53,515 nucleotides of DNA from positions 1 to 53,515 of the forward strand of contig JANYBC010000098.1 of NCBI GenBank assembly GCA_025360965.1, written 5' to 3'. A program made the translations under genes and the position numbers. Of the stretch, positions 1 to 53,515 are shown one piece after another. Position 1 is the stretch's first letter; each line of letters opens with the position of its first letter. Under the pieces are notes generated by a model that had not been told where the DNA came from, searched no databases, and saw only the letters and a program-made list of their open reading frames with translations. The stretch is from Anaeromyxobacter sp. (GTDB lineage Bacteria > Myxococcota > Myxococcia > Myxococcales > Anaeromyxobacteraceae).

Positions 1-1
1 A

Positions 2-781
<780 letters not shown>

Positions 782-817
782 TCCGCCTCCGCTCCTTCGC
801 GAGCGGACGTCTTCTAC

Positions 818-850
818 GGGGTCGCCGGGGAACCGGCGGCCCCGTTTCAT
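818..850 (+). terminator. Intrinsic terminator after groEL
   Basis: An 11-bp GC-rich stem (818-828 pairing with 833-843, one G-T wobble) closes on a GGAA tetraloop and is followed by a T-rich stretch (GTTTCATTT). It lies 36 nt after the groEL stop and before a convergent gene, as expected for a Rho-independent terminator. Confidence 0.8.
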
Positions 851-863
851 TTCCAGGGGACCT

Positions 864-1280
864 TCAGCCGCCGAAGAGTGCCGCGGCCAGGGCCGAGAGC
901 CCGTCCACGACGGCCCCGGGCCAGAGCAGCAGCGGCAGCGCCAGCAGCAGGCCGAAGACGATGGCCAGGGCGCGGGGGTGCACCCGCTCGGGCAGCCTCG
1001 CCTCCAGCGCCGAGACCCCGGTCAAAGCCAGCGTCAGCAGCCCGCCGGCCACGAAGGCGGCCGGGGCCGGGAAGCCGAGCAGCGTCAGCGCCGACGCCAG
1101 CGCCAGCACCGCCGCGGCGTTGATGACGTCCCGGCCGTGGCCGGCCCACCAGGCCCGGTGCTCCTTGCGCCGCAGCAGCTCGCCCAGCTCCTCGAGCCGC
1201 ACCGCCCCGGCCACCGCCGCCAGCAGCGCCAGCCGGGCCAGGAGCCGGTCGGCGTCGCCACGCGGCTGGAGGGTCCACAT
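864..1280 (-). CDS. Small integral membrane protein, function unknown
   Basis: A 138-residue protein with an N-terminal soluble stretch containing a charged segment (about residues 28-50). Three hydrophobic segments follow, at about 52-70, 72-92 and 101-125, so it is probably an inner-membrane protein. I recognise no family motif. The frame has an ATG start and typical high-GC codon use. It is convergent with groEL and shares its strand with the next upstream gene at 1320-2117, about 40 nt away, so the two may be co-transcribed. No strong ribosome binding site precedes the ATG. Confidence 0.6.
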   Translation of the reverse strand: MWTLQPRGDADRLLARLALLAAVAGAVRLEELGELLRRKEHRAWWAGHGRDVINAAAVLALASALTLLGFPAPAAFVAGGLLTLALTGVSALEARLPERVHPRALAIVFGLLLALPLLLWPGAVVDGLSALAAALFGG

Positions 1281-1319
1281 CCGGTCGATGCTAGCGGACG
1301 TCGGGGGCGGCGGACAGGG

Positions 1320-2117
1320 TCATGGGGCCGCCGGGGGTGTGGCCGCGGCCGGCAGCAGCTCCAGCGCCACGGCGCTCTTTCGCCCGCCGGCTTCCCCGGC
1401 CCCTCCCCAGCGACGCTCGTCCTCGTGGCGAAGCGACACCAGCCGATCGCCGATCCGGGTGAAGCGCCAGGACTGCCGGACCTCGGTCTCGAAGCTGATG
1501 ATCAAGAAGATGCGCCCCTTGGCGAGCACCCGGGCCTCGGCGGCCAGTGGCAGCCCGTCGGCGCCGAGCCAGATCCTGCCGGCCGCGTCGAGATCCTTCA
1601 GGTAACGCCGCTCGCGCGCGGAGAGCACCGGCGAGAGCTTGAGCACCAGCAGCCGGGCCGGCGCGCCGTCGTGCTGATCCTCCTTCACCTCGAGGAGTGT
1701 GGCCCGGGAGAGCTCGTCGCGCAGGCTGGCGGCGGCGTCGAGCCGGTTGGCCAGATCGATGGCCTGGACCTGCGCCAGGCCATCTCGCGTCGGCGTCGTC
1801 TCCTCCGGGTTGACGGCGTGGCGCCGCTCCTCACCGCGGGCCTGCGCCAGCACCGCCTGGCCCCAGTGGACCTCCAGCCCGGCAGCGCTCTCGCCCACCT
1901 CGCCGCTCACCTCGCCGGCCACCTTGACCGCGTCCTTCCCCTCGCCGGTGGTGTTCTCGAAGCGGACCGTGAAGCGGGCCGCGACCGGCGTCCGGGCCGT
2001 CAGCCTGCCGAGCGCCGCCATCAGGTCGGCGAGCGGGTCGGGGCGCGGGCCGACCGCGGCCGGGTCGGCGGCCAGCGCCAGCGCGGCAAGCAGGGCGAGT
2101 GGAGCGGTGACGATCAT
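1320..2117 (-). CDS. Secreted protein of unknown function (LolA-like possibility)
   Basis: A 265-residue protein with a clear signal peptide (hydrophobic run LALLAALALAA near residue 10) and a mature part rich in beta-strand-like segments. Around residues 150-250 it alternates Glu/Arg-rich strands ending in FTRIGDRLVSLRHEDERRW. This shape resembles LolA/LolB-type lipid-binding folds and outer-membrane lipoprotein sorting proteins, but that is a guess from shape only. I prefer the ATG at 2117 over the TTG at 2123, because an AGGA sits about 8 nt upstream of the ATG and it directly starts a signal peptide. It is divergent from the M61 peptidase gene, with about 160 nt between them. Confidence 0.65.
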   Translation of the reverse strand: MIVTAPLALLAALALAADPAAVGPRPDPLADLMAALGRLTARTPVAARFTVRFENTTGEGKDAVKVAGEVSGEVGESAAGLEVHWGQAVLAQARGEERRHAVNPEETTPTRDGLAQVQAIDLANRLDAAASLRDELSRATLLEVKEDQHDGAPARLLVLKLSPVLSARERRYLKDLDAAGRIWLGADGLPLAAEARVLAKGRIFLIISFETEVRQSWRFTRIGDRLVSLRHEDERRWGGAGEAGGRKSAVALELLPAAATPPAAP

Positions 2118-2275
2118 CGTCAAGTCCTACCGTGGAGGCGGGGGGACTTGGAAGCGGGGCTCGACCGTCCGTGCAGGTGGCCGCGGCTTCGGCCTCGCGA
2201 ACTCGTTGCCGCCGGCGGGCCGCCGCGCTTAGATGCAGCCCCTCGCGCCGAAGATGGCCGACCTGGAGGTCCACC

Positions 2276-4172
2276 GTGCTGGCACCCACCGCGCTCCTGC
2301 TGCTCGCTGCCGCCGCGTCCCCGGCGATCGGGCTCACCGTCGACCTGCGCGAGGCCCCGCGCCGGCGCTTCCACGCCACGCTGAGCATCCCCGCCTCTGC
2401 CGGACCGGCCACGCTCGTCTACCCAAAGTGGATCCCGGGTGAGCACGGGCCGACCGGCCCGCTCGCCGACCTGGCCGGCCTGCGCATCACCGCCAACGGC
2501 GCCCCGCTGGCCTGGGTCCGAGACAGCGAGGACCTCTTCGCGTTCAAGGTGGTGGTGCCGGCCGGGGCGACGCGGCTGGAGGTGGCGCTCGACGCCATCG
2601 AGCCGGCGCCGAGCACCGGCGGCTTCTCCGGCGGGGCCTCGGAGACCCCGCGGCTGGCGTTGCTCTCCTGGAACCACGTGCTGCTCTACCCGAAGGGCGC
2701 CGATCCCCACACGCTGCAGGTCAGCGCCGCGGTGACGCTGCCGGACGGCTGGTCGTTCGGCACCGCGCTCCCGGTGGCGCGGCGCGCCGGCGCCACCGTC
2801 ACGTTCGAGGCCGCCAGCCTGGAGACGCTCATCGACTCGCCGCTGCTGGCCGGCCGCTACCTCTCCACCACGGCGCTTGGTCCGGCCGAGGGGCCGCCGC
2901 ACCGGCTGGTGATCGCCGCCGACTCGCCCGAGGCGCTGGTGGTTCCGCCCGAGTTCAAGGTCCGGGCCGATCGGCTGGTGGCCGAGACCGGGGCGCTCTT
3001 CGGCGCCCGCCACTACCGCGGCTACACCTTCCTGCTCACGCTCTCCGACTTCGTCGCCTCCTTCGGCCTCGAGCACCACGAGTCGTCCGATGACCGGATG
3101 GGCGAGCGATCGCTGCTCGAACCGGCCACCCGGCCCCAGGTGGGCGGGCTCCTCTCGCACGAGTTCGTCCACTCCTGGAACGGCAAGCACCGCAGGCCGG
3201 CCGGCCTCGCCACCCGCGACTACCAGCAGGCCATGCACGGGTGACCTGCTCTGGATCTACGAGGGGCTGACCACCTACCTGGGGGGGGTGCTGGCGGCGC
3301 GCAGCGGCTTCCTTGGCGAGGGCGGCTACCGCGAGACCCTGGCGCAGGAGGCCGGGGCCATGACGGCGCACGCCGGACGCACCTGGCGGCCGCTGGGCGA
3401 CACCGCCACCGCCGCCTCGGTGCTCTATGGCGCCCGGCCCGACGGCAGCGCCTGGCGGCGCAGCGTCGACTACTACCCGGAGGGATCGCTGCTCTGGCTG
3501 GAGGCCGACGTGCTGATCAGGCAGCAGTCGAAGGGGTCCCGCTCGCTCGACGACTTCATCCGCGCCTTCTTCGGTGGCTCCAGCGGCCCACCCTCGGTCC
3601 GGCCGTACCAGCTCGACGACGTCCTCAAGGCGCTCGACGCCGTGGCCCCGAACGACTGGCGCAGCTTCTTCGCCGAGCGGGTCGAGCGGGTGCGGGCGGC
3701 GCCGCCGCTGGCCGGGATCGAGAAGGCCGGCTGGAGCTACGACTTCGCCCCGGAGCCGGGACCGATCGCCAAGGGCGGCGCGGTCGCGTCGGGCCTGACC
3801 AACCTCTCCGCCTCGCTCGGCCTCATGCTCTCCAAGGAGAACGTCATCCTCGACGTGGTGCCCGGCTCGCCGGCCGACCGCGCCGGGGTGCCGGCCAGCT
3901 CCAAGCTGCTCGGCGTCAACGGCCGGGCGCTCACCAAGGAGCGGCTCGAGCAGGCGCTGGTGGCCTCGGCCAGGGGGGTCCCGGTGGAACTGCTGCTCCT
4001 CGACGCCGACATCTTCCTCACCGCGAAGCTCGACTACCAGGGTGGCCCGCGCTACCCGGCGCTGAAGCGCGATCCCTCACGGCCAGATCTTCTCGAGGCC
4101 ATCGCCGCGCCGCGGGTGCCGCCGGCGGCCGATCCGGTCAAGGCGGCAGCGCCGGCCACCGCCGGGCCCTGA
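2276..4172 (+). pseudogene. M61 family glycyl aminopeptidase, split by a +1 frameshift near 3240
   Basis: Together the two frames encode a complete secreted M61 zinc aminopeptidase of about 630 residues, close to the family's usual length. Translation most likely starts at GTG 2276 (GGAGG about 6 nt upstream) with a signal peptide (ALLLLAAAASPA). The zinc motif HEFVHSWN begins at residue 295, followed by the conserved WNGKHRRPAGL. Frame 1 then stops at 3244 just after Gln-Gln-Ala-Met-His-Gly. The continuation Asp-Leu-Leu-Trp-Ile-Tyr-Glu-Gly-Leu-Thr, which carries the third zinc ligand Glu, is in the next frame. Removing one G from the GGG run at about 3239-3241 restores a perfect M61 sequence through a C-terminal PDZ domain (VVPGSPADRAGVPA). 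This is either a recent inactivating mutation or a sequencing error; nothing else in the gene is decayed. Confidence 0.88.
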
Positions 4173-4202
4173 TGCAGGTCGCTTGCCGCCGGGGCTGCCC
4201 AG

Positions 4203-5924
4203 CTACCCCATCAGCGCCGGAAGGAAGATCCCGGGGAGCCGCCACGGGCTCGGGTCGGCGGCGAAGCCGGTCAGCCGCCGGCCCACCACGTCGGCGGTCC
4301 GGCTGGTGACGAACCAGGGCGGCCTGGGCAGGAGCCCGGGGCGGCCGTGGAGCAGGTTCCGCGGGAAGGGTTCGAAGGGGCCGTAGACCACGGTCCGCTC
4401 CGGCGACGAGAAGAGGTAACCGTTGTGGACCACGCCGCGCCCGCTCTGGATGTCCTGGTCGGTGTGGCCCGGATAGGCCCCCCAGGTCCCCTCGGCGAGC
4501 AGGAAGGCGGCGGCCACCCAGGCGTTGACGCCGATGGCGCCATATCGCAGGGCGGCGATCCCCGCTTCGAGCTCGGCGCCGAGGCTCGCGGCGGTGGCGG
4601 GGTGGACGATCAGGTTGGCCCCGAGCGTTCCACGGAGCGTGCCGTTGGCGAAGCGCACCGCCTCCCGGAGGAACTCAGCGGCGCCGCGCCCGGGCAGCTC
4701 GGTCACGGCGAGCACACCCCCGAAGAACTCCTGGTTGAAGGCGTAGCTGCGCTGGTCGGTCGGGTCGATCCCGGTGATGAGCGTGCGCGGGACCATCCCG
4801 TTGGTGCCTTCGCCGAAGGTCTCGGCCCGGCCCAACGCCTCGACCGCCTGGGCCTGGCGCTGCTGCGCCCCCGGGTAGTAGGCGCGCCGCGCCGGGAGGG
4901 TGCGCAGCACGTCGCGCAGCGCGTCGAGGAGCGCCTGCTTCTGGGGCCACTCGGCCGGCAGCACCAGCACCTGGGCCGCCACGCAGTTGAACCCGCCGTT
5001 GTGGAGCTTCTGGGTCGCGATGTGCTCCGCCTGGAAGCGGAGATCGGCGGGGCTCCACTCGCCCGGGAGGACGATGCAGGGGCCGACTCCACCCAACTCG
5101 GCGCTGATGGGCTTCTGGTTGAGCGGCTCGCCGCGGAGCTTGCGCGCCTGCCCCTCCGGGCCGGCTCCGAAGCGGACGGCGTCGAAGGTGCGCTCGCTCC
5201 CGGTCATGTGGATGGTGTCGACGCCCGCGTGGGTGGTGGCGTAGGCGCCGATCTCGGGGCCGCCCTGGACCTGCCGCAGGAAACCGCGCGCGATGAAGTC
5301 GGCGAAGACCTCCTCGAAGATCGGCCCGAGGTACTGGTTCACCGGGTTCAACTTGAGCAGGCAGACTTGCCGTTCGGTGAAGAGCTTGTAGAGGACGTCG
5401 AGCGGGGCGATCGAGGCGATGTTGCCGGCGCCCAGCACCAGCGCCACGCGCCCCGACGACGGGGGCCGCCGGTAGAACTCCGCCAGGTGATCTTCGAGGT
5501 TCCCCGGGGTCACGCCCGGCTGCATCCAGACCTCGGCGCGCACGCCGTTCATCAGCAGCCGGTCGTAGAACGAGACCGGGAAGACATCGACCACCACCTG
5601 CCCGCCGTCGCGGGTGCGGACGGCGCCCGGCGGCAGCGGCGACTCACCCCGGGCGAGGGCCCCGAGCGTCCGCTCCAGTGCGGCCACGCCGGTGAGCAGC
5701 GCATAGGGGCCCGAGAGCCACTCCTCGCCGGACCAGGGCGAGCCGGTCGGGATCCCCTTGGCCTCGACGGCCGCGGCCACCCACCGCTCGGCCACGGCGG
5801 CGATGCGCGGACGCAAGCCGCGCAGGAGGTCGATGCGGGCGCCGAGGGGCAGGGCGTTCCATTCGTCCTTGCTGGCCTGGAGCTGGGCGACGGCGCGGTC
5901 GATCTCTGCGGTGGTGGCGTTCAT
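4203..5924 (-). CDS. Aldehyde dehydrogenase family protein
   Basis: A 573-residue member of the NAD(P)-dependent aldehyde dehydrogenase superfamily, probably cytosolic. It has the catalytic pair expected of the family: Glu276 in ISAELGGVG and the nucleophile Cys314 in NGGFNCVAAQ. The cofactor-binding LGAGNIASIAP is at about 165 and the TGSERT motif at 241. It is longer than standard aldehyde dehydrogenases (about 480-500 residues) because of an extended N-terminus and a C-terminal extension rich in Pro/Phe/Arg, so the substrate is unclear. ATG 5924 is preceded by GGAGCCCC. The 28 bp spanning this start codon recur exactly at 24900-24927. The gene stands alone on its strand, convergent with the M61 gene. 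Confidence 0.85.
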   Translation of the reverse strand: MNATTAEIDRAVAQLQASKDEWNALPLGARIDLLRGLRPRIAAVAERWVAAAVEAKGIPTGSPWSGEEWLSGPYALLTGVAALERTLGALARGESPLPPGAVRTRDGGQVVVDVFPVSFYDRLLMNGVRAEVWMQPGVTPGNLEDHLAEFYRRPPSSGRVALVLGAGNIASIAPLDVLYKLFTERQVCLLKLNPVNQYLGPIFEEVFADFIARGFLRQVQGGPEIGAYATTHAGVDTIHMTGSERTFDAVRFGAGPEGQARKLRGEPLNQKPISAELGGVGPCIVLPGEWSPADLRFQAEHIATQKLHNGGFNCVAAQVLVLPAEWPQKQALLDALRDVLRTLPARRAYYPGAQQRQAQAVEALGRAETFGEGTNGMVPRTLITGIDPTDQRSYAFNQEFFGGVLAVTELPGRGAAEFLREAVRFANGTLRGTLGANLIVHPATAASLGAELEAGIAALRYGAIGVNAWVAAAFLLAEGTWGAYPGHTDQDIQSGRGVVHNGYLFSSPERTVVYGPFEPFPRNLLHGRPGLLPRPPWFVTSRTADVVGRRLTGFAADPSPWRLPGIFLPALMG

Positions 5925-5933
5925 GGGGCTCCG
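5906..5933. repeat. 28-bp exact direct repeat, copy 1
   Basis: An exact 28-bp match to 24900-24927 in the same orientation. This copy covers the ribosome binding site and first codons (Met-Asn-Ala-Thr-Thr-Ala) of the aldehyde dehydrogenase gene. Confidence 0.85.
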
Positions 5934-6034
5934 GTCATCGAGCAGGCGCCGAGATCACAACCTAATCTCCCCTGCGCCGGTGTCCACCGGGAAGGGCGAG
6001 GCGACCGGCTCCCTTCCTCGGCCACCGCGTCGCG

Positions 6035-7372
6035 TCACGCTTCGCCGGTCTCCCCTGCGGACATGCTCGCCAGCAGGGAGTAGAGCCGGCGCCGAGTCAC
6101 GCCAAGGAGCTTGGCGGCCTCGGTCTTGTTGCCGCCGGCGCGCTCCAGCGCGGCCTGGATCAACTCGGCCTCGAAGCCGTCGAGGCTGAAGCCTTCGCCG
6201 ACCAGCTCGGCGGCGTGACGACCGCGAGGGGTCGAGGCGCCGCTGGGGGTGAGGTGGCCCGGGGCGATCTCCGCCTCGCCCGCCAGGATGAGCGCCCGCT
6301 CCAGCGCGTTCTCGAGCTCGCGCACGTTGCCCGGCCAGGCGTGCCCGAGCAGCCGCTCGCGGGCGCCGGGGCCGAGCTTGGCCGGGGGCAAGCCCCGCGC
6401 CGCCAGGAACCGGTCGGCCAGCGGCAGCACGTCGTCCCGCCGCTCGCGCAGCGGCGGGACGTGGATGGCGAAGACGTTGAGCCGGTAGAAGAAGTCCTCC
6501 CGGAACGACCCGGCCCGGACCGCCTCGCTGAGATTTCGGTTGGTGGCCGAGATGATGCGGACGTCGACGCGGCTGGCCCCGGTGGCGCCGAGCGGCACGA
6601 AGGTGCGCTCCTGGAGGAAGCGCAGCAGCTTCACCTGCGTGGCCGCGGTGATCTCGCCGATCTCGTCGAGGAACAGGGTCCCGCCGTCGGCCACCGCCAG
6701 GTGGCCGGCCTTGCGCTGGGTGGCGCCGGTGAAGGCGCCCTTCTCGTAGCCGAACAGCTCCCCCTCGAGCAGGGTCTCGGGGAGCGCGGCGCAGTGGACT
6801 TCGAGGAGTGGCGCGCCGGCGCGCTTCCCCTGGTAGTGGATGTAGCGCGCCAGCTGGCTCTTGCCGGTACCGCTCTCGCCGAGCAGGAGCACGGTCGCGT
6901 CGGTGGCCGCCACCTGGCGCGCCGCCTCCAGGGCGGCCTTCATGGGCGCGCTCTCCGCCACCAGGTCCGGCGTCAGCCGCGCCAGCAGGCGCGCGCTCCT
7001 CGCCTCGGTGGAGCGCTGGTCCGCCAGCCGCTTCACCCGCAGCCGCAGCTCGTCCATGGCGAACGGCTTGATCAGGTAGTCCGCCGCGCCGGCCTTCATG
7101 GCCGCCACCGCGCTCTCCGCTGTGGCGTAGGCGGTCATGAGGATCACCTCGGGCGGGCGCGGCAGCGCCCGCGCCGCGGCCAGCACCGCCAGGCCGTCCA
7201 CCTCAGGCATTCGCAGGTCTGTGAGCACGACGTCCCACGTCCTGGCCGCCAGCTCGACCAGCGCCTGCCGGCCGCTCCCGACGCAGGCCACCTGGTGTGC
7301 GTCGAGCTCCAGCATCTCGGCGGTGAGCTTGCCGAGCTTTGGCTCGTCGTCGATCACCAGAACGCGTGACAT
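6035..7372 (-). CDS. NtrC-family sigma54-dependent response regulator
   Basis: A 445-residue cytosolic transcription activator with three domains. The receiver (residues 1-118) has Asp52 as phospho-acceptor in LTDLRMPE and Lys102. The AAA+ domain has Walker A GESGTGKS at 165-172 and the sigma54-contact loop GAFTGA at 212-217. A Fis-type helix-turn-helix sits at the C-terminus (NKTEAAKLLGVTRRRLYSLL). I start it at ATG 7372 because the longer frame upstream adds a non-receiver, Arg/Pro-rich stretch. It is the last gene of an operon with its kinase 10 nt upstream. The GAFTGA loop means it should act at sigma54 promoters, and such a promoter precedes this very operon at 11328-11342, implying autoregulation. 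Metal sensing (ZraR/CopR-like role) is inferred from neighbours. Confidence 0.95.
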   Translation of the reverse strand: MSRVLVIDDEPKLGKLTAEMLELDAHQVACVGSGRQALVELAARTWDVVLTDLRMPEVDGLAVLAAARALPRPPEVILMTAYATAESAVAAMKAGAADYLIKPFAMDELRLRVKRLADQRSTEARSARLLARLTPDLVAESAPMKAALEAARQVAATDATVLLLGESGTGKSQLARYIHYQGKRAGAPLLEVHCAALPETLLEGELFGYEKGAFTGATQRKAGHLAVADGGTLFLDEIGEITAATQVKLLRFLQERTFVPLGATGASRVDVRIISATNRNLSEAVRAGSFREDFFYRLNVFAIHVPPLRERRDDVLPLADRFLAARGLPPAKLGPGARERLLGHAWPGNVRELENALERALILAGEAEIAPGHLTPSGASTPRGRHAAELVGEGFSLDGFEAELIQAALERAGGNKTEAAKLLGVTRRRLYSLLASMSAGETGEA

Positions 7373-7382
7373 TGGTGGGATC

Positions 7383-8633
7383 CTAGCCCGGGGCGAGCGG
7401 CAACGTGAGCTCGAAGGCGGCGCCGGGACGGTCGCCCGGCAGGAGGCGGAGCGCGCCGCCGTGACGCTCGGCGATCCGCCGCGAGATGGCGAGGCCGAGC
7501 CCGGTCCCCTCGGCGCGGCCGGTCGCGAAGGGATCGAAGAGCCGCTGGCGCAGCGCCGGGTCCACCCCGGGGCCATCGTCGGCGATCTCGAGCCGGGCGC
7601 GCGGCCCGTCTGGCCGGCCCCGCACCTTGATGGACGTGGCCCCCGCCTGCGCGGCGTTCACCAGCAGGTTGGCCAGCACCTGGCGGAGCCGGCCGGCGTC
7701 GGCGTTGACCCGCAAGGCGGGGACCTCCAGGCTGACCTCGACCCCGGGGTGGGAGCGGGCCAGGGCGCGCGCCGCCTCGGCGGCCAGTTCCCCGAGGTCG
7801 ATCGGGGCGAGGGAGACTGCCGGCTCCCGGGCCAGGTCGAGGAAGTCCTCGGTCAGCCGACGCAGCCGCTCCACCTCGCCGAGGACGTCGGCCAGCGCCT
7901 CGCGGTCCTTGCCAGGGAGCCCCGCTCCGCTGCGGGCCTGGATCAGCTCGACCGCGCCGCGGATCACGCCGACCGGGTTGCGGATCTCGTGGGCCACCAT
8001 CGCCGCCATCCGCGAGAGTGCTTCCCCTCGCGATGCGCTCTCCGCGGCCACCTGCCGGCGCCCCTCGCTCCGGGCCCACTGCCTGGCCGCCGCCGCCAGC
8101 GCCACGGCCACCAGCGCCGAGAGCACCACGCCGACCCAGAGTGCCCGCTCCAGGTCGCGGCGGGTCGAGGAGAAGGCCTGGCCGGCCTCGAGAGCCAGCA
8201 CCGAGCGCACCTCGCCGCCCGGCCCGCGCACCGGGAAGTACCCGGTCGCGACCGGCTGGTCGCCCACGGCATAGGCAAAGGCGACCGAGGGGTGGCCGGC
8301 CAGCGCCTCGGCGGCTCGCCGCGCGTCGACGCGGAGCAGGTTGGCCTTCACCCCGGACGGGCCGGTGGCGTCGACCTGGATGTCGAGGGCGCTGGAGAGC
8401 ATGAAGGCCCCCTCCAGGCCGTTGGAGCGCATCAGCGCCGCCAGCCTGGCCTGGGTGGGAGGCGCGCCCGCCAGCAGCGCGGCGGCGGTCTCGCCCGCGC
8501 CCCGCAGCCGCTCCTCGAGAACCTGGTCCACGGCGCGCGAGGCCTGGTGGTGGAGATAGAGCGTCACCCCCAGCGATCCGGCCAGGCCGAGCAGCCCGGC
8601 CAGCAGCGGCGCCAGGGCACGGCGCACCGTCAC
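7383..8633 (-). CDS. Membrane sensor histidine kinase, partner of the NtrC-type regulator
   Basis: A 416-residue inner-membrane kinase. TM1 is at about 10-27, a periplasmic sensor region at about 30-163 and TM2 at about 165-184. The dimerisation/phospho-acceptor helix has His215 in MVAHEIRNPVG, and the HATPase domain carries the N box LVNAAQAG, DDGPGV and GTGLGLAISRR. Its GTG start overlaps the stop of the upstream gene by 4 nt (GTGA), and the response regulator begins 10 nt downstream, so the pair is co-expressed. The periplasmic region resembles no sensor fold I can name and has no obvious His/Cys metal cluster. The ligand is therefore unknown; copper, silver or zinc stress is inferred from the gene's position. 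Confidence 0.94.
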   Translation of the reverse strand: MTVRRALAPLLAGLLGLAGSLGVTLYLHHQASRAVDQVLEERLRGAGETAAALLAGAPPTQARLAALMRSNGLEGAFMLSSALDIQVDATGPSGVKANLLRVDARRAAEALAGHPSVAFAYAVGDQPVATGYFPVRGPGGEVRSVLALEAGQAFSSTRRDLERALWVGVVLSALVAVALAAAARQWARSEGRRQVAAESASRGEALSRMAAMVAHEIRNPVGVIRGAVELIQARSGAGLPGKDREALADVLGEVERLRRLTEDFLDLAREPAVSLAPIDLGELAAEAARALARSHPGVEVSLEVPALRVNADAGRLRQVLANLLVNAAQAGATSIKVRGRPDGPRARLEIADDGPGVDPALRQRLFDPFATGRAEGTGLGLAISRRIAERHGGALRLLPGDRPGAAFELTLPLAPG

Positions 8634-10069
8634 AGCCCCTTCTGCCAGGAGATGCCGATCATCGGGACCAGCTTGTCATACGCGAACGCAGGCGCGTTGG
8701 AGAGTGCCTTTCGCCCTTCCAGCGAGCCCCTGGCCGACCAGCCCGAGCCGAGGTCGTACTCAGCGAGCACTGCACCGTCGAGGTAGCTGTCGCTCCGCGT
8801 CACGCCGATGGACGAGTCGTTAGCATCGTAGGCCCGCCAGCTGACCCCGCCCAAGGCCCCGATCCAGACGTGAGCCGAGATGAGCAGCCGCAGATCCAGC
8901 CTCGGACCATGCTCGGTGTACGAGGTGATCCCCAGGTTTGCGGCGTCGCGGCTTGCGCCGTAGGCGATGCCCACCCATCCGCCCGTACCAACCGGCAGGG
9001 CGCTGCGAAGCTCGGCGTGATGGAGGACGCCGGAGAAGCCGTCCAGCGTGGCCGAGCGGTAGTCCTCGAGCTGAGCCGCGTAGCGTGCGCTCCAGGTCAA
9101 GCCGCCGGCGGTCAGCCACCCGGCGCCGGTGAGCCGGTTGGCCGACAGGTAGGGCGAGCCTCCGAAGGTGCTGTAGGCGTAGGCGTACTCGCCGAGGAGG
9201 CCGTTGCCTCCGCGCAGGAGCTGCCAGCCCGCCGCCGCCTCGACGCCTGCGGCGTCGTAGGTCCCGAGCTGAAGCTGCTGCCTCAGGAATCCCTCCCCTC
9301 GGACGTACGGTCCGCTCGGACCGGATGGGCGAAGGAGCGCCGAGGCTCCGAGCCCGTAGAGCCCGTCGCCGTGCATGGAGCCCCCGGTCATCCCTCCGCC
9401 GCTGCCGCTCGAGCCGGTGCCGCCGGCGGGAGCCAACGACACGTTGGAGTCGTAGCCAGCCTGGGCGACGAAGGTCAGCACCAGCCGGGCATCCTGGCGG
9501 GCCAGCCGCGACAGATCAGCCGCCAGGACGCCGAGCGTGGGGTTCGCCGATGCCTGGGCGAAGAGGGCCGACGCGCGCGGTGCCGCGCCGGCGCGCAAGG
9601 CGATGAGGCCGAGGTAGAATCGCGCCAAGTCCTGATGCTCCGGCCGCGCCTCCGCCAGCTTGAGCAGCGACTCGGCCGCGCCGTCGGCGCCGAGGTGGTA
9701 GTCGCAGATGCCCTCGAGCAGCGCCGCTGCGGGGTCTCCGTTCGACTGGCGTGCCAGCTTGAAGGAAGCAGCCGCGGCTTGCCAGTCGCGAGCGTCCATC
9801 TGGCGCAGTCCGGCCTGGAAGGGCTCGGCCTTGGTCCCCTCCTGGCCACAGAGTTCCCGGAGCGCCTTGCGCGAGGTCGCGTCCTTCGGATCGAGCGCTG
9901 CCGCGGCTCGGTAGGCGACCGCAGCGGTCTCGACGCCGCCGAGGGCCCGCTCGTCGTCCCCAGCCTTCCGGTAGAGGGCCGCCGACTCCGGATCGGGTGA
10001 GGGAGCCAGTGTCACCGGCGCACACGGGTCGGTGGCCGCCACCAGGAGGCCAAGCAGCGCCCCGATCAC
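8630..10069 (-). CDS. TPR protein with C-terminal outer-membrane beta-barrel (Slam-like architecture)
   Basis: A 479-residue exported protein with a short signal sequence, then TPR-like helical pairs over residues ~25-190 (YRKAGDDERALGG, AAVAYRAAAALDPKDATS, ARFYLGLIALRAG). The C-terminal ~270 residues alternate short amphipathic strands separated by Gly/Ser turns and end with a bulky hydrophobic strand (MIGISWQKGL), as in outer-membrane barrels. This TPR-plus-barrel order is that of Slam (DUF560) surface-lipoprotein translocators and some polysaccharide secretins; I cannot tell which. A Gly/Ser/Met-rich loop (GSGGGMTGGSMHGDG) sits between the domains. GTG 10069 and the stop at 8630 both overlap neighbours by 4 nt, so translation is coupled within the operon. 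One possibility is that it exports or anchors the Met/His-rich protein encoded first. Confidence 0.75.
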   Translation of the reverse strand: MIGALLGLLVAATDPCAPVTLAPSPDPESAALYRKAGDDERALGGVETAAVAYRAAAALDPKDATSRKALRELCGQEGTKAEPFQAGLRQMDARDWQAAAASFKLARQSNGDPAAALLEGICDYHLGADGAAESLLKLAEARPEHQDLARFYLGLIALRAGAAPRASALFAQASANPTLGVLAADLSRLARQDARLVLTFVAQAGYDSNVSLAPAGGTGSSGSGGGMTGGSMHGDGLYGLGASALLRPSGPSGPYVRGEGFLRQQLQLGTYDAAGVEAAAGWQLLRGGNGLLGEYAYAYSTFGGSPYLSANRLTGAGWLTAGGLTWSARYAAQLEDYRSATLDGFSGVLHHAELRSALPVGTGGWVGIAYGASRDAANLGITSYTEHGPRLDLRLLISAHVWIGALGGVSWRAYDANDSSIGVTRSDSYLDGAVLAEYDLGSGWSARGSLEGRKALSNAPAFAYDKLVPMIGISWQKGL

Positions 10070-10677
10070 GGCTTGGCTCCCTGGGTCGGCGCGACCTTGG
10101 CCGTTTCGACGCCGCGGACGGCGTCGGCGTGGCGGTAACGATCAGGGCGGCGCTCGGAGAGCAACCTGGCCTCGCGGCCATAGGCTGCCGACAGCACCGG
10201 GCGCTTCTCGTCGCGTGCGGCGCTGCTCTGATCCAGGTACCAGTCGATGGCCGCCGTGGTCGGCTCACCCTTCAATGCGTCGGCGATGTCGGAGCGCATC
10301 TTGCCCACCTGCGCACCGATGCGCGGCCCGGCGCGATCGGCGATGGTCGCCAGCAGGCTGTCGGCCGCGACGTAGAGGCGGGCATCGAAGGCCGCGACCG
10401 ACCGGTAGTAGTCGACGAGGGCGTCCGGCCCCGGGTCCTCCAACCCACCGAAGGCCTCGATCGCCTCTTCCGGCCGGCCGAGCTTCACCAGCGCGACCGC
10501 GGCGTAGCGTGCGGCATCCGGCGCACCGAGGCGCTGTGCAACGCGAAACTCGACGAGTGCCTCGGCGTACCGCGCCTCACGGAACTCCCGGGCGCCGGCG
10601 AGCAGGTGCTCGTCGGCGCCGGGACCGCCGGCCGAGAGGGTGAGACCGAGGAGGAGGGCCAAGGCGGGGATGGTCAA
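10066..10677 (-). CDS. Secreted TPR-type protein
   Basis: A 203-residue protein with a signal peptide (ALALLLGLTLSAGG) followed by helical TPR-like repeats (AREFREARYAEALVEFRVAQ; AVALVKLGRPEEAIEAFGGL). It starts with TTG at 10677, with GGAG about 7 nt upstream; no ATG or GTG fits the signal peptide. It overlaps the TPR/barrel gene by 4 nt and begins 14 nt after the Met/His-rich gene. It probably acts in the periplasm as a partner of the TPR/barrel protein. I recognise no specific family. Confidence 0.7.
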   Translation of the reverse strand: MTIPALALLLGLTLSAGGPGADEHLLAGAREFREARYAEALVEFRVAQRLGAPDAARYAAVALVKLGRPEEAIEAFGGLEDPGPDALVDYYRSVAAFDARLYVAADSLLATIADRAGPRIGAQVGKMRSDIADALKGEPTTAAIDWYLDQSSAARDEKRPVLSAAYGREARLLSERRPDRYRHADAVRGVETAKVAPTQGAKP

Positions 10678-10691
10678 TGGGGGCTCCGCGA

Positions 10692-11279
10692 CTAGTGCTT
10701 GCCGCCGGTCGGCATGCCGGTTGTGGGAGGCGTGGTGGTGGGCGTCCCGGTGGTGGTCCCGGTGCCGGGAGTCATTCCGCCCGTCGTGCCGGTCCCGGTG
10801 CCGCCGGTGGTCCCGGCTGGCATCATGCCGCCAGTGCCGCCCGGCATTGTCCCGCCCGGCATGGTGCCGCCCGGGCCGCTCCCCATCATCCCGCCGTGCA
10901 TCTCCTTCATCTTCTCCTTGTTGGCCGCGTCGTGCATGTCACCGTGGCCCCCCATCGCCGCGCCGCTGGTGGCGGCGTTCATGCCGGCCCTGTTGGCGGC
11001 ATCGGCGTGGGTCGCCGTGGCGTCCTTGGTGCCCTGGTGCATCCACTTGTGCTGCGCCCCCTGGCCGGCCGCGGCCGCGGTGCCGTGCATCTGGTCGTGG
11101 CCCATGCCGGGCTTCATGGCCTGATCGGGCATCGCCGCCGGCCTGGCCGGCACGGTCGCCTGATCGTGCATCGCGTCGTGCATCGCCTTGTGGGCCGCGG
11201 CGCCATTCTCCTGTGCCGAGGCGCCGCCTGCCACGAGGACCCCCGCCACCGCCACCGCCTGGAACCAGCTCTTCTTCAT
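10692..11279 (-). CDS. Met/His-rich secreted protein, first gene of the sigma54 operon
   Basis: A 195-residue exported protein with a signal peptide (MKKSWFQAVAVAGVLVAGGASA). The mature part has about twenty His and many Met in HxxM and MH pairs (MHDAMHD, GMGHDQMHG, KEMHGGMM), the composition of periplasmic copper/silver buffers. The C-terminal 60 residues are low-complexity Gly-Thr-Met-Pro repeats. I chose the ATG at 11279 because AAGGAGAAGCAT precedes it; the longer frame upstream is Arg-rich shadow sequence. It is the promoter-proximal gene of the operon that ends with the kinase and regulator, much as zraP relates to zraSR in enterobacteria, although it shows no obvious resemblance to ZraP. 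Metal binding is inferred from composition. Confidence 0.8.
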   Translation of the reverse strand: MKKSWFQAVAVAGVLVAGGASAQENGAAAHKAMHDAMHDQATVPARPAAMPDQAMKPGMGHDQMHGTAAAAGQGAQHKWMHQGTKDATATHADAANRAGMNAATSGAAMGGHGDMHDAANKEKMKEMHGGMMGSGPGGTMPGGTMPGGTGGMMPAGTTGGTGTGTTGGMTPGTGTTTGTPTTTPPTTGMPTGGKH

Positions 11280-11327
11280 ATGCTTCTCCTTGAGAGTCCG
11301 CGCCATGCGGCTCGGAGGGCACTCATC

Positions 11328-11342
11328 GCAAGGCCCGTGCCG
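11328..11342 (-). promoter_or_regulatory. Sigma54 (-24/-12) promoter of the TPR/two-component operon
   Basis: On the minus strand the sequence reads CGGCACGGGCCTTGC. This is GG-N10-GC spacing with near-consensus -24 (GGCACG) and -12 (TTGC) elements. Transcription would start about 12 nt downstream, roughly 35 nt before the ATG at 11279. The operon encodes a GAFTGA-type activator, which makes the match meaningful. Confidence 0.8.
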
Positions 11343-11381
11343 CACGTCATTCCAGCCACTTGCGCCGTTCCGTGAGGCCGG

Positions 11382-11421
11382 ACGGTACCGCCTGGTACGG
11401 CGATGTGTCCCGAACGGTACG
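11382..11421. promoter_or_regulatory. Candidate activator-binding (enhancer) repeats
   Basis: Three GGTAC boxes lie about 40-80 bp upstream of the minus-strand -24 element. The first two form the palindrome GTACC-N4-GGTAC (385-398) and the third (416-420) is within CGAACGGTACGAG. The distance suits an NtrC-type enhancer. It is also upstream of the divergent plus-strand sigma54 site at 11569, so it could serve both. Confidence 0.4.
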
Positions 11422-11568
11422 AGCCGGGCGGGCCGAAGTGGGTTCACACCACCTTCCCGGCGGGACCGGCGGCGTCGGTTGGTAACCTGGGAAGTCACTG
11501 TTTATCGCTCACTTGGCGGCCCCCATGGAGGAATCGCCCAGGTTCCACGGAGGGCCGCCCGGCGCCGC

Positions 11569-11583
11569 CGGCACGGGCCATGC
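11569..11583 (+). promoter_or_regulatory. Sigma54-like promoter, divergent from the previous one
   Basis: CGGCACGGGCCATGC has GG-N10-GC spacing and differs by one base of 15 from the minus-strand promoter at 11328-11342. It faces the Met-rich membrane-protein gene at 11727, leaving about 130 nt of leader. Apart from these regulatory motifs I see no gene in the 11280-11726 gap. Confidence 0.6.
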
Positions 11584-11726
11584 TTCTCTCTGCCATCGGC
11601 GACGCGCTTCACGTCGAGGCGCCTCGGCACAACGGAGCACCAGGCCATGACTCGAGCAGCACGCCCCGAAGCTCGATGGAAGGTAGCGGGGCTCCCACAC
11701 CACCACGCAATTCCCAGAGGTCACCC

Positions 11727-12134
11727 ATGTTGCTCGCCTTGACGTGCGCGCTCTGTACCATGCAGCCACTCCCCACCACGCTGGAGCTGGGCCTGTCCCA
11801 GCCCACGCTCTCGCTCCAGGAGGCCAGTCCAGCGGCGCCGCTGCCGCCACTCGCGCTCGCCTCGTCACGGCCGCTCGCCGCACCGCATGAATCGCACGAG
11901 GCACTCGCTCTCGCCTCGCTGCCGACGCAGGACACCGGCTCGGGGGATGGCGACCACTCCGATCACATGGGTCCGATGTGGATCACCATGGGGGTGGTGA
12001 TGGTGGTCATGATGGTCGGGGTGGGCGCCTACGCCATGAGCCATAGGAGCACGGCAGCGAGGCCGTTCAACGCGACGACCCTGGCGTCGCCAGCCATGCT
12101 GGCCATCCCGGTGGTGGCGCGCGGAGGGGGATGA
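11727..12134 (+). CDS. Small exported protein with His/Met-flanked membrane segment
   Basis: A 135-residue protein starting at ATG 11727 (AGAGG 7-8 nt upstream), inside a longer frame whose upstream part looks non-coding. It has a weak N-terminal hydrophobic segment, a Pro/Ala/Leu-rich middle, then a His/Met/Asp stretch (GDGDHSDHMGPMW). This leads into one strong membrane helix full of Met (MGVVMVVMMVGVGAYAM), and the C-terminus is Ala-rich. The composition matches other products of this metal block. Function unknown. It may be expressed from the sigma54-like site at 11569. Confidence 0.55.
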   Translation: MLLALTCALCTMQPLPTTLELGLSQPTLSLQEASPAAPLPPLALASSRPLAAPHESHEALALASLPTQDTGSGDGDHSDHMGPMWITMGVVMVVMMVGVGAYAMSHRSTAARPFNATTLASPAMLAIPVVARGGG

Positions 12135-12170
12135 GATCTTCCTGCCGCGCAGATCGCCCTTGAGTCGTCA

Positions 12171-12216
12171 CTCGGCTTCCTGCTGCAGCTCGCGCCATTC
12201 CTCTGCGCTGCGCGGG
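12171..12216 (-). pseudogene. Remnant of the 3' end of a cytochrome c gene (46-bp duplicate)
   Basis: These 46 bp match 17543-17588, the end of the intact membrane cytochrome c gene, at 45 of 46 positions in the same orientation. They encode the same peptide, Pro-Arg-Ser-Ala-Glu-Glu-Trp-Arg-Glu-Leu-Gln. Nothing else of a cytochrome, no CxxCH, is found nearby. The surrounding 12135-12424 stretch otherwise holds only a promoter-like site. Confidence 0.7.
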
Positions 12217-12312
12217 AGTGACGAACGCACCAGTGAACGTTTTCGGACGGCCCGGTCACGCACCCGGACCCGCCCGGCCAGCAATGGCTGTGGATTGCGC
12301 CCCCCTGCGGCG

Positions 12313-12328
12313 GGGCATGGCCCGTGCA
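12313..12328 (+). promoter_or_regulatory. Sigma54-like promoter of the copper-resistance operon
   Basis: GGGCATGGCCCGTGCA has GG (12314-12315), N10, GC (12326-12327), with -24 GGCATG and -12 GTGC, weaker than the site at 11328. It lies about 100 nt before the lipoprotein gene at 12425, which heads the run through the P-type ATPase. Confidence 0.5.
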
Positions 12329-12424
12329 TAGGTGCACGCTGAGTAGTCAGCTCACATGCCATTTCCGACACGCTGGTCGGGAGCCCGAAAGCTCTCGACT
12401 GAACACCACTCGAAGGAGCCACAC

Positions 12425-12946
12425 ATGACCCATGTACTTCTCGTCGGCGCTACGGCGCTCGCTCTCCTCTCCGGTTGCGCCCACTCCAGCCAGCCCGCAG
12501 CCGCCGCACCGATGGACGGCGACCGTGGCGACATGAAGGCGTTGTGTCCCATGGGCGTGCCGGGCACCCAGGTCTCGGCCGTCGACGAGATCAATGGATC
12601 GACCTTGACGTTCACCGCCCGCGGCCAGGTCGCCGAGCTCCAGCGCCGCGTCCATGCCATGGTGAAGATGCACAACCAGCATCACGCTGGCGGCGACACG
12701 CACGAAGGCATGCCCAAGGGCGGGATGATGGGTGGCGACCATATGATGGGCGGCGACCAGAAGATGGGCGGCATGATGATGCCACCCTCCCACGCGACCG
12801 TGTTCGACCTCGATAACGGCGCCAGCATCAAGCTGATGCCGACCAACGAGGCGGACCTCCAGAAGCTGCAGTCCGCGGTTCGCATGCACGCGCAGCGGAT
12901 GCAGCAGAACGGCTGCGAGATGATGACCGGGATGCACCACGGCTGA
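12425..12946 (+). CDS. Met/His-rich lipoprotein, probable copper binding
   Basis: A 173-residue protein starting at ATG 12425 behind AAGGAG. The signal peptide ends in a lipobox (ALLSGC), so it should be lipid-anchored. The mature protein has a Cys-Pro-Met (residue ~41), a region suited to a small beta/alpha domain (TFTARGQVAELQRRVHAMVKMHNQHH), a dense Met/His block (MMGGDHMMGGDQKMGGMMM) and a second similar helix (LQKLQSAVRMHAQRMQQNGCEMM). The two helices look like an internal duplication. It is the first of four collinear genes ending with the outer-membrane protein at 16827. Copper or silver buffering is inferred from composition and neighbours. Confidence 0.75.
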   Translation: MTHVLLVGATALALLSGCAHSSQPAAAAPMDGDRGDMKALCPMGVPGTQVSAVDEINGSTLTFTARGQVAELQRRVHAMVKMHNQHHAGGDTHEGMPKGGMMGGDHMMGGDQKMGGMMMPPSHATVFDLDNGASIKLMPTNEADLQKLQSAVRMHAQRMQQNGCEMMTGMHHG

Positions 12947-13014
12947 CCGCACCGGCCGGCAGGCCGGCGGCTGGCGAATCGCTGCGGTTCGCGGCGGCAA
13001 GAAAGGCGGGCTCC

Positions 13015-13128
13015 ATGATGGACGGATCTGGCGGATGGATGGGCGGAGGGATGTGGACCTGGACCGTGCTCGGCCTGGTGGTGGTGGCCCTTTTGGTCGT
13101 CGTGATCAACAAGATGTCCAAGAAATAG
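13015..13128 (+). CDS. 37-residue single-pass membrane protein
   Basis: A short open frame between the lipoprotein and the ATPase genes. It has Met/Gly/Trp-rich N-terminal residues (MMDGSGGWMGGGMWTW), one clean membrane helix (VLGLVVVALLVVV) and a Lys-rich cytosolic end (INKMSKK). The positive-inside pattern is consistent, and it has a possible GGCGGG ribosome site. Tiny Met-rich membrane proteins of this sort often sit in copper-efflux clusters. The function is unknown. Confidence 0.6.
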   Translation: MMDGSGGWMGGGMWTWTVLGLVVVALLVVVINKMSKK

Positions 13129-13188
13129 GGCCAGCGTCGCATGGCCTGAGCGCCACCAGGCGCGCAGGGGGGAAGGGTCGTTCGGGTC

Positions 13189-15330
13189 ATGGCTTCCACC
13201 GAGAGCATCCACGAGGGCCACCAAGGTCACGCGGCGCCTGGCGCACAACCCGCCATGTCGGCGGACATGGCGCACGAGATGGGCCACGGCGGCAAGGACC
13301 TGCCCGCCATGGTCCGGGACATGCGGAACCGCTTCTTGATCTGCCTGGTCTTCACCGTGCCGATCTTCGTCTACGCCCCCATGGGAGGCTTCTTCGAGCC
13401 CCCTGCTCCACCGTTCGGGCTCGAGCTCAACCTCTGGCTCTTCTTCTTCGCCAGCGCCGCCATCCTCTACCCGAGCTGGCCGTTCTTCGTCTCCGCGTGG
13501 AGACAGCTCAAGAAGGGCACCCTGGGCATGGCGGCGCTGATCGTGTTGAGCGTCGGCACCGGGTATCTCTTCAGCGTCGCCACCACCTTCCTCTTCAAGG
13601 AGGGCGGACAGTTCTTCGAGGCCGCCGCCGTCCTGTTGGTCTTCATCCTCCTCGGCCACTGGCTGGAGATGCGTGCCCGGGCCGGTGCCTCATCCGCCAT
13701 CCAGGCGCTCATGAAGCTCACGCCGGCGAAGGCCTCCGTGATCCGCAATGGCGCCGAGATCGAGATTCCGACGGCCGAGGTCGTGGCAGGCGAGATCGTG
13801 GTGATCCGGCCAGGCGGCAAGATCCCGGTCGATGGCACGGTGGAGACCGGTGAGTCGCTGGTCGACGAATCCATGCTCACCGGTGAGTCGATGCCGGTGC
13901 CGAAGAAGCCAGGGGCCACCGTCATCGGCGCGACCATCAACAAGAGCGGCAGCTTCCGCTTCAAGGCGACCAAGGTCGGGGCCGACTCGGCGCTCGCCCA
14001 GATTGTCAAGCTGGTGCAGGAGGCCCAGAGCTCCAAGGCTCCGGCGCAGCTCCTGGCGGACAAGGCGGCGCAGTGGCTGGTGATCGTCGCCATTTTAGTT
14101 GGCCTCGCGACCTTTGGGGTCTGGTTCTGGGTGATGGGACAGCCGCTGCTCTTCGCGGTCACCATGACCATCACGGTCTTCGTGATCGCCTGCCCGGACG
14201 CGCTGGGACTCGCGACGCCCATGGCGGTCATGGTGAGCACCGACCTGGGCGCGACCAACGGAATCCTCTTCAAGAACGCCTCGGCGTTGGAAGAGGCGAC
14301 CAAGCTCGACGTCATCGTCTTCGACAAGACCGGCACGCTCACCGTCGGCCAGCCTGAGGTGGTGGAGCTGGTGACGGCGGACGGGGTCACCGAGGATGTG
14401 CTTCTGGCTGCCGCCGCCGCCGTGGAGCAAGGGTCCCAGCATCCGCTGGCCCAGGCCATCCTCCGCCGGGCCGCGAACCTCACCGCTCCCGCGCCCACTG
14501 GATTCCAGAGCATCGACGGCATGGGCGCCAGCGCCGAGACCGGGGGCGGAACGGTGTTTCTCGGCAACCGGGCGCTCATGGAGGCTCAGAAGCTCGACCT
14601 CGGCCGGCTGGAGGTCGAGGCCAAGCGCCTCCAGGGAGAGGGACGCACCGTCGTCCACGTGGCCCAGGCCGCCCGCGTCATCGGGCTCATCGCCATCGCC
14701 GACGCCATCCGGCCGAGCTCGAAGGCGGCGGTGTCCAGGCTGCGCGAGCGCAACATCCAGGTGGTGATGTTGACCGGCGACAACGCGGCCACGGCCAGGC
14801 GGATCGCCGCAGATCTCGGCATCGACAGCGTCCTGGCCGAGGTGCTTCCGGCCCAGAAGGCCGAGAAGGTGAAGGAACTCCAGGCAACCGGCAAGAAGGT
14901 CGGCATGGTGGGCGATGGTGTGAACGACGCGCCAGCGCTGACCCAGGCCGACGTGGGCTTTGCCATCGGCGCCGGGACCGACGTCGCCATGGAGAGCGCC
15001 GACGTGGTGTTGATGAAGAGCGATCCCTTCGACATCGTCGCCGCCATCGAGCTGTCGCGCGCCACCCTGCGGAAGATGCACCAGAACCTCTGGTGGGCGG
15101 TGGGCTACAACGTGGTCGCCTTCCCGCTCGCCGCGGGTGTCCTCTTCCCCTTCGTGCTCAGCCCCGAGGTGGCGGCGCTGTCCATGTCCGGCAGCACGCT
15201 GGTGGTGGCGATCAATGCGCTGCTGCTGAAGCGCACCAGGCTGGAGGGCATCCGCCAGCCTGGAAAGGGCGCCGAACCCACGGCAGCTGGTGGGCCCATC
15301 ACCCCGGACCACGCCAGCGCCGTTGCGTGA
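13189..15330 (+). CDS. P1B-type heavy-metal (copper/silver class) translocating ATPase
   Basis: A 713-residue inner-membrane efflux pump. The cytosolic N-terminus is His/Met-rich ([20 protein letters not shown]) with no CxxC ferredoxin-like domain. TM helices, the actuator loop (LTGES at ~230), phosphorylation motif DKTGT with Asp379, the ATP-binding domain with a His-Pro pair (GSQHPLAQA), and [12 protein letters not shown] hinge motifs follow in order. The membrane metal motif is Cys335-Pro336-Asp337 ([12 protein letters not shown]) instead of the common CPC or CPH. TM7 has YNVVAFPLA and TM8 MSGST, the latter like CopB-type pumps. Overall it is CopB-like by its His-rich tail but with a variant ion-binding site. 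It sits in the copper block and is probably driven by the upstream sigma54-like promoter. Confidence 0.95.
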
Positions 15331-15462
15331 CAGTAGGTGCGGAAAGGCCGCAGCGGCCTGGCTCAAGCGCCATCGAGGTTCGGTCGCCGTTCGGCTCCCT
15401 GGAGATTCGGAGCCGCCACTTGAACCACCCGTCAGGTTTCCCTTACCGGCCCAGGAGGACAA

Positions 15463-16827
15463 ATGAGATTTGCCTCGCTCCTCATGCTCGCCGTAACGCA
15501 CATGGTCGGCTCCCCGGCTCTCGCCCAGGAGCACGCAGGCAACGGCGGTGGACAGATGGCCGAGATGGACAAGCCTCCCCAGGTGTCGATGGCGGGGCCG
15601 CTCGGGCTGCCTGAGCAGCGCAACGGCTCAGGGACGAGTTGGCAGCCGGATTCGACGCCGATGTTCGCCTGGTTCTTCCCAGTGGGGGGCTGGACGCTGA
15701 TGCTCCACACCAGCGTCTTCGCCGGATACGATGCACAGGGCGGCGATCGCGGCGACGACAAGGTGCTCAGCGCGAACTGGGTCATGGGCATGGCGCGCCA
15801 TGAACTCGCCGAGGGCGAGCTCGGCGTGCGCGCGATGTTCAGCCTCGATCCGCTCACCGTCGGCGGCAACGGCTACCCGTTGCTCCTCCAGACCGGAGAG
15901 AGCTTCCAGGGCATACCCCTTCACGACCGGCAGCACCCGCACGACCTGTTCATGGAGGTCGCCGCACTCTACCGCCGCACGCTCGGCGACAGCGTCGCCT
16001 TCGAGCTGTACGCCGCGCCCGTCGGCGAGCCGGCGCTGGGACCGACCGCGTTCCCACACCGGATCTCGGCCATGTCAGACCCGCTGGCCCCGCTCGGCCA
16101 CCACTGGCAGGACTCGACGCACATCAGCTTCGGCGTGGTCACGGCGGGCGTCTTCACGCGCCGCGTGAAGCTCGAGGGCTCATGGTTCAACGGGCGGGAG
16201 CCGGACGAGGATCGCTACGACTTCGATATTCGCGCGCCTGACTCCTTCGCGGGCCGGCTCTCGGTGAATCCAAGGCAGGACCTGAGCGCGCAGGTATCGT
16301 ACGGCTACCTGAAGAGCCCCGAGGCGCTCGAGCCCGACCAGAGCCTTCGTCGCGTCACTGCGTCGGCCACCTGGAACACAAGGCCCGCGGGCGACGGCGA
16401 GCTCGCCGTCACGGCCGTCTGGGGGCGGAATATCCCGGAGAACGGTACCGCGACCGACGCGTTTCTCGTCGAGGGGAACCTCGGGTTGGCAGGTCACCAC
16501 GCGATCTTCGCGAGGGGTGAGCTCGTGACGAAGAGCGGCCGCGACTTGGTCCTCCCGGCCGCGCAGGAGAGTGGGACGTTTCGTGTGGGCAGCGTCGTGG
16601 TCGGCTATGTCTACGATTTCGCCCCCATCGCCGGGATCGTCCCCGGCATCGGAGTCCGTGGCTCGCTGAACTTCGTGGGGGATGGGCTCGAGCCGTTCTA
16701 TGGCTCGCGGACGCCGGTCGGCGCGATGGTCTACGTCACGGTGCACGCGCCCGAGATGATGATGGGCCACTCCGCCGGCATGCTGATGCCGATGCAGCAC
16801 GGCGGCGATATGGGTCGCCAGCCATGA
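15463..16827 (+). CDS. Outer-membrane/periplasmic protein of copper clusters
   Basis: A 454-residue protein with a signal peptide (LLMLAVTHMVGSPALAQ). The mature protein is rich in aromatic beta-strands typical of a barrel (AWFFPVGGWTLMLHTSVFAGYD; LSAQVSYGYLKSP; VVVGYVYDFAPIAGIVPGIGVRGSLNFVG). The conserved-looking His/Asp cluster HDRQHPHDLFME is near residue 155, and there is a Met/His-rich C-terminal tail (MMMGHSAGMLMPMQHGGDM). Proteins of this sort are common next to copper ATPases and multicopper oxidases, but I cannot assign a role. AGGAGG precedes the ATG. It follows the ATPase by 132 nt in the same direction. Confidence 0.7.
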   Translation: MRFASLLMLAVTHMVGSPALAQEHAGNGGGQMAEMDKPPQVSMAGPLGLPEQRNGSGTSWQPDSTPMFAWFFPVGGWTLMLHTSVFAGYDAQGGDRGDDKVLSANWVMGMARHELAEGELGVRAMFSLDPLTVGGNGYPLLLQTGESFQGIPLHDRQHPHDLFMEVAALYRRTLGDSVAFELYAAPVGEPALGPTAFPHRISAMSDPLAPLGHHWQDSTHISFGVVTAGVFTRRVKLEGSWFNGREPDEDRYDFDIRAPDSFAGRLSVNPRQDLSAQVSYGYLKSPEALEPDQSLRRVTASATWNTRPAGDGELAVTAVWGRNIPENGTATDAFLVEGNLGLAGHHAIFARGELVTKSGRDLVLPAAQESGTFRVGSVVVGYVYDFAPIAGIVPGIGVRGSLNFVGDGLEPFYGSRTPVGAMVYVTVHAPEMMMGHSAGMLMPMQHGGDMGRQP

Positions 16828-16963
16828 AGCCGCGCCGCGCACAGCCCAGTCCTGGACGTGGGATTCGCGGGTCGCCTGGGGCAGCAGCCGGCGGAGGTGG
16901 TGCTCGTTGAGAGCTGTGGGGAGGGGCTCGCTTCCCGGAACAGGTCGTGCTTAGACAGGTCCC

Positions 16964-17110
16964 ATGCAGGAGTGCTGCAAGACGGCTCCCCGCCGCGCCA
17001 GGTACTGGGTCATCGCCGCGGTCGTGGCTCTCGCCGTTTCGATCGCCCTGGTTGGTGGGGGTGGCACCGAGCCGGAGCCACCCAGGCCAGGAGCCCCCGC
17101 GCACAGGTAG
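16964..17110 (+). CDS. 48-residue Cys-Cys membrane peptide
   Basis: A short open frame encoding MQECCKTAPRRARYW, a single membrane helix (VIAAVVALAVSIALVGGG) and a Pro-rich C-terminus. The adjacent Cys residues before a positively charged membrane anchor suggest metal or thiol chemistry. There is only a weak ribosome site (ACAGG), and no homology can be claimed. The rest of the 16828-17154 gap shows nothing. Confidence 0.4.
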   Translation: MQECCKTAPRRARYWVIAAVVALAVSIALVGGGGTEPEPPRPGAPAHR

Positions 17111-17154
17111 GCGGCAGCCGATCCGGCTGCGAGCTTTCAGCCAACAACGCGAGG

Positions 17155-17466
17155 TCAGCGTGCCGGCTTCCGTGCGGCGCCCAGCTCGACACTGGTCGCC
17201 TCCATCTGGCCGCTCACATCCTTGCCCTTCACGACGACCCGGTCGCCCACCATGGCCTTCTCTCGCTCGGTCGCCTTGTGGTCGCGGAAGTACTTCGTCC
17301 CGGTGGTCAGCGCGAAGGTCATATCCTTGCCGTGCTCGTCGGTGACGACGAGGCGGGCGGACGTGACTTCCTTCACGACGCCGTAGGCGCTGTGACCTCC
17401 CTGGTGTGCGAGCACGGGGAGTGCGAAGGTCATCGACATCAGCAATGCAGCGGCAAGCTTCTTCAT
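17155..17466 (-). CDS. Small periplasmic protein (DUF5666/CusF-like size and fold)
   Basis: A 103-residue protein with a signal peptide (AAALLMSMTFALPVLA) and a His-containing mature N-terminus (HQGGHSAYGVV). A small beta-barrel-like domain follows (GVVKEVTSARLVVTDEHGKD ... VGDRVVVKGKDVSGQMEA), the pattern of DUF5666 or CusF-like OB-type domains. It starts 22 nt downstream of the cytochrome c gene on the same strand, so they are probably co-transcribed. Copper binding is possible but the CusF Trp/Met ligand pattern is not evident. Confidence 0.7.
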   Translation of the reverse strand: MKKLAAALLMSMTFALPVLAHQGGHSAYGVVKEVTSARLVVTDEHGKDMTFALTTGTKYFRDHKATEREKAMVGDRVVVKGKDVSGQMEATSVELGAARKPAR

Positions 17467-17488
17467 GATGGACTCCTGGTGATTCCGG

Positions 17489-18091
17489 TCAATGACCGGC
17501 GTTGTGCCGTGGCGACGGTGGGCGCCCGGTCCCTCTCAGGAACTCGGCTTCCTCCTGCAGCTCGCGCCATTCCTCTGCGCTGCGCGGGTTGAGTTGCTTC
17601 ATCTCCTCCTGTTCCTCGGGAGCCAACTTCGGAAGATGCCTGACGAAGTGGACCAGCTTCCAGCTCTCCTCGGGCTTCCCCGCCCCACCCCAGCCCGGCA
17701 TTCCCGTGAGTCGAACCCCGTTCTCGATGATGTAGAAGAGCTCCCCATCGGTGAGCTCCTGCGTGGCTGGGCCGCGCATGTCGGGCGCGCGTGGGTAGAG
17801 ATTCCGGCCGAGCTCGGTCTGTCCGCTCCCGTCGTTGGCGTGGCAGCTGGCGCAGTGGTCAGCGAAGTGCGCTCTGCCCTCGGCCAGGATTCGCGGTTCG
17901 AGTGTGAGGGGGTTTCGCGCGGCGCGGGCCTCGGCCGGGATGAGGAGGCTCCGGAGCCGTCGTGCCACCACCTCCTCGGCGGTGCTGGGAACGGACCTGG
18001 CGGAGATCCCGCCACGTAGGAACAGGACGAGCGGCACGGCCGCCATGACCGTGACCAGGAGAATGATGCCGATCGACCACCGATTCCTCAC
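17489..18091 (-). CDS. Membrane-anchored mono-haem cytochrome c
   Basis: A 200-residue protein with an N-terminal membrane anchor (IGIILLVTVMAAVPLVLFL), a single haem-binding motif CASCH and a downstream Met ligand candidate (TGMPGWGG). This is the class I cytochrome c pattern seen in periplasmic electron carriers. I place the start at GTG 18091, five bases after GGAGG, rather than GTG 18097, which overlaps the ribosome site. The C-terminal peptide PRSAEEWRELQEEAE is duplicated as a fragment at 12171-12216. It is divergent from the cupredoxin gene at 18337. Such cytochromes often accept electrons from periplasmic copper proteins, which would fit this block. Confidence 0.88.
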   Translation of the reverse strand: MRNRWSIGIILLVTVMAAVPLVLFLRGGISARSVPSTAEEVVARRLRSLLIPAEARAARNPLTLEPRILAEGRAHFADHCASCHANDGSGQTELGRNLYPRAPDMRGPATQELTDGELFYIIENGVRLTGMPGWGGAGKPEESWKLVHFVRHLPKLAPEEQEEMKQLNPRSAEEWRELQEEAEFLRGTGRPPSPRHNAGH

Positions 18092-18225
18092 GTACACCTC
18101 CGAGACGCATCTCCTCCGCTGTCAGTAGTGTTTAGCGCCTGCCTTCGCAAGGCGCCGAAGGCGATTCCCGCGTGATGGATCTGGTCACACTGTGGCCGGC
18201 TTCGACCCCCTGCCCTCCCCTGAAC

Positions 18226-18241
18226 TGTCGGTATCACGACA
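18226..18241. promoter_or_regulatory. Perfect inverted repeat upstream of the cupredoxin promoter
   Basis: TGTCGGTATCACGACA is a 5-6-5 inverted repeat about 20 bp upstream of the sigma54-like site at 18260. It may be an operator; it does not resemble the GGTAC boxes at 11382-11421. Apart from this repeat and that promoter, the divergent gap 18092-18336 shows nothing. Confidence 0.3.
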
Positions 18242-18259
18242 ATTTGGCCAGGGATGGCT

Positions 18260-18274
18260 CGGCACGCCTTGTGC
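18260..18274 (+). promoter_or_regulatory. Sigma54-like promoter of the cupredoxin genes
   Basis: CGGCACGCCTTGTGC keeps the exact -24 CGGCACG seen at 11328 and 11569, with GG-N10-GC spacing and a -12 of GTGC. The start point would be about 50 nt before ATG 18337. Confidence 0.6.
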
Positions 18275-18336
18275 TGGGAACTATGCGACGGCCGTGCCTC
18301 GACCAAGAGGCTCCCCGCTCCATGGAGACATAGGAC

Positions 18337-18753
18337 ATGCACTCGAACTCCCTCGCCCTGGCCATCGCCGCGCTCACCCTCACCGCGCTGCCCGTGGCCT
18401 CGCTCGCCGGTTGCGGAAACCACAAGAATCACCAAGAGGCTGGCGACCACGGCGTCCAGCCCGCCGCCTCGACTGCGGTCCAGACGCCTGGGCAGGCCAT
18501 CGAGATCTCTGTGACCGGTGACGGCTTCGTCCCAGCCAACATCAAGGTCAAGAAGGGGCAGGTGGTGCGCCTCGTCGTCACCCGCAAAACCGACCGGACT
18601 TGCGCCACCGAGATCGTCATCCGAGACCAGGGGATCAACCAGAAGCTGCCGCTCAACCAACCGGTCACGATCGAGTTCACGCCCAGCAAGAGCGGCCAGC
18701 TCCGCTACGCCTGTGGCATGGACATGGTCTCTGGCGTGATCGTCGTCGAATAG
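18337..18753 (+). CDS. Cupredoxin-domain lipoprotein
   Basis: A 138-residue lipoprotein (lipobox SLAGC, then a His/Asn-rich linker NHKNHQEAGDH) with one cupredoxin-like domain. Residues 55-138 give the family pattern: ISVTGDGFVPANIKVKKGQ, then RTCATEIVI, then a C-terminal YACGMDMVSG that supplies Cys/Met ligand candidates. Domains of this type accompany copper P-type ATPases and are thought to bind copper in the periplasm. It is followed 74 nt later by a paralogue, and a sigma54-like promoter lies just upstream. Confidence 0.82.
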   Translation: MHSNSLALAIAALTLTALPVASLAGCGNHKNHQEAGDHGVQPAASTAVQTPGQAIEISVTGDGFVPANIKVKKGQVVRLVVTRKTDRTCATEIVIRDQGINQKLPLNQPVTIEFTPSKSGQLRYACGMDMVSGVIVVE

Positions 18754-18827
18754 GACCTTTCTCTACGGCACGGCGACGGCCCAAGCAGGCCCTCCTCGCG
18801 CCTCGCAATCGGCGACATGGAGGCACC

Positions 18828-19271
18828 ATGCAGATCTACCTGATCCCCCTTGCTGCGGGCTTGGTTCTTGCGGCCGCGCCGACCCAGGCGCAACACGCCG
18901 GCCACGGTGGCGGCGACTCGAGGCCCCAGGCCGAACAAGCGCACCAAGCTCCCGCCCGGGAAAAGACTCCGACACTCTCGCTTCCCACCGGGCCCAGGCA
19001 GGTGCAGGTCTCCATCGGGGAGGCCGGGTTTGACCCCAAAGAGATCCACGCGAACGCTGGCGACTCCGTGACCCTGCGCATCACGCGCGTCACCGATAAT
19101 ACCTGCGCCAAGGAGGTCAACTTCTCCGGGCGCGGAGTGCAGGTGGCTGTGCCCCTCGGGCAAGAGCTGAAGATCACCATCGACGTAAACGAGCCCGGAG
19201 TAGTCCGCTTCGGCTGTTTGAGCGGCGCGGACGGCGCCGTGATCAAGGTCGCCGAGATCGCGCGGCGCTGA
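18828..19271 (+). CDS. Secreted cupredoxin-like protein, paralogue of the previous gene
   Basis: A 147-residue protein with a cleavable signal peptide (LIPLAAGLVLAAAPTQAQ), a His-rich linker (HAGHGGGDSRPQAEQAH) and a cupredoxin-like domain with the same layout as its neighbour (VSIGEAGFDPKEIHANAGD ... NTCAKEVNFSG). The C-terminal ligand loop reads FGCLSGADGA, so the Met of the neighbour's CGMDM is missing; its metal site must differ or be weakened. ATG 18828 follows GGAGG. Probably co-transcribed with 18337-18753. Confidence 0.78.
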   Translation: MQIYLIPLAAGLVLAAAPTQAQHAGHGGGDSRPQAEQAHQAPAREKTPTLSLPTGPRQVQVSIGEAGFDPKEIHANAGDSVTLRITRVTDNTCAKEVNFSGRGVQVAVPLGQELKITIDVNEPGVVRFGCLSGADGAVIKVAEIARR

Positions 19272-19440
19272 ACCGACCCGTTGCATGGGCCGGCTTCCCT
19301 CTTCCACGAACCACGCCGCACTTGCCGTGACCGGACTCATCACGATGTGACAGGCGTGGGTGCGCACGGCCCCCGCTCGATGCCGGCCTCCAGCCGTTCT
19401 CTGATGGCCGTCACGGCCTCCGGGGCGCGCCTCCGTTAAC

Positions 19441-19492
19441 GCGGATAATCCTCTGTTGTCCGCTTGACAAGACACACGTCCGTGATGCAGGA
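19441..19492 (+). promoter_or_regulatory. Inverted-repeat operator and -35 box of the sulfur operon
   Basis: GCGGATAA-N7-TTGTCCGC (19441-19463) is an 8-7-8 inverted repeat with one mismatch. It abuts a perfect TTGACA (19464-19469). A poor -10 candidate (CAGGAT) lies 18 nt further on. The next gene starts at 19705. The arrangement looks like a regulated sigma70 promoter; the regulator is unknown and not encoded here. The rest of the 19272-19704 gap shows nothing I can name. Confidence 0.5.
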
Positions 19493-19704
19493 TGCTTCTC
19501 GTGATCCTCGCAGCCTCGACATCGCGCCCCAGTCACCCCGGCCCGCACCGTGGCCGCCCTGGGACCTGCTGTTGTCGTAGGCCGGCGTCGCCAGCGCACG
19601 CGCGCGGCTGATCCGCCGGCAGCCTCACCCCCCACCGATGAGTCGAGCGCTGGCCCGCCGGGTTGCCGGACAGCGCTCCTTTCGCGCAGCCCACTGGAGT
19701 CGCA

Positions 19705-20019
19705 ATGAGCGAACAGATCCAGCAGGCCATCCAGACGTTGACACGGGTCGTGGGCGAGAAGCCCGCGGCCGCCAAGGCCGTGTTCCGCGCCTCGACCATC
19801 TCCACGGCCGACGCCTTCACGACGGACACGGTTCCGGCCGGCTTCGAGCGAGTCACCTTCGCGACCCGCGTGACCTCATCCGAGCCCGAGGAGAAGATCG
19901 CGGCGCTGGCGAGGGCGGTCGAGCAGCACTGCCCGGTCCTCGACATCCTCCGCAGGCCCATCGAGGTCTCCGGCGCCTTCCTGCACGTCACGCCTGACGC
20001 CGCCCGCGACGCAGCCTGA
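19705..20019 (+). CDS. Half-length OsmC-like protein
   Basis: A 104-residue protein whose C-terminal 60 residues match the second half of OsmC/Ohr family proteins (VPAGFERVTFATRVTSSEPEEKIAALARAVEQHCPVLD), including the Cys of the active-site helix. The first half of the fold, with the other catalytic Cys, is replaced by a short N-terminal segment (IQQAIQTLTRVVGEKPAAA), and this is the only Cys. CTGGAG precedes ATG 19705. It starts the operon with the exporter, CysG and the reductase. A role in thiol or persulfide handling is plausible from context, but a peroxidase lacking the second Cys would be unusual. Confidence 0.65.
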   Translation: MSEQIQQAIQTLTRVVGEKPAAAKAVFRASTISTADAFTTDTVPAGFERVTFATRVTSSEPEEKIAALARAVEQHCPVLDILRRPIEVSGAFLHVTPDAARDAA

Positions 20020-20026
20020 GGACGTC

Positions 20027-21367
20027 ATGGCCACCTCATCCAACGCCGCCATCCCCCCCTGGCACCGACGCGAGGACACCTGGGCCGTCTTCATCGCGCT
20101 CGGGCTGGTGCTCGGCGTCACCCTCGCCTTCTTCCTTGGAGGCGGCCGCGCCGTGTCGGCGACCGCGCTCTCGATCCCGACCTGGTCGGAGGGTCACAAG
20201 CTGGTCGGCGCCCTGTCGGCGAACCCGTTCGCGCCGCTGGCGCTGTTCGGCCTCTTCCTGGCCGCCTTCTCCGGCGCCGCACTGGTCCTCGGCTGGAACG
20301 CCGCCAGGTACGCGGCCGGATTCGGCCTCCTCTTCGCCTTCTCCATCCTGGTGACGGCGCTCGGCTCGAACGCCTTCCTCAAGCAGTGGCAGCTCGAGAC
20401 ACCGCTGCTGGCCCTGGCCGTCGGCATCCTGCTCGGCAACACCGTGAAGCTGCCCGGCTGGTTCCAGTCGGCGCTCCGCACCGAGTTCTACGTGAAGGTC
20501 GGCATCGTCCTGATGGGCGCCACCTTGCCCTTCTCGATCATCCTGCAGGCCGGGCCGCTGGCCATCGCCCAGGCCACCATCGTCGCGGTCACCACCTTCG
20601 TGGCCATCTACTTCGCGGCGACGCGACTCTTCGGGCTCGACCCCCGCTTCGGCGCCACCCTCGGCGCCGGCGGCTCCATCTGCGGGGTGTCGGCGGCCAT
20701 CGCCATCGGCGGCGCCTGCCGGGCCGAGAAGAGCCACGTCTCCGTCGCCATCTCGATGGTCATCCTCTGGGCGGTGGCGATGATCTTCGCCCTGCCCTAT
20801 GCCTCGCGCCTGCTCGGCCTGGCACCCGGCGTGGCTGGCGCCTGGATCGGGACCTCCGAGTTCGCCGACGCCGCCGGCTTCGCGGCCGCGGGCACCATCG
20901 GCGATGAGCGCGCCATCAAGACCTTCACCCTCATGAAGGTGGTGGGACGCGACATGTTCGTCGGCGTCTGGGCCGTGGTGGTGGCCTACCTCTCTGTCAC
21001 GCGATGGGACCGTGGGAACGCGGGCGCTGCCGAGAAGGTCGGGCTCGGCGAGATCTGGCGCCGCTTCCCCCGCTTCATCCTCGGGTTCCTCGCCGCCTCC
21101 CTGTTCGTCACCGTGGTCCTCGCCTCCATCGACTCGACCAGCGGCACGCAGTACGCCAAGGAGGCGATCGGGCCGCTCAAGACGCTCCGCGGCTGGGCCT
21201 TCACCTGGACCTTTCTCTCGATCGGCTTCACCACCCGCTTCCGCGAGCTCACCCGCTTCGGCTGGCGGCCCTTCGCCGCCTTCACGGTGGGGGTGCTCGT
21301 CAACGTGCCGCTCGGCTACTGGCTCTCGACCTCGGTGTTCGAGAGCTACTGGTTGGCGGTGAAGTGA
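20027..21367 (+). CDS. YeiH/UPF0324 family putative sulfate (sulfite) exporter
   Basis: A 446-residue inner-membrane protein with about eleven helices and the family signature around GAGGSICGVSAAIAIGGACRAEKS (quoted in part: GGSICGVSAAIAIGG). It is followed by VSVAISMVILWAVAMIFALP and the characteristic GTSEFADAAGFAAAGTIGDE region. Its length is about 100 residues above E. coli YeiH because of an extended N-terminus. It lies 7 nt after the OsmC-like gene and overlaps the next gene by 4 nt. Family members are called sulfate exporters mainly from gene context; here it would balance sulfite or sulfate around the reductase. Confidence 0.85.
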   Translation: MATSSNAAIPPWHRREDTWAVFIALGLVLGVTLAFFLGGGRAVSATALSIPTWSEGHKLVGALSANPFAPLALFGLFLAAFSGAALVLGWNAARYAAGFGLLFAFSILVTALGSNAFLKQWQLETPLLALAVGILLGNTVKLPGWFQSALRTEFYVKVGIVLMGATLPFSIILQAGPLAIAQATIVAVTTFVAIYFAATRLFGLDPRFGATLGAGGSICGVSAAIAIGGACRAEKSHVSVAISMVILWAVAMIFALPYASRLLGLAPGVAGAWIGTSEFADAAGFAAAGTIGDERAIKTFTLMKVVGRDMFVGVWAVVVAYLSVTRWDRGNAGAAEKVGLGEIWRRFPRFILGFLAASLFVTVVLASIDSTSGTQYAKEAIGPLKTLRGWAFTWTFLSIGFTTRFRELTRFGWRPFAAFTVGVLVNVPLGYWLSTSVFESYWLAVK

Positions 21368-21609
21368 GGCGCGCCGTGGTCGATCACCTCACCCGCATCT
21401 TCGTCGACGCCGAGGGCGACCGCGCCAGTGACCTGGCGGGCGCCCTGGCGCTGCGCGGCTTCACCGTGGCCACGACGAGCGGGCGCCTCGTCGCCGACTC
21501 CACCACGGTCGAGGCTGGGGAGGCCAAGGGCCACCTCCGCTCGCTCGGCTATGCCGATCGGGAGTACCGGGTCCACGTGGAGTACGCCCGGCGATGGGGG
21601 TTCCTGTGA
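21364..21609 (+). CDS. 81-residue protein of unknown function in the sulfur operon
   Basis: A small soluble alpha/beta-looking protein (DHLTRIFVDAEGDRASDLAG ... LRSLGYADREYRVHVEYARR). GTG 21364 overlaps the exporter stop by 4 nt, and its own stop overlaps GTG 21606 of cysG in the same way, so it is translationally locked between two sulfur genes. I recognise no family. Its placement suggests a small accessory factor for sirohaem or sulfite metabolism. Confidence 0.65.
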   Translation: MRRAVVDHLTRIFVDAEGDRASDLAGALALRGFTVATTSGRLVADSTTVEAGEAKGHLRSLGYADREYRVHVEYARRWGFL

Positions 21610-22979
21610 CCGCGACTCTCCTTCCCCTCTTCGTCAAGCTGGACGGCCGCAGCGCCGTGGTGGTGGGCGGCGGGGCCATGGCGACGCTGCGCGTCCGGCA
21701 ACTGGTCGAGGCCGGAGCGCGCGTGAAGGTGATCGCACCAGAGATCCGGGACGAGGTGGCCTCCCTGGCGGCGGAGGCGCACCGTCGTCCGTTCCGGGAG
21801 GAGGACCTGGATGGGGCCTGGTTGGCGGTCGCCGCCGCCACGCCCGAGGTGAACCGTGCCGTGGCTCGCGCCGCCGAAGCGCGGCGGATCTTCGTGAACG
21901 CCGTCGACGATCCCGGGCGGGCGACCGCTTACACCGGGGGCGTGGTCCGGCGGGGCGCCGTGACCGTGGCCATCTCGACCGGCGGACGGGCCCCGGCGCT
22001 GACCGGGCTGCTCCGTGAGGCGCTCGACGCCCTCCTCCCCGCCCGGCTCCAGGACTGGGTGACGGCGGCCGAGGTCGAACGGCCCAGGTGGAAGCGCGAT
22101 GCGGTGGCGCTCCCTGAGCGCCGGCCGCTCCTGCTCAGGAAGCTGAACCAGCTCTACGCGAACCAGTCGCCGCCCCAGGGGGAGCCCCGAGTGCCGCCCG
22201 GAGTCGTTTCCCTGGTAGGCGCCGGCCCAGGCGACGCCGCGCTGCTCACCCGCCGTGCTGCCGAACGCCTCCGCTACGCCGACGTCGTCTACTACGACGC
22301 CTTGGTTCACCCCGAGGTCCTGGACCTCGCGCCCACGGCGCACCGGTTCTTCGTCGGGAAGCGTGCGGGCAAGCCGAGCCTCTCGCAGCGCACCATCGAG
22401 GGGCTGCTGGTCCGTGCCGCCCGGCGCGGCCTGCGTGTCGTCCGGCTCAAGTGCGGTGACCCGTTCGTCTTTGGCCGCGGTGGCGAGGAGGCCCTGGCGC
22501 TGACCGAGGCGGGCGTCCCGTTCGAGGTGGTGCCCGGCGTCTCGGCCGCCATCGCCGGGCCGGGGCTTGCCGGCATCCCGGTGACGCACCGCGGGCTGGC
22601 CGCCGGGTTCGCGGTCGTCTCGGGCCACGGCGAGACCTCGTATGGTCCCATCCTCGACGGCCTCTCACCCGGCTCCCTCTCGGTGGTCGTCCTCATGGGG
22701 CTCGGCGAGCGAGGTCGCATCGCCGAGCGGCTCCTGGCTCGCGGCTGGTCAAGCCAGACCCCTGCCGCAATCGTCCTGGGAGCCTCGACCGCAGAGGCCT
22801 TCACCTGGCGCGGCCTCCTCGGCGAGCTCGGCGAGGCGTCCCCTCCACCGGGTCGATCTCACCTCCCCGGAACCATCGTGATCGGCGCCGTCGCAGCCCT
22901 CTCCCTCGCCTCCCTCGACTCCCTCGACTCGCGGCCCAAAGTCCCGGACGCGGTCCGCGACGTCGCCCGCACCGCTTGA
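21606..22979 (+). CDS. cysG: Sirohaem synthase CysG (dehydrogenase/ferrochelatase plus methyltransferase fusion)
   Basis: The enzyme makes sirohaem from uroporphyrinogen III. The N-terminal part (~1-195) is the precorrin-2 dehydrogenase/ferrochelatase with the NAD motif VVVGGGAMATLRVRQL and FVNAVDDP. From ~197 the C-terminal part is the SAM-dependent methyltransferase with VSLVGAGPGDAALLT, DVVYYDALV, RLKCGDPFVFGRGGEE and GIPVTHRG. I favour GTG 21606, which overlaps the previous stop by 4 nt; ATG 21594 is an alternative that adds four residues. The product sirohaem is the cofactor of the reductase encoded next. Confidence 0.93.
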   Translation: MTATLLPLFVKLDGRSAVVVGGGAMATLRVRQLVEAGARVKVIAPEIRDEVASLAAEAHRRPFREEDLDGAWLAVAAATPEVNRAVARAAEARRIFVNAVDDPGRATAYTGGVVRRGAVTVAISTGGRAPALTGLLREALDALLPARLQDWVTAAEVERPRWKRDAVALPERRPLLLRKLNQLYANQSPPQGEPRVPPGVVSLVGAGPGDAALLTRRAAERLRYADVVYYDALVHPEVLDLAPTAHRFFVGKRAGKPSLSQRTIEGLLVRAARRGLRVVRLKCGDPFVFGRGGEEALALTEAGVPFEVVPGVSAAIAGPGLAGIPVTHRGLAAGFAVVSGHGETSYGPILDGLSPGSLSVVVLMGLGERGRIAERLLARGWSSQTPAAIVLGASTAEAFTWRGLLGELGEASPPPGRSHLPGTIVIGAVAALSLASLDSLDSRPKVPDAVRDVARTA

Positions 22980-22989
22980 AAGGCCCGAC

Positions 22990-24678
22990 GTGACCTCCTC
23001 CAGCGCAGCCGAACCCCGCCCGCCCGCCACCTTCGCGGATGCCGCCGAGATCACCGCCTTCGCCGAGACCCTGGCGCGCTTCGAGCGTGGTGAGATCGAC
23101 GCCGAGGCCTGGCGCGCCTACCGGGTGGCTCGCGGCGCCTACGGACAGCGCCAGGACGGCGTCCACATGCTGCGCGTCAAGGTTCCCCAGGGCGCCGCTT
23201 CATCGAGCCAGCTCCGCGCCCTGGCCGAGGTGGCCCGGCGCTTCTCGGGTGGCGGCCTCCACGTCACCACCCGCCAGAACGTCCAGCTCTACTTCGTGAA
23301 ACCTGCCGACCTCGAGCCGGCGATGCGCCAGCTCGCCGAGGCCGGACTGACGACCTCTGGCTCGGGGGGCAACACGGTGAGGAACGTGGTGGCTTGCCCG
23401 TACGCTGGGGTGGCGAAGGACGAGCTCTTCGACGTCACGCCATACGCCGAGGCCTTCACCCGCCACTTCCTCCGGCACCCGCTCGGGCAGTCCCTGCCGC
23501 GCAAGTTCAAGGTCGCCTTCGAGGGCTGTGGGGAGGACCACGTCGGCACCGCCATCCAGGACCTCGGGTTCCGGGCGCGGCTGCGCGGCGAGGGCCCGAC
23601 CTCCGCCCGGGGGTTCGCCGTCACCGTCGCGGGTGGCACCTCGACCCTCTGCACCTCCGGGGCCTTGCTCCTGGAGTTCCTCCCGGCCGGAGAGATCCTC
23701 GCGGTGGGGGAGGCGGTGGTCCGGGTGTTCCACGCCCACGGCGACCGCGTGAACCGGCAGCGAAACCGGCTCAAGTTCCTGGTCCGGTCACTCGGCTTCG
23801 AGGCCTTCCGTGAACTGGTGCTGGCGGAGCTCGAGCGGATACGCAACGAGGGCGCGCCACGCCTCCCATTCGACCCGGAGAAGACGATCGTCGAGCTGGC
23901 CCCGGCTTCACGACCCTCGACGGCGCCTCCCGCAGGCGCGCGAGAGACTTTTGCAGCCACCAACACAAGGCCCCAGCGGCAGGCCGGGTACTCCACCGTC
24001 GTTATCTCCCTTCCCCAGGGCGACGCAACGGGCGCGCAGTTCGAGGGGATGGCCTGGCTTGCGAAGGCTTACGGCGATGGCGCCGTCCGGTTCACGGGCG
24101 GCGGCCACCTCCTCATGCGGTGGATCAGGAATGGCGACCTGCCCGCGCTCCATGCGCGCCTGGCCGCTGCGGGGCTCGGGCGTGACGGGGCGGGAAGCGC
24201 CGCCGATGTCCTGGTTTGCCCGGGCGCCGAGGTGTGCCGCCTCGCCGTGACCGAGACCCGTGAGCCCGCCCGCCTCATCGAGGAGGAGGTCCGGCGCACG
24301 CTGGCCCCCCCTGGCCTGGAGGCGAGGCTCCCGGTACGCATGTCAGGCTGCCCGAACGGCTGCAGCCAGCACCACGTCGCCGCCATCGGCCTCCAGGGCA
24401 GCATCCGCAAGGCCGGTGGCGAGCCCACGCCGCACTACCTGGTGCTGCTTGGGGGCTACGTCCACGATGGCGGGGCGGTCTTCGGCCAGGCCGCGGCCAC
24501 GATCCCGGCCGGCCTCGCCCCTGCCGTCGTGGCTCGCCTGGCGAGCCTGTACCTCGAGGAGCGCCTCGACGGCGAGAGCGCAGGTGCCTACCTGGCCCGG
24601 GAGTTCGACCGGGCCAGCCAGGCCGTCGCAGAACTGTGCCAGCCAGGAAGTCGTCCGCCCGAACGCCGTAGCGCTTGA
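22990..24678 (+). CDS. Sirohaem/4Fe-4S nitrite or sulfite reductase
   Basis: A 562-residue six-electron reductase of the NirA/CysI hemoprotein family. It has two ferredoxin-like repeat halves, the substrate-side motif GGGLHVTTRQNVQLYFV and the second-half equivalent VRFTGGGHLLMRW. The coupled sirohaem/cluster ligands are Cys410-X5-Cys416 (CPGAEVC) and Cys454-X3-Cys458 (CPNGC). GTG 22990 begins 10 nt after cysG. Sequence alone does not separate sulfite from nitrite as substrate; the YeiH-type exporter and absence of nitrate genes favour sulfite. Electron donor (ferredoxin) is not encoded nearby. Confidence 0.9.
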   Translation: MTSSSAAEPRPPATFADAAEITAFAETLARFERGEIDAEAWRAYRVARGAYGQRQDGVHMLRVKVPQGAASSSQLRALAEVARRFSGGGLHVTTRQNVQLYFVKPADLEPAMRQLAEAGLTTSGSGGNTVRNVVACPYAGVAKDELFDVTPYAEAFTRHFLRHPLGQSLPRKFKVAFEGCGEDHVGTAIQDLGFRARLRGEGPTSARGFAVTVAGGTSTLCTSGALLLEFLPAGEILAVGEAVVRVFHAHGDRVNRQRNRLKFLVRSLGFEAFRELVLAELERIRNEGAPRLPFDPEKTIVELAPASRPSTAPPAGARETFAATNTRPQRQAGYSTVVISLPQGDATGAQFEGMAWLAKAYGDGAVRFTGGGHLLMRWIRNGDLPALHARLAAAGLGRDGAGSAADVLVCPGAEVCRLAVTETREPARLIEEEVRRTLAPPGLEARLPVRMSGCPNGCSQHHVAAIGLQGSIRKAGGEPTPHYLVLLGGYVHDGGAVFGQAAATIPAGLAPAVVARLASLYLEERLDGESAGAYLAREFDRASQAVAELCQPGSRPPERRSA

Positions 24679-24702
24679 CACGTCGTCAACAAGCTCCGGG
24701 GA

Positions 24703-24785
24703 GGCACAGCTTCCTCTTGACCGTCACGGTCTCCGACGCGGCCAGCTCCTCGAAGGCGATCGCCACCAAGCTCAACGTGCGTTAG
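24703..24785 (+). pseudogene. C-terminal remnant of an Ig/cadherin-like repeat protein
   Basis: A frame with no start encodes HSFLLTVTVSDAASSS then KAIATKLNVR and a stop, the pattern of the last strands of an He_PIG/Ig-like repeat. Nothing upstream continues it, so it looks like a leftover gene end. In the rest of 24679-24948 I see only the 28-bp repeat. Confidence 0.3.
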
Positions 24786-24899
24786 GGCAAGCGGTATGAA
24801 TCACGGAGAGCGGATGCCACTCCGGGTGAATTGGACGCGTGCGTCCATCCAGATCTCGAGCCGCTGCCCCAGCCGAGGTCGGCCCGGGCCCTGGCCAAG

Positions 24900-24927
24900 C
24901 TGCGGTGGTGGCGTTCATGGGGCTCCG
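24900..24927. repeat. 28-bp exact direct repeat, copy 2
   Basis: Identical to 5906-5933. On the minus strand it reads as GGAGCCCC followed by ATG-AAC-GCC-ACC-ACC-GCA, an orphan ribosome site and gene start with no dehydrogenase behind it (the frame ends after about 49 codons). Confidence 0.85.
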
Positions 24928-24948
24928 ATCGCACGAACCAGGGTCGAG

Positions 24949-25270
24949 CTACCGGGGCGCGCCCTCGTCTCCGACCGGCCGGGACAGCCGCTCCAGCAGC
25001 GCCGCCATCCCCGCCTTGTCCAGCCGGCGCTCGGCGATGGCGATCATGGCGTCGTAGAGGCTGATTCTCGGCGATGTGGAAGGCGTAGGCACCGGCCATC
25101 GCGAAGAGCGACTCGTGGACAAACCGCCCGCCGAAGGTCGCTCTGGGCGTGGCGATTGCGGACTCCAGCAGCCCCTGGTCGCGCAGGCCGTCGCCGCCCC
25201 CGAACCGGGCGAGCTGCTCCCGGTGGATGAGGAGCACGTCCTCAAGGTCGAGGAAATCCGGGTCGTTCAC
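24949..25270 (-). pseudogene. Doc-type toxin gene with the Fic catalytic motif deleted
   Basis: GTG 25270 opens a Doc-like protein (FLDLEDVLLIHREQLARFGG, GLLESAIATPRATFGG, SLFAMAGAYAFHIAEN), true to the family up to Ala-Glu-Asn. The next residues should be His-Pro-Phe-x-Asp-Gly-Asn-Lys-Arg-Thr, the Fic active site. Instead the frame shifts at about 25058-25066 straight into the family's C-terminal end in another frame (LYDAMIAIAERRLDKAGMAALL). Some 30-40 codons are therefore missing, and the kinase-type AMP/phosphate transfer chemistry of Doc must be lost. The start overlaps the antitoxin stop by 4 nt, the usual arrangement in toxin-antitoxin operons. Confidence 0.8.
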
Positions 25271-25491
25271 CGAGCGAGCTTCCTCAGGCTCTCGGCGTGC
25301 TCGTGCATGGCTCGGTCGATGGCGGCCTTCACCCGGTCGCGCCTCGGCTTCCTCACCGGCGCGATGATCAGCTTCCCGCCCTCGGTGGTCATGTCGAGCT
25401 CGGTCTCGCGGGTGATGTCGAGCAGCTCGAGGATGGGCTTCTCGATGACGATGCCGAGGCTGTTGCCGATGGCCGAGAGCTTCTTGCGCAT
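25267..25491 (-). CDS. AbrB/MazE-type antitoxin of the broken Doc module
   Basis: A 74-residue DNA-binding antitoxin. The N-terminal swapped-hairpin pattern is KLSAIGNSLGIVIEKPILELL with TRETELDMTTEGGKLIIAPV, and the C-terminal tail is charged (RRDRVKAAIDRAMHEHAESL) and would neutralise the toxin. ATG 25491 has ACGGAG upstream and a TATACA-like -10 further up. The gene is intact although its toxin partner is deleted, so it may survive as an orphan autorepressor. Confidence 0.82.
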   Translation of the reverse strand: MRKKLSAIGNSLGIVIEKPILELLDITRETELDMTTEGGKLIIAPVRKPRRDRVKAAIDRAMHEHAESLRKLAR

Positions 25492-25608
25492 GGTCGGGCT
25501 CCGTTCTGACCAATGTATAACTTCGCCCTCGCTCTGGGGCAAGCCCCGTGAGATCGGGCGGCGGTTGGCCAGCCCTTGAGGCTACTCCACTCTGAAGAGA
25601 GAGCGCAC

Positions 25609-26850
25609 CTACGGGTCGCCACCGGGGACCAGCGCTTCCGACCCCACCGCACGGGCCAACTCCGCTTCGGCCTCCCTGGCCTCTAGGAGAGCCTCCACGT
25701 GCTCCCGCCTGGCTTCCACGGCTCCCCGCCTGATCAGCAGGAGCTCGGCGATTCCGATCTTGCCCGCCTCGTAGGCCATCCCCGCAAGCGTGACGTTCGC
25801 GTCAGCGCTCTGGATGGCCTCTCCCTCGTAGGCGGCCACGGCCTCGGCAGCGTCCCGGCTCCGCTCGACCGCGAGCCTCACCTCGGCCTGGACCCGTCGC
25901 TCCACCGCCGCCAGCTCCGCGACAGCCTTGGAGAGTCGAGCTGCCGCGACGCCACGTCCAGCCTGATTCCGGTTGGAGACCGGAAGCTCCAGCGTCACGG
26001 TTCCGACCAGGATGTCCGCGCCCTCTTCTCTTGCGTACCTGGCGCCTACCACGGGCGACGGGTAAGCCTCGCGCTCCGCCAGCCTCCCCTCAGCCTCGGC
26101 GGCCCTGGCCTCGCGACGCGCCGCCATGAGATCTGGCCGCACCGCGAGGGCCTTGGCCACGAGCGCCTCGACGTTGACCGAGGCCGCGACTGGTGGCGCA
26201 AGCTCGCCATCGAGCTCGAGTCGTGCGCCCGCGTCCGCTCCGAGCAGGTTTCGAAGCTCCGCACGTGCAGTTGCGGCCCGTCGCGTCGCCACGGCCACCG
26301 AGAGCGCGGCACGGCCAGCCTCGGTCCTGGCAGCGTTCACCTCGAGCTGCGACACGCCCCCGAGCTCGGCGCGCCGCTGGACCGATCGGACGGAATCTCG
26401 GGTCACGACGAGGTCCTCTCGCGCGAACGCGACCAACCGCTCCGTCGCCAGGGCGCGTGCAAACGCAGCCCGCACTTCGGCCGCGAGTCCAACCCGCCGT
26501 GCCGCCAGGCGGGCTTCCGCGGCCTCCCGCGCTGCCGCCGCCACCTCGATCCGGGCACCTCGCTGGCCGAAGAGCTCGAGGCGTTGGGCCAGTGACGCTT
26601 CGACGTCGGTGGTGTGCTGGTCGCCGTGGCGCCGGGGACCCGCCCCAACCGAAACCTCTGGGTTGTGCTGCACCACCAGCTCCGCGCCGCCGAGCCGCGC
26701 GCTGGCCGCATGGACCTCTGCGGTGAAGTTCGCGATCTCCGAGTTCCGTTCGAGCGCGTACTCGACCGCCCGCTGGCACGTGAGCGGCTCCGCTCGCGCC
26801 GCCCAAGCCAGAAGGAGGGCGGCCGTCGCCGCGATGACCTTGGCGCTCAT
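25609..26850 (-). CDS. TolC-family outer-membrane efflux protein (CzcC/CusC-like)
   Basis: A 413-residue outer-membrane channel of RND efflux systems. It has a signal peptide (AATAALLLAWAARA) and two repeated helical hairpins with the family patterns TCQRAVEYALERNSEIA and VEALVAKALAVRPDLMAARR. A strand segment (VVGARYAREEGADILVGTVT) leads to LELPVSNRNQAGRG. AGGAGG precedes ATG 26850, which overlaps the stop of the upstream RND pump fragment by 4 nt. Its original partner pump is therefore gone here, and no membrane-fusion protein is nearby, so it either serves another pump or is a relict. Confidence 0.88.
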   Translation of the reverse strand: MSAKVIAATAALLLAWAARAEPLTCQRAVEYALERNSEIANFTAEVHAASARLGGAELVVQHNPEVSVGAGPRRHGDQHTTDVEASLAQRLELFGQRGARIEVAAAAREAAEARLAARRVGLAAEVRAAFARALATERLVAFAREDLVVTRDSVRSVQRRAELGGVSQLEVNAARTEAGRAALSVAVATRRAATARAELRNLLGADAGARLELDGELAPPVAASVNVEALVAKALAVRPDLMAARREARAAEAEGRLAEREAYPSPVVGARYAREEGADILVGTVTLELPVSNRNQAGRGVAAARLSKAVAELAAVERRVQAEVRLAVERSRDAAEAVAAYEGEAIQSADANVTLAGMAYEAGKIGIAELLLIRRGAVEARREHVEALLEAREAEAELARAVGSEALVPGGDP

Positions 26851-27035
26851 CGCCGTTCCTCCTGGGCCACCGAGAGTTCAAGGGAGGCGGCATTGGACTC
26901 TGGCCCTCCCTCGGCCTCCACCTCCCCATCGCCTCGCTCGCCGTCGCGCCTGGCGCGGAGCGCCGTGAACAAGACCGGCAAGACAAGTAGCGTCAGCGCC
27001 GTGGACGAGAGAATGCCGCCAATGACAACGGTCAT
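26847..27035 (-). pseudogene. C-terminal fragment of an RND heavy-metal efflux pump (CzcA/CusA type)
   Basis: Only the last ~62 codons remain. TVVIGGILSSTALTLLVLPV is the final membrane helix of CzcA/CusA pumps, followed by a charged tail. Upstream of residue Thr2 the frame stays open but reads unrelated sequence (Tyr-Gly-Gln-Arg-Leu-Ala-Tyr-Trp-Pro), so homology ends at about 27035, some 55 bp before rnpB. The rest of the pump (about 1000 residues) is missing. The following TolC gene overlaps it, showing this was a real efflux operon before truncation. Confidence 0.85.
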
Positions 27036-27089
27036 CGGCCAGTAAGCCAGTCTCTGCCCGTAAAAGTCATCGTAAACGCTAACGAAATG

Positions 27090-27483
<394 letters not shown>

Positions 27484-27506
27484 CGGGACGGGAGATAGCA
27501 CGCGCC

Positions 27507-28256
27507 TCAGCGCCGCGCCATGGCGCCCCGACCGCCCTGCCCTGCGGCGCGCTTCACGCCGCGCTTCGGGCACAGCTCGGCGACCGGGCAGCGCTCGCAG
27601 GCCGGCGCCCGGGCCGTGCAGCAGCGCCGCCCATGCCAGACCAGCAGCTGGTGGCCGGTGGCCCAGAGCTCCACCGGGAAGAGCTGCCGCAGCTCGGCCT
27701 CGACCTTCCCCGGCGCCAGCTGGCGGGTGAAGCCGAGCCGGCGCGAGAGCCGCCCCACGTGCGTGTCGACCGGGAAGGCCGCCTCGACCCCCTGCTGCAG
27801 CAGGATGACGCCGGCCGACTTCTGCCCCACACCCGGCAGCGCCTCGAGCTCGTCGCGGGTGCGCGGCACCACCCCACCGTGGACCTCGACGATGCGCCGC
27901 GCCGCCGCACCGATCGCCCTGGCCTTGTTCCTGAAGAGCCCGAGCGTCCTGATGTGCGGCCAGAGCTGCTCCGGCTCGGCGCCGGCCAGCGCTGGCGCGT
28001 CCGGGAAGGCGGCGAAGAGGCCGGGCGTGGCGCGGTTCACGCCCTTGTCGGTCGACTGGGCCGAGAGGATCACCGCCACCATGAGCTGCAGGTCGCTCGT
28101 GAAGTCGAGCTCGATGCGCGCGCCAGGCATGGCCACGTCGAGCCGCCGGAGCACCTCGAGGGCCCGGGCCCGCTCGGCGCCGGACACCCTCCGGCGTCGG
28201 GCCTCCGCTCGCGGGCGCCTCTTCGCACCGGTCTTCGCCGCTCTCCGTGCCGCCAT
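27507..28256 (-). CDS. nth: Endonuclease III (DNA glycosylase/AP lyase)
   Basis: A 249-residue base-excision repair enzyme for oxidised pyrimidines. It has the helix-hairpin-helix [14 protein letters not shown] with catalytic Lys, the catalytic Asp in [15 protein letters not shown], and the C-terminal 4Fe-4S loop [17 protein letters not shown] (Cys-X6-Cys-X2-Cys-X5-Cys). It is about 35 residues longer than E. coli Nth owing to an Arg/Lys-rich N-terminal tail ([20 protein letters not shown]), which may aid DNA binding, and a basic C-terminus. ATG 28256 is divergent from the threonine aldolase gene. Confidence 0.94.
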
Positions 28257-28303
28257 GCGGGGCGGATGCTAGCATCGCCCGCCGCCATTCCCTGGAGAAC
28301 CGC

Positions 28304-29335
<1,032 letters not shown>

Positions 29336-29526
29336 GGCACCTCGTCTGGTCAGGCCGGGCCGGGCTGGAGCGCTCCCGCCGGGAGGCGATCTTCTGGGTG
29401 GCGGCGGGCGTCACCCTTGGCAGGCCGGCTCCGCTCGAGCGCGCCAGCTGAACCGGCCCGGTCGTCCCCTTCGGCCTGGCGGCCGGGGTATTTTCGCCTG
29501 GGGCCCTGTCGTGCGACCATCGGCGG

Positions 29527-30678
29527 GTGCCTTGCCCGTTCCACTACGCTCGGTCTGTGCCGGTCTCCCGGTTGGTCCCGCGCCGGTTGGTTCCGCTCAT
29601 ACCGGTCCTGTTGCTGGCAGCGCTGTTCGCGTCGGCCGGCTGCGCCACGGCCCCGCCGCCACGTAAGCTGACCTTCCGGGAGGCCGGATTGCTCGACGGC
29701 GGGCCTGCCCCGGCGACGGACGGCTCGCGGCCGCCCGAAGCTCGACCGGACGCCGCTCGACCGGACGCCGAGCGACCGTCCGGGGAACGTCCGTCCGCCC
29801 CGCGGGCCCTGGTGCTCGAGCCACACCAGCCGCTCGCTCCGCCGGTCCGCGACGCGGCCCCCAGGGCGGTCGCCAGCGAGCCGCCAGACGGGCCTCCCAT
29901 AGATCCCCTGCTGCTCCGCTTCGCCGCCGAGGCCCGCAGCCGCCGCTTCCAGGTCGCGGCCAACCGCGGCTTCCCGCCCGAGGCCGAGGCGGCCTGGCGC
30001 GGGCTGGTGGCTCGGCTCGACGACTACCTGGCGCGGCCGCTCCCGCAGACCCCGCTGCTGGAGCTGGTCCGCTCCAGCGTGACGCTCGAGGCCGAGTGGG
30101 AGTTCGACCGGCGCCGCTACGGCCCGCCGCCGGCCGACCTCGCCCGGCTCGTCCTTGGCCGGGACCAGCGGCTCTCGCGCCGCATCGCCACCTCGCGGGC
30201 CATCGGCGCGAGCATGTTCGCGGCCCGGCCGCCCGGCCGGCTCCGCTGGCCCATCGTGAACGCAGGCCTCTCCTCCGGCTTCGGCTATCGCGACCACCCG
30301 CTCAACGGCACGCGCCAGATTCACGCCGGCATCGATCTCGCCGCGGATCTCGGGCGCGTGGTCAGCGCGGCGGCGCAGGGCTACGTGGTGAGCGCCACCT
30401 GGGCCGGCGGCTACGGGCTGCTGGTCGAGGTGCGCCACACGGGCGACCTGACCACCCGCTACGGCCACCTCTCGGCGCTGCTCTGCGCCCCGGGCGACGC
30501 CCTCGACCCCGGCTCGCCCATCGGACTCATCGGCCAGACCGGCCTCGCCACCGGTCCGCACCTCCACTTCGAGGTCTGGGAGGGTGGCCAGGTGCGAGAT
30601 CCGCTGGCCTTCATCGGCGGCGGCACCGGGCTGGCCCCGCCTTACGCGGCGGCCGCGCTCTCGGGCGGGCCGCGGTGA
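29527..30678 (+). CDS. M23-family metallopeptidase lipoprotein (LytM-like)
   Basis: An envelope peptidoglycan endopeptidase or its degenerate regulator. A signal peptide with lipobox (FASAGC) is followed by a ~90-residue Pro/Arg/Ala-rich linker and a helical middle region. The LytM domain (~265-370) has zinc ligands in HAGIDLAADLG (HxxxD) and GPHLHFEVWE (HxH), both intact, so it should be active. The GTG at 29527 is the longest start; GTG 29557 is a reasonable alternative that leaves a more usual signal peptide, and neither has a clear ribosome site. The next gene overlaps its stop by 4 nt. Confidence 0.87.
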   Translation: MPCPFHYARSVPVSRLVPRRLVPLIPVLLLAALFASAGCATAPPPRKLTFREAGLLDGGPAPATDGSRPPEARPDAARPDAERPSGERPSAPRALVLEPHQPLAPPVRDAAPRAVASEPPDGPPIDPLLLRFAAEARSRRFQVAANRGFPPEAEAAWRGLVARLDDYLARPLPQTPLLELVRSSVTLEAEWEFDRRRYGPPPADLARLVLGRDQRLSRRIATSRAIGASMFAARPPGRLRWPIVNAGLSSGFGYRDHPLNGTRQIHAGIDLAADLGRVVSAAAQGYVVSATWAGGYGLLVEVRHTGDLTTRYGHLSALLCAPGDALDPGSPIGLIGQTGLATGPHLHFEVWEGGQVRDPLAFIGGGTGLAPPYAAAALSGGPR

Positions 30679-31718
30679 TCGGCGCCGCGGTGCTGCTGGC
30701 GCTGCTCTCCAGCGCGGAGCTGCAGGTCCCGGCCGGCGCACCGCTCCCCGAGGCCATCTCCCGCGCCTCTCCGGGCGACACCCTCCGGCTCGGCCCGGGG
30801 GAGCACCGCGGTGGGCTCGGCCGGCTGGCCGGCCTGACCGTGATCGGGGCCGGCGCCGGGGTCACCTTCGTGCTGGCTCCCCCCGGCGAGGACGGCGCCA
30901 GCGTCGACGGCGACGCGACGCTGCGCGGGCTGTCGCTCATCGCCGGGCCGGCGCGGAGCGCGCTCAAGGCGCTCGGCGGGACGGTCCAGCTGATCGACGT
31001 GGCGCTCGTCGGCGGCGCCAGCGGGCTCTTCGTCGACGGCGGCCGGGTCACCGGGCGCGGCATCTGGCTGCAAGGGGACTTCGGGCTGCTGCAGCGGAGC
31101 GGGACGGTGTCGCTCACCGGCGTCACCGCCACCGGCCGGCACGCCGGCATCGCGCTGCTCTCCGGCGAGCTCGATCTCTCCCGCGCCGCCGTCACCGGCC
31201 CGTCGTCGGAGGCGGCGGTCACCATCGGCGGCGGGACGGCGCACCTCGCGGAGTCGGTCTACCGGGCCGGCGGCCCGTCCGGCCTCGCGGTGGCGGGCGG
31301 CCGGGTCATCGCCCACGACCTGACCATCTCCGGCCCGCGCGAGCAGAACGGGGTCGGCGGCGACTGCCTGCTGGTGCTGCGGGGAAGCGTCGAGCTCTCC
31401 TGGAGCGAGCTCACCGGCTGCGGCGGCGCGGCCGTCGAGGCGGCCCGGTCCGAGCTGGTGCTCGACGGGGTCGACGCCGGCGGCGGGGCGGCCGGGGGTT
31501 TCATCTTCACCGACAGGACCCGGGCCGAGCTCAAGGCCACCCTGGTCACAGGCCGTGGCCCGGGGCTGGTGGCTGCGCAGGGGGCCCTGGTCCGGACCTG
31601 GCAGGCGCGCACCTGGACCGATCCTGCGCTCTGGGTCGACTGCGGCTCCGGCGCCCGCGTCGAGCAGCTCGACGCCCACGGCGCACGCCAGCCCTGCGAC
31701 CCACCCGCAGGGAAGTAG
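30675..31718 (+). CDS. Right-handed beta-helix secreted protein
   Basis: A 347-residue protein with a short hydrophobic leader (IGAAVLLALLSSA). It then has regular ~22-residue coils of the parallel beta-helix kind (LIAGPARSALKALGGTVQLI, DVALVGGASGLFVDGGRVTG, LDLSRAAVTGPSSEAAVTIG), ending near two Cys residues (WVDCGSGARV, QPCDPP). The first ~50 residues (LPEAISRASPGDTLRLGPGE) are the typical entry of pectate-lyase-like/NosD domains. No catalytic residues are recognisable. GTG 30675 is coupled to the M23 gene by a GTGA overlap, suggesting an envelope function. Confidence 0.75.
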   Translation: MIGAAVLLALLSSAELQVPAGAPLPEAISRASPGDTLRLGPGEHRGGLGRLAGLTVIGAGAGVTFVLAPPGEDGASVDGDATLRGLSLIAGPARSALKALGGTVQLIDVALVGGASGLFVDGGRVTGRGIWLQGDFGLLQRSGTVSLTGVTATGRHAGIALLSGELDLSRAAVTGPSSEAAVTIGGGTAHLAESVYRAGGPSGLAVAGGRVIAHDLTISGPREQNGVGGDCLLVLRGSVELSWSELTGCGGAAVEAARSELVLDGVDAGGGAAGGFIFTDRTRAELKATLVTGRGPGLVAAQGALVRTWQARTWTDPALWVDCGSGARVEQLDAHGARQPCDPPAGK

Positions 31719-31849
31719 CGCGCTTTTCGTTGGGACCATTGCCCCGAAGGGGCTGGCCAACGGCTCGACTTCCGGCCCCCGGCATGACAGGTATGTGTGG
31801 CGTGCCGCCCCGGCCGGGAGGCGCGTCCAGACCGGGAGCCGGCCACCCG

Positions 31850-32707
31850 ATGCAGATCAACCTGCGGAAGGCGATGTTCGTCCTTCCCAACCTCTTCACG
31901 GTCAGCTCGATCTTCCTCGGGTTCTACGCGCTCGTGCTCTGCTCGGGCGAGGCCACCCCGCTGCAGCTCTACCAGGCCGCGCTCGCCATCTTCTTCGCCA
32001 TGTTCTTCGACGCCTTCGACGGGCGCGTGGCGCGGATGACCAAGACCCAGAGCGACTTCGGCATGCAGCTCGACAGCCTCGCCGATGTCATGAGCTTCGG
32101 CGCCGCCCCGGGGCTGCTGGTCTACAAGTGGGCGCTGGCCCCGATGGGCGCGCTCGGCCTCTTCCTCTCCTTCTCCTTCGCGGCCTGCGGCGCCCTGCGC
32201 CTGGCCCGCTTCAACGTCCTGGCGATGCGCGGTGACAAGGGCTCCTCGCGCTTCTTCGTCGGCCTGCCCATCCCGCTTGCGGCCGGCACCGTGGTGGCGC
32301 TGGTGATCGCCCACTACGCCGAGTTCCAGCAGAACATCGGCCCGTCCATCCAGGTTCCGGTGGCGGTGGTGGTGGCGCTGCTCTCCTTCCTGATGGTCTC
32401 GCCGGTCCGCTACCGGACCTTCAAGGACGCCCACCTCTCCGGCAAGAGCTTCGCGATCCTCGGCCTGTTGCTGCTGGCCGGCCTGGCCATCGCCATCAAG
32501 ACCCGCCCCTCCTTCGTGCTGGTGGTCTTCATGCTGGCCTACGTCGCCATTGGGCTGGCCGAGACCCTCTTCGTCCGGCCGCACCCGCCGGCCCCGGCCG
32601 AGCTGCCGCCTGCCATCCGCGCCGAACTGGAGGCCGACGAGGCCCTCGAACTCGACGACCCGGACGACGACAAGGACGACAAGTCCGAGGGCGACGAGTA
32701 CATCTAG
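31850..32707 (+). CDS. pssA: CDP-diacylglycerol-serine O-phosphatidyltransferase
   Basis: A 285-residue inner-membrane enzyme that makes phosphatidylserine from CDP-diacylglycerol and serine, the precursor of phosphatidylethanolamine. The CDP-alcohol phosphotransferase signature D-G-x2-A-R-x8-G-x3-D-x3-D is complete (DGRVARMTKTQSDFG followed by MQLDSLAD). About eight membrane helices follow. The C-terminus has an unusual acidic tail (LELDDPDDDKDDKSEGDEY). The ATG has only a weak ribosome site. Its stop overlaps the GTG of pgpA by one base, linking two phospholipid genes. Confidence 0.93.
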   Translation: MQINLRKAMFVLPNLFTVSSIFLGFYALVLCSGEATPLQLYQAALAIFFAMFFDAFDGRVARMTKTQSDFGMQLDSLADVMSFGAAPGLLVYKWALAPMGALGLFLSFSFAACGALRLARFNVLAMRGDKGSSRFFVGLPIPLAAGTVVALVIAHYAEFQQNIGPSIQVPVAVVVALLSFLMVSPVRYRTFKDAHLSGKSFAILGLLLLAGLAIAIKTRPSFVLVVFMLAYVAIGLAETLFVRPHPPAPAELPPAIRAELEADEALELDDPDDDKDDKSEGDEYI

Positions 32708-33192
32708 TGCCGCGACCCACCCCCTCCGCGAGGCCAGACGGCTGGACCCTGCTGGCCGCCTGGGGTCCCTGCGGCTTCTCCCCGGTCGCCCCCGGCACCG
32801 TCGGCACGCTCGGCGCCGTCCCGCTGGCCTGGGCCGTGGCCCGCCTCGAGCCGCTGGCCGCCTGGGCGTTCCTGCTCGCCTTCTTCGCGCTCGCGGTCCA
32901 CGCCGCCACCCGGGCCGCGGGATGGTGGCGGGTGGTCGACGCCCCCGGCATCGTCATCGACGAGGTGCTCGGCTACCTGGTGACGGTCGCCTTCCTCCCC
33001 TTCACCTGGCAGGTGGCGCTGGCCGGCTTCGTCCTCTTCAGGGTCTTCGACATCCTCAAGCCCTGGCCGATCTCGCGCATCGACCGCTGGAAGACCGGTG
33101 CCGGCGTGGTGCTCGACGACGTGGCGGCCGGCCTCTTCGCCTGGGCCGGGCTGAAGCTGCTGCTCCACTACGTCCCGGGGCTCTTCGCGTGA
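32707..33192 (+). CDS. pgpA: Phosphatidylglycerophosphatase A
   Basis: A 161-residue membrane phosphatase that removes phosphate from phosphatidylglycerophosphate. It shows the PgpA pattern GFSPVAPGTVGTLGAVPLAW near the N-terminus, IVIDEVLGYLVTV in the middle with the conserved Asp-Glu, and FRVFDILKPWPISRID followed by VVLDDVAAG. GTG 32707 overlaps the pssA stop, and its own stop overlaps the cinA GTG by 4 nt, so pssA-pgpA-cinA form one operon. Confidence 0.93.
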   Translation: MPRPTPSARPDGWTLLAAWGPCGFSPVAPGTVGTLGAVPLAWAVARLEPLAAWAFLLAFFALAVHAATRAAGWWRVVDAPGIVIDEVLGYLVTVAFLPFTWQVALAGFVLFRVFDILKPWPISRIDRWKTGAGVVLDDVAAGLFAWAGLKLLLHYVPGLFA

Positions 33193-34424
33193 GCCTCTCC
33201 GTCGAGCTGCTGGCCACCGGCGACGAGCTGCTCACCGGGCAGGTGGTCGACACCAACTCCCCGTGGCTCATGGACCGACTCTGGGACGCTGGCGTCATGG
33301 TGGGGCGCAAGACGCTGGTCGGCGACGATCGCGAGGTGCTCGAGGCGGCGCTCCGCGAGACCACCGGCCGCGCCGACTTGGTGATCATGAGCGGGGGACT
33401 CGGGCCGACCGAGGACGACCTGACCGCCGAGTGCGTGGCCCGGGTCATGGGCCTGCCGCTCGAGCCGCACGCCCCCTCGCTGGCCGCCATCGCCGAGCGG
33501 TTCCAGCGCATGGGGCGGACCATGACCCCGAACAACGCCAAGCAGGCCCGCTTCCCGCGCGGCGCCACCATCCACCCCAACCGCTGGGGGACCGCGCCGG
33601 GCTTCACGGTCCAACTCGGCCGCGCCGCGCTCACCTGCCTGCCGGGCGTGCCGGCCGAGTACCGCGGCCTGGCCGAGGAGGTGGTGCTCCCGTGGGTGGC
33701 GGCCCGGCTCGGGTCCGCCCCGGCCGCGCGGGTCCTCAAGCTGCTCGGCCTCGGCGAGTCGGCCGCTGACCAGGCCATGCGCCCGGTCATGGACGACCCG
33801 GCCCACCGCGGCGTCCGCTTCGGCTACCGCGCCCACTTCCCCGAGGTTCACCTGAAGTGGACGGTCACCGGCCCCGGGGCCGAGCCGCGCGCCGCCGCCA
33901 TCGAGGCCGCGGTCCGCGCCCTCTTCGGCGACGCGGTCTGGGGGAGCGGCAAGGAGGAGCTGGCGGCGCTGCTGGTGGCGCGGCTCGCCGCGCGGCGGGA
34001 GAAGGTGGCGCTGGCCGAGAGCTGCACCGGCGGCCTGCTCGCCTCGCTGGTCACGGCCGTGCCCGGCGCCTCGGCGGTGCTCGACCTCGGCGTGGTGGCC
34101 TACGCCAACGAGATGAAGACCCGGGTGCTGGGCGTCGAGGAGGCCCTGCTGGGCGCAAGCGGCGCCGTCTCCGAGCCGGTGGCCCGGGCCCTGGCCGAGG
34201 GGGCGAGGAGCATCGCCGGGGCCACCTGGGGGCTTGGCATCACCGGCATCGCCGGCCCGGACGGAGGGACGCCGGAGAAGCCGGTCGGCACCGTCCACCT
34301 GGCGCTGGCCGGCCCCGGCGGGACCGAGGCGGTGGCCAGGCTCTACCGCGGCGATCGCGAGCGGGTGCGCCGCGCCGCCGCCTTCGAGGCCCTCGACCTG
34401 CTCCGCCGGGCGCTGCTCCGATAG
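33189..34424 (+). CDS. cinA: CinA-family protein (nicotinamide-nucleotide amidohydrolase domain)
   Basis: A 411-residue cytosolic protein. The N-terminal molybdopterin-binding-like (COG1058) domain has ELLATGDELLTGQVVDTNS and MSGGLGPTEDDLTAE. The C-terminal NMN deamidase (PncC) domain has LAESCTGGLLASLVT, VVAYANEMKTRVLGV and GITGIAGPDGGTPEKPVGTV. Both domains are complete and of normal length. In many bacteria cinA lies next to recA; here recA is convergent across a 71-nt gap. The protein recycles NMN and has been linked to competence in some species. Confidence 0.95.
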   Translation: MSLSVELLATGDELLTGQVVDTNSPWLMDRLWDAGVMVGRKTLVGDDREVLEAALRETTGRADLVIMSGGLGPTEDDLTAECVARVMGLPLEPHAPSLAAIAERFQRMGRTMTPNNAKQARFPRGATIHPNRWGTAPGFTVQLGRAALTCLPGVPAEYRGLAEEVVLPWVAARLGSAPAARVLKLLGLGESAADQAMRPVMDDPAHRGVRFGYRAHFPEVHLKWTVTGPGAEPRAAAIEAAVRALFGDAVWGSGKEELAALLVARLAARREKVALAESCTGGLLASLVTAVPGASAVLDLGVVAYANEMKTRVLGVEEALLGASGAVSEPVARALAEGARSIAGATWGLGITGIAGPDGGTPEKPVGTVHLALAGPGGTEAVARLYRGDRERVRRAAAFEALDLLRRALLR

Positions 34425-34495
34425 CCGGCCCGCCGGCCGGGTTCCTCCGCCTCGCGCCGGCTTCGACCCCTGCCTCCGCCGGCTGGCACCCTCCA

Positions 34496-35536
34496 CTAGG
34501 CCGCCTCCTCGTCGGGCGCCTCCACCGCCACCACCCGTTCCACCTCGGCCTGCGCCGCCTTGAGCCGCTCCGTCACCCGGGCGAAGGCCTCCGGGTGGGC
34601 GCGCAGCCACTCGGCCGCCCGCTCGCGCCCCTGGGCGATCCGCTCCCCGTCGAGCGCATAGTGGGTCCCCGACTTCTCCAGGATGCCGCGCTCGCTGGCC
34701 AGGTCGACCGCCTCGGCGAACCGATCGATGCCGACGCCGTAACGGATGTCGAACTCGGCCTCTCGGAACGGCGGCGCCACCTTGTTCTTCACGACCTTGA
34801 CCCGGGTGCGGTTGCCGACCACCTTGTCCCCCTCCTTCACCTGCCCGATGCGCCGGATGTCGAGCCGCACCGAGGCGTAGAACTTGAGGGCATGGCCGCC
34901 GGTGGTGGTCTCGGGGTTGCCAAAGACCACGCCGATCTTCATGCGGATCTGGTTGATGAAGATCACCAGGGTCTGGTTCCGCGAGACCACCGCGGTCAGC
35001 TTGCGCAGGGCCTGGCTCATGAGCCTCGCCTGCAGCCCCATGTGGGCGTCGCCCATCTCTCCCTCGATCTCGGCTTTGGGGACCAGCGCCGCCACCGAGT
35101 CGACCACCACCAGGTCCACCCCGCTGGAGCGGACCAGCTGCTCGGTGATCTCGAGGGCCTGCTCCCCGGTGTCGGGCTGGGAGATCAGCAGATCTGCCAG
35201 CTTGATCCCGAGGTGGCGCGCGTAGGTGACGTCGAGGGCGTGCTCGGCGTCGATGAAGGCCGCCACCCCGCCCAACTTCTGCACCTCGGCGATGGCGTGG
35301 AGCGCCAGCGTGGTCTTGCCCGAGGACTCCGGCCCGAAGATCTCGACCACCCGACCGCGCGGCAGCCCCCCCACCCCGAGGGCCAGGTCGAGCCCGAGCG
35401 ATCCGGTCGGGACCACCGCCAGCGGCGGCGCCTCGGTCTCGTCGCCGAGCCGCATCACCGAACCCTTGCCGAACTGCTTCTCGATCGCCCCCAGCGCCTG
35501 GGTCAGCGCCTTCATCCGCTCCGTGATCTTGCTCAT
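34496..35536 (-). CDS. recA: Recombinase RecA
   Basis: A 346-residue DNA-strand-exchange ATPase. Walker A is GPESSGKTT at 68-76, Walker B is [12 protein letters not shown], and the loop-1/loop-2 regions ([39 protein letters not shown]) are intact. The acidic C-terminus (VEAPDEEAA) is shorter than in E. coli. It starts at ATG 35536. I see no LexA-type palindrome in the 60 bp upstream, so it may be read through from the comM gene or use another promoter; a CCGCCCCCCGGGGCGG hairpin sits in that gap. Confidence 0.98.
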
Positions 35537-35596
35537 GCGCGGCTGCTCTTTCTCCGCCCCGGGGGGCGGTCTGGTGGGCCTGGAAGGGCCCGGTGG

Positions 35597-37108
35597 TCAG
35601 CTGATGGCCCGGTCGAGGCCGCGGTACTGGATCGCCTCGGCGACGTGGTCGGCGCCGATGGCCTCGGCCTCCTCGAGGTCGGCGATGGTGCGGGCCACGC
35701 GCAGCACCTTGTCGTGGGCCCGGGCCGAGAGGCCGAGCTTCTCCATGGTGGCGGTGAGGAGCCGCCGACCGGTCGCGTCGATCGCGCAATGGCGCCGGAA
35801 GAGCGCGCCGCGCAGCCGGGCGTTGAGGCGTCCCTTCGGGTCCCGCGCCGCCGAGCGGGCCCGCACCCGCGCCACCCGCGCCCGCACCTCGGCGCTGAAG
35901 GGACCGCCCCCGGTGGCGCCGAGCGCGGCCGGCGGCACGGCGGGCACGTCGACGTGGAGGTCGATGCGATCGAGCAGCGGCCCGCTGATGCGCCGGCGGT
36001 AGGTCAGCAGCTCGTTGGTGGTGCAGCGGCAGCGCCGGGTCAGGTCCCCGTGGTGGCCGCAGGGGCACGGGTTCATGGCCGCCACCAGCGCGAAGGTGGC
36101 CGGGTAGGTCACGCTCCGCCCCGCCCGCGCCAGGGTCACCTCGCCGTCCTCGGCCGGCTGCCGCAGGCACTCGAGGACGTGGCGGCGGAACTCGGGCAGC
36201 TCGTCGAGGAAGAGGACACCGTGGTGCGCCAGCGAGACCTCGCCGGGCCGCGGCGGGGCCGAGCCGCCCACCAGCCCGGCGTCGGAGACCGAGTGGTGCG
36301 GCGCGCGGAAGGGGCGCTCGGTGAGCAGCCCGCGGTGGCGGGTCAGCCCGGCCACGCTGTGGACCATGGTCGCCTCGATCGCCTCGTCGAAGTCGAGCGG
36401 CGGCAGCAGCCCGGGCAGCCGGCGCGCCAGCATGGTCTTGCCGCCGCCGGGCGGCCCGAAGAGGAGCAGGTTGTGGCCACCGGCCGCCGCCACCTCCAGG
36501 GCCCGCTTGGCCACCTCCTGCCCTGCCACGTCGCACAGATCGAGCGGCGGCGGCGACTCGGGGGCCGCCGGCGCCTCGCCGAGCGGCGGCAGCGGGGCCT
36601 GCCCGCGCGCCCAGGCCACCACCTGGGCGATGTGCCGGATGGCGTGGACGGTGAGCCCCTCCACCACCGCCGCCTCGTGGCCGTTGGCCTCGGGGACCAC
36701 CAGGGCCCGGGCCCCGGCGCGCCGGGCCGTCATGGCGATGGGCAGCACGCCGCGGACCGGCCGCACCTCTCCCGAGAGCGACAGCTCGCCGACGAACTGG
36801 ATCCCCTCGAGCGCCGCCGGGGGCAACTCGTTGCTGGCGGCCAGCAGGGCCACCGCCATGGGGAGATCGAGCCCGGCGCCGTCCTTGCGCAGGTCGGCCG
36901 GGGCCAGGTTGATCACCACGCGCTTGCTGGGGAGCGTGACCCCGCAGTTGCGCACCGCCGCCACCACCCGGACGTTGGCCTCGGCGACGGCGCCGGCCGC
37001 CAGGCCGACCATGAAGACCTTGGGCAGGCCGTTCGAGGTCTCGACCTCGACGTCGACCGGGATTGCCTCGATGCCCAGGACCACCGCGGAGCGGACGCAC
37101 GCCAGCAT
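35597..37108 (-). CDS. comM: YifB/ComM-family Mg-chelatase-like AAA+ ATPase
   Basis: A 503-residue hexameric helicase-type ATPase (ComM promotes branch migration in natural transformation in some species). The N-terminal ChlI-like domain has GLPKVFMVGLAAGAVAEA. The central AAA domain has Walker A LLFGPPGGGKTMLARRLPG and Walker B VLFLDELPEF. A zinc-like CPCGHHGDLTRRCRC sits in the middle, and the C-terminal LSARAHDKVLRVARTIADLE matches the family. It lies just upstream of recA on the same strand, so recombination genes cluster here. Confidence 0.94.
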   Translation of the reverse strand: MLACVRSAVVLGIEAIPVDVEVETSNGLPKVFMVGLAAGAVAEANVRVVAAVRNCGVTLPSKRVVINLAPADLRKDGAGLDLPMAVALLAASNELPPAALEGIQFVGELSLSGEVRPVRGVLPIAMTARRAGARALVVPEANGHEAAVVEGLTVHAIRHIAQVVAWARGQAPLPPLGEAPAAPESPPPLDLCDVAGQEVAKRALEVAAAGGHNLLLFGPPGGGKTMLARRLPGLLPPLDFDEAIEATMVHSVAGLTRHRGLLTERPFRAPHHSVSDAGLVGGSAPPRPGEVSLAHHGVLFLDELPEFRRHVLECLRQPAEDGEVTLARAGRSVTYPATFALVAAMNPCPCGHHGDLTRRCRCTTNELLTYRRRISGPLLDRIDLHVDVPAVPPAALGATGGGPFSAEVRARVARVRARSAARDPKGRLNARLRGALFRRHCAIDATGRRLLTATMEKLGLSARAHDKVLRVARTIADLEEAEAIGADHVAEAIQYRGLDRAIS

Positions 37109-37246
37109 GCAGCAGCGCAGAGCAGCCGGCGTGCCAGCCTGGATGGGCCTGAATCGGGCCGGGGGCTGCGCCGGGCGGGCCGGGAGTCGGCCGATCGGGC
37201 CGCGGCGCGGTCGCCGCAGCGGTCGGTACCGAGGGAGGCGCCGTGG

Positions 37247-37870
37247 CTAGAACATCGACTCGGGCACGTAGACGATGTCGCCGGGCTCCAGCGTGAAGTT
37301 GGCCGCCTTGCCGAGCGCGATGTCCTGCACGTTGACCTTCATCTTGACCTCCTGCCCCTTGATGTGACGGGTCACGGAGGTGGAGTTCTGGGCCGCCTGC
37401 TTGGTGAAGCCGCCGGCCAGGGTCAGCGCCTGGACCACCGACATCCCGTCCTCGAAGGCGAAGGTGCCCGGCTTCTGGACCTCGCCGAAGACGAAGACCT
37501 TCCGCGAGTTGAACTCCTTGACCAGCACCGAGACCTGCGGGTTGCGCAGGAAGCCCTGCGAGAGGCAGCCGCGCAGCTTCTCGGCGGCGCCGTTGGCGGT
37601 CAGCCCGCTGACCACCACCTTCTTGCAGAGCGGGAACATGATGTCGCCCTGCGGGCCGACCTGGTACATGCCGGAGAGCTCGGGCTCCTGGTAGACGCGG
37701 ACCTCGAAGAGGTCGTTGGGCCCGAGCGTCGAGGCCGGCAGGCCGGCGCTGGTGGCCTGCTCCGCCGTGGCCGCGGCGCCGCCCGAGCGGCTGCCTACCG
37801 ACGTGCAGCCGCCGGCGAAGATCACCAGTGCGGCCGCGAGGGCCCTCGACGCTGAGCTCAGGATGTGCAC
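37247..37870 (-). CDS. Minimal polysaccharide export (OPX, Wza-like) lipoprotein
   Basis: A 207-residue outer-membrane lipoprotein (lipobox FAGGC). The polysaccharide-export domain is [19 protein letters not shown], and one SLBB-type domain follows ([20 protein letters not shown]). It ends with [14 protein letters not shown] and lacks the long C-terminal region that lets E. coli Wza (about 380 residues) span the outer membrane by itself. Immediately upstream, 12 nt away, is a beta-barrel protein that could supply the membrane pore. It begins with GTG 37870. Confidence 0.88.
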
Positions 37871-37882
37871 CCGCCAACCAGC

Positions 37883-39160
37883 TTAATAGGTGACCACGCC
37901 ACGCAGCCAGACTTCCTGCCTGTCGTACTTCCAGCCCGGGGGCGGGGCGGCCAGGTCGGTGTCGCGGTTGGTGTACTGGTAGGCCAACTCGAGCACCAGC
38001 CAGCGGTTGAGCTCGGCCTGGATCGACGGCCTGGCGGTGAGGATCCGCGAGGTGGTGGTGGCGGCGTCGCGGTAGTCGAGCTGCGCCCAGTCGAGCAGCA
38101 GCCCGGCGGAGAGCATGCTGTTGAACTTGCTCTTCCCCTCGACCGTGACGTGGGTGATGCCGTAGAGCGCCCAGGTGGTGCCGGGGTCGACGCCGAGGTC
38201 GTGGTTGGCCGTCAGCTTGAGCGTCGAGAAGCTCGAGGGGATCCACTCGAGCGAGGCCGTGGCCAGCCAGGTGCCGTAGTTGGACGGCGGGGTGGCCGGC
38301 GGGTCGAGCTTCAGCTTGAGCGTGGTGGCGTAGCCGCCCTTGAGCGTGGCGGCCAGGTGGGAGGTGACCAGCCCGCTGACTCCGGCCTGGGCCCGCATCC
38401 CGCTGCCGCCGATCGAGTAGACGGTGCTGTTGGGGAGCCGGTCGAACCAGGAGAGGTCGAGGAGCGCCGCCGTCTTGGGCAGGAACTTCCAGTTGAGCCC
38501 CAGCCCGGCCCCGACGTTGTTGTAGCCGAGGTCGGAGAGGTAGGCCGGGTTGCAGTAGGGGTTGCTGCCGGCGCCGACGACGGGGCAGTACTGCCCGGAC
38601 TTGAAGGCGTCGTAGGACTCCAGGGTCCACTCGCCCGACAGGGTCGTGGTCAGGGCCCCACCACCCGGACGCCAGGGGAGGCTGACCGAGACGTCGTTGA
38701 AGTTGGAGATGACGCCCGAGGCGACCGAGTAGGCGGTCGGCTGGTTGCTGCGGACGAACTTCTCGTCCAGCTCCAGCCCGACCTGTCCCTTGCGGTTGAA
38801 GCCGACACCGAGGCTGACGTCGGCGTAGAGCCCCGTGAGGTCCTTGGAGGTGGGGTTGTCGATCCCGAAGTACTTCACGAGGTCGAGCCTGGCCTTGAGG
38901 TCGAGGGCCACGGTCTCGCCGGGCACCGTGAGCAGGATCCCGGGCCGGACGTGGAGCATCAGGTCGCCGGACTTGGCCGCGGGGTCGAAGTAGACGGCGA
39001 CGTTGGAGTCGTAGCGGAGCTCCAGCTCGACGAACGGGTGGAGGCGCCCATCGGCTCCCCCGACGCGGATGCCGTTTCCAAAGGCGGCCAGCGCCGGCGA
39101 CGCCGCCAGGAGCAGCGCGGTCACCACCAGCAGTCGTCCGAGCTTCCGTTCCTTGAACAT
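37883..39160 (-). CDS. Outer-membrane beta-barrel porin, likely partner of the OPX protein
   Basis: A 425-residue protein with a signal peptide (LLVVTALLLAASPALA) and about 16-18 alternating strands (HPFVELELRYDSNVAVYFD; LYADVSLGVGFNRKGQVGLE; LATASLEWIPSSFSTLKLTA) ending in RQEVWLRGVVTY with a C-terminal aromatic, typical of barrel insertion. The pattern fits the BBP2-type putative porins that accompany export lipoproteins in myxobacteria. ATG 39160 follows GAGGGGGAAC. Two Cys near residue 190 may form a loop disulphide. Confidence 0.82.
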   Translation of the reverse strand: MFKERKLGRLLVVTALLLAASPALAAFGNGIRVGGADGRLHPFVELELRYDSNVAVYFDPAAKSGDLMLHVRPGILLTVPGETVALDLKARLDLVKYFGIDNPTSKDLTGLYADVSLGVGFNRKGQVGLELDEKFVRSNQPTAYSVASGVISNFNDVSVSLPWRPGGGALTTTLSGEWTLESYDAFKSGQYCPVVGAGSNPYCNPAYLSDLGYNNVGAGLGLNWKFLPKTAALLDLSWFDRLPNSTVYSIGGSGMRAQAGVSGLVTSHLAATLKGGYATTLKLKLDPPATPPSNYGTWLATASLEWIPSSFSTLKLTANHDLGVDPGTTWALYGITHVTVEGKSKFNSMLSAGLLLDWAQLDYRDAATTTSRILTARPSIQAELNRWLVLELAYQYTNRDTDLAAPPPGWKYDRQEVWLRGVVTY

Positions 39161-39231
39161 GTTCCCCCTCACATCAAGACTCGTGCGTGACGCCGACCAG
39201 CATGAAGACCCGCCTTCGGGGCGGCGCCCTG

Positions 39232-39810
39232 CTACCAGACGGTGCTCGCCGACCTCGGGCGCAGCACCACCGGCGCGGAGGGCGGCGGCGTCGGGCGGTA
39301 CCGCCCCGAGGTCTCGCGCTCCGGTTGGTTGCTCGGCTGCTGGACCTCGACGGTGGTCTTCTCGTCGACGATGTAGGCGAGCTGGCCGATGCACTGCTGG
39401 GCGTCGCCGCTCAGCCCATCGATCTTCCCCTTGGCGATGCCGATCTTGGCGAACTCGACGTTGGCCGACGGGTCGTTGGTGGCCAACGCCTCCTTGAGCG
39501 CGTTCTCCGACTGCTCCGCCACCTTGAGCAGGCCCTTGATCTGGGCCAGCTTCTCGTTGACGCAGTTGAGCTTGACGACGTCCTTCTCGTTGCGCGCGTC
39601 CTCGACCCGGGCGGTCACCTGGCGGAGCGAGCCGCGCATGGCCTGGACCGACTCGGCGGCGCGCTTGGCCCGGTCGGCGTTGGCGGCGGTGTCGGCCTTG
39701 CCGCCGACGGCGAGCGGCGCCGAGGAGGTGACCTGCGCGAGCGCCTGACTCGCCACCGAGGTGACGGAGAACAGGCCGCCGAAGACGGCCAGACGAATGA
39801 GGCTTTTCAT
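39232..39810 (-). CDS. Secreted coiled-coil protein
   Basis: A 192-residue protein with a signal peptide (AVFGGLFSVTSVASQALAQ). Long helices follow (ADRAKRAAESVQAMRGSLRQ; NCVNEKLAQIKGLLKVAEQS; ALKEALATNDPSANVEFAKI), with two Cys (LNCVNE, QQCIGQ) that could pair, and a Pro/Arg-rich tail. I know no function. It lies 71 nt upstream of the porin gene on the same strand and is probably co-transcribed with the porin/OPX pair. Confidence 0.7.
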   Translation of the reverse strand: MKSLIRLAVFGGLFSVTSVASQALAQVTSSAPLAVGGKADTAANADRAKRAAESVQAMRGSLRQVTARVEDARNEKDVVKLNCVNEKLAQIKGLLKVAEQSENALKEALATNDPSANVEFAKIGIAKGKIDGLSGDAQQCIGQLAYIVDEKTTVEVQQPSNQPERETSGRYRPTPPPSAPVVLRPRSASTVW

Positions 39811-39906
39811 GGAGGTTCCCGCCCGGTCAAAAGACACTAACTTTGAACAAGCGATAGTAGGGGCTCACGGGCTGAGCGTCAATGTAGGCGACGGTGAGCA
39901 ACTGGG

Positions 39907-42900
39907 CTATTTCGTCGCCCCCACAAGGGCCTCCTCGCTCCCGGACTCTGGACCATCCAGGTCACCATCAGTCGGGATCACCTGGCAGCGCCACCTGTCA
40001 CCGGCCCGGACCATGCGCACCGGCACCTCCTCGGAGGTCTCCGCGAAGGGCTGAAGTGTGCCGTTCCTCTGCCAGCGGTAGCGGTATCGAACTTGATCGC
40101 CGTCAGGGTCCTCGCTCTTCACCTTGATCTCGCAGCGGATGACCTGTCCCTCGACCGGGGTAGCTGGCACGAGCTGAGGACGCGCCGGCCCCGGTGGGGA
40201 GTTGCTGATCACGCGCTCGGCCTGGGCCGACGGACCCCTGGCGGTGCCATCGCTCGGCGTCACCACGCACCTGAAGCGGTCGCGGTTGCTGGTGGCCCCG
40301 GCCGGGAGCTTCCCCGACTCGGACGCCACGGCCAGCGGCTTGTCGTTGCGCCACCAGGCGTACCCGTAAGTCACCTCGTCGCCGTCTGGATCGATGGAGG
40401 GCACCGTCACCCGGCAGGTGAGCTCGTCGCGGGTGCGGGCCACCTCCGGCTCGATGACCACCTGGGGGGCGCCCGGCGGGCTGTTGACGACCGTCACCTC
40501 GGCGCTGGCGCGCGGGCTCTCGGAGAGCCCATCCGACGCCCAGGCCTCGCACCGCCAGCGCTCGCCGCGCCGCACCTGGCCGGGCGGGAGGATCGCCTGC
40601 CCCTCTGCGAGCGGCTCCAGCTTGTCGTTGCGGCTCCAGCGGTAGCCGATCGTGATCGGCTCCTGGTCCGCGTCGCGCTCCGGCGCCAGCGCCTGGCAGG
40701 TGAGCGAGTCGCCCGTGACCGGCGCGGCCGGCTTGAGGCTCACCACCGGCTGATCCGGGACGCTGTTGGCCACCGTGGCGCTCAGCAGCAGCGGCTGGCT
40801 GGCCTGCTCTCCGTCGAAGGCCTGAACCTCGACGCGCCAGACCTCTCCGCGGCGCAGCGTGCGCGGGGCCAGCCCGGGCCCAACCAGCGCGAAGGGCAGG
40901 CCGTCGCGCCACCAGCGGTAGCGGTAGCTGATGGGATCGCCGTCGGCGTCGGTGGCCGGCTTCAGGATCTTCACGGCCACGCCGCTCAGGGCGGTCGGCA
41001 CGGCCGGGTCGAGCGCCGCGGCCGGCGTGGTCGGCGGCGTGTTGCGCCCGGCGCAGTTGGCCACCACCGAGGGCCCGGGGAGCTCGCCGTCCCAGGGTGT
41101 GACCTGCACACGCGCCACGTCGTGCTTCTTCATGGCCACGCCGAGGCGCGGCTGGGTGGTCGGCAGCACCGAGCCGTTGAGGCTCCACTCGTACCTGTAG
41201 GTGACGGTGTCGCCGTCGGGGTCGAGGGCCGGCTTGACCACCTTCAGCTCGGGCATGACGCCGGCCGCGACCGGCCCGTCGCAGAGCGACACCACCACCG
41301 GCCCCGGGGCGGTGTCGGCGATCACCACCTCGACCCGGACCGGCGCGCTCTCGGCCTGACCGTCGAGCGCCACCACCTCGACGGCCCAGCGCTCGCCCTT
41401 CTTCGGGACGCCGCGCGGGATCTGCGCCTGGTCGGGCGGCGCCTCGAAGCGAGCGCCCTGCCTGAACCAGGTGTAGCGCCAGGTGACCTGGTCGCCGTCG
41501 GCGTCGGGCCGCTGCTTGAGCTGGAGCGCCAGCCCGTCGACGGTGCGCGGACGCTCCGGCGAGAAGGAGACCTGGGGCGGCGGCGGCGGGCTGTTGCCGA
41601 CGTCGGCGGTGGCCCGGCCCGACGGCCCGTGCTCCTCGCCGTCGAAGGCCTGGGCCTCCACCTCCCAGCGCTGCCCCCTGGCGAGCAGCGAGGCCGGGGC
41701 CTCGTTGACGGTGGTCCAGCCGGCCTGCTGGCCGCCGTCGCCGCCCTCGAGGTGGACGGGCGAGCCGTCCCGCCACCAGCGGTAGCGGTAGGTGAGCCTG
41801 TCGCCGTCGGGATCGTTGGCCGCCGCCTGGACGATGACGCGGAGCTGCTCGCCCGCGGTCGGCCGGGCCGGGCCGAAGACCACCACCGGGGCGGAGGGCG
41901 GCGCGTTGGCCACCAGCACCTCGTCGGTGGCCGGGACGCCCGACTCGATGCCGTCGGAGGGAGTGACGATGACCCGCACCCGCTCGTGCTTGCGGAAGAG
42001 CTGCGGCGCCAGGGTCTCGGTGCCCGTGGCGGCCAGCTTCCCCTCCCGCGTCCAGCCGATGTTGAGCTTGACCGGATCGCCGTCGGCGTCGCGGGCCGGC
42101 GCCGCGATCACCAGCCTGAGCGTCTCGCCGCCCACCGGCTGGCGCGGCTCGATGGCGACGCGCGGCGGCTCGGGCGGCGTGTTGACGACGGTGACGACGG
42201 CCTGCGCCTTGGCCCCCTTCTCCTCGCCGTCGGAGGCCTGCACCACCACCTCCCAGCGGTCGCCGCGCTCCACCAGCGCCCCCGGCACCTCGCGGGGATC
42301 GCCGGTCAGCGTCACCGGCTGGCCGTTGCGCGTCCAGACGAAGCCGTAGCTGAGCGGATCCCCGTCGGCGTCCTCGGCCGGGGTGGGCAGCAGGGCCCGC
42401 AGCGGCTGGCCCCGGCGGGGCCGGGCCGGCCGGATCTCGACCTTGGGTGAACCGGGCGGCGAGTTTCGCACCTCGACCTCGGCGACCACCGGCGGTCCCT
42501 CCACCAGCCCGTCGAAGGCCCGCACCTCGACCCGCACCAGCTTGTGCTTGCGGAGCAGGCCGAACGGCACCTCGGCGGCGCCCAGCGGCAGCGGCAGCGG
42601 CCGGCCCGCCAGGGTCCAGCGGTGGTGCTGGACCAGGCGATCGCCGTCGACGTCGGTGGCCGGCTTGACGACCAGGGCCCGCAGCACGTCGGTGCGGCGC
42701 GGCAGCGCCGGCTCGAGCGCCACCACCAGCGGGCTGGGGGCCGAGTTGGCCACCCGGGCCTCGGCCAGCGCCGGCGCGGCGTCGGCCTCGCCGTCGGTGG
42801 CCACCACCCGGGCGGTCAGCAGCAGGCCGCGCCGCAGCCGGTCGCCGGGGAAGCTCTCCCCGGTGACACCGGTCTCCAGGCCGTCGAGCAGCCAGTCGAT

Positions 42901-44532
42901 CCGGTAGGCGACGGCGTCGCCGTCGGGATCGGTGGCCGGGGTCGTGACCACCACCTTCACCGGCGCGCCGCGCACCGGGCTGGCCGGCTGCAGCGCGACC
43001 ACCGGCAGGCCCGGCGCGGTGTCGAGGATGCGGACCTCGGCGCTCTCCACCTGCAGCGGGCTCCCGGCCACCGCCAGCGTGAAGCGCCAGCGCTCGCCGC
43101 GCCTGGCGGTGCCGGGCGGGAGCTTGGCCCGCCCCTCCAGCGCCGGGACCACCTTGCCGTTGCGGAGCCACTCCAGCCGGGGCGCCGGTATGGTGTCGCT
43201 CGGCCCAGCGTCGAGCCAGGTGGCGCGCCAGGCGGCCTGCAGGCCGTCGGCCAGCCGCGGCTCGGCCGGCGTGAGGCGCAGGTCCTTGTAGGAGGGCGGG
43301 TTGGGGCCGTAGCGGCCGGTGCGAGCGGGGTCATGGCCCGGGCCGGGCCACGGGACCAGCGCGGCCACGGCGCCGGCGCGAGGGATGCGCAGGCCGTGGA
43401 GGCGGCCGGAGGGCGTTCCCACGAAGACCGCCGGTCCGCCGTCGCCGGCCAGGTCGAAGAGGAGCGGCGAGGCCGACACCTCGGACTCGCCCAGCGAGGA
43501 CGGGAAGCCGGCCAGGCTCCGCCCGGCGCCGTTGACCGCGGAGACCGAGCCGTCGGCGGCGGCCACCACCACCTCCAGCGCGCCGTCGCGGTCGAGATCG
43601 CCGATCACCGGCCCGGAGAAGAGCCGCGGGCCGACCCGCACCGGGAAGCCCTTGAGCGGCCTGCCGGTCCGGTCCACGGCGTGGAGCAGGCCGTCGGCCG
43701 AGGTGAAGACCACGTCGAGCCGCCGGTCGCCGTCGAGGTCGGCGATGGCCGGGGACTCGTAGATCCGGTACGCCGCCGCCACCGGGAACCCGGGCAGCGC
43801 CTTGCCCTTCCCGTCCACCGCGTAGAGCTTGAAGTCCTGGCTGCCCACCACCAGGTCCATGGCGCCGTCGTCGTCGAGGTCGGCGAAGACCGGCGCGCCG
43901 GTGACGGCGAAGCCGGTGACGAGCGGGAAGCCGGGCCGCGCCGCCCCGGCGGTGGAGACCACGTGGACCTTGCCGTCCTCGCTGCCCCAGGCCAGCGAGA
44001 ACCCGCCGCCGAAGCTGCTGCTGGAGACGGAGCTGGTGACCGCCGACCGGCCGTCCTGGACCGGGAAGCCCCTGGCCTCCTGGCCCCCGCGCTTGAAGGC
44101 GTGGACGCGACCCTGCTCGTCGCCCACCAGCAGCTCGGGGCGGCCATCGCCGTCGACGTCGGCGAAGGAGGCGCCGGCCCGCGCCCTGGCCTGCAGTGAC
44201 ACCGGGAAGCCGGCCGCCACGCCCCCGCCGCCCCAGAGGTAGACCTTGCCCGAGCTGGTCACCAGCGCGATCTCGGTCCTCCGGTCGCCGTAGAAGTCGG
44301 CCGCCGCCGGCGCGCCCACCAGCTGCTCACCGTCGGGGAGGACGAAGGGGAGGCCGGCCGGCGAGCTGCCGTCGGCGCGGAAGCCGGTGAGCCGGTCCCC
44401 CGCCGAGACCACCACCGCCTGGTCCTCCAGGATCAGGCCGAGGGCCGGCTGCGTGATCCGGCCGCCGGCGTCGCGCGGGAAGTTGGAGAGGGCGCCGGCG
44501 CCGAGCGCGATCGAGAGCAGCAGGTTGAGCAC
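39907..44532 (-). CDS. Giant beta-propeller plus Ig-repeat secreted protein
   Basis: A 1541-residue exported protein. A short signal sequence is followed (to ~400) by FG-GAP/VCBS-like repeats forming a probable beta-propeller (FADVDGDGRPELLVGDEQGR; FADLDDDGAMDLVVGSQDF; each ending in a GFPV-type turn). After a divergent first Ig-like unit, about eleven ~97-residue repeats follow. Each opens with Asn-Ser/Thr-Pro-Pro-x-x-Pro, contains a Asp-x-Asp-Gly-Asp and a Tyr-Arg-Tyr-x-Trp, and closes with RRGERWRVEVQAFDGE-like strands. No C-terminal anchor is evident. Functions such as adhesion or matrix binding are inferred. It lies just after the GltG-like gene. Confidence 0.85.
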   Translation of the reverse strand: MLNLLLSIALGAGALSNFPRDAGGRITQPALGLILEDQAVVVSAGDRLTGFRADGSSPAGLPFVLPDGEQLVGAPAAADFYGDRRTEIALVTSSGKVYLWGGGGVAAGFPVSLQARARAGASFADVDGDGRPELLVGDEQGRVHAFKRGGQEARGFPVQDGRSAVTSSVSSSSFGGGFSLAWGSEDGKVHVVSTAGAARPGFPLVTGFAVTGAPVFADLDDDGAMDLVVGSQDFKLYAVDGKGKALPGFPVAAAYRIYESPAIADLDGDRRLDVVFTSADGLLHAVDRTGRPLKGFPVRVGPRLFSGPVIGDLDRDGALEVVVAAADGSVSAVNGAGRSLAGFPSSLGESEVSASPLLFDLAGDGGPAVFVGTPSGRLHGLRIPRAGAVAALVPWPGPGHDPARTGRYGPNPPSYKDLRLTPAEPRLADGLQAAWRATWLDAGPSDTIPAPRLEWLRNGKVVPALEGRAKLPPGTARRGERWRFTLAVAGSPLQVESAEVRILDTAPGLPVVALQPASPVRGAPVKVVVTTPATDPDGDAVAYRIDWLLDGLETGVTGESFPGDRLRRGLLLTARVVATDGEADAAPALAEARVANSAPSPLVVALEPALPRRTDVLRALVVKPATDVDGDRLVQHHRWTLAGRPLPLPLGAAEVPFGLLRKHKLVRVEVRAFDGLVEGPPVVAEVEVRNSPPGSPKVEIRPARPRRGQPLRALLPTPAEDADGDPLSYGFVWTRNGQPVTLTGDPREVPGALVERGDRWEVVVQASDGEEKGAKAQAVVTVVNTPPEPPRVAIEPRQPVGGETLRLVIAAPARDADGDPVKLNIGWTREGKLAATGTETLAPQLFRKHERVRVIVTPSDGIESGVPATDEVLVANAPPSAPVVVFGPARPTAGEQLRVIVQAAANDPDGDRLTYRYRWWRDGSPVHLEGGDGGQQAGWTTVNEAPASLLARGQRWEVEAQAFDGEEHGPSGRATADVGNSPPPPPQVSFSPERPRTVDGLALQLKQRPDADGDQVTWRYTWFRQGARFEAPPDQAQIPRGVPKKGERWAVEVVALDGQAESAPVRVEVVIADTAPGPVVVSLCDGPVAAGVMPELKVVKPALDPDGDTVTYRYEWSLNGSVLPTTQPRLGVAMKKHDVARVQVTPWDGELPGPSVVANCAGRNTPPTTPAAALDPAVPTALSGVAVKILKPATDADGDPISYRYRWWRDGLPFALVGPGLAPRTLRRGEVWRVEVQAFDGEQASQPLLLSATVANSVPDQPVVSLKPAAPVTGDSLTCQALAPERDADQEPITIGYRWSRNDKLEPLAEGQAILPPGQVRRGERWRCEAWASDGLSESPRASAEVTVVNSPPGAPQVVIEPEVARTRDELTCRVTVPSIDPDGDEVTYGYAWWRNDKPLAVASESGKLPAGATSNRDRFRCVVTPSDGTARGPSAQAERVISNSPPGPARPQLVPATPVEGQVIRCEIKVKSEDPDGDQVRYRYRWQRNGTLQPFAETSEEVPVRMVRAGDRWRCQVIPTDGDLDGPESGSEEALVGATK

Positions 44533-44625
44533 AGGGTGACTCCCCGGTGACGATCGGCCCGTGCGAGGCGGGCCGTCAGGTGGTGCGGTGGTGTGCCGCC
44601 GTCGCGGCGACGGCTCGATCGCTGG

Positions 44626-45978
44626 TCAGTTGGAGGGCGTGAAGAGGAAGGGGTACTCGACCGTGACCGGGCCGCTGGGCCGGAACTGGGTCCGCCAGCT
44701 CCGCATGGTGTTCATGATGCAGGAGGCGACCTCCGGGGCGCCCAGCGTGTTCTGCGAGGCCCCCACGTCGGCGACGCCGCCGGTCTCGAGGATGGTGAAG
44801 CGGATCACCACCCTCCCCCGGATGTTCGGGTTCCGCTTCAGGGCGTTCTCGTAGCAGGCCTTGATGAGCCCCATGCGCGCACGGACGAAGGCGCCGAGCT
44901 TCCCCTGGTCGATGTCGCTCGAGTCGATCTCGGCCGCCTCGGTGGCCACCGTGCCGGTGACCTTGACCTCGGACTTGGTGCCGTAGGCGACCGCGCCGCC
45001 GCCGCTGGTGGCGAGATCGCCGATGCTGGCCGCCCCGCCCTGCCCTCCGCCCTTGCGCCCGCCGCCCGCGCCCGGATCGGTGGCCACGGCCACCCCGCCG
45101 GCGCCGGAGAGCGCGGAGGCCACGTCGGTCATCCCGCCGCCGGCCCCGAAGACGTCCGACACCGCCCCGCCGCCGCTGCCTGGGCCGAGCGCGCCGAGCA
45201 CCTTGAGCATCCCCTTGCTCTGGACCGCCTTGGCGACCGCGGCGGCCCGCGCCGCCTTGCGCGCCGCCACCTGCTCGGTCGACTCGGGCTTCTTCTCCCC
45301 CTTCTTGGGCTCCGGCTCGGCCTTCTTCTCCTCGGCCTTCTTCTCCTCGGCGGGCCCCTTGGCCTCCTCCTTCTTCTCCACCGGGGGGGCCGGGAGCCGG
45401 TCGGGGACCAGCAGCTTGGCGTAACGATCCGGGATCTGCTCGATGGTCACCTCGGGCGGCAGGTCGGTGTTGGCCAGCGCCACGTAGGCGCCGCCGTGGA
45501 TGAGCAGTGAGCAGGCCAGCACCGTGACGAAGAGCCGGTCCATGCTCCTGAAGTGGTTGCCGCGGGCGTCGGGCGGGAGCACTGGCCGCGGCGCCTCGGC
45601 CGGCGGCGGCACGAACTGCCAGAGCAGCGTCACCTCGCCGAGCACCAGCCGGCCCCGCTGGCCCTCGGTCACCGGGACGGCGTGGCCCTTCCCTTCCTTC
45701 CTGGCCTTCCCCTGCGCCACCAGCTCGGAGAGCTCCACCGAGGCGTGCTGATCCTGGACCCGGCCCTCCATCCCCTCCTCGAAGCAGAGGTGGTAGCGGT
45801 CGCCATGGATCGTGAAGGCGGTGAAGCTGTCGGGCAGGTTGGAGAGGGGGACGACGATGGTGTTCCGCGCCAGCGTGCCGACTGTGACCGCGGTGCGCGC
45901 AGCCAGGATGCGCTCCTCGACGATCTTGCCGCCTTGGATCACGCCGATTCGAAGCACCATGGACTGCTGAGCCGCCAT
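44626..45978 (-). CDS. gltG: FHA-TM-TonB-like protein, GltG/PglI type
   Basis: A 450-residue inner-membrane protein. The cytosolic N-terminal ~125 residues are FHA-like (VTVGTLARNTIVVPLSNLPD ... GRLVLGEVTLLWQF). One TM helix follows at ~152-170 (LFVTVLACSLLIHGGAYVAL), then a Lys/Glu/Pro spacer (EKKEEAKGPAEEKKAEEKK) suited to span the periplasm, and the AgmX/PglI C-terminal domain (LIKACYENALKRNPNIRGRV ... ILETGGVADV), which is TonB-like. This order matches GltG of the Myxococcus gliding motor, and its upstream neighbours match GltD-F. The symbol is by resemblance; the protein may work with a TolQR-type motor encoded elsewhere. Confidence 0.83.
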   Translation of the reverse strand: MAAQQSMVLRIGVIQGGKIVEERILAARTAVTVGTLARNTIVVPLSNLPDSFTAFTIHGDRYHLCFEEGMEGRVQDQHASVELSELVAQGKARKEGKGHAVPVTEGQRGRLVLGEVTLLWQFVPPPAEAPRPVLPPDARGNHFRSMDRLFVTVLACSLLIHGGAYVALANTDLPPEVTIEQIPDRYAKLLVPDRLPAPPVEKKEEAKGPAEEKKAEEKKAEPEPKKGEKKPESTEQVAARKAARAAAVAKAVQSKGMLKVLGALGPGSGGGAVSDVFGAGGGMTDVASALSGAGGVAVATDPGAGGGRKGGGQGGAASIGDLATSGGGAVAYGTKSEVKVTGTVATEAAEIDSSDIDQGKLGAFVRARMGLIKACYENALKRNPNIRGRVVIRFTILETGGVADVGASQNTLGAPEVASCIMNTMRSWRTQFRPSGPVTVEYPFLFTPSN

Positions 45979-46010
45979 CTCGCCTTCACCTGTCCAGTTG
46001 ACGTCGGTTG

Positions 46011-46319
46011 TTAGAACGGCGGCTTGGTGAGCGCCTGTGACACCTTGGGGAGGAACGGCTCGGCGCGGTCCAGCTCACCGATGTTCAGGTTGGCCCGCGG
46101 CATGAGGAACATGGCCTGGGGCTTCTGGATCCGCCCCTCCACCTTGAGCTCCTCCAGCCTCAGGATCTTGGCCGGCGCCGCCTTCTTCTTGTCGATGACC
46201 CTGGCCTCTCCCGTCGCGGGCTCCCCCTTCACCGGCGTTACCGCCGGGGCCCGCCCGGGGAGCAGCAGCGAAATGGTTAGCATGGCGCCCGAGAGCGCCA
46301 CAAGCGACCGGATCCACAT
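46011..46319 (-). CDS. Small exported protein, GltF-like position
   Basis: A 102-residue protein with a hydrophobic N-terminal segment (SLVALSGAMLTISLLLPG) and a charged mature part (KKKAAPAKILRLEELKVEGR, FLMPRANLNIGELDRAEPFL). ATG 46319 overlaps the last base of the upstream TPR gene stop. It lies between the TPR lipoprotein and the GltG-like gene, the place of gltF in Myxococcus. The sequence itself is not diagnostic. Confidence 0.65.
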   Translation of the reverse strand: MWIRSLVALSGAMLTISLLLPGRAPAVTPVKGEPATGEARVIDKKKAAPAKILRLEELKVEGRIQKPQAMFLMPRANLNIGELDRAEPFLPKVSQALTKPPF

Positions 46320-47818
46320 CACTTGTCGCCTCCTTCCTGGAGCTTGCCCCCGGTAGGCCCGGGCGGCGGGGGGACCGCACCATTCTGCACAGGTGCCGGG
46401 CCCGGAGTCACGCCCTGCTGGGGCGGACCCTGGAGCGCCGGCGGTGGGGCCGCCGCGTGCGGCAGGGCTGCGGCCGCCCGCTCCTCTTCCAGCCGCCTGG
46501 CGTCCTCCTCGGCCTTCTTCCTGGCCTCGGCCTCCTTGCGGAGCCGGTCCTTCTCCTCGCGGGCCAGCCGCTTCCGCTCGCGGTCGATCTCGCGGGCGGT
46601 GTCCTTGCGGTAGGCCGCCACCCGAGGCTCCTTCCCGCCCTCCTTCTCGAACTGGTCGAACCAGGCCAGCCCCTGCTCGAGCCGCTGCAGCGTCGGCAGC
46701 CCGTCCCTGGCGACGTCGAGGTAGAGCACCGCCAGGTTGAAGCGGGCGTCGTTGAGCTTCGGATCGAGCTCCAGCGCCTTGCGGTAGGCGGCCTCCGACT
46801 TCTCGAAGGCCTGCAGGCCGCGGTAGGCGTTGCCAAGGTTGAGCCAGGTGCCGGCCGAACCGGGCGCGTACTTGACGGCCAGCTCCAGTTCCTGGGCCGC
46901 CCCGGTGAAGTCGTCGGCGTCGGCCAGGATGGCGCCGTAGTTGGCGTGCGCCTCCGGGTAGTCGGGGCGCAGCGAGGCGGCGGTCTTGAAGTTCTCGATG
47001 GCCTGGGGCCGGTTGCCGAGCGCCATCTCCACGAATCCGAGCCGGTTCCAGACGGCCGGATCGCGCCCGTCGAGCAGCCGGGCGTTCTCCAGCACCATGC
47101 GGGCCAGCTCGAAGCGCTTCTTGCCCGCGTAGGCGTTGGCCAGCGCGATCATGGCCGGGATGCACTTCTCGTCGGCCTTGAGCGCCTTCTTGCACTCCTC
47201 CTCCGCGGCGTCGTTCTTCCCAGCGGTCAGCAGCACCTCGGCCAGCCCGACCCGCAGCGCTACCCCGTCGGCCCGGCCCAGCCGCTCGCGCAGCTCACGC
47301 TCAACCTGGTCGAGCGGCCTCCCCTGGCGCAGCCAGAGCCGGACCAGGTTCTGCGCCGCCGGGGCGAAGCCGGGGAAGGACTCCAGCGTCTCCTCGTAGG
47401 CGGTGACGGCCCGCGCCGGGGAGCCGAGCCGCTCCTGGAGCAGGCCGGCGTTGAACCCGGCCCAGGGCAGGTCGGCGCCGGAGCGCCTGGCCGCGTCGAA
47501 GGCGGCGGCCGCACCTTCCAGGTCGCCCCTCCCCTGCAGCGTGACGGCGTGCTCGAACTGGGCGCGGGCCCTCCTCTCGGCCTCTGGCGTGAGCTTGGGC
47601 CGGGGCGGCGGTGGGCTGGGCGCGGCGCCGGCCGGGGTGGCCAGGTCGGCCGTCCCGGTCGCGGCGGAGGGCCCGGCTCGCTCCTCGGTCGTCGCCGCCG
47701 GCGAGGCGGCCTCCTCCGCCTCAGGAGGCGGCCTCTGCGCGCCCGCGCACGACGAGAGGAGCGTGGCGACAGGGATCGCCAGCAGCGCCGCTCGGGCCTT
47801 CCAGACCGCCATCCGCAT
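46319..47818 (-). CDS. TPR lipoprotein, GltE/AglT-like
   Basis: A 499-residue lipoprotein (lipobox LLSSC) with a Pro/Ala-rich linker and at least eight TPRs between ~75 and 410 (RARAQFEHAVTLQGRGDLEG; PEAHANYGAILADADDFTGA; GTWLNLGNAYRGLQAFEKSE). A charged coiled-coil (DREKRLAREEKDRLRKEAEA-like) and a Pro/Gly tail follow. It should act in the periplasm, anchored to a membrane. Context between GltD-like and GltG-like genes suggests the AglT equivalent; which of the two adjacent TPR lipoproteins is the true orthologue is unsettled. Confidence 0.78.
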   Translation of the reverse strand: MRMAVWKARAALLAIPVATLLSSCAGAQRPPPEAEEAASPAATTEERAGPSAATGTADLATPAGAAPSPPPPRPKLTPEAERRARAQFEHAVTLQGRGDLEGAAAAFDAARRSGADLPWAGFNAGLLQERLGSPARAVTAYEETLESFPGFAPAAQNLVRLWLRQGRPLDQVERELRERLGRADGVALRVGLAEVLLTAGKNDAAEEECKKALKADEKCIPAMIALANAYAGKKRFELARMVLENARLLDGRDPAVWNRLGFVEMALGNRPQAIENFKTAASLRPDYPEAHANYGAILADADDFTGAAQELELAVKYAPGSAGTWLNLGNAYRGLQAFEKSEAAYRKALELDPKLNDARFNLAVLYLDVARDGLPTLQRLEQGLAWFDQFEKEGGKEPRVAAYRKDTAREIDRERKRLAREEKDRLRKEAEARKKAEEDARRLEEERAAAALPHAAAPPPALQGPPQQGVTPGPAPVQNGAVPPPPGPTGGKLQEGGDK

Positions 47819-47821
47819 CGG

Positions 47822-49378
47822 CTACCTCTTGGCCCGCTTCCTGGCCTCGGCCTGGTTGACCTTCCAGACGGTGTCGGTCACGCCGGCCAGGTCGGCGCAG
47901 GCCTGGTAGGCCTTCTTGGCCTCGGCCCGCTTGCCGGACTTCTCGAAGAGCTCGCCGGCTCGGAAGAGGACGTTGGCCGCTGCGTTCGGGTCCTCCTTGG
48001 CGCAGCGCGCGTCGGTGCCGAAGGTGGTGTAGATGGCGGCGGCGTCGGTGGCCTTGCGGGACTGGTCCAGCTCCCGGCCGAGGTTGAAGACGGCGCCGCA
48101 GCGCATGGCGCTGTCCGGGTACTTCCCGAGGAAGGATCGGTAGAGCTTGATCGCCTCCTCGCCCTTCCCCTGCTTGGCCCGCTGCGCCGCCAGCATGAGC
48201 TGGGCGCTCTCGGCCTCCTTGGTGTCGGGGAACCTGGACATGAGCTGCTCGCGCACCGCCGCCGACTTGTCGAGCTGGGCGGCCTTCTCGTAGGCGATGG
48301 CCGCCTGGTAGAGCGCCAGCGAGACGTTGGGGTTGGCCGGGTTCGCGGTCGCGAAGGCCTCGAACGCGGTCCCGGCCTGGGCGAACTGCCCGGCCTCGAG
48401 CAGCCGCTTGGCCTGGTTGTACCCGGCCTCCACGTCGAGGAGCGTCAGCTGCTCCATCACCTTGGCGAGGCTCTCCTTGGCCTTCGGCTCGGTCGCCTTG
48501 GCGACGCTGTCGGCCACCTGGGCCTTGAGGCGCGGGAGGGCCGCCTCGTAGCCGGGCATGTCCTTCTGCGCCTGGAAGGTCGAGAGGTAGAGCTTCACGG
48601 CGCCGAGGTCGATCTCGCCCGGCCAGGCCTCGAAGTTCCGGGCGAAGCGCCCGCGGGCGTCCTCCATGTTGTCGAAGGCGAACTCGACCTGCGCGGCGCT
48701 CAGCGAGATCTGCGAAGGCGTGGACGGCAGGAACCGCTCGTTGGGGGCCTTCTTGTTGTCGGGATCGCTGGCCGCCAGCTTCACGTAGGTGTCGGCGTAG
48801 TCGACGATCCGGCGCCACTCGCCGGGCGGCGTGCGCGGGGCCAGGGGCGTGTTCTTGCGCTGGTCCCAGAGCGGGAGGCGCAGCGCCTCGAGCTGACCGG
48901 CCTGGACCTTGGCGTTGGCCAGGCCGTTGGTGGCGCCGTAGGCCAGCTTGGCGGCCATGGCCCGGGAGGTGTCGTTGGCGTCGGGGTTGAGCAGCAGCTT
49001 CTCGGCCTGCTCGACCGCCTTGGCCTCCTGCCTGGCGTAGAGGAAGTACTTGGCCGCGTTGTAGCGGAAGCTGACGCTCCAGTCGCTGGAGCTGAACTTG
49101 TCGGAGAAGTCGGCCAGCGCCTGGGCCTCGGTGGCCCACTCGGCCCGGGCCTGGTCCATGTTGCCGGAGGTGGCCGCCATGCCGCCGGCCTGGTGATGGG
49201 TGTTCATGTTCTGGACGAAGCCGCGCTCGAACTCGTCGCTGAACTCGTTGTTGGGGGGCGGGAACTTCTGGTCGGCCTGCTTGAAGCGGCTGCTGGTGCC
49301 GGCGCCGCCGCCGCTGCTGGTGGCGCAGCCGGCCAGCAGGGCCAGGAACAGGGTGATGCCGCGAAGTCCTCGGGTCAT
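47822..49378 (-). CDS. TPR lipoprotein of the Glt-like operon
   Basis: A 518-residue lipoprotein (lipobox LLAGCATSS) starting at ATG 49378 behind AGAGGAG; the longer frame upstream is antisense-type sequence within the GltD-like gene. The mature protein has TPR-like helices throughout (EAKAVEQAEKLLLNPDANDT; AQAGTAFEAFATANPANPNV; KGEEAIKLYRSFLGKYPDSA), most regular in the C-terminal half. It ends 3 nt before the next TPR gene. It is similar in length to AglT of Myxococcus and could be that orthologue. Confidence 0.78.
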   Translation of the reverse strand: MTRGLRGITLFLALLAGCATSSGGGAGTSSRFKQADQKFPPPNNEFSDEFERGFVQNMNTHHQAGGMAATSGNMDQARAEWATEAQALADFSDKFSSSDWSVSFRYNAAKYFLYARQEAKAVEQAEKLLLNPDANDTSRAMAAKLAYGATNGLANAKVQAGQLEALRLPLWDQRKNTPLAPRTPPGEWRRIVDYADTYVKLAASDPDNKKAPNERFLPSTPSQISLSAAQVEFAFDNMEDARGRFARNFEAWPGEIDLGAVKLYLSTFQAQKDMPGYEAALPRLKAQVADSVAKATEPKAKESLAKVMEQLTLLDVEAGYNQAKRLLEAGQFAQAGTAFEAFATANPANPNVSLALYQAAIAYEKAAQLDKSAAVREQLMSRFPDTKEAESAQLMLAAQRAKQGKGEEAIKLYRSFLGKYPDSAMRCGAVFNLGRELDQSRKATDAAAIYTTFGTDARCAKEDPNAAANVLFRAGELFEKSGKRAEAKKAYQACADLAGVTDTVWKVNQAEARKRAKR

Positions 49379-49410
49379 GGTGGTGCTCCTCTGGTGCAGG
49401 CCGCGCCGGT

Positions 49411-52400
49411 TCACCTGTCGTCCTCGCCGCCGAGCTTGCCGCCGGCGGAGGGAGCGGTGGATGAAGCGGGCGTGGCGGGTGGCGGGGCCTCGGGCGGCCC
49501 CCTGGTCGAATCGGCCGCAGGCCGCGAGGCCGACGCCGGGGGTGGGCTGGCGGCGGGGGGCGCGGGATCGATCCGCGCCGGCCCGTCCGGCGTGTCGGCG
49601 AGCGGCACCGGGGAGAGGTCCTCGGTGATCATGCGCGCCTTGGCCTCCTTGAGGATGGGGTACTCGCGGGGGCGGTAGCGGGCCAGCGACTCGCCGGTCT
49701 TCTTGGTCCACTCGTTCTTGACGTGGAGCTTGTGGGCCGCCTCGATGGCCTGGATGTAGACGGCGACCGCCTGGTCCTCGTAAGGCTGGGCGAAGGTGGC
49801 GAGGCCGTCCTGGTAGGCGGCCAGGTACTCCTCGTTCCCCGGCTTCTTGAACTCGGGCGGGACCGGGGCCTCGTAGATGGTCTGGGCGAGGCGCTCCAGC
49901 AGGTAGGCCTTGCGGTAGAAGGCGGCCAGGATCCAGTCGGGGCGTTTGTACTTCCCCACCTCGTCGTAGAGCGGGGCCACCCGCTTGGCCTCGGCGAACT
50001 TGGCCTCCAGCGCCTTCTTGAGCTTCTTGGGGTCGGTGGTGGTCGGCAGGGTGATGGCGTCGTAGCGCTCGAAGTCGTACTCGGCCAGCCGGAAGCGGGC
50101 CTCGGCGGCCGCCGCGGCGGCCCGGGGGGCGGCCTCGGGCTTGAGCCCGCGGGCGGCGAACTCGGCCACGGTGGCGGCGTAGCCGGCCTTGGCGGCCTTC
50201 TCGTCCTTCAGCTCCCGCCAGGCCAGCGCGATCTTGAGCTGGGCCTGCACCACCAGCTCGTGCTCCTTCGACTTGCCGAAGCGCCGGTTGAAGTCCTGCA
50301 GCGCCGCGACCTCCCTCTTCCACTCGCCGGTCTTCTCGTAGATGAGGGCGGCGTGGAACTGGGTCCGGGCCGCGTCCTCGGCGTCCGGGTAGGCCTTGGC
50401 GTACCGGGCGAAGGCCGCGGCCGCCGCGTCGTAGCGCTGCAGGTTCTCCTGCGCCCGCGCCGCGTTGTAGAGCCCGTCCTTGCGATGCTTGGAGCCGGGG
50501 TACTTCTCGACCAGCAGCACGTAGCGGTCGACCGCCTTTTCGAAGTCGTAGGTGTTCTCGGCGTTGAAGCCGACCCGGAAGAGCGCCTCGTCGGCCAGCA
50601 TCGACTTCGGGTACTCGACGCTGATGCGCTCGTACATGCGGAGCGCCGACTCGAAGCGGCGCGCCCCCTCGTAGCAGCTGGCGGCGTTGTAGAGGGCCTT
50701 GTCGGCGAACTCGTGCCGCGGGTCCTCCTGCACCAGCGCGATGAAGAGCGCGGCGGCGGCCTCGAACTTCTTCTCCTCCATGAGCTGCATGGCGCGGTTG
50801 AAGCGGCCTCCCAGCTTGAACTTCTGCAGCGAGGCCTGCAGGGCCGGGTTGCGCGAGACCTCGGCCGACTGCAGCCGGCTGGAGGCGGCCTCGACCGCCG
50901 CCCAGTCCTTCATGGTCAGGTAGGACTCGATGATCAGGTTGGCGGCGAACTGGGCCACCCCGTTCCCCGGCCAGCGCCCCACCACCTCCTCGAAGCGGCA
51001 GCGGGCCTCGTCGAAGTCGTTGTACTTGTAGAAGACCTCGCCGGCCTTGAAAGACAGGGTGGCGGCCTGGGCGGCGTCACCGCGCCGGGCCACGAAGACG
51101 TCGGAGTCGCGCACCAGGTTCTGGTAGACCTCGGGCAGCGGCAGCGGCTTGACCTCCTCCCGGTCCTTGCGGTCGGTGGAGAGCAGCACCTTGCGCTCGG
51201 CGAGCTGCCCGGTCCGCTGCAGCCGGGTGATCTCGCCCTCCCAGGAGATGACCGCCGAGACGGCCGACTCGGACCAGTACTTGTCGTCGGCAGGGTCGTC
51301 GCGGACCGCCGCGTAGGTGCGCGCCGCCTTCTCGAAGTCGAGCGAGTTGTAGAGGCAGTCGGCGTAGTTGTAGCTCAGCTCGTGCGCCACCTTGGAGTGG
51401 GGGAAGCGCGCCAGATAGTCGCCGTAGGCCGTGGCGGCCACCCGGTACTGGGAGACCGCGTCCTCCAGCCTGCGCTCGGACTTGAACTGCTGCGCCTGGG
51501 CGTGGTGGAAGCTGGCGGCGCGCAGCAGGCTCTTCTCGATGAGCTCGCGCACCGCGGCCACCAGGTCCGGGTCGCCCTTGTTCTTCTGCCACCAGGCGGT
51601 CCCCTCCGAGAAGGCGTCGACCAGGGCCTGCCGCTCGACGGCCTCGCGGTCGAAGCGCCGGTCGCGGGACCAGGCCAGCACGATCTTCCCCTGGATGCGC
51701 GGGGCGTCGGGGGAGAGCGGGTCCCGCGCCAGCACCACCTGGTAGGCCTCCACCGCCGCCGCGAACTTGGTCTCGTCGTAGTAGACGTCGCCGAGCCGGC
51801 TGAAGATCTCGGCCTCGTAGCTGCGCCCGCCCCGCCCGGCGAAGAAGGCCTTGGCCTTCTCCACGCCGCCCCACCGCTCGTCGGCGAAGCTGATGGCGGT
51901 GTACTGGATGGCCTCGGGCCAGACGTCGCCCCCCGGCTTCTCCCCCACCTTGGCCCTGGCCACGTAGTGGTCGAGCAGCCGGGTGAACGACTCGACCGCC
52001 TGCTGGTAGTCGTCCATCCGGTAGTAGGTCCAGCCCAGCTTGTAGACGGCCCGGGCGAAGAGCGCGTGGTCCGGGAAGGCGAACATCTTCGAGAAGGCCT
52101 CGGCGGCCTGCGGCAGCGAGCCGGCCGCCACCTCGTCGAAGTGCCAGTCGCCGAGCCGCACCCAGGCCTCGGGCACGAACGGGCTGGACGGGTAGCGCTC
52201 GATGAGGGCCTGGTAGGTGGCCTGCGCCTCGAGCCCCTGCCCCATCTCGCCGAGGCAGTAGGCCAGCAGGTAGTAGATGCCGTGGGTGAACTTGTAGTCG
52301 GGGAAGCCGGTGATGAGCCGCTGGTAGAGGGCGATGGAGGGGGCGTAGCTCTTCATCGGCTCCGGCGGCGGCTCGCGCCCCTCGCCGGCGGCCCGCCTGG

Positions 52401-52899
52401 CCAGCTCCCGGTACTGGTCACTGGCGAGTCGGAAGTCGTCGTTGGCCTTCTCGTAGTAGAGCTCGGCCAGGCGGAACATGGCGTCGGGCGTGAACTGCGG
52501 GTCGTCCGGGTAGCGGACCAGGAACTCCTCGAAGCGGGAGATGGCGGCGTCGCGCTCGCCCCGCTCCAGCGCGTCGAGGTCGGTGATGGCCTGCTCGAAC
52601 TGCTCGGAGAGGAAGCGGCGCCGCTCGTTGAACTGCTTCTGCACGATGAGCTGGATCTCGCCGCGGTAGCTGCGGGCCTCCACCTGGAAGCGCTGCAGCG
52701 CCTGCTCGAAGGCCTCCAGGTCCTTCAGGGTGCTCGATGGCGTGGGGGCCGCCGACCCCGCCCTGGCCGGCGCCGGCGCGGCCGCCTTGTCGCGGTCCCG
52801 GCAGGAGACGTATCCGCTGCCAGCGGGCGCGGCCCGGGCCGGCCCGGGCGCCGCGGCCAGGCCGATCAGGACGGCGAGCATGGAGAGCGCGCGGGTCAC
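49411..52899 (-). CDS. gltD: Large periplasmic TPR protein, GltD/AgmU-like
   Basis: A 1162-residue secreted protein with a signal peptide (MLAVLIGLAAAPGPARA) and some twenty TPR/YfgC-type helical pairs (AAISRFEEFLVRYPDDPQF; AAVEAYQVVLARDPLSPDA; SALRMYERISVEYPKSMLAD; AVDRYVLLVEKYPGSKHRKD). A Pro/Ala/Ser-rich end follows. Length and composition agree with AgmU (about 1200 residues), which decorates the gliding machinery in Myxococcus. GTG 52899 overlaps the upstream stop by 4 nt. Assignment is by architecture and gene order. Confidence 0.8.
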   Translation of the reverse strand: MTRALSMLAVLIGLAAAPGPARAAPAGSGYVSCRDRDKAAAPAPARAGSAAPTPSSTLKDLEAFEQALQRFQVEARSYRGEIQLIVQKQFNERRRFLSEQFEQAITDLDALERGERDAAISRFEEFLVRYPDDPQFTPDAMFRLAELYYEKANDDFRLASDQYRELARRAAGEGREPPPEPMKSYAPSIALYQRLITGFPDYKFTHGIYYLLAYCLGEMGQGLEAQATYQALIERYPSSPFVPEAWVRLGDWHFDEVAAGSLPQAAEAFSKMFAFPDHALFARAVYKLGWTYYRMDDYQQAVESFTRLLDHYVARAKVGEKPGGDVWPEAIQYTAISFADERWGGVEKAKAFFAGRGGRSYEAEIFSRLGDVYYDETKFAAAVEAYQVVLARDPLSPDAPRIQGKIVLAWSRDRRFDREAVERQALVDAFSEGTAWWQKNKGDPDLVAAVRELIEKSLLRAASFHHAQAQQFKSERRLEDAVSQYRVAATAYGDYLARFPHSKVAHELSYNYADCLYNSLDFEKAARTYAAVRDDPADDKYWSESAVSAVISWEGEITRLQRTGQLAERKVLLSTDRKDREEVKPLPLPEVYQNLVRDSDVFVARRGDAAQAATLSFKAGEVFYKYNDFDEARCRFEEVVGRWPGNGVAQFAANLIIESYLTMKDWAAVEAASSRLQSAEVSRNPALQASLQKFKLGGRFNRAMQLMEEKKFEAAAALFIALVQEDPRHEFADKALYNAASCYEGARRFESALRMYERISVEYPKSMLADEALFRVGFNAENTYDFEKAVDRYVLLVEKYPGSKHRKDGLYNAARAQENLQRYDAAAAAFARYAKAYPDAEDAARTQFHAALIYEKTGEWKREVAALQDFNRRFGKSKEHELVVQAQLKIALAWRELKDEKAAKAGYAATVAEFAARGLKPEAAPRAAAAAAEARFRLAEYDFERYDAITLPTTTDPKKLKKALEAKFAEAKRVAPLYDEVGKYKRPDWILAAFYRKAYLLERLAQTIYEAPVPPEFKKPGNEEYLAAYQDGLATFAQPYEDQAVAVYIQAIEAAHKLHVKNEWTKKTGESLARYRPREYPILKEAKARMITEDLSPVPLADTPDGPARIDPAPPAASPPPASASRPAADSTRGPPEAPPPATPASSTAPSAGGKLGGEDDR

Positions 52900-53515
52900 T
52901 CCTCGATCTCCCGCAGCACCGGCTTGTAGTCGCGATCCAGGGCCTCGAGCTCGCTGGACTTCTGCTGTGAGAGCGCCTGGATCTTGTCGACCCGCTCCCG
53001 CTTGCGCGACCAGGCCGAGTCGACGAGGCCCACGTCGGCCTTGAGCACCAGCTTGTAGAACTGGGCGCGCACCGCGCTGAAGGAGCGGAAGGCGATGCGG
53101 CCGATCACGTCGTGGGCCTCGCCGTTGATGGCGGCGAGCTGCTCCTGCTGGCGGAGCAGGCCGGCCTGCTCGGTGGCCAGCCAGGCGCCCACCGACTCGG
53201 CGTGCTTCCGGGCCACGCTGGCGAACTGCTCCTTGAGCCGCTCCGCCGAGGCCTCGATCCGGTCGAGCCGCTGCTCCAGGGCCTCGACGCGGGCCAGCTC
53301 CTCAGCCTGGGAGGGAGGCAGCGCGGCGCGCGCCTCGAGCAGCACGGCCCGCTCCTGCTCCACCAGCCCCTGGTACTGCCGGCGCAGCGCGCCGTCGCCG
53401 GCCGCCTGGGCCGTCCCACCGACCGCGTCGCGGGCCGCGGCGATCTCCCGCCGCAGCGACCGCACGCTCTCGTTGTAGCCGGTGACGATGGCGCGGTGCT
53501 TGGTGAGCTCGGCGC
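52896..53515 (-). CDS. Coiled-coil protein, C-terminal part (start outside window)
   Basis: The frame stays open to the window edge (Glu-Leu-Thr-Lys-His-Arg-Ala before the GTG at 53465), so the true start lies beyond it. The visible ~205 residues are almost wholly helical with heptad character (QYQGLVEQERAVLLEARAAL; ALEQRLDRIEASAERLKEQF; WSRKRERVDKIQALSQQKSS) and end in YKPVLREIEE. Its stop is coupled to the GltD-like start. No family recognised. Confidence 0.75.
   Translation of the reverse strand, partial: AELTKHRAIVTGYNESVRSLRREIAAARDAVGGTAQAAGDGALRRQYQGLVEQERAVLLEARAALPPSQAEELARVEALEQRLDRIEASAERLKEQFASVARKHAESVGAWLATEQAGLLRQQEQLAAINGEAHDVIGRIAFRSFSAVRAQFYKLVLKADVGLVDSAWSRKRERVDKIQALSQQKSSELEALDRDYKPVLREIEE

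Follow-up and report, generated by a model that had tools for sequence, protein, structure and literature searches.

The window analysed here – a 53,515 nt stretch of DNA from an Anaeromyxobacter species – encodes a 479 aa protein with TPRs and a putative 14-strand outer-membrane barrel (BAR; 8630..10069, minus strand), and raises the question of what such a protein does in the envelope and with which partners. A sequence-only reading of the locus had likened BAR to the Slam translocators and proposed the secreted protein encoded by the first gene of the operon as its possible cargo. Known Slam/T11SS cargo proteins carry a C-terminal 8-strand barrel domain (TbpBBD-like) and are often lipoproteins (PMC8406197), and marine cluster 3 T11SS proteins only rarely co-occur with cargo of this C-terminal-barrel type (PMC12282271).

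The BAR reading frame is exactly as first annotated, with a GTG start, and shares 4 nt with each neighbour, at the end of the TPR gene upstream and at the beginning of the kinase gene downstream, as genes of an operon do. The TPR region spans approximately residues 27-192 and the barrel approximately residues 195-479 (285 aa), with a conserved G[YW]DSN motif at 205-209. Searched alone against Pfam, the window protein gives weak TPR matches (TPR_11, E=0.0028); TPR_16 is found in 16 of the 18 family members scanned (best 3.2e-10), so that the repeats are clear family-wide. In a 28-sequence alignment, the beta-type hydrophobic moment of residues 195-479 lies 5.2 SD above column shuffles and the alpha moment 1.9 SD below them, the TPR region shows the reverse pattern, and the alternation of hydrophobic and polar residues in 195-479 resembles that of transmembrane beta strands. 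The strand count of about 14 was read from the moment peaks combined with AF2 secondary structure. The TPR_16 matches and the beta moment thus support the arrangement first noticed, N-terminal TPRs followed by a putative barrel of about 14 strands.

Structure prediction, which had been put forward as a check, supports one half of BAR and leaves the other at low confidence. A single-sequence AlphaFold run gave no usable model (pLDDT 35). A second AF2 run, using a three-sequence alignment of the window protein and the orthologs at L021 and L022 (the latter from Anaeromyxobacter soli), modelled residues 27-192 as helices with block pLDDT up to 88, and the barrel half as antiparallel strands with pLDDT of approximately 22-58. 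A Foldseek search with this low-confidence model returned no PDB match at E<=0.001, and a PDB profile search recovered only generic TPR proteins, with no solved-structure match to the barrel. The C-terminal half is strongly suggested to be an outer-membrane barrel: it is well supported by sequence, and the structural evidence falls short of proof because the AF2 barrel is of low confidence and Foldseek gave no match.

Gene prediction around the BAR orthologs shows a conserved gene order, SEC-TPR-BAR-HK-RR, in which BAR is the third gene. In the window, all on the minus strand, TPR (10066..10677) encodes a small secreted TPR protein of 203 aa, HK (7383..8633) a membrane histidine kinase with an extracytoplasmic domain of about 135 residues, and RR (6035..7372) an NtrC-type response regulator with a receiver, a sigma54-activation domain containing GAFTGA, and a Fis-type HTH (PF00072, PF00158 and PF02954). 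The HK extracytoplasmic domain (residues ~28-165) is well conserved, yet neither the domain nor its consensus has a Pfam match. HK and RR adjoin in most copies, with genes overlapping or nearly touching; in one genus, whose genomes are very large, any RR that was identified is situated 3.5-5 kb further along. The neighbours of BAR – a secreted Met/His-rich protein, a secreted TPR protein and a sensor kinase – are therefore as originally described, but the kinase, taken at the time for a departure from the expected layout, turns out to be the norm for the BAR family.

The cassette occurs in four families of the order, the window's own and three others, and within the window's family most genomes have a BAR ortholog. 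A phylum-wide profile search of 195 genomes gave matches in 37, a few of which are weak and TPR-only. Because orthologs recur in the same order across many genomes, the arrangement is beyond chance, and because the flanking genes vary among genomes, the five genes are the unit. We found no relatives in viral contigs and no description of the cassette in open-licence papers, and with respect to that literature it is a conserved, previously undescribed five-gene myxobacterial unit. Three other genes of the window may be recorded here. Two adjoin the cassette on the plus strand: a Met/His/Gly-rich putative lipoprotein (12356-12946; GGMMGGDHMMGGDQKMGGMMM), with a Met-rich stretch similar to the SEC tail in the window, and a P-type metal ATPase (13189-15330), a relative of which flanks the second cassette of genome G003 (L043). 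On the plus strand at 2132-4172, a peptidase-like gene whose C-terminal part is PDZ-like is apparently split between two frames near 3240; it thus looks interrupted, or there is an assembly error at that point.

The proposed cargo, SEC (10692..11279, minus strand), is a small secreted protein of low complexity; it has 195 aa, although translation may begin earlier, at 11306. Among 38 BAR loci, four are cut by contig ends and 34 have a usable upstream flank; SEC lies upstream of BAR in all 34, upholding the choice of the first operon gene as partner. The proteins share a layout of signal peptide, a conserved segment of the form AxxAMxEALxxQAxxPxxPxLP, and a variable low-complexity body; in the window the segment is AAHKAMHDAMHDQATVPARPAAMP, followed by a Met/Gly/His/Thr-rich tail. 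The emphasis first placed on a Met/His-rich cargo does not extend to the family, since Met content reaches 10-13% in some members of a single family only and is 1-3% in most others, where SEC is rich in Ala, Arg and Glu. On these sequences Met/His-richness is a lineage-specific feature and the conserved part is the short segment after the signal peptide; the idea of SEC as a Met/His-rich copper cargo was dropped for this reason. The window SEC has no Pfam match. By eye, as the signal peptides were also judged, SEC has no lipobox-type lipidation cysteine, and most SECs lack cysteine altogether; neither a sign in the sequence of a C-terminal 8-stranded barrel domain of the Slam/T11SS cargo type nor a recognised outer-membrane secretion signal was seen. 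SEC paralogs in genomes G002 and G010 have bodies made of short repeats. At L112 3083-3441, L117 887-1507 and L118 2-568, SEC paralogs with short protein repeats (GYAASQGKNA; DRLQDGTGDQLQT; RTRAMERTQQQVQGAEQAGDQL) follow the same kind of promoter, on contigs that end within or just past these genes. The passengers are divergent – Met-Gly rich, Ala/Lys-rich or tandemly repeated – with the N-terminal segment retained. Gene adjacency by itself would suit SEC equally well as cargo, as a periplasmic co-factor or as a signalling ligand.

BAR resembles the Slam/T11SS (DUF560/SlipAM) proteins in its N-terminal periplasmic TPRs, its putative barrel of about 14 strands and near-equal length (285 aa versus 288 SlipAM positions), and its adjoining cargo candidate, and to this extent the Slam-like layout first reported stands. 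Membership in the family does not: the proposed DUF560 profile search gave no SlipAM (PF04575) match among 18 BAR members at E<=1, among 8 other divergent members and paralogs at E<=10, or with the family consensus, while PF04575 searches of whole genomes matched nowhere, controls included, and are therefore uninformative. Because SlipAM matches are absent and SEC lacks the lipidation cysteine and C-terminal barrel domain of known cargo, we describe BAR as Slam-like in design and not as a Slam; the cassette differs further in that it comes with a fixed two-component pair and encodes a second, separate protein with TPRs. BAR could still be a true, very divergent Slam translocator, in keeping with the common layout and a weak TPR_Slam (PF24575) match in 2 of the 18 members (best E 0.065), but the missing SlipAM match, the features of SEC and a barrel resembling no solved structure by sequence make this improbable. 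Two further readings are unlikely. A PgaA/BcsC-type porin for polysaccharide export (PMC9384988) would share the TPR and outer-membrane barrel layout, and three members gave weak, TPR-driven NCBIfam matches to BcsC and two to PgaA; this reading is extremely doubtful, as BAR has a shorter TPR array and about 14 strands compared with 16 in PgaA barrels (PMC8406197), and no polysaccharide synthase gene is present in the cassette or recurs in its neighbourhoods, whose genes were read from predicted sequences and are only partly annotated. It is very unlikely, too, that BAR is an MtrB-like porin of an electron-transfer or metal-handling complex with a Met/His-rich SEC as copper binder: the barrel consensus matches MtrB_PioB (E=0.011) and the window cassette adjoins the metal ATPase, but no multihaem cytochrome is found in the cassettes, the neighbourhoods vary between genomes, and the Met/His tail is confined to one lineage. 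Elsewhere in the phylum, in another family, a different TPR protein (L078 5501-7084) passes the TPR_Slam (PF24575) cut-off at 35.9 versus 35.2 bits and likewise has no SlipAM match.

The region upstream of SEC has a sigma54-type -24/-12 promoter (11327..11342, minus strand; CGGCACGGGCCTTGCG) located 47 bp upstream of the start codon of SEC, and an upstream enhancer of four GTAC half-sites at 0/10/22/32 with one mismatch (11385..11420), 43 bp from the -24 element. Across the family the promoter follows the pattern GGCAY-N6-TGCT (GGCACGGGCCTTGCG in the window) and the enhancer is a tandem dyad, GTAC-N6-GTAC-N8-GTAC-N6-GTAC, with half-site spacing of 10/12/10, situated 41-45 bp above the promoter. 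Promoter and enhancer together, with at most 3 of 16 mismatches and a 41-45 bp gap, are present in 25 of the 34 SEC upstream regions; the enhancer alone occurs at this stringency in 3 of 3400 shuffled sequences, and two loci that seem to be exceptions carry a perfect enhancer one gene farther up. The SEC promoter is the only place in the window's genome where the enhancer site occurs. Searching 195 genomes with a strict pattern identified 30 sites in 23 genomes, compared with approximately 7 matches for the reversed pattern. Wherever the gene downstream of a site was examined, it proved to be of SEC type, some being paralogs that stand alone; the one exception is G035:C12, where no SEC gene was called in the part of the contig retrieved. 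Judged by its sequence, SEC thus has the -24/-12 promoter and upstream dyad characteristic of an NtrC-type target, and RR is the probable binder of the GTAC dyads.

With a looser pattern, the enhancer also precedes a second operon in G008 and G013 (L114 1809-2926, L115 3833-4950), encoding a secreted low-complexity protein of 97 aa and a TPR-less barrel protein of 267 aa; the first strand of this barrel contains GYDANLLIAPG, the same G-Y-D-x-N motif as in BAR. In two genomes, a ResB-like cytochrome c biogenesis gene (L110 776-2341, L105) is preceded by a sigma54-like promoter and a single GTAC/GGAC dyad. The regulon count leaves out dyad-like matches located ahead of a ResB-type gene in G006 and G017 and of a lipoprotein gene in G022.

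Reduced copies of the cassette indicate which genes belong together most closely, and provide the means of weighing export against sensing. In the paralogous copies L041 and L042, TPR is fused to BAR in a single protein behind SEC, suggesting that TPR and BAR work jointly, and L070 is a SEC and BAR pair alone. None of the three has an adjacent HK or RR and all retain a sigma54-type promoter upstream, which makes SEC and BAR the most stable pair. Genome G035, reported to be 100% complete, contains two SEC genes but a single BAR, matching the expectation of a single channel that serves several cargos. The main rival to export is a receptor or sensing role, in which SEC is a periplasmic or surface ligand or regulator and TPR-BAR an outer-membrane receptor signalling to HK, with no export. 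The close linkage of HK and RR, the extracytoplasmic domain of HK, the apparent control by RR of the cassette promoter and the rapid evolution of SEC, as of a ligand, are all consistent with such a circuit. We nonetheless consider it rather unlikely, and favour export, because SEC and BAR persist without the adjacent two-component genes and additional SEC genes, among them lone paralogs under the same enhancer, occur elsewhere.

We therefore prefer a reading in which the cassette is devoted to exporting SEC through the outer membrane, or to assembling it there, and regulates itself through its own two-component pair of the NtrC type; we regard the chances of this interpretation as evenly balanced, and infer its export step from the conserved adjacency. 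BAR would be the outer-membrane channel of this envelope unit. Largely unfolded, SEC would cross the inner membrane via Sec. In the periplasm its conserved N-terminal segment would be bound by the TPR surfaces of TPR and BAR, and BAR would deliver the protein to the cell surface or medium. The periplasmic domain of HK may detect an envelope or extracellular cue, leading to phosphorylation of RR, which on the GTAC dyads would activate sigma54 transcription of SEC and the entire cassette.

By analogy, BAR may work like a TPR- or helix-plus-barrel exporter of the Slam or FapF type, although we assign it to neither family. We know of no comparable two-component pair with FapF, the Pseudomonas amyloid exporter. 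FapF is a barrel with a helical periplasmic part that exports a co-encoded unfolded protein (PMC5557850), as BAR is a putative barrel with predicted periplasmic helices and a co-encoded candidate unfolded substrate; the helical part of FapF is a coiled coil (PMC6173795) instead of TPRs, and no sequence match was seen. On the regulatory side, the myxobacterial NtrC-type system NmpRSTU has an NtrC-like regulator that controls its own locus, as RR is proposed to do, but its kinases use protoglobin or receiver sensing domains and no TPR-barrel or SEC genes are described with it (PMC6211767).

More broadly, and more tentatively, with confidence somewhat below even, we propose a hitherto undescribed myxobacterial system for outer-membrane protein export in which the N-terminal segment, and not a C-terminal domain, directs fast-diversifying disordered or repeat passengers through a TPR-barrel channel, and in which all cargo genes are linked to the export machinery through a single enhancer code that its own NtrC-type regulator reads. 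If correct, this would extend TPR-barrel export beyond DUF560, with a cargo that is easy to test, and its promoter and enhancer signature would locate further cargo genes by sequence alone. It would also provide a function for a conserved, unannotated gene set in a phylum noted for its elaborate surface and social behaviour.
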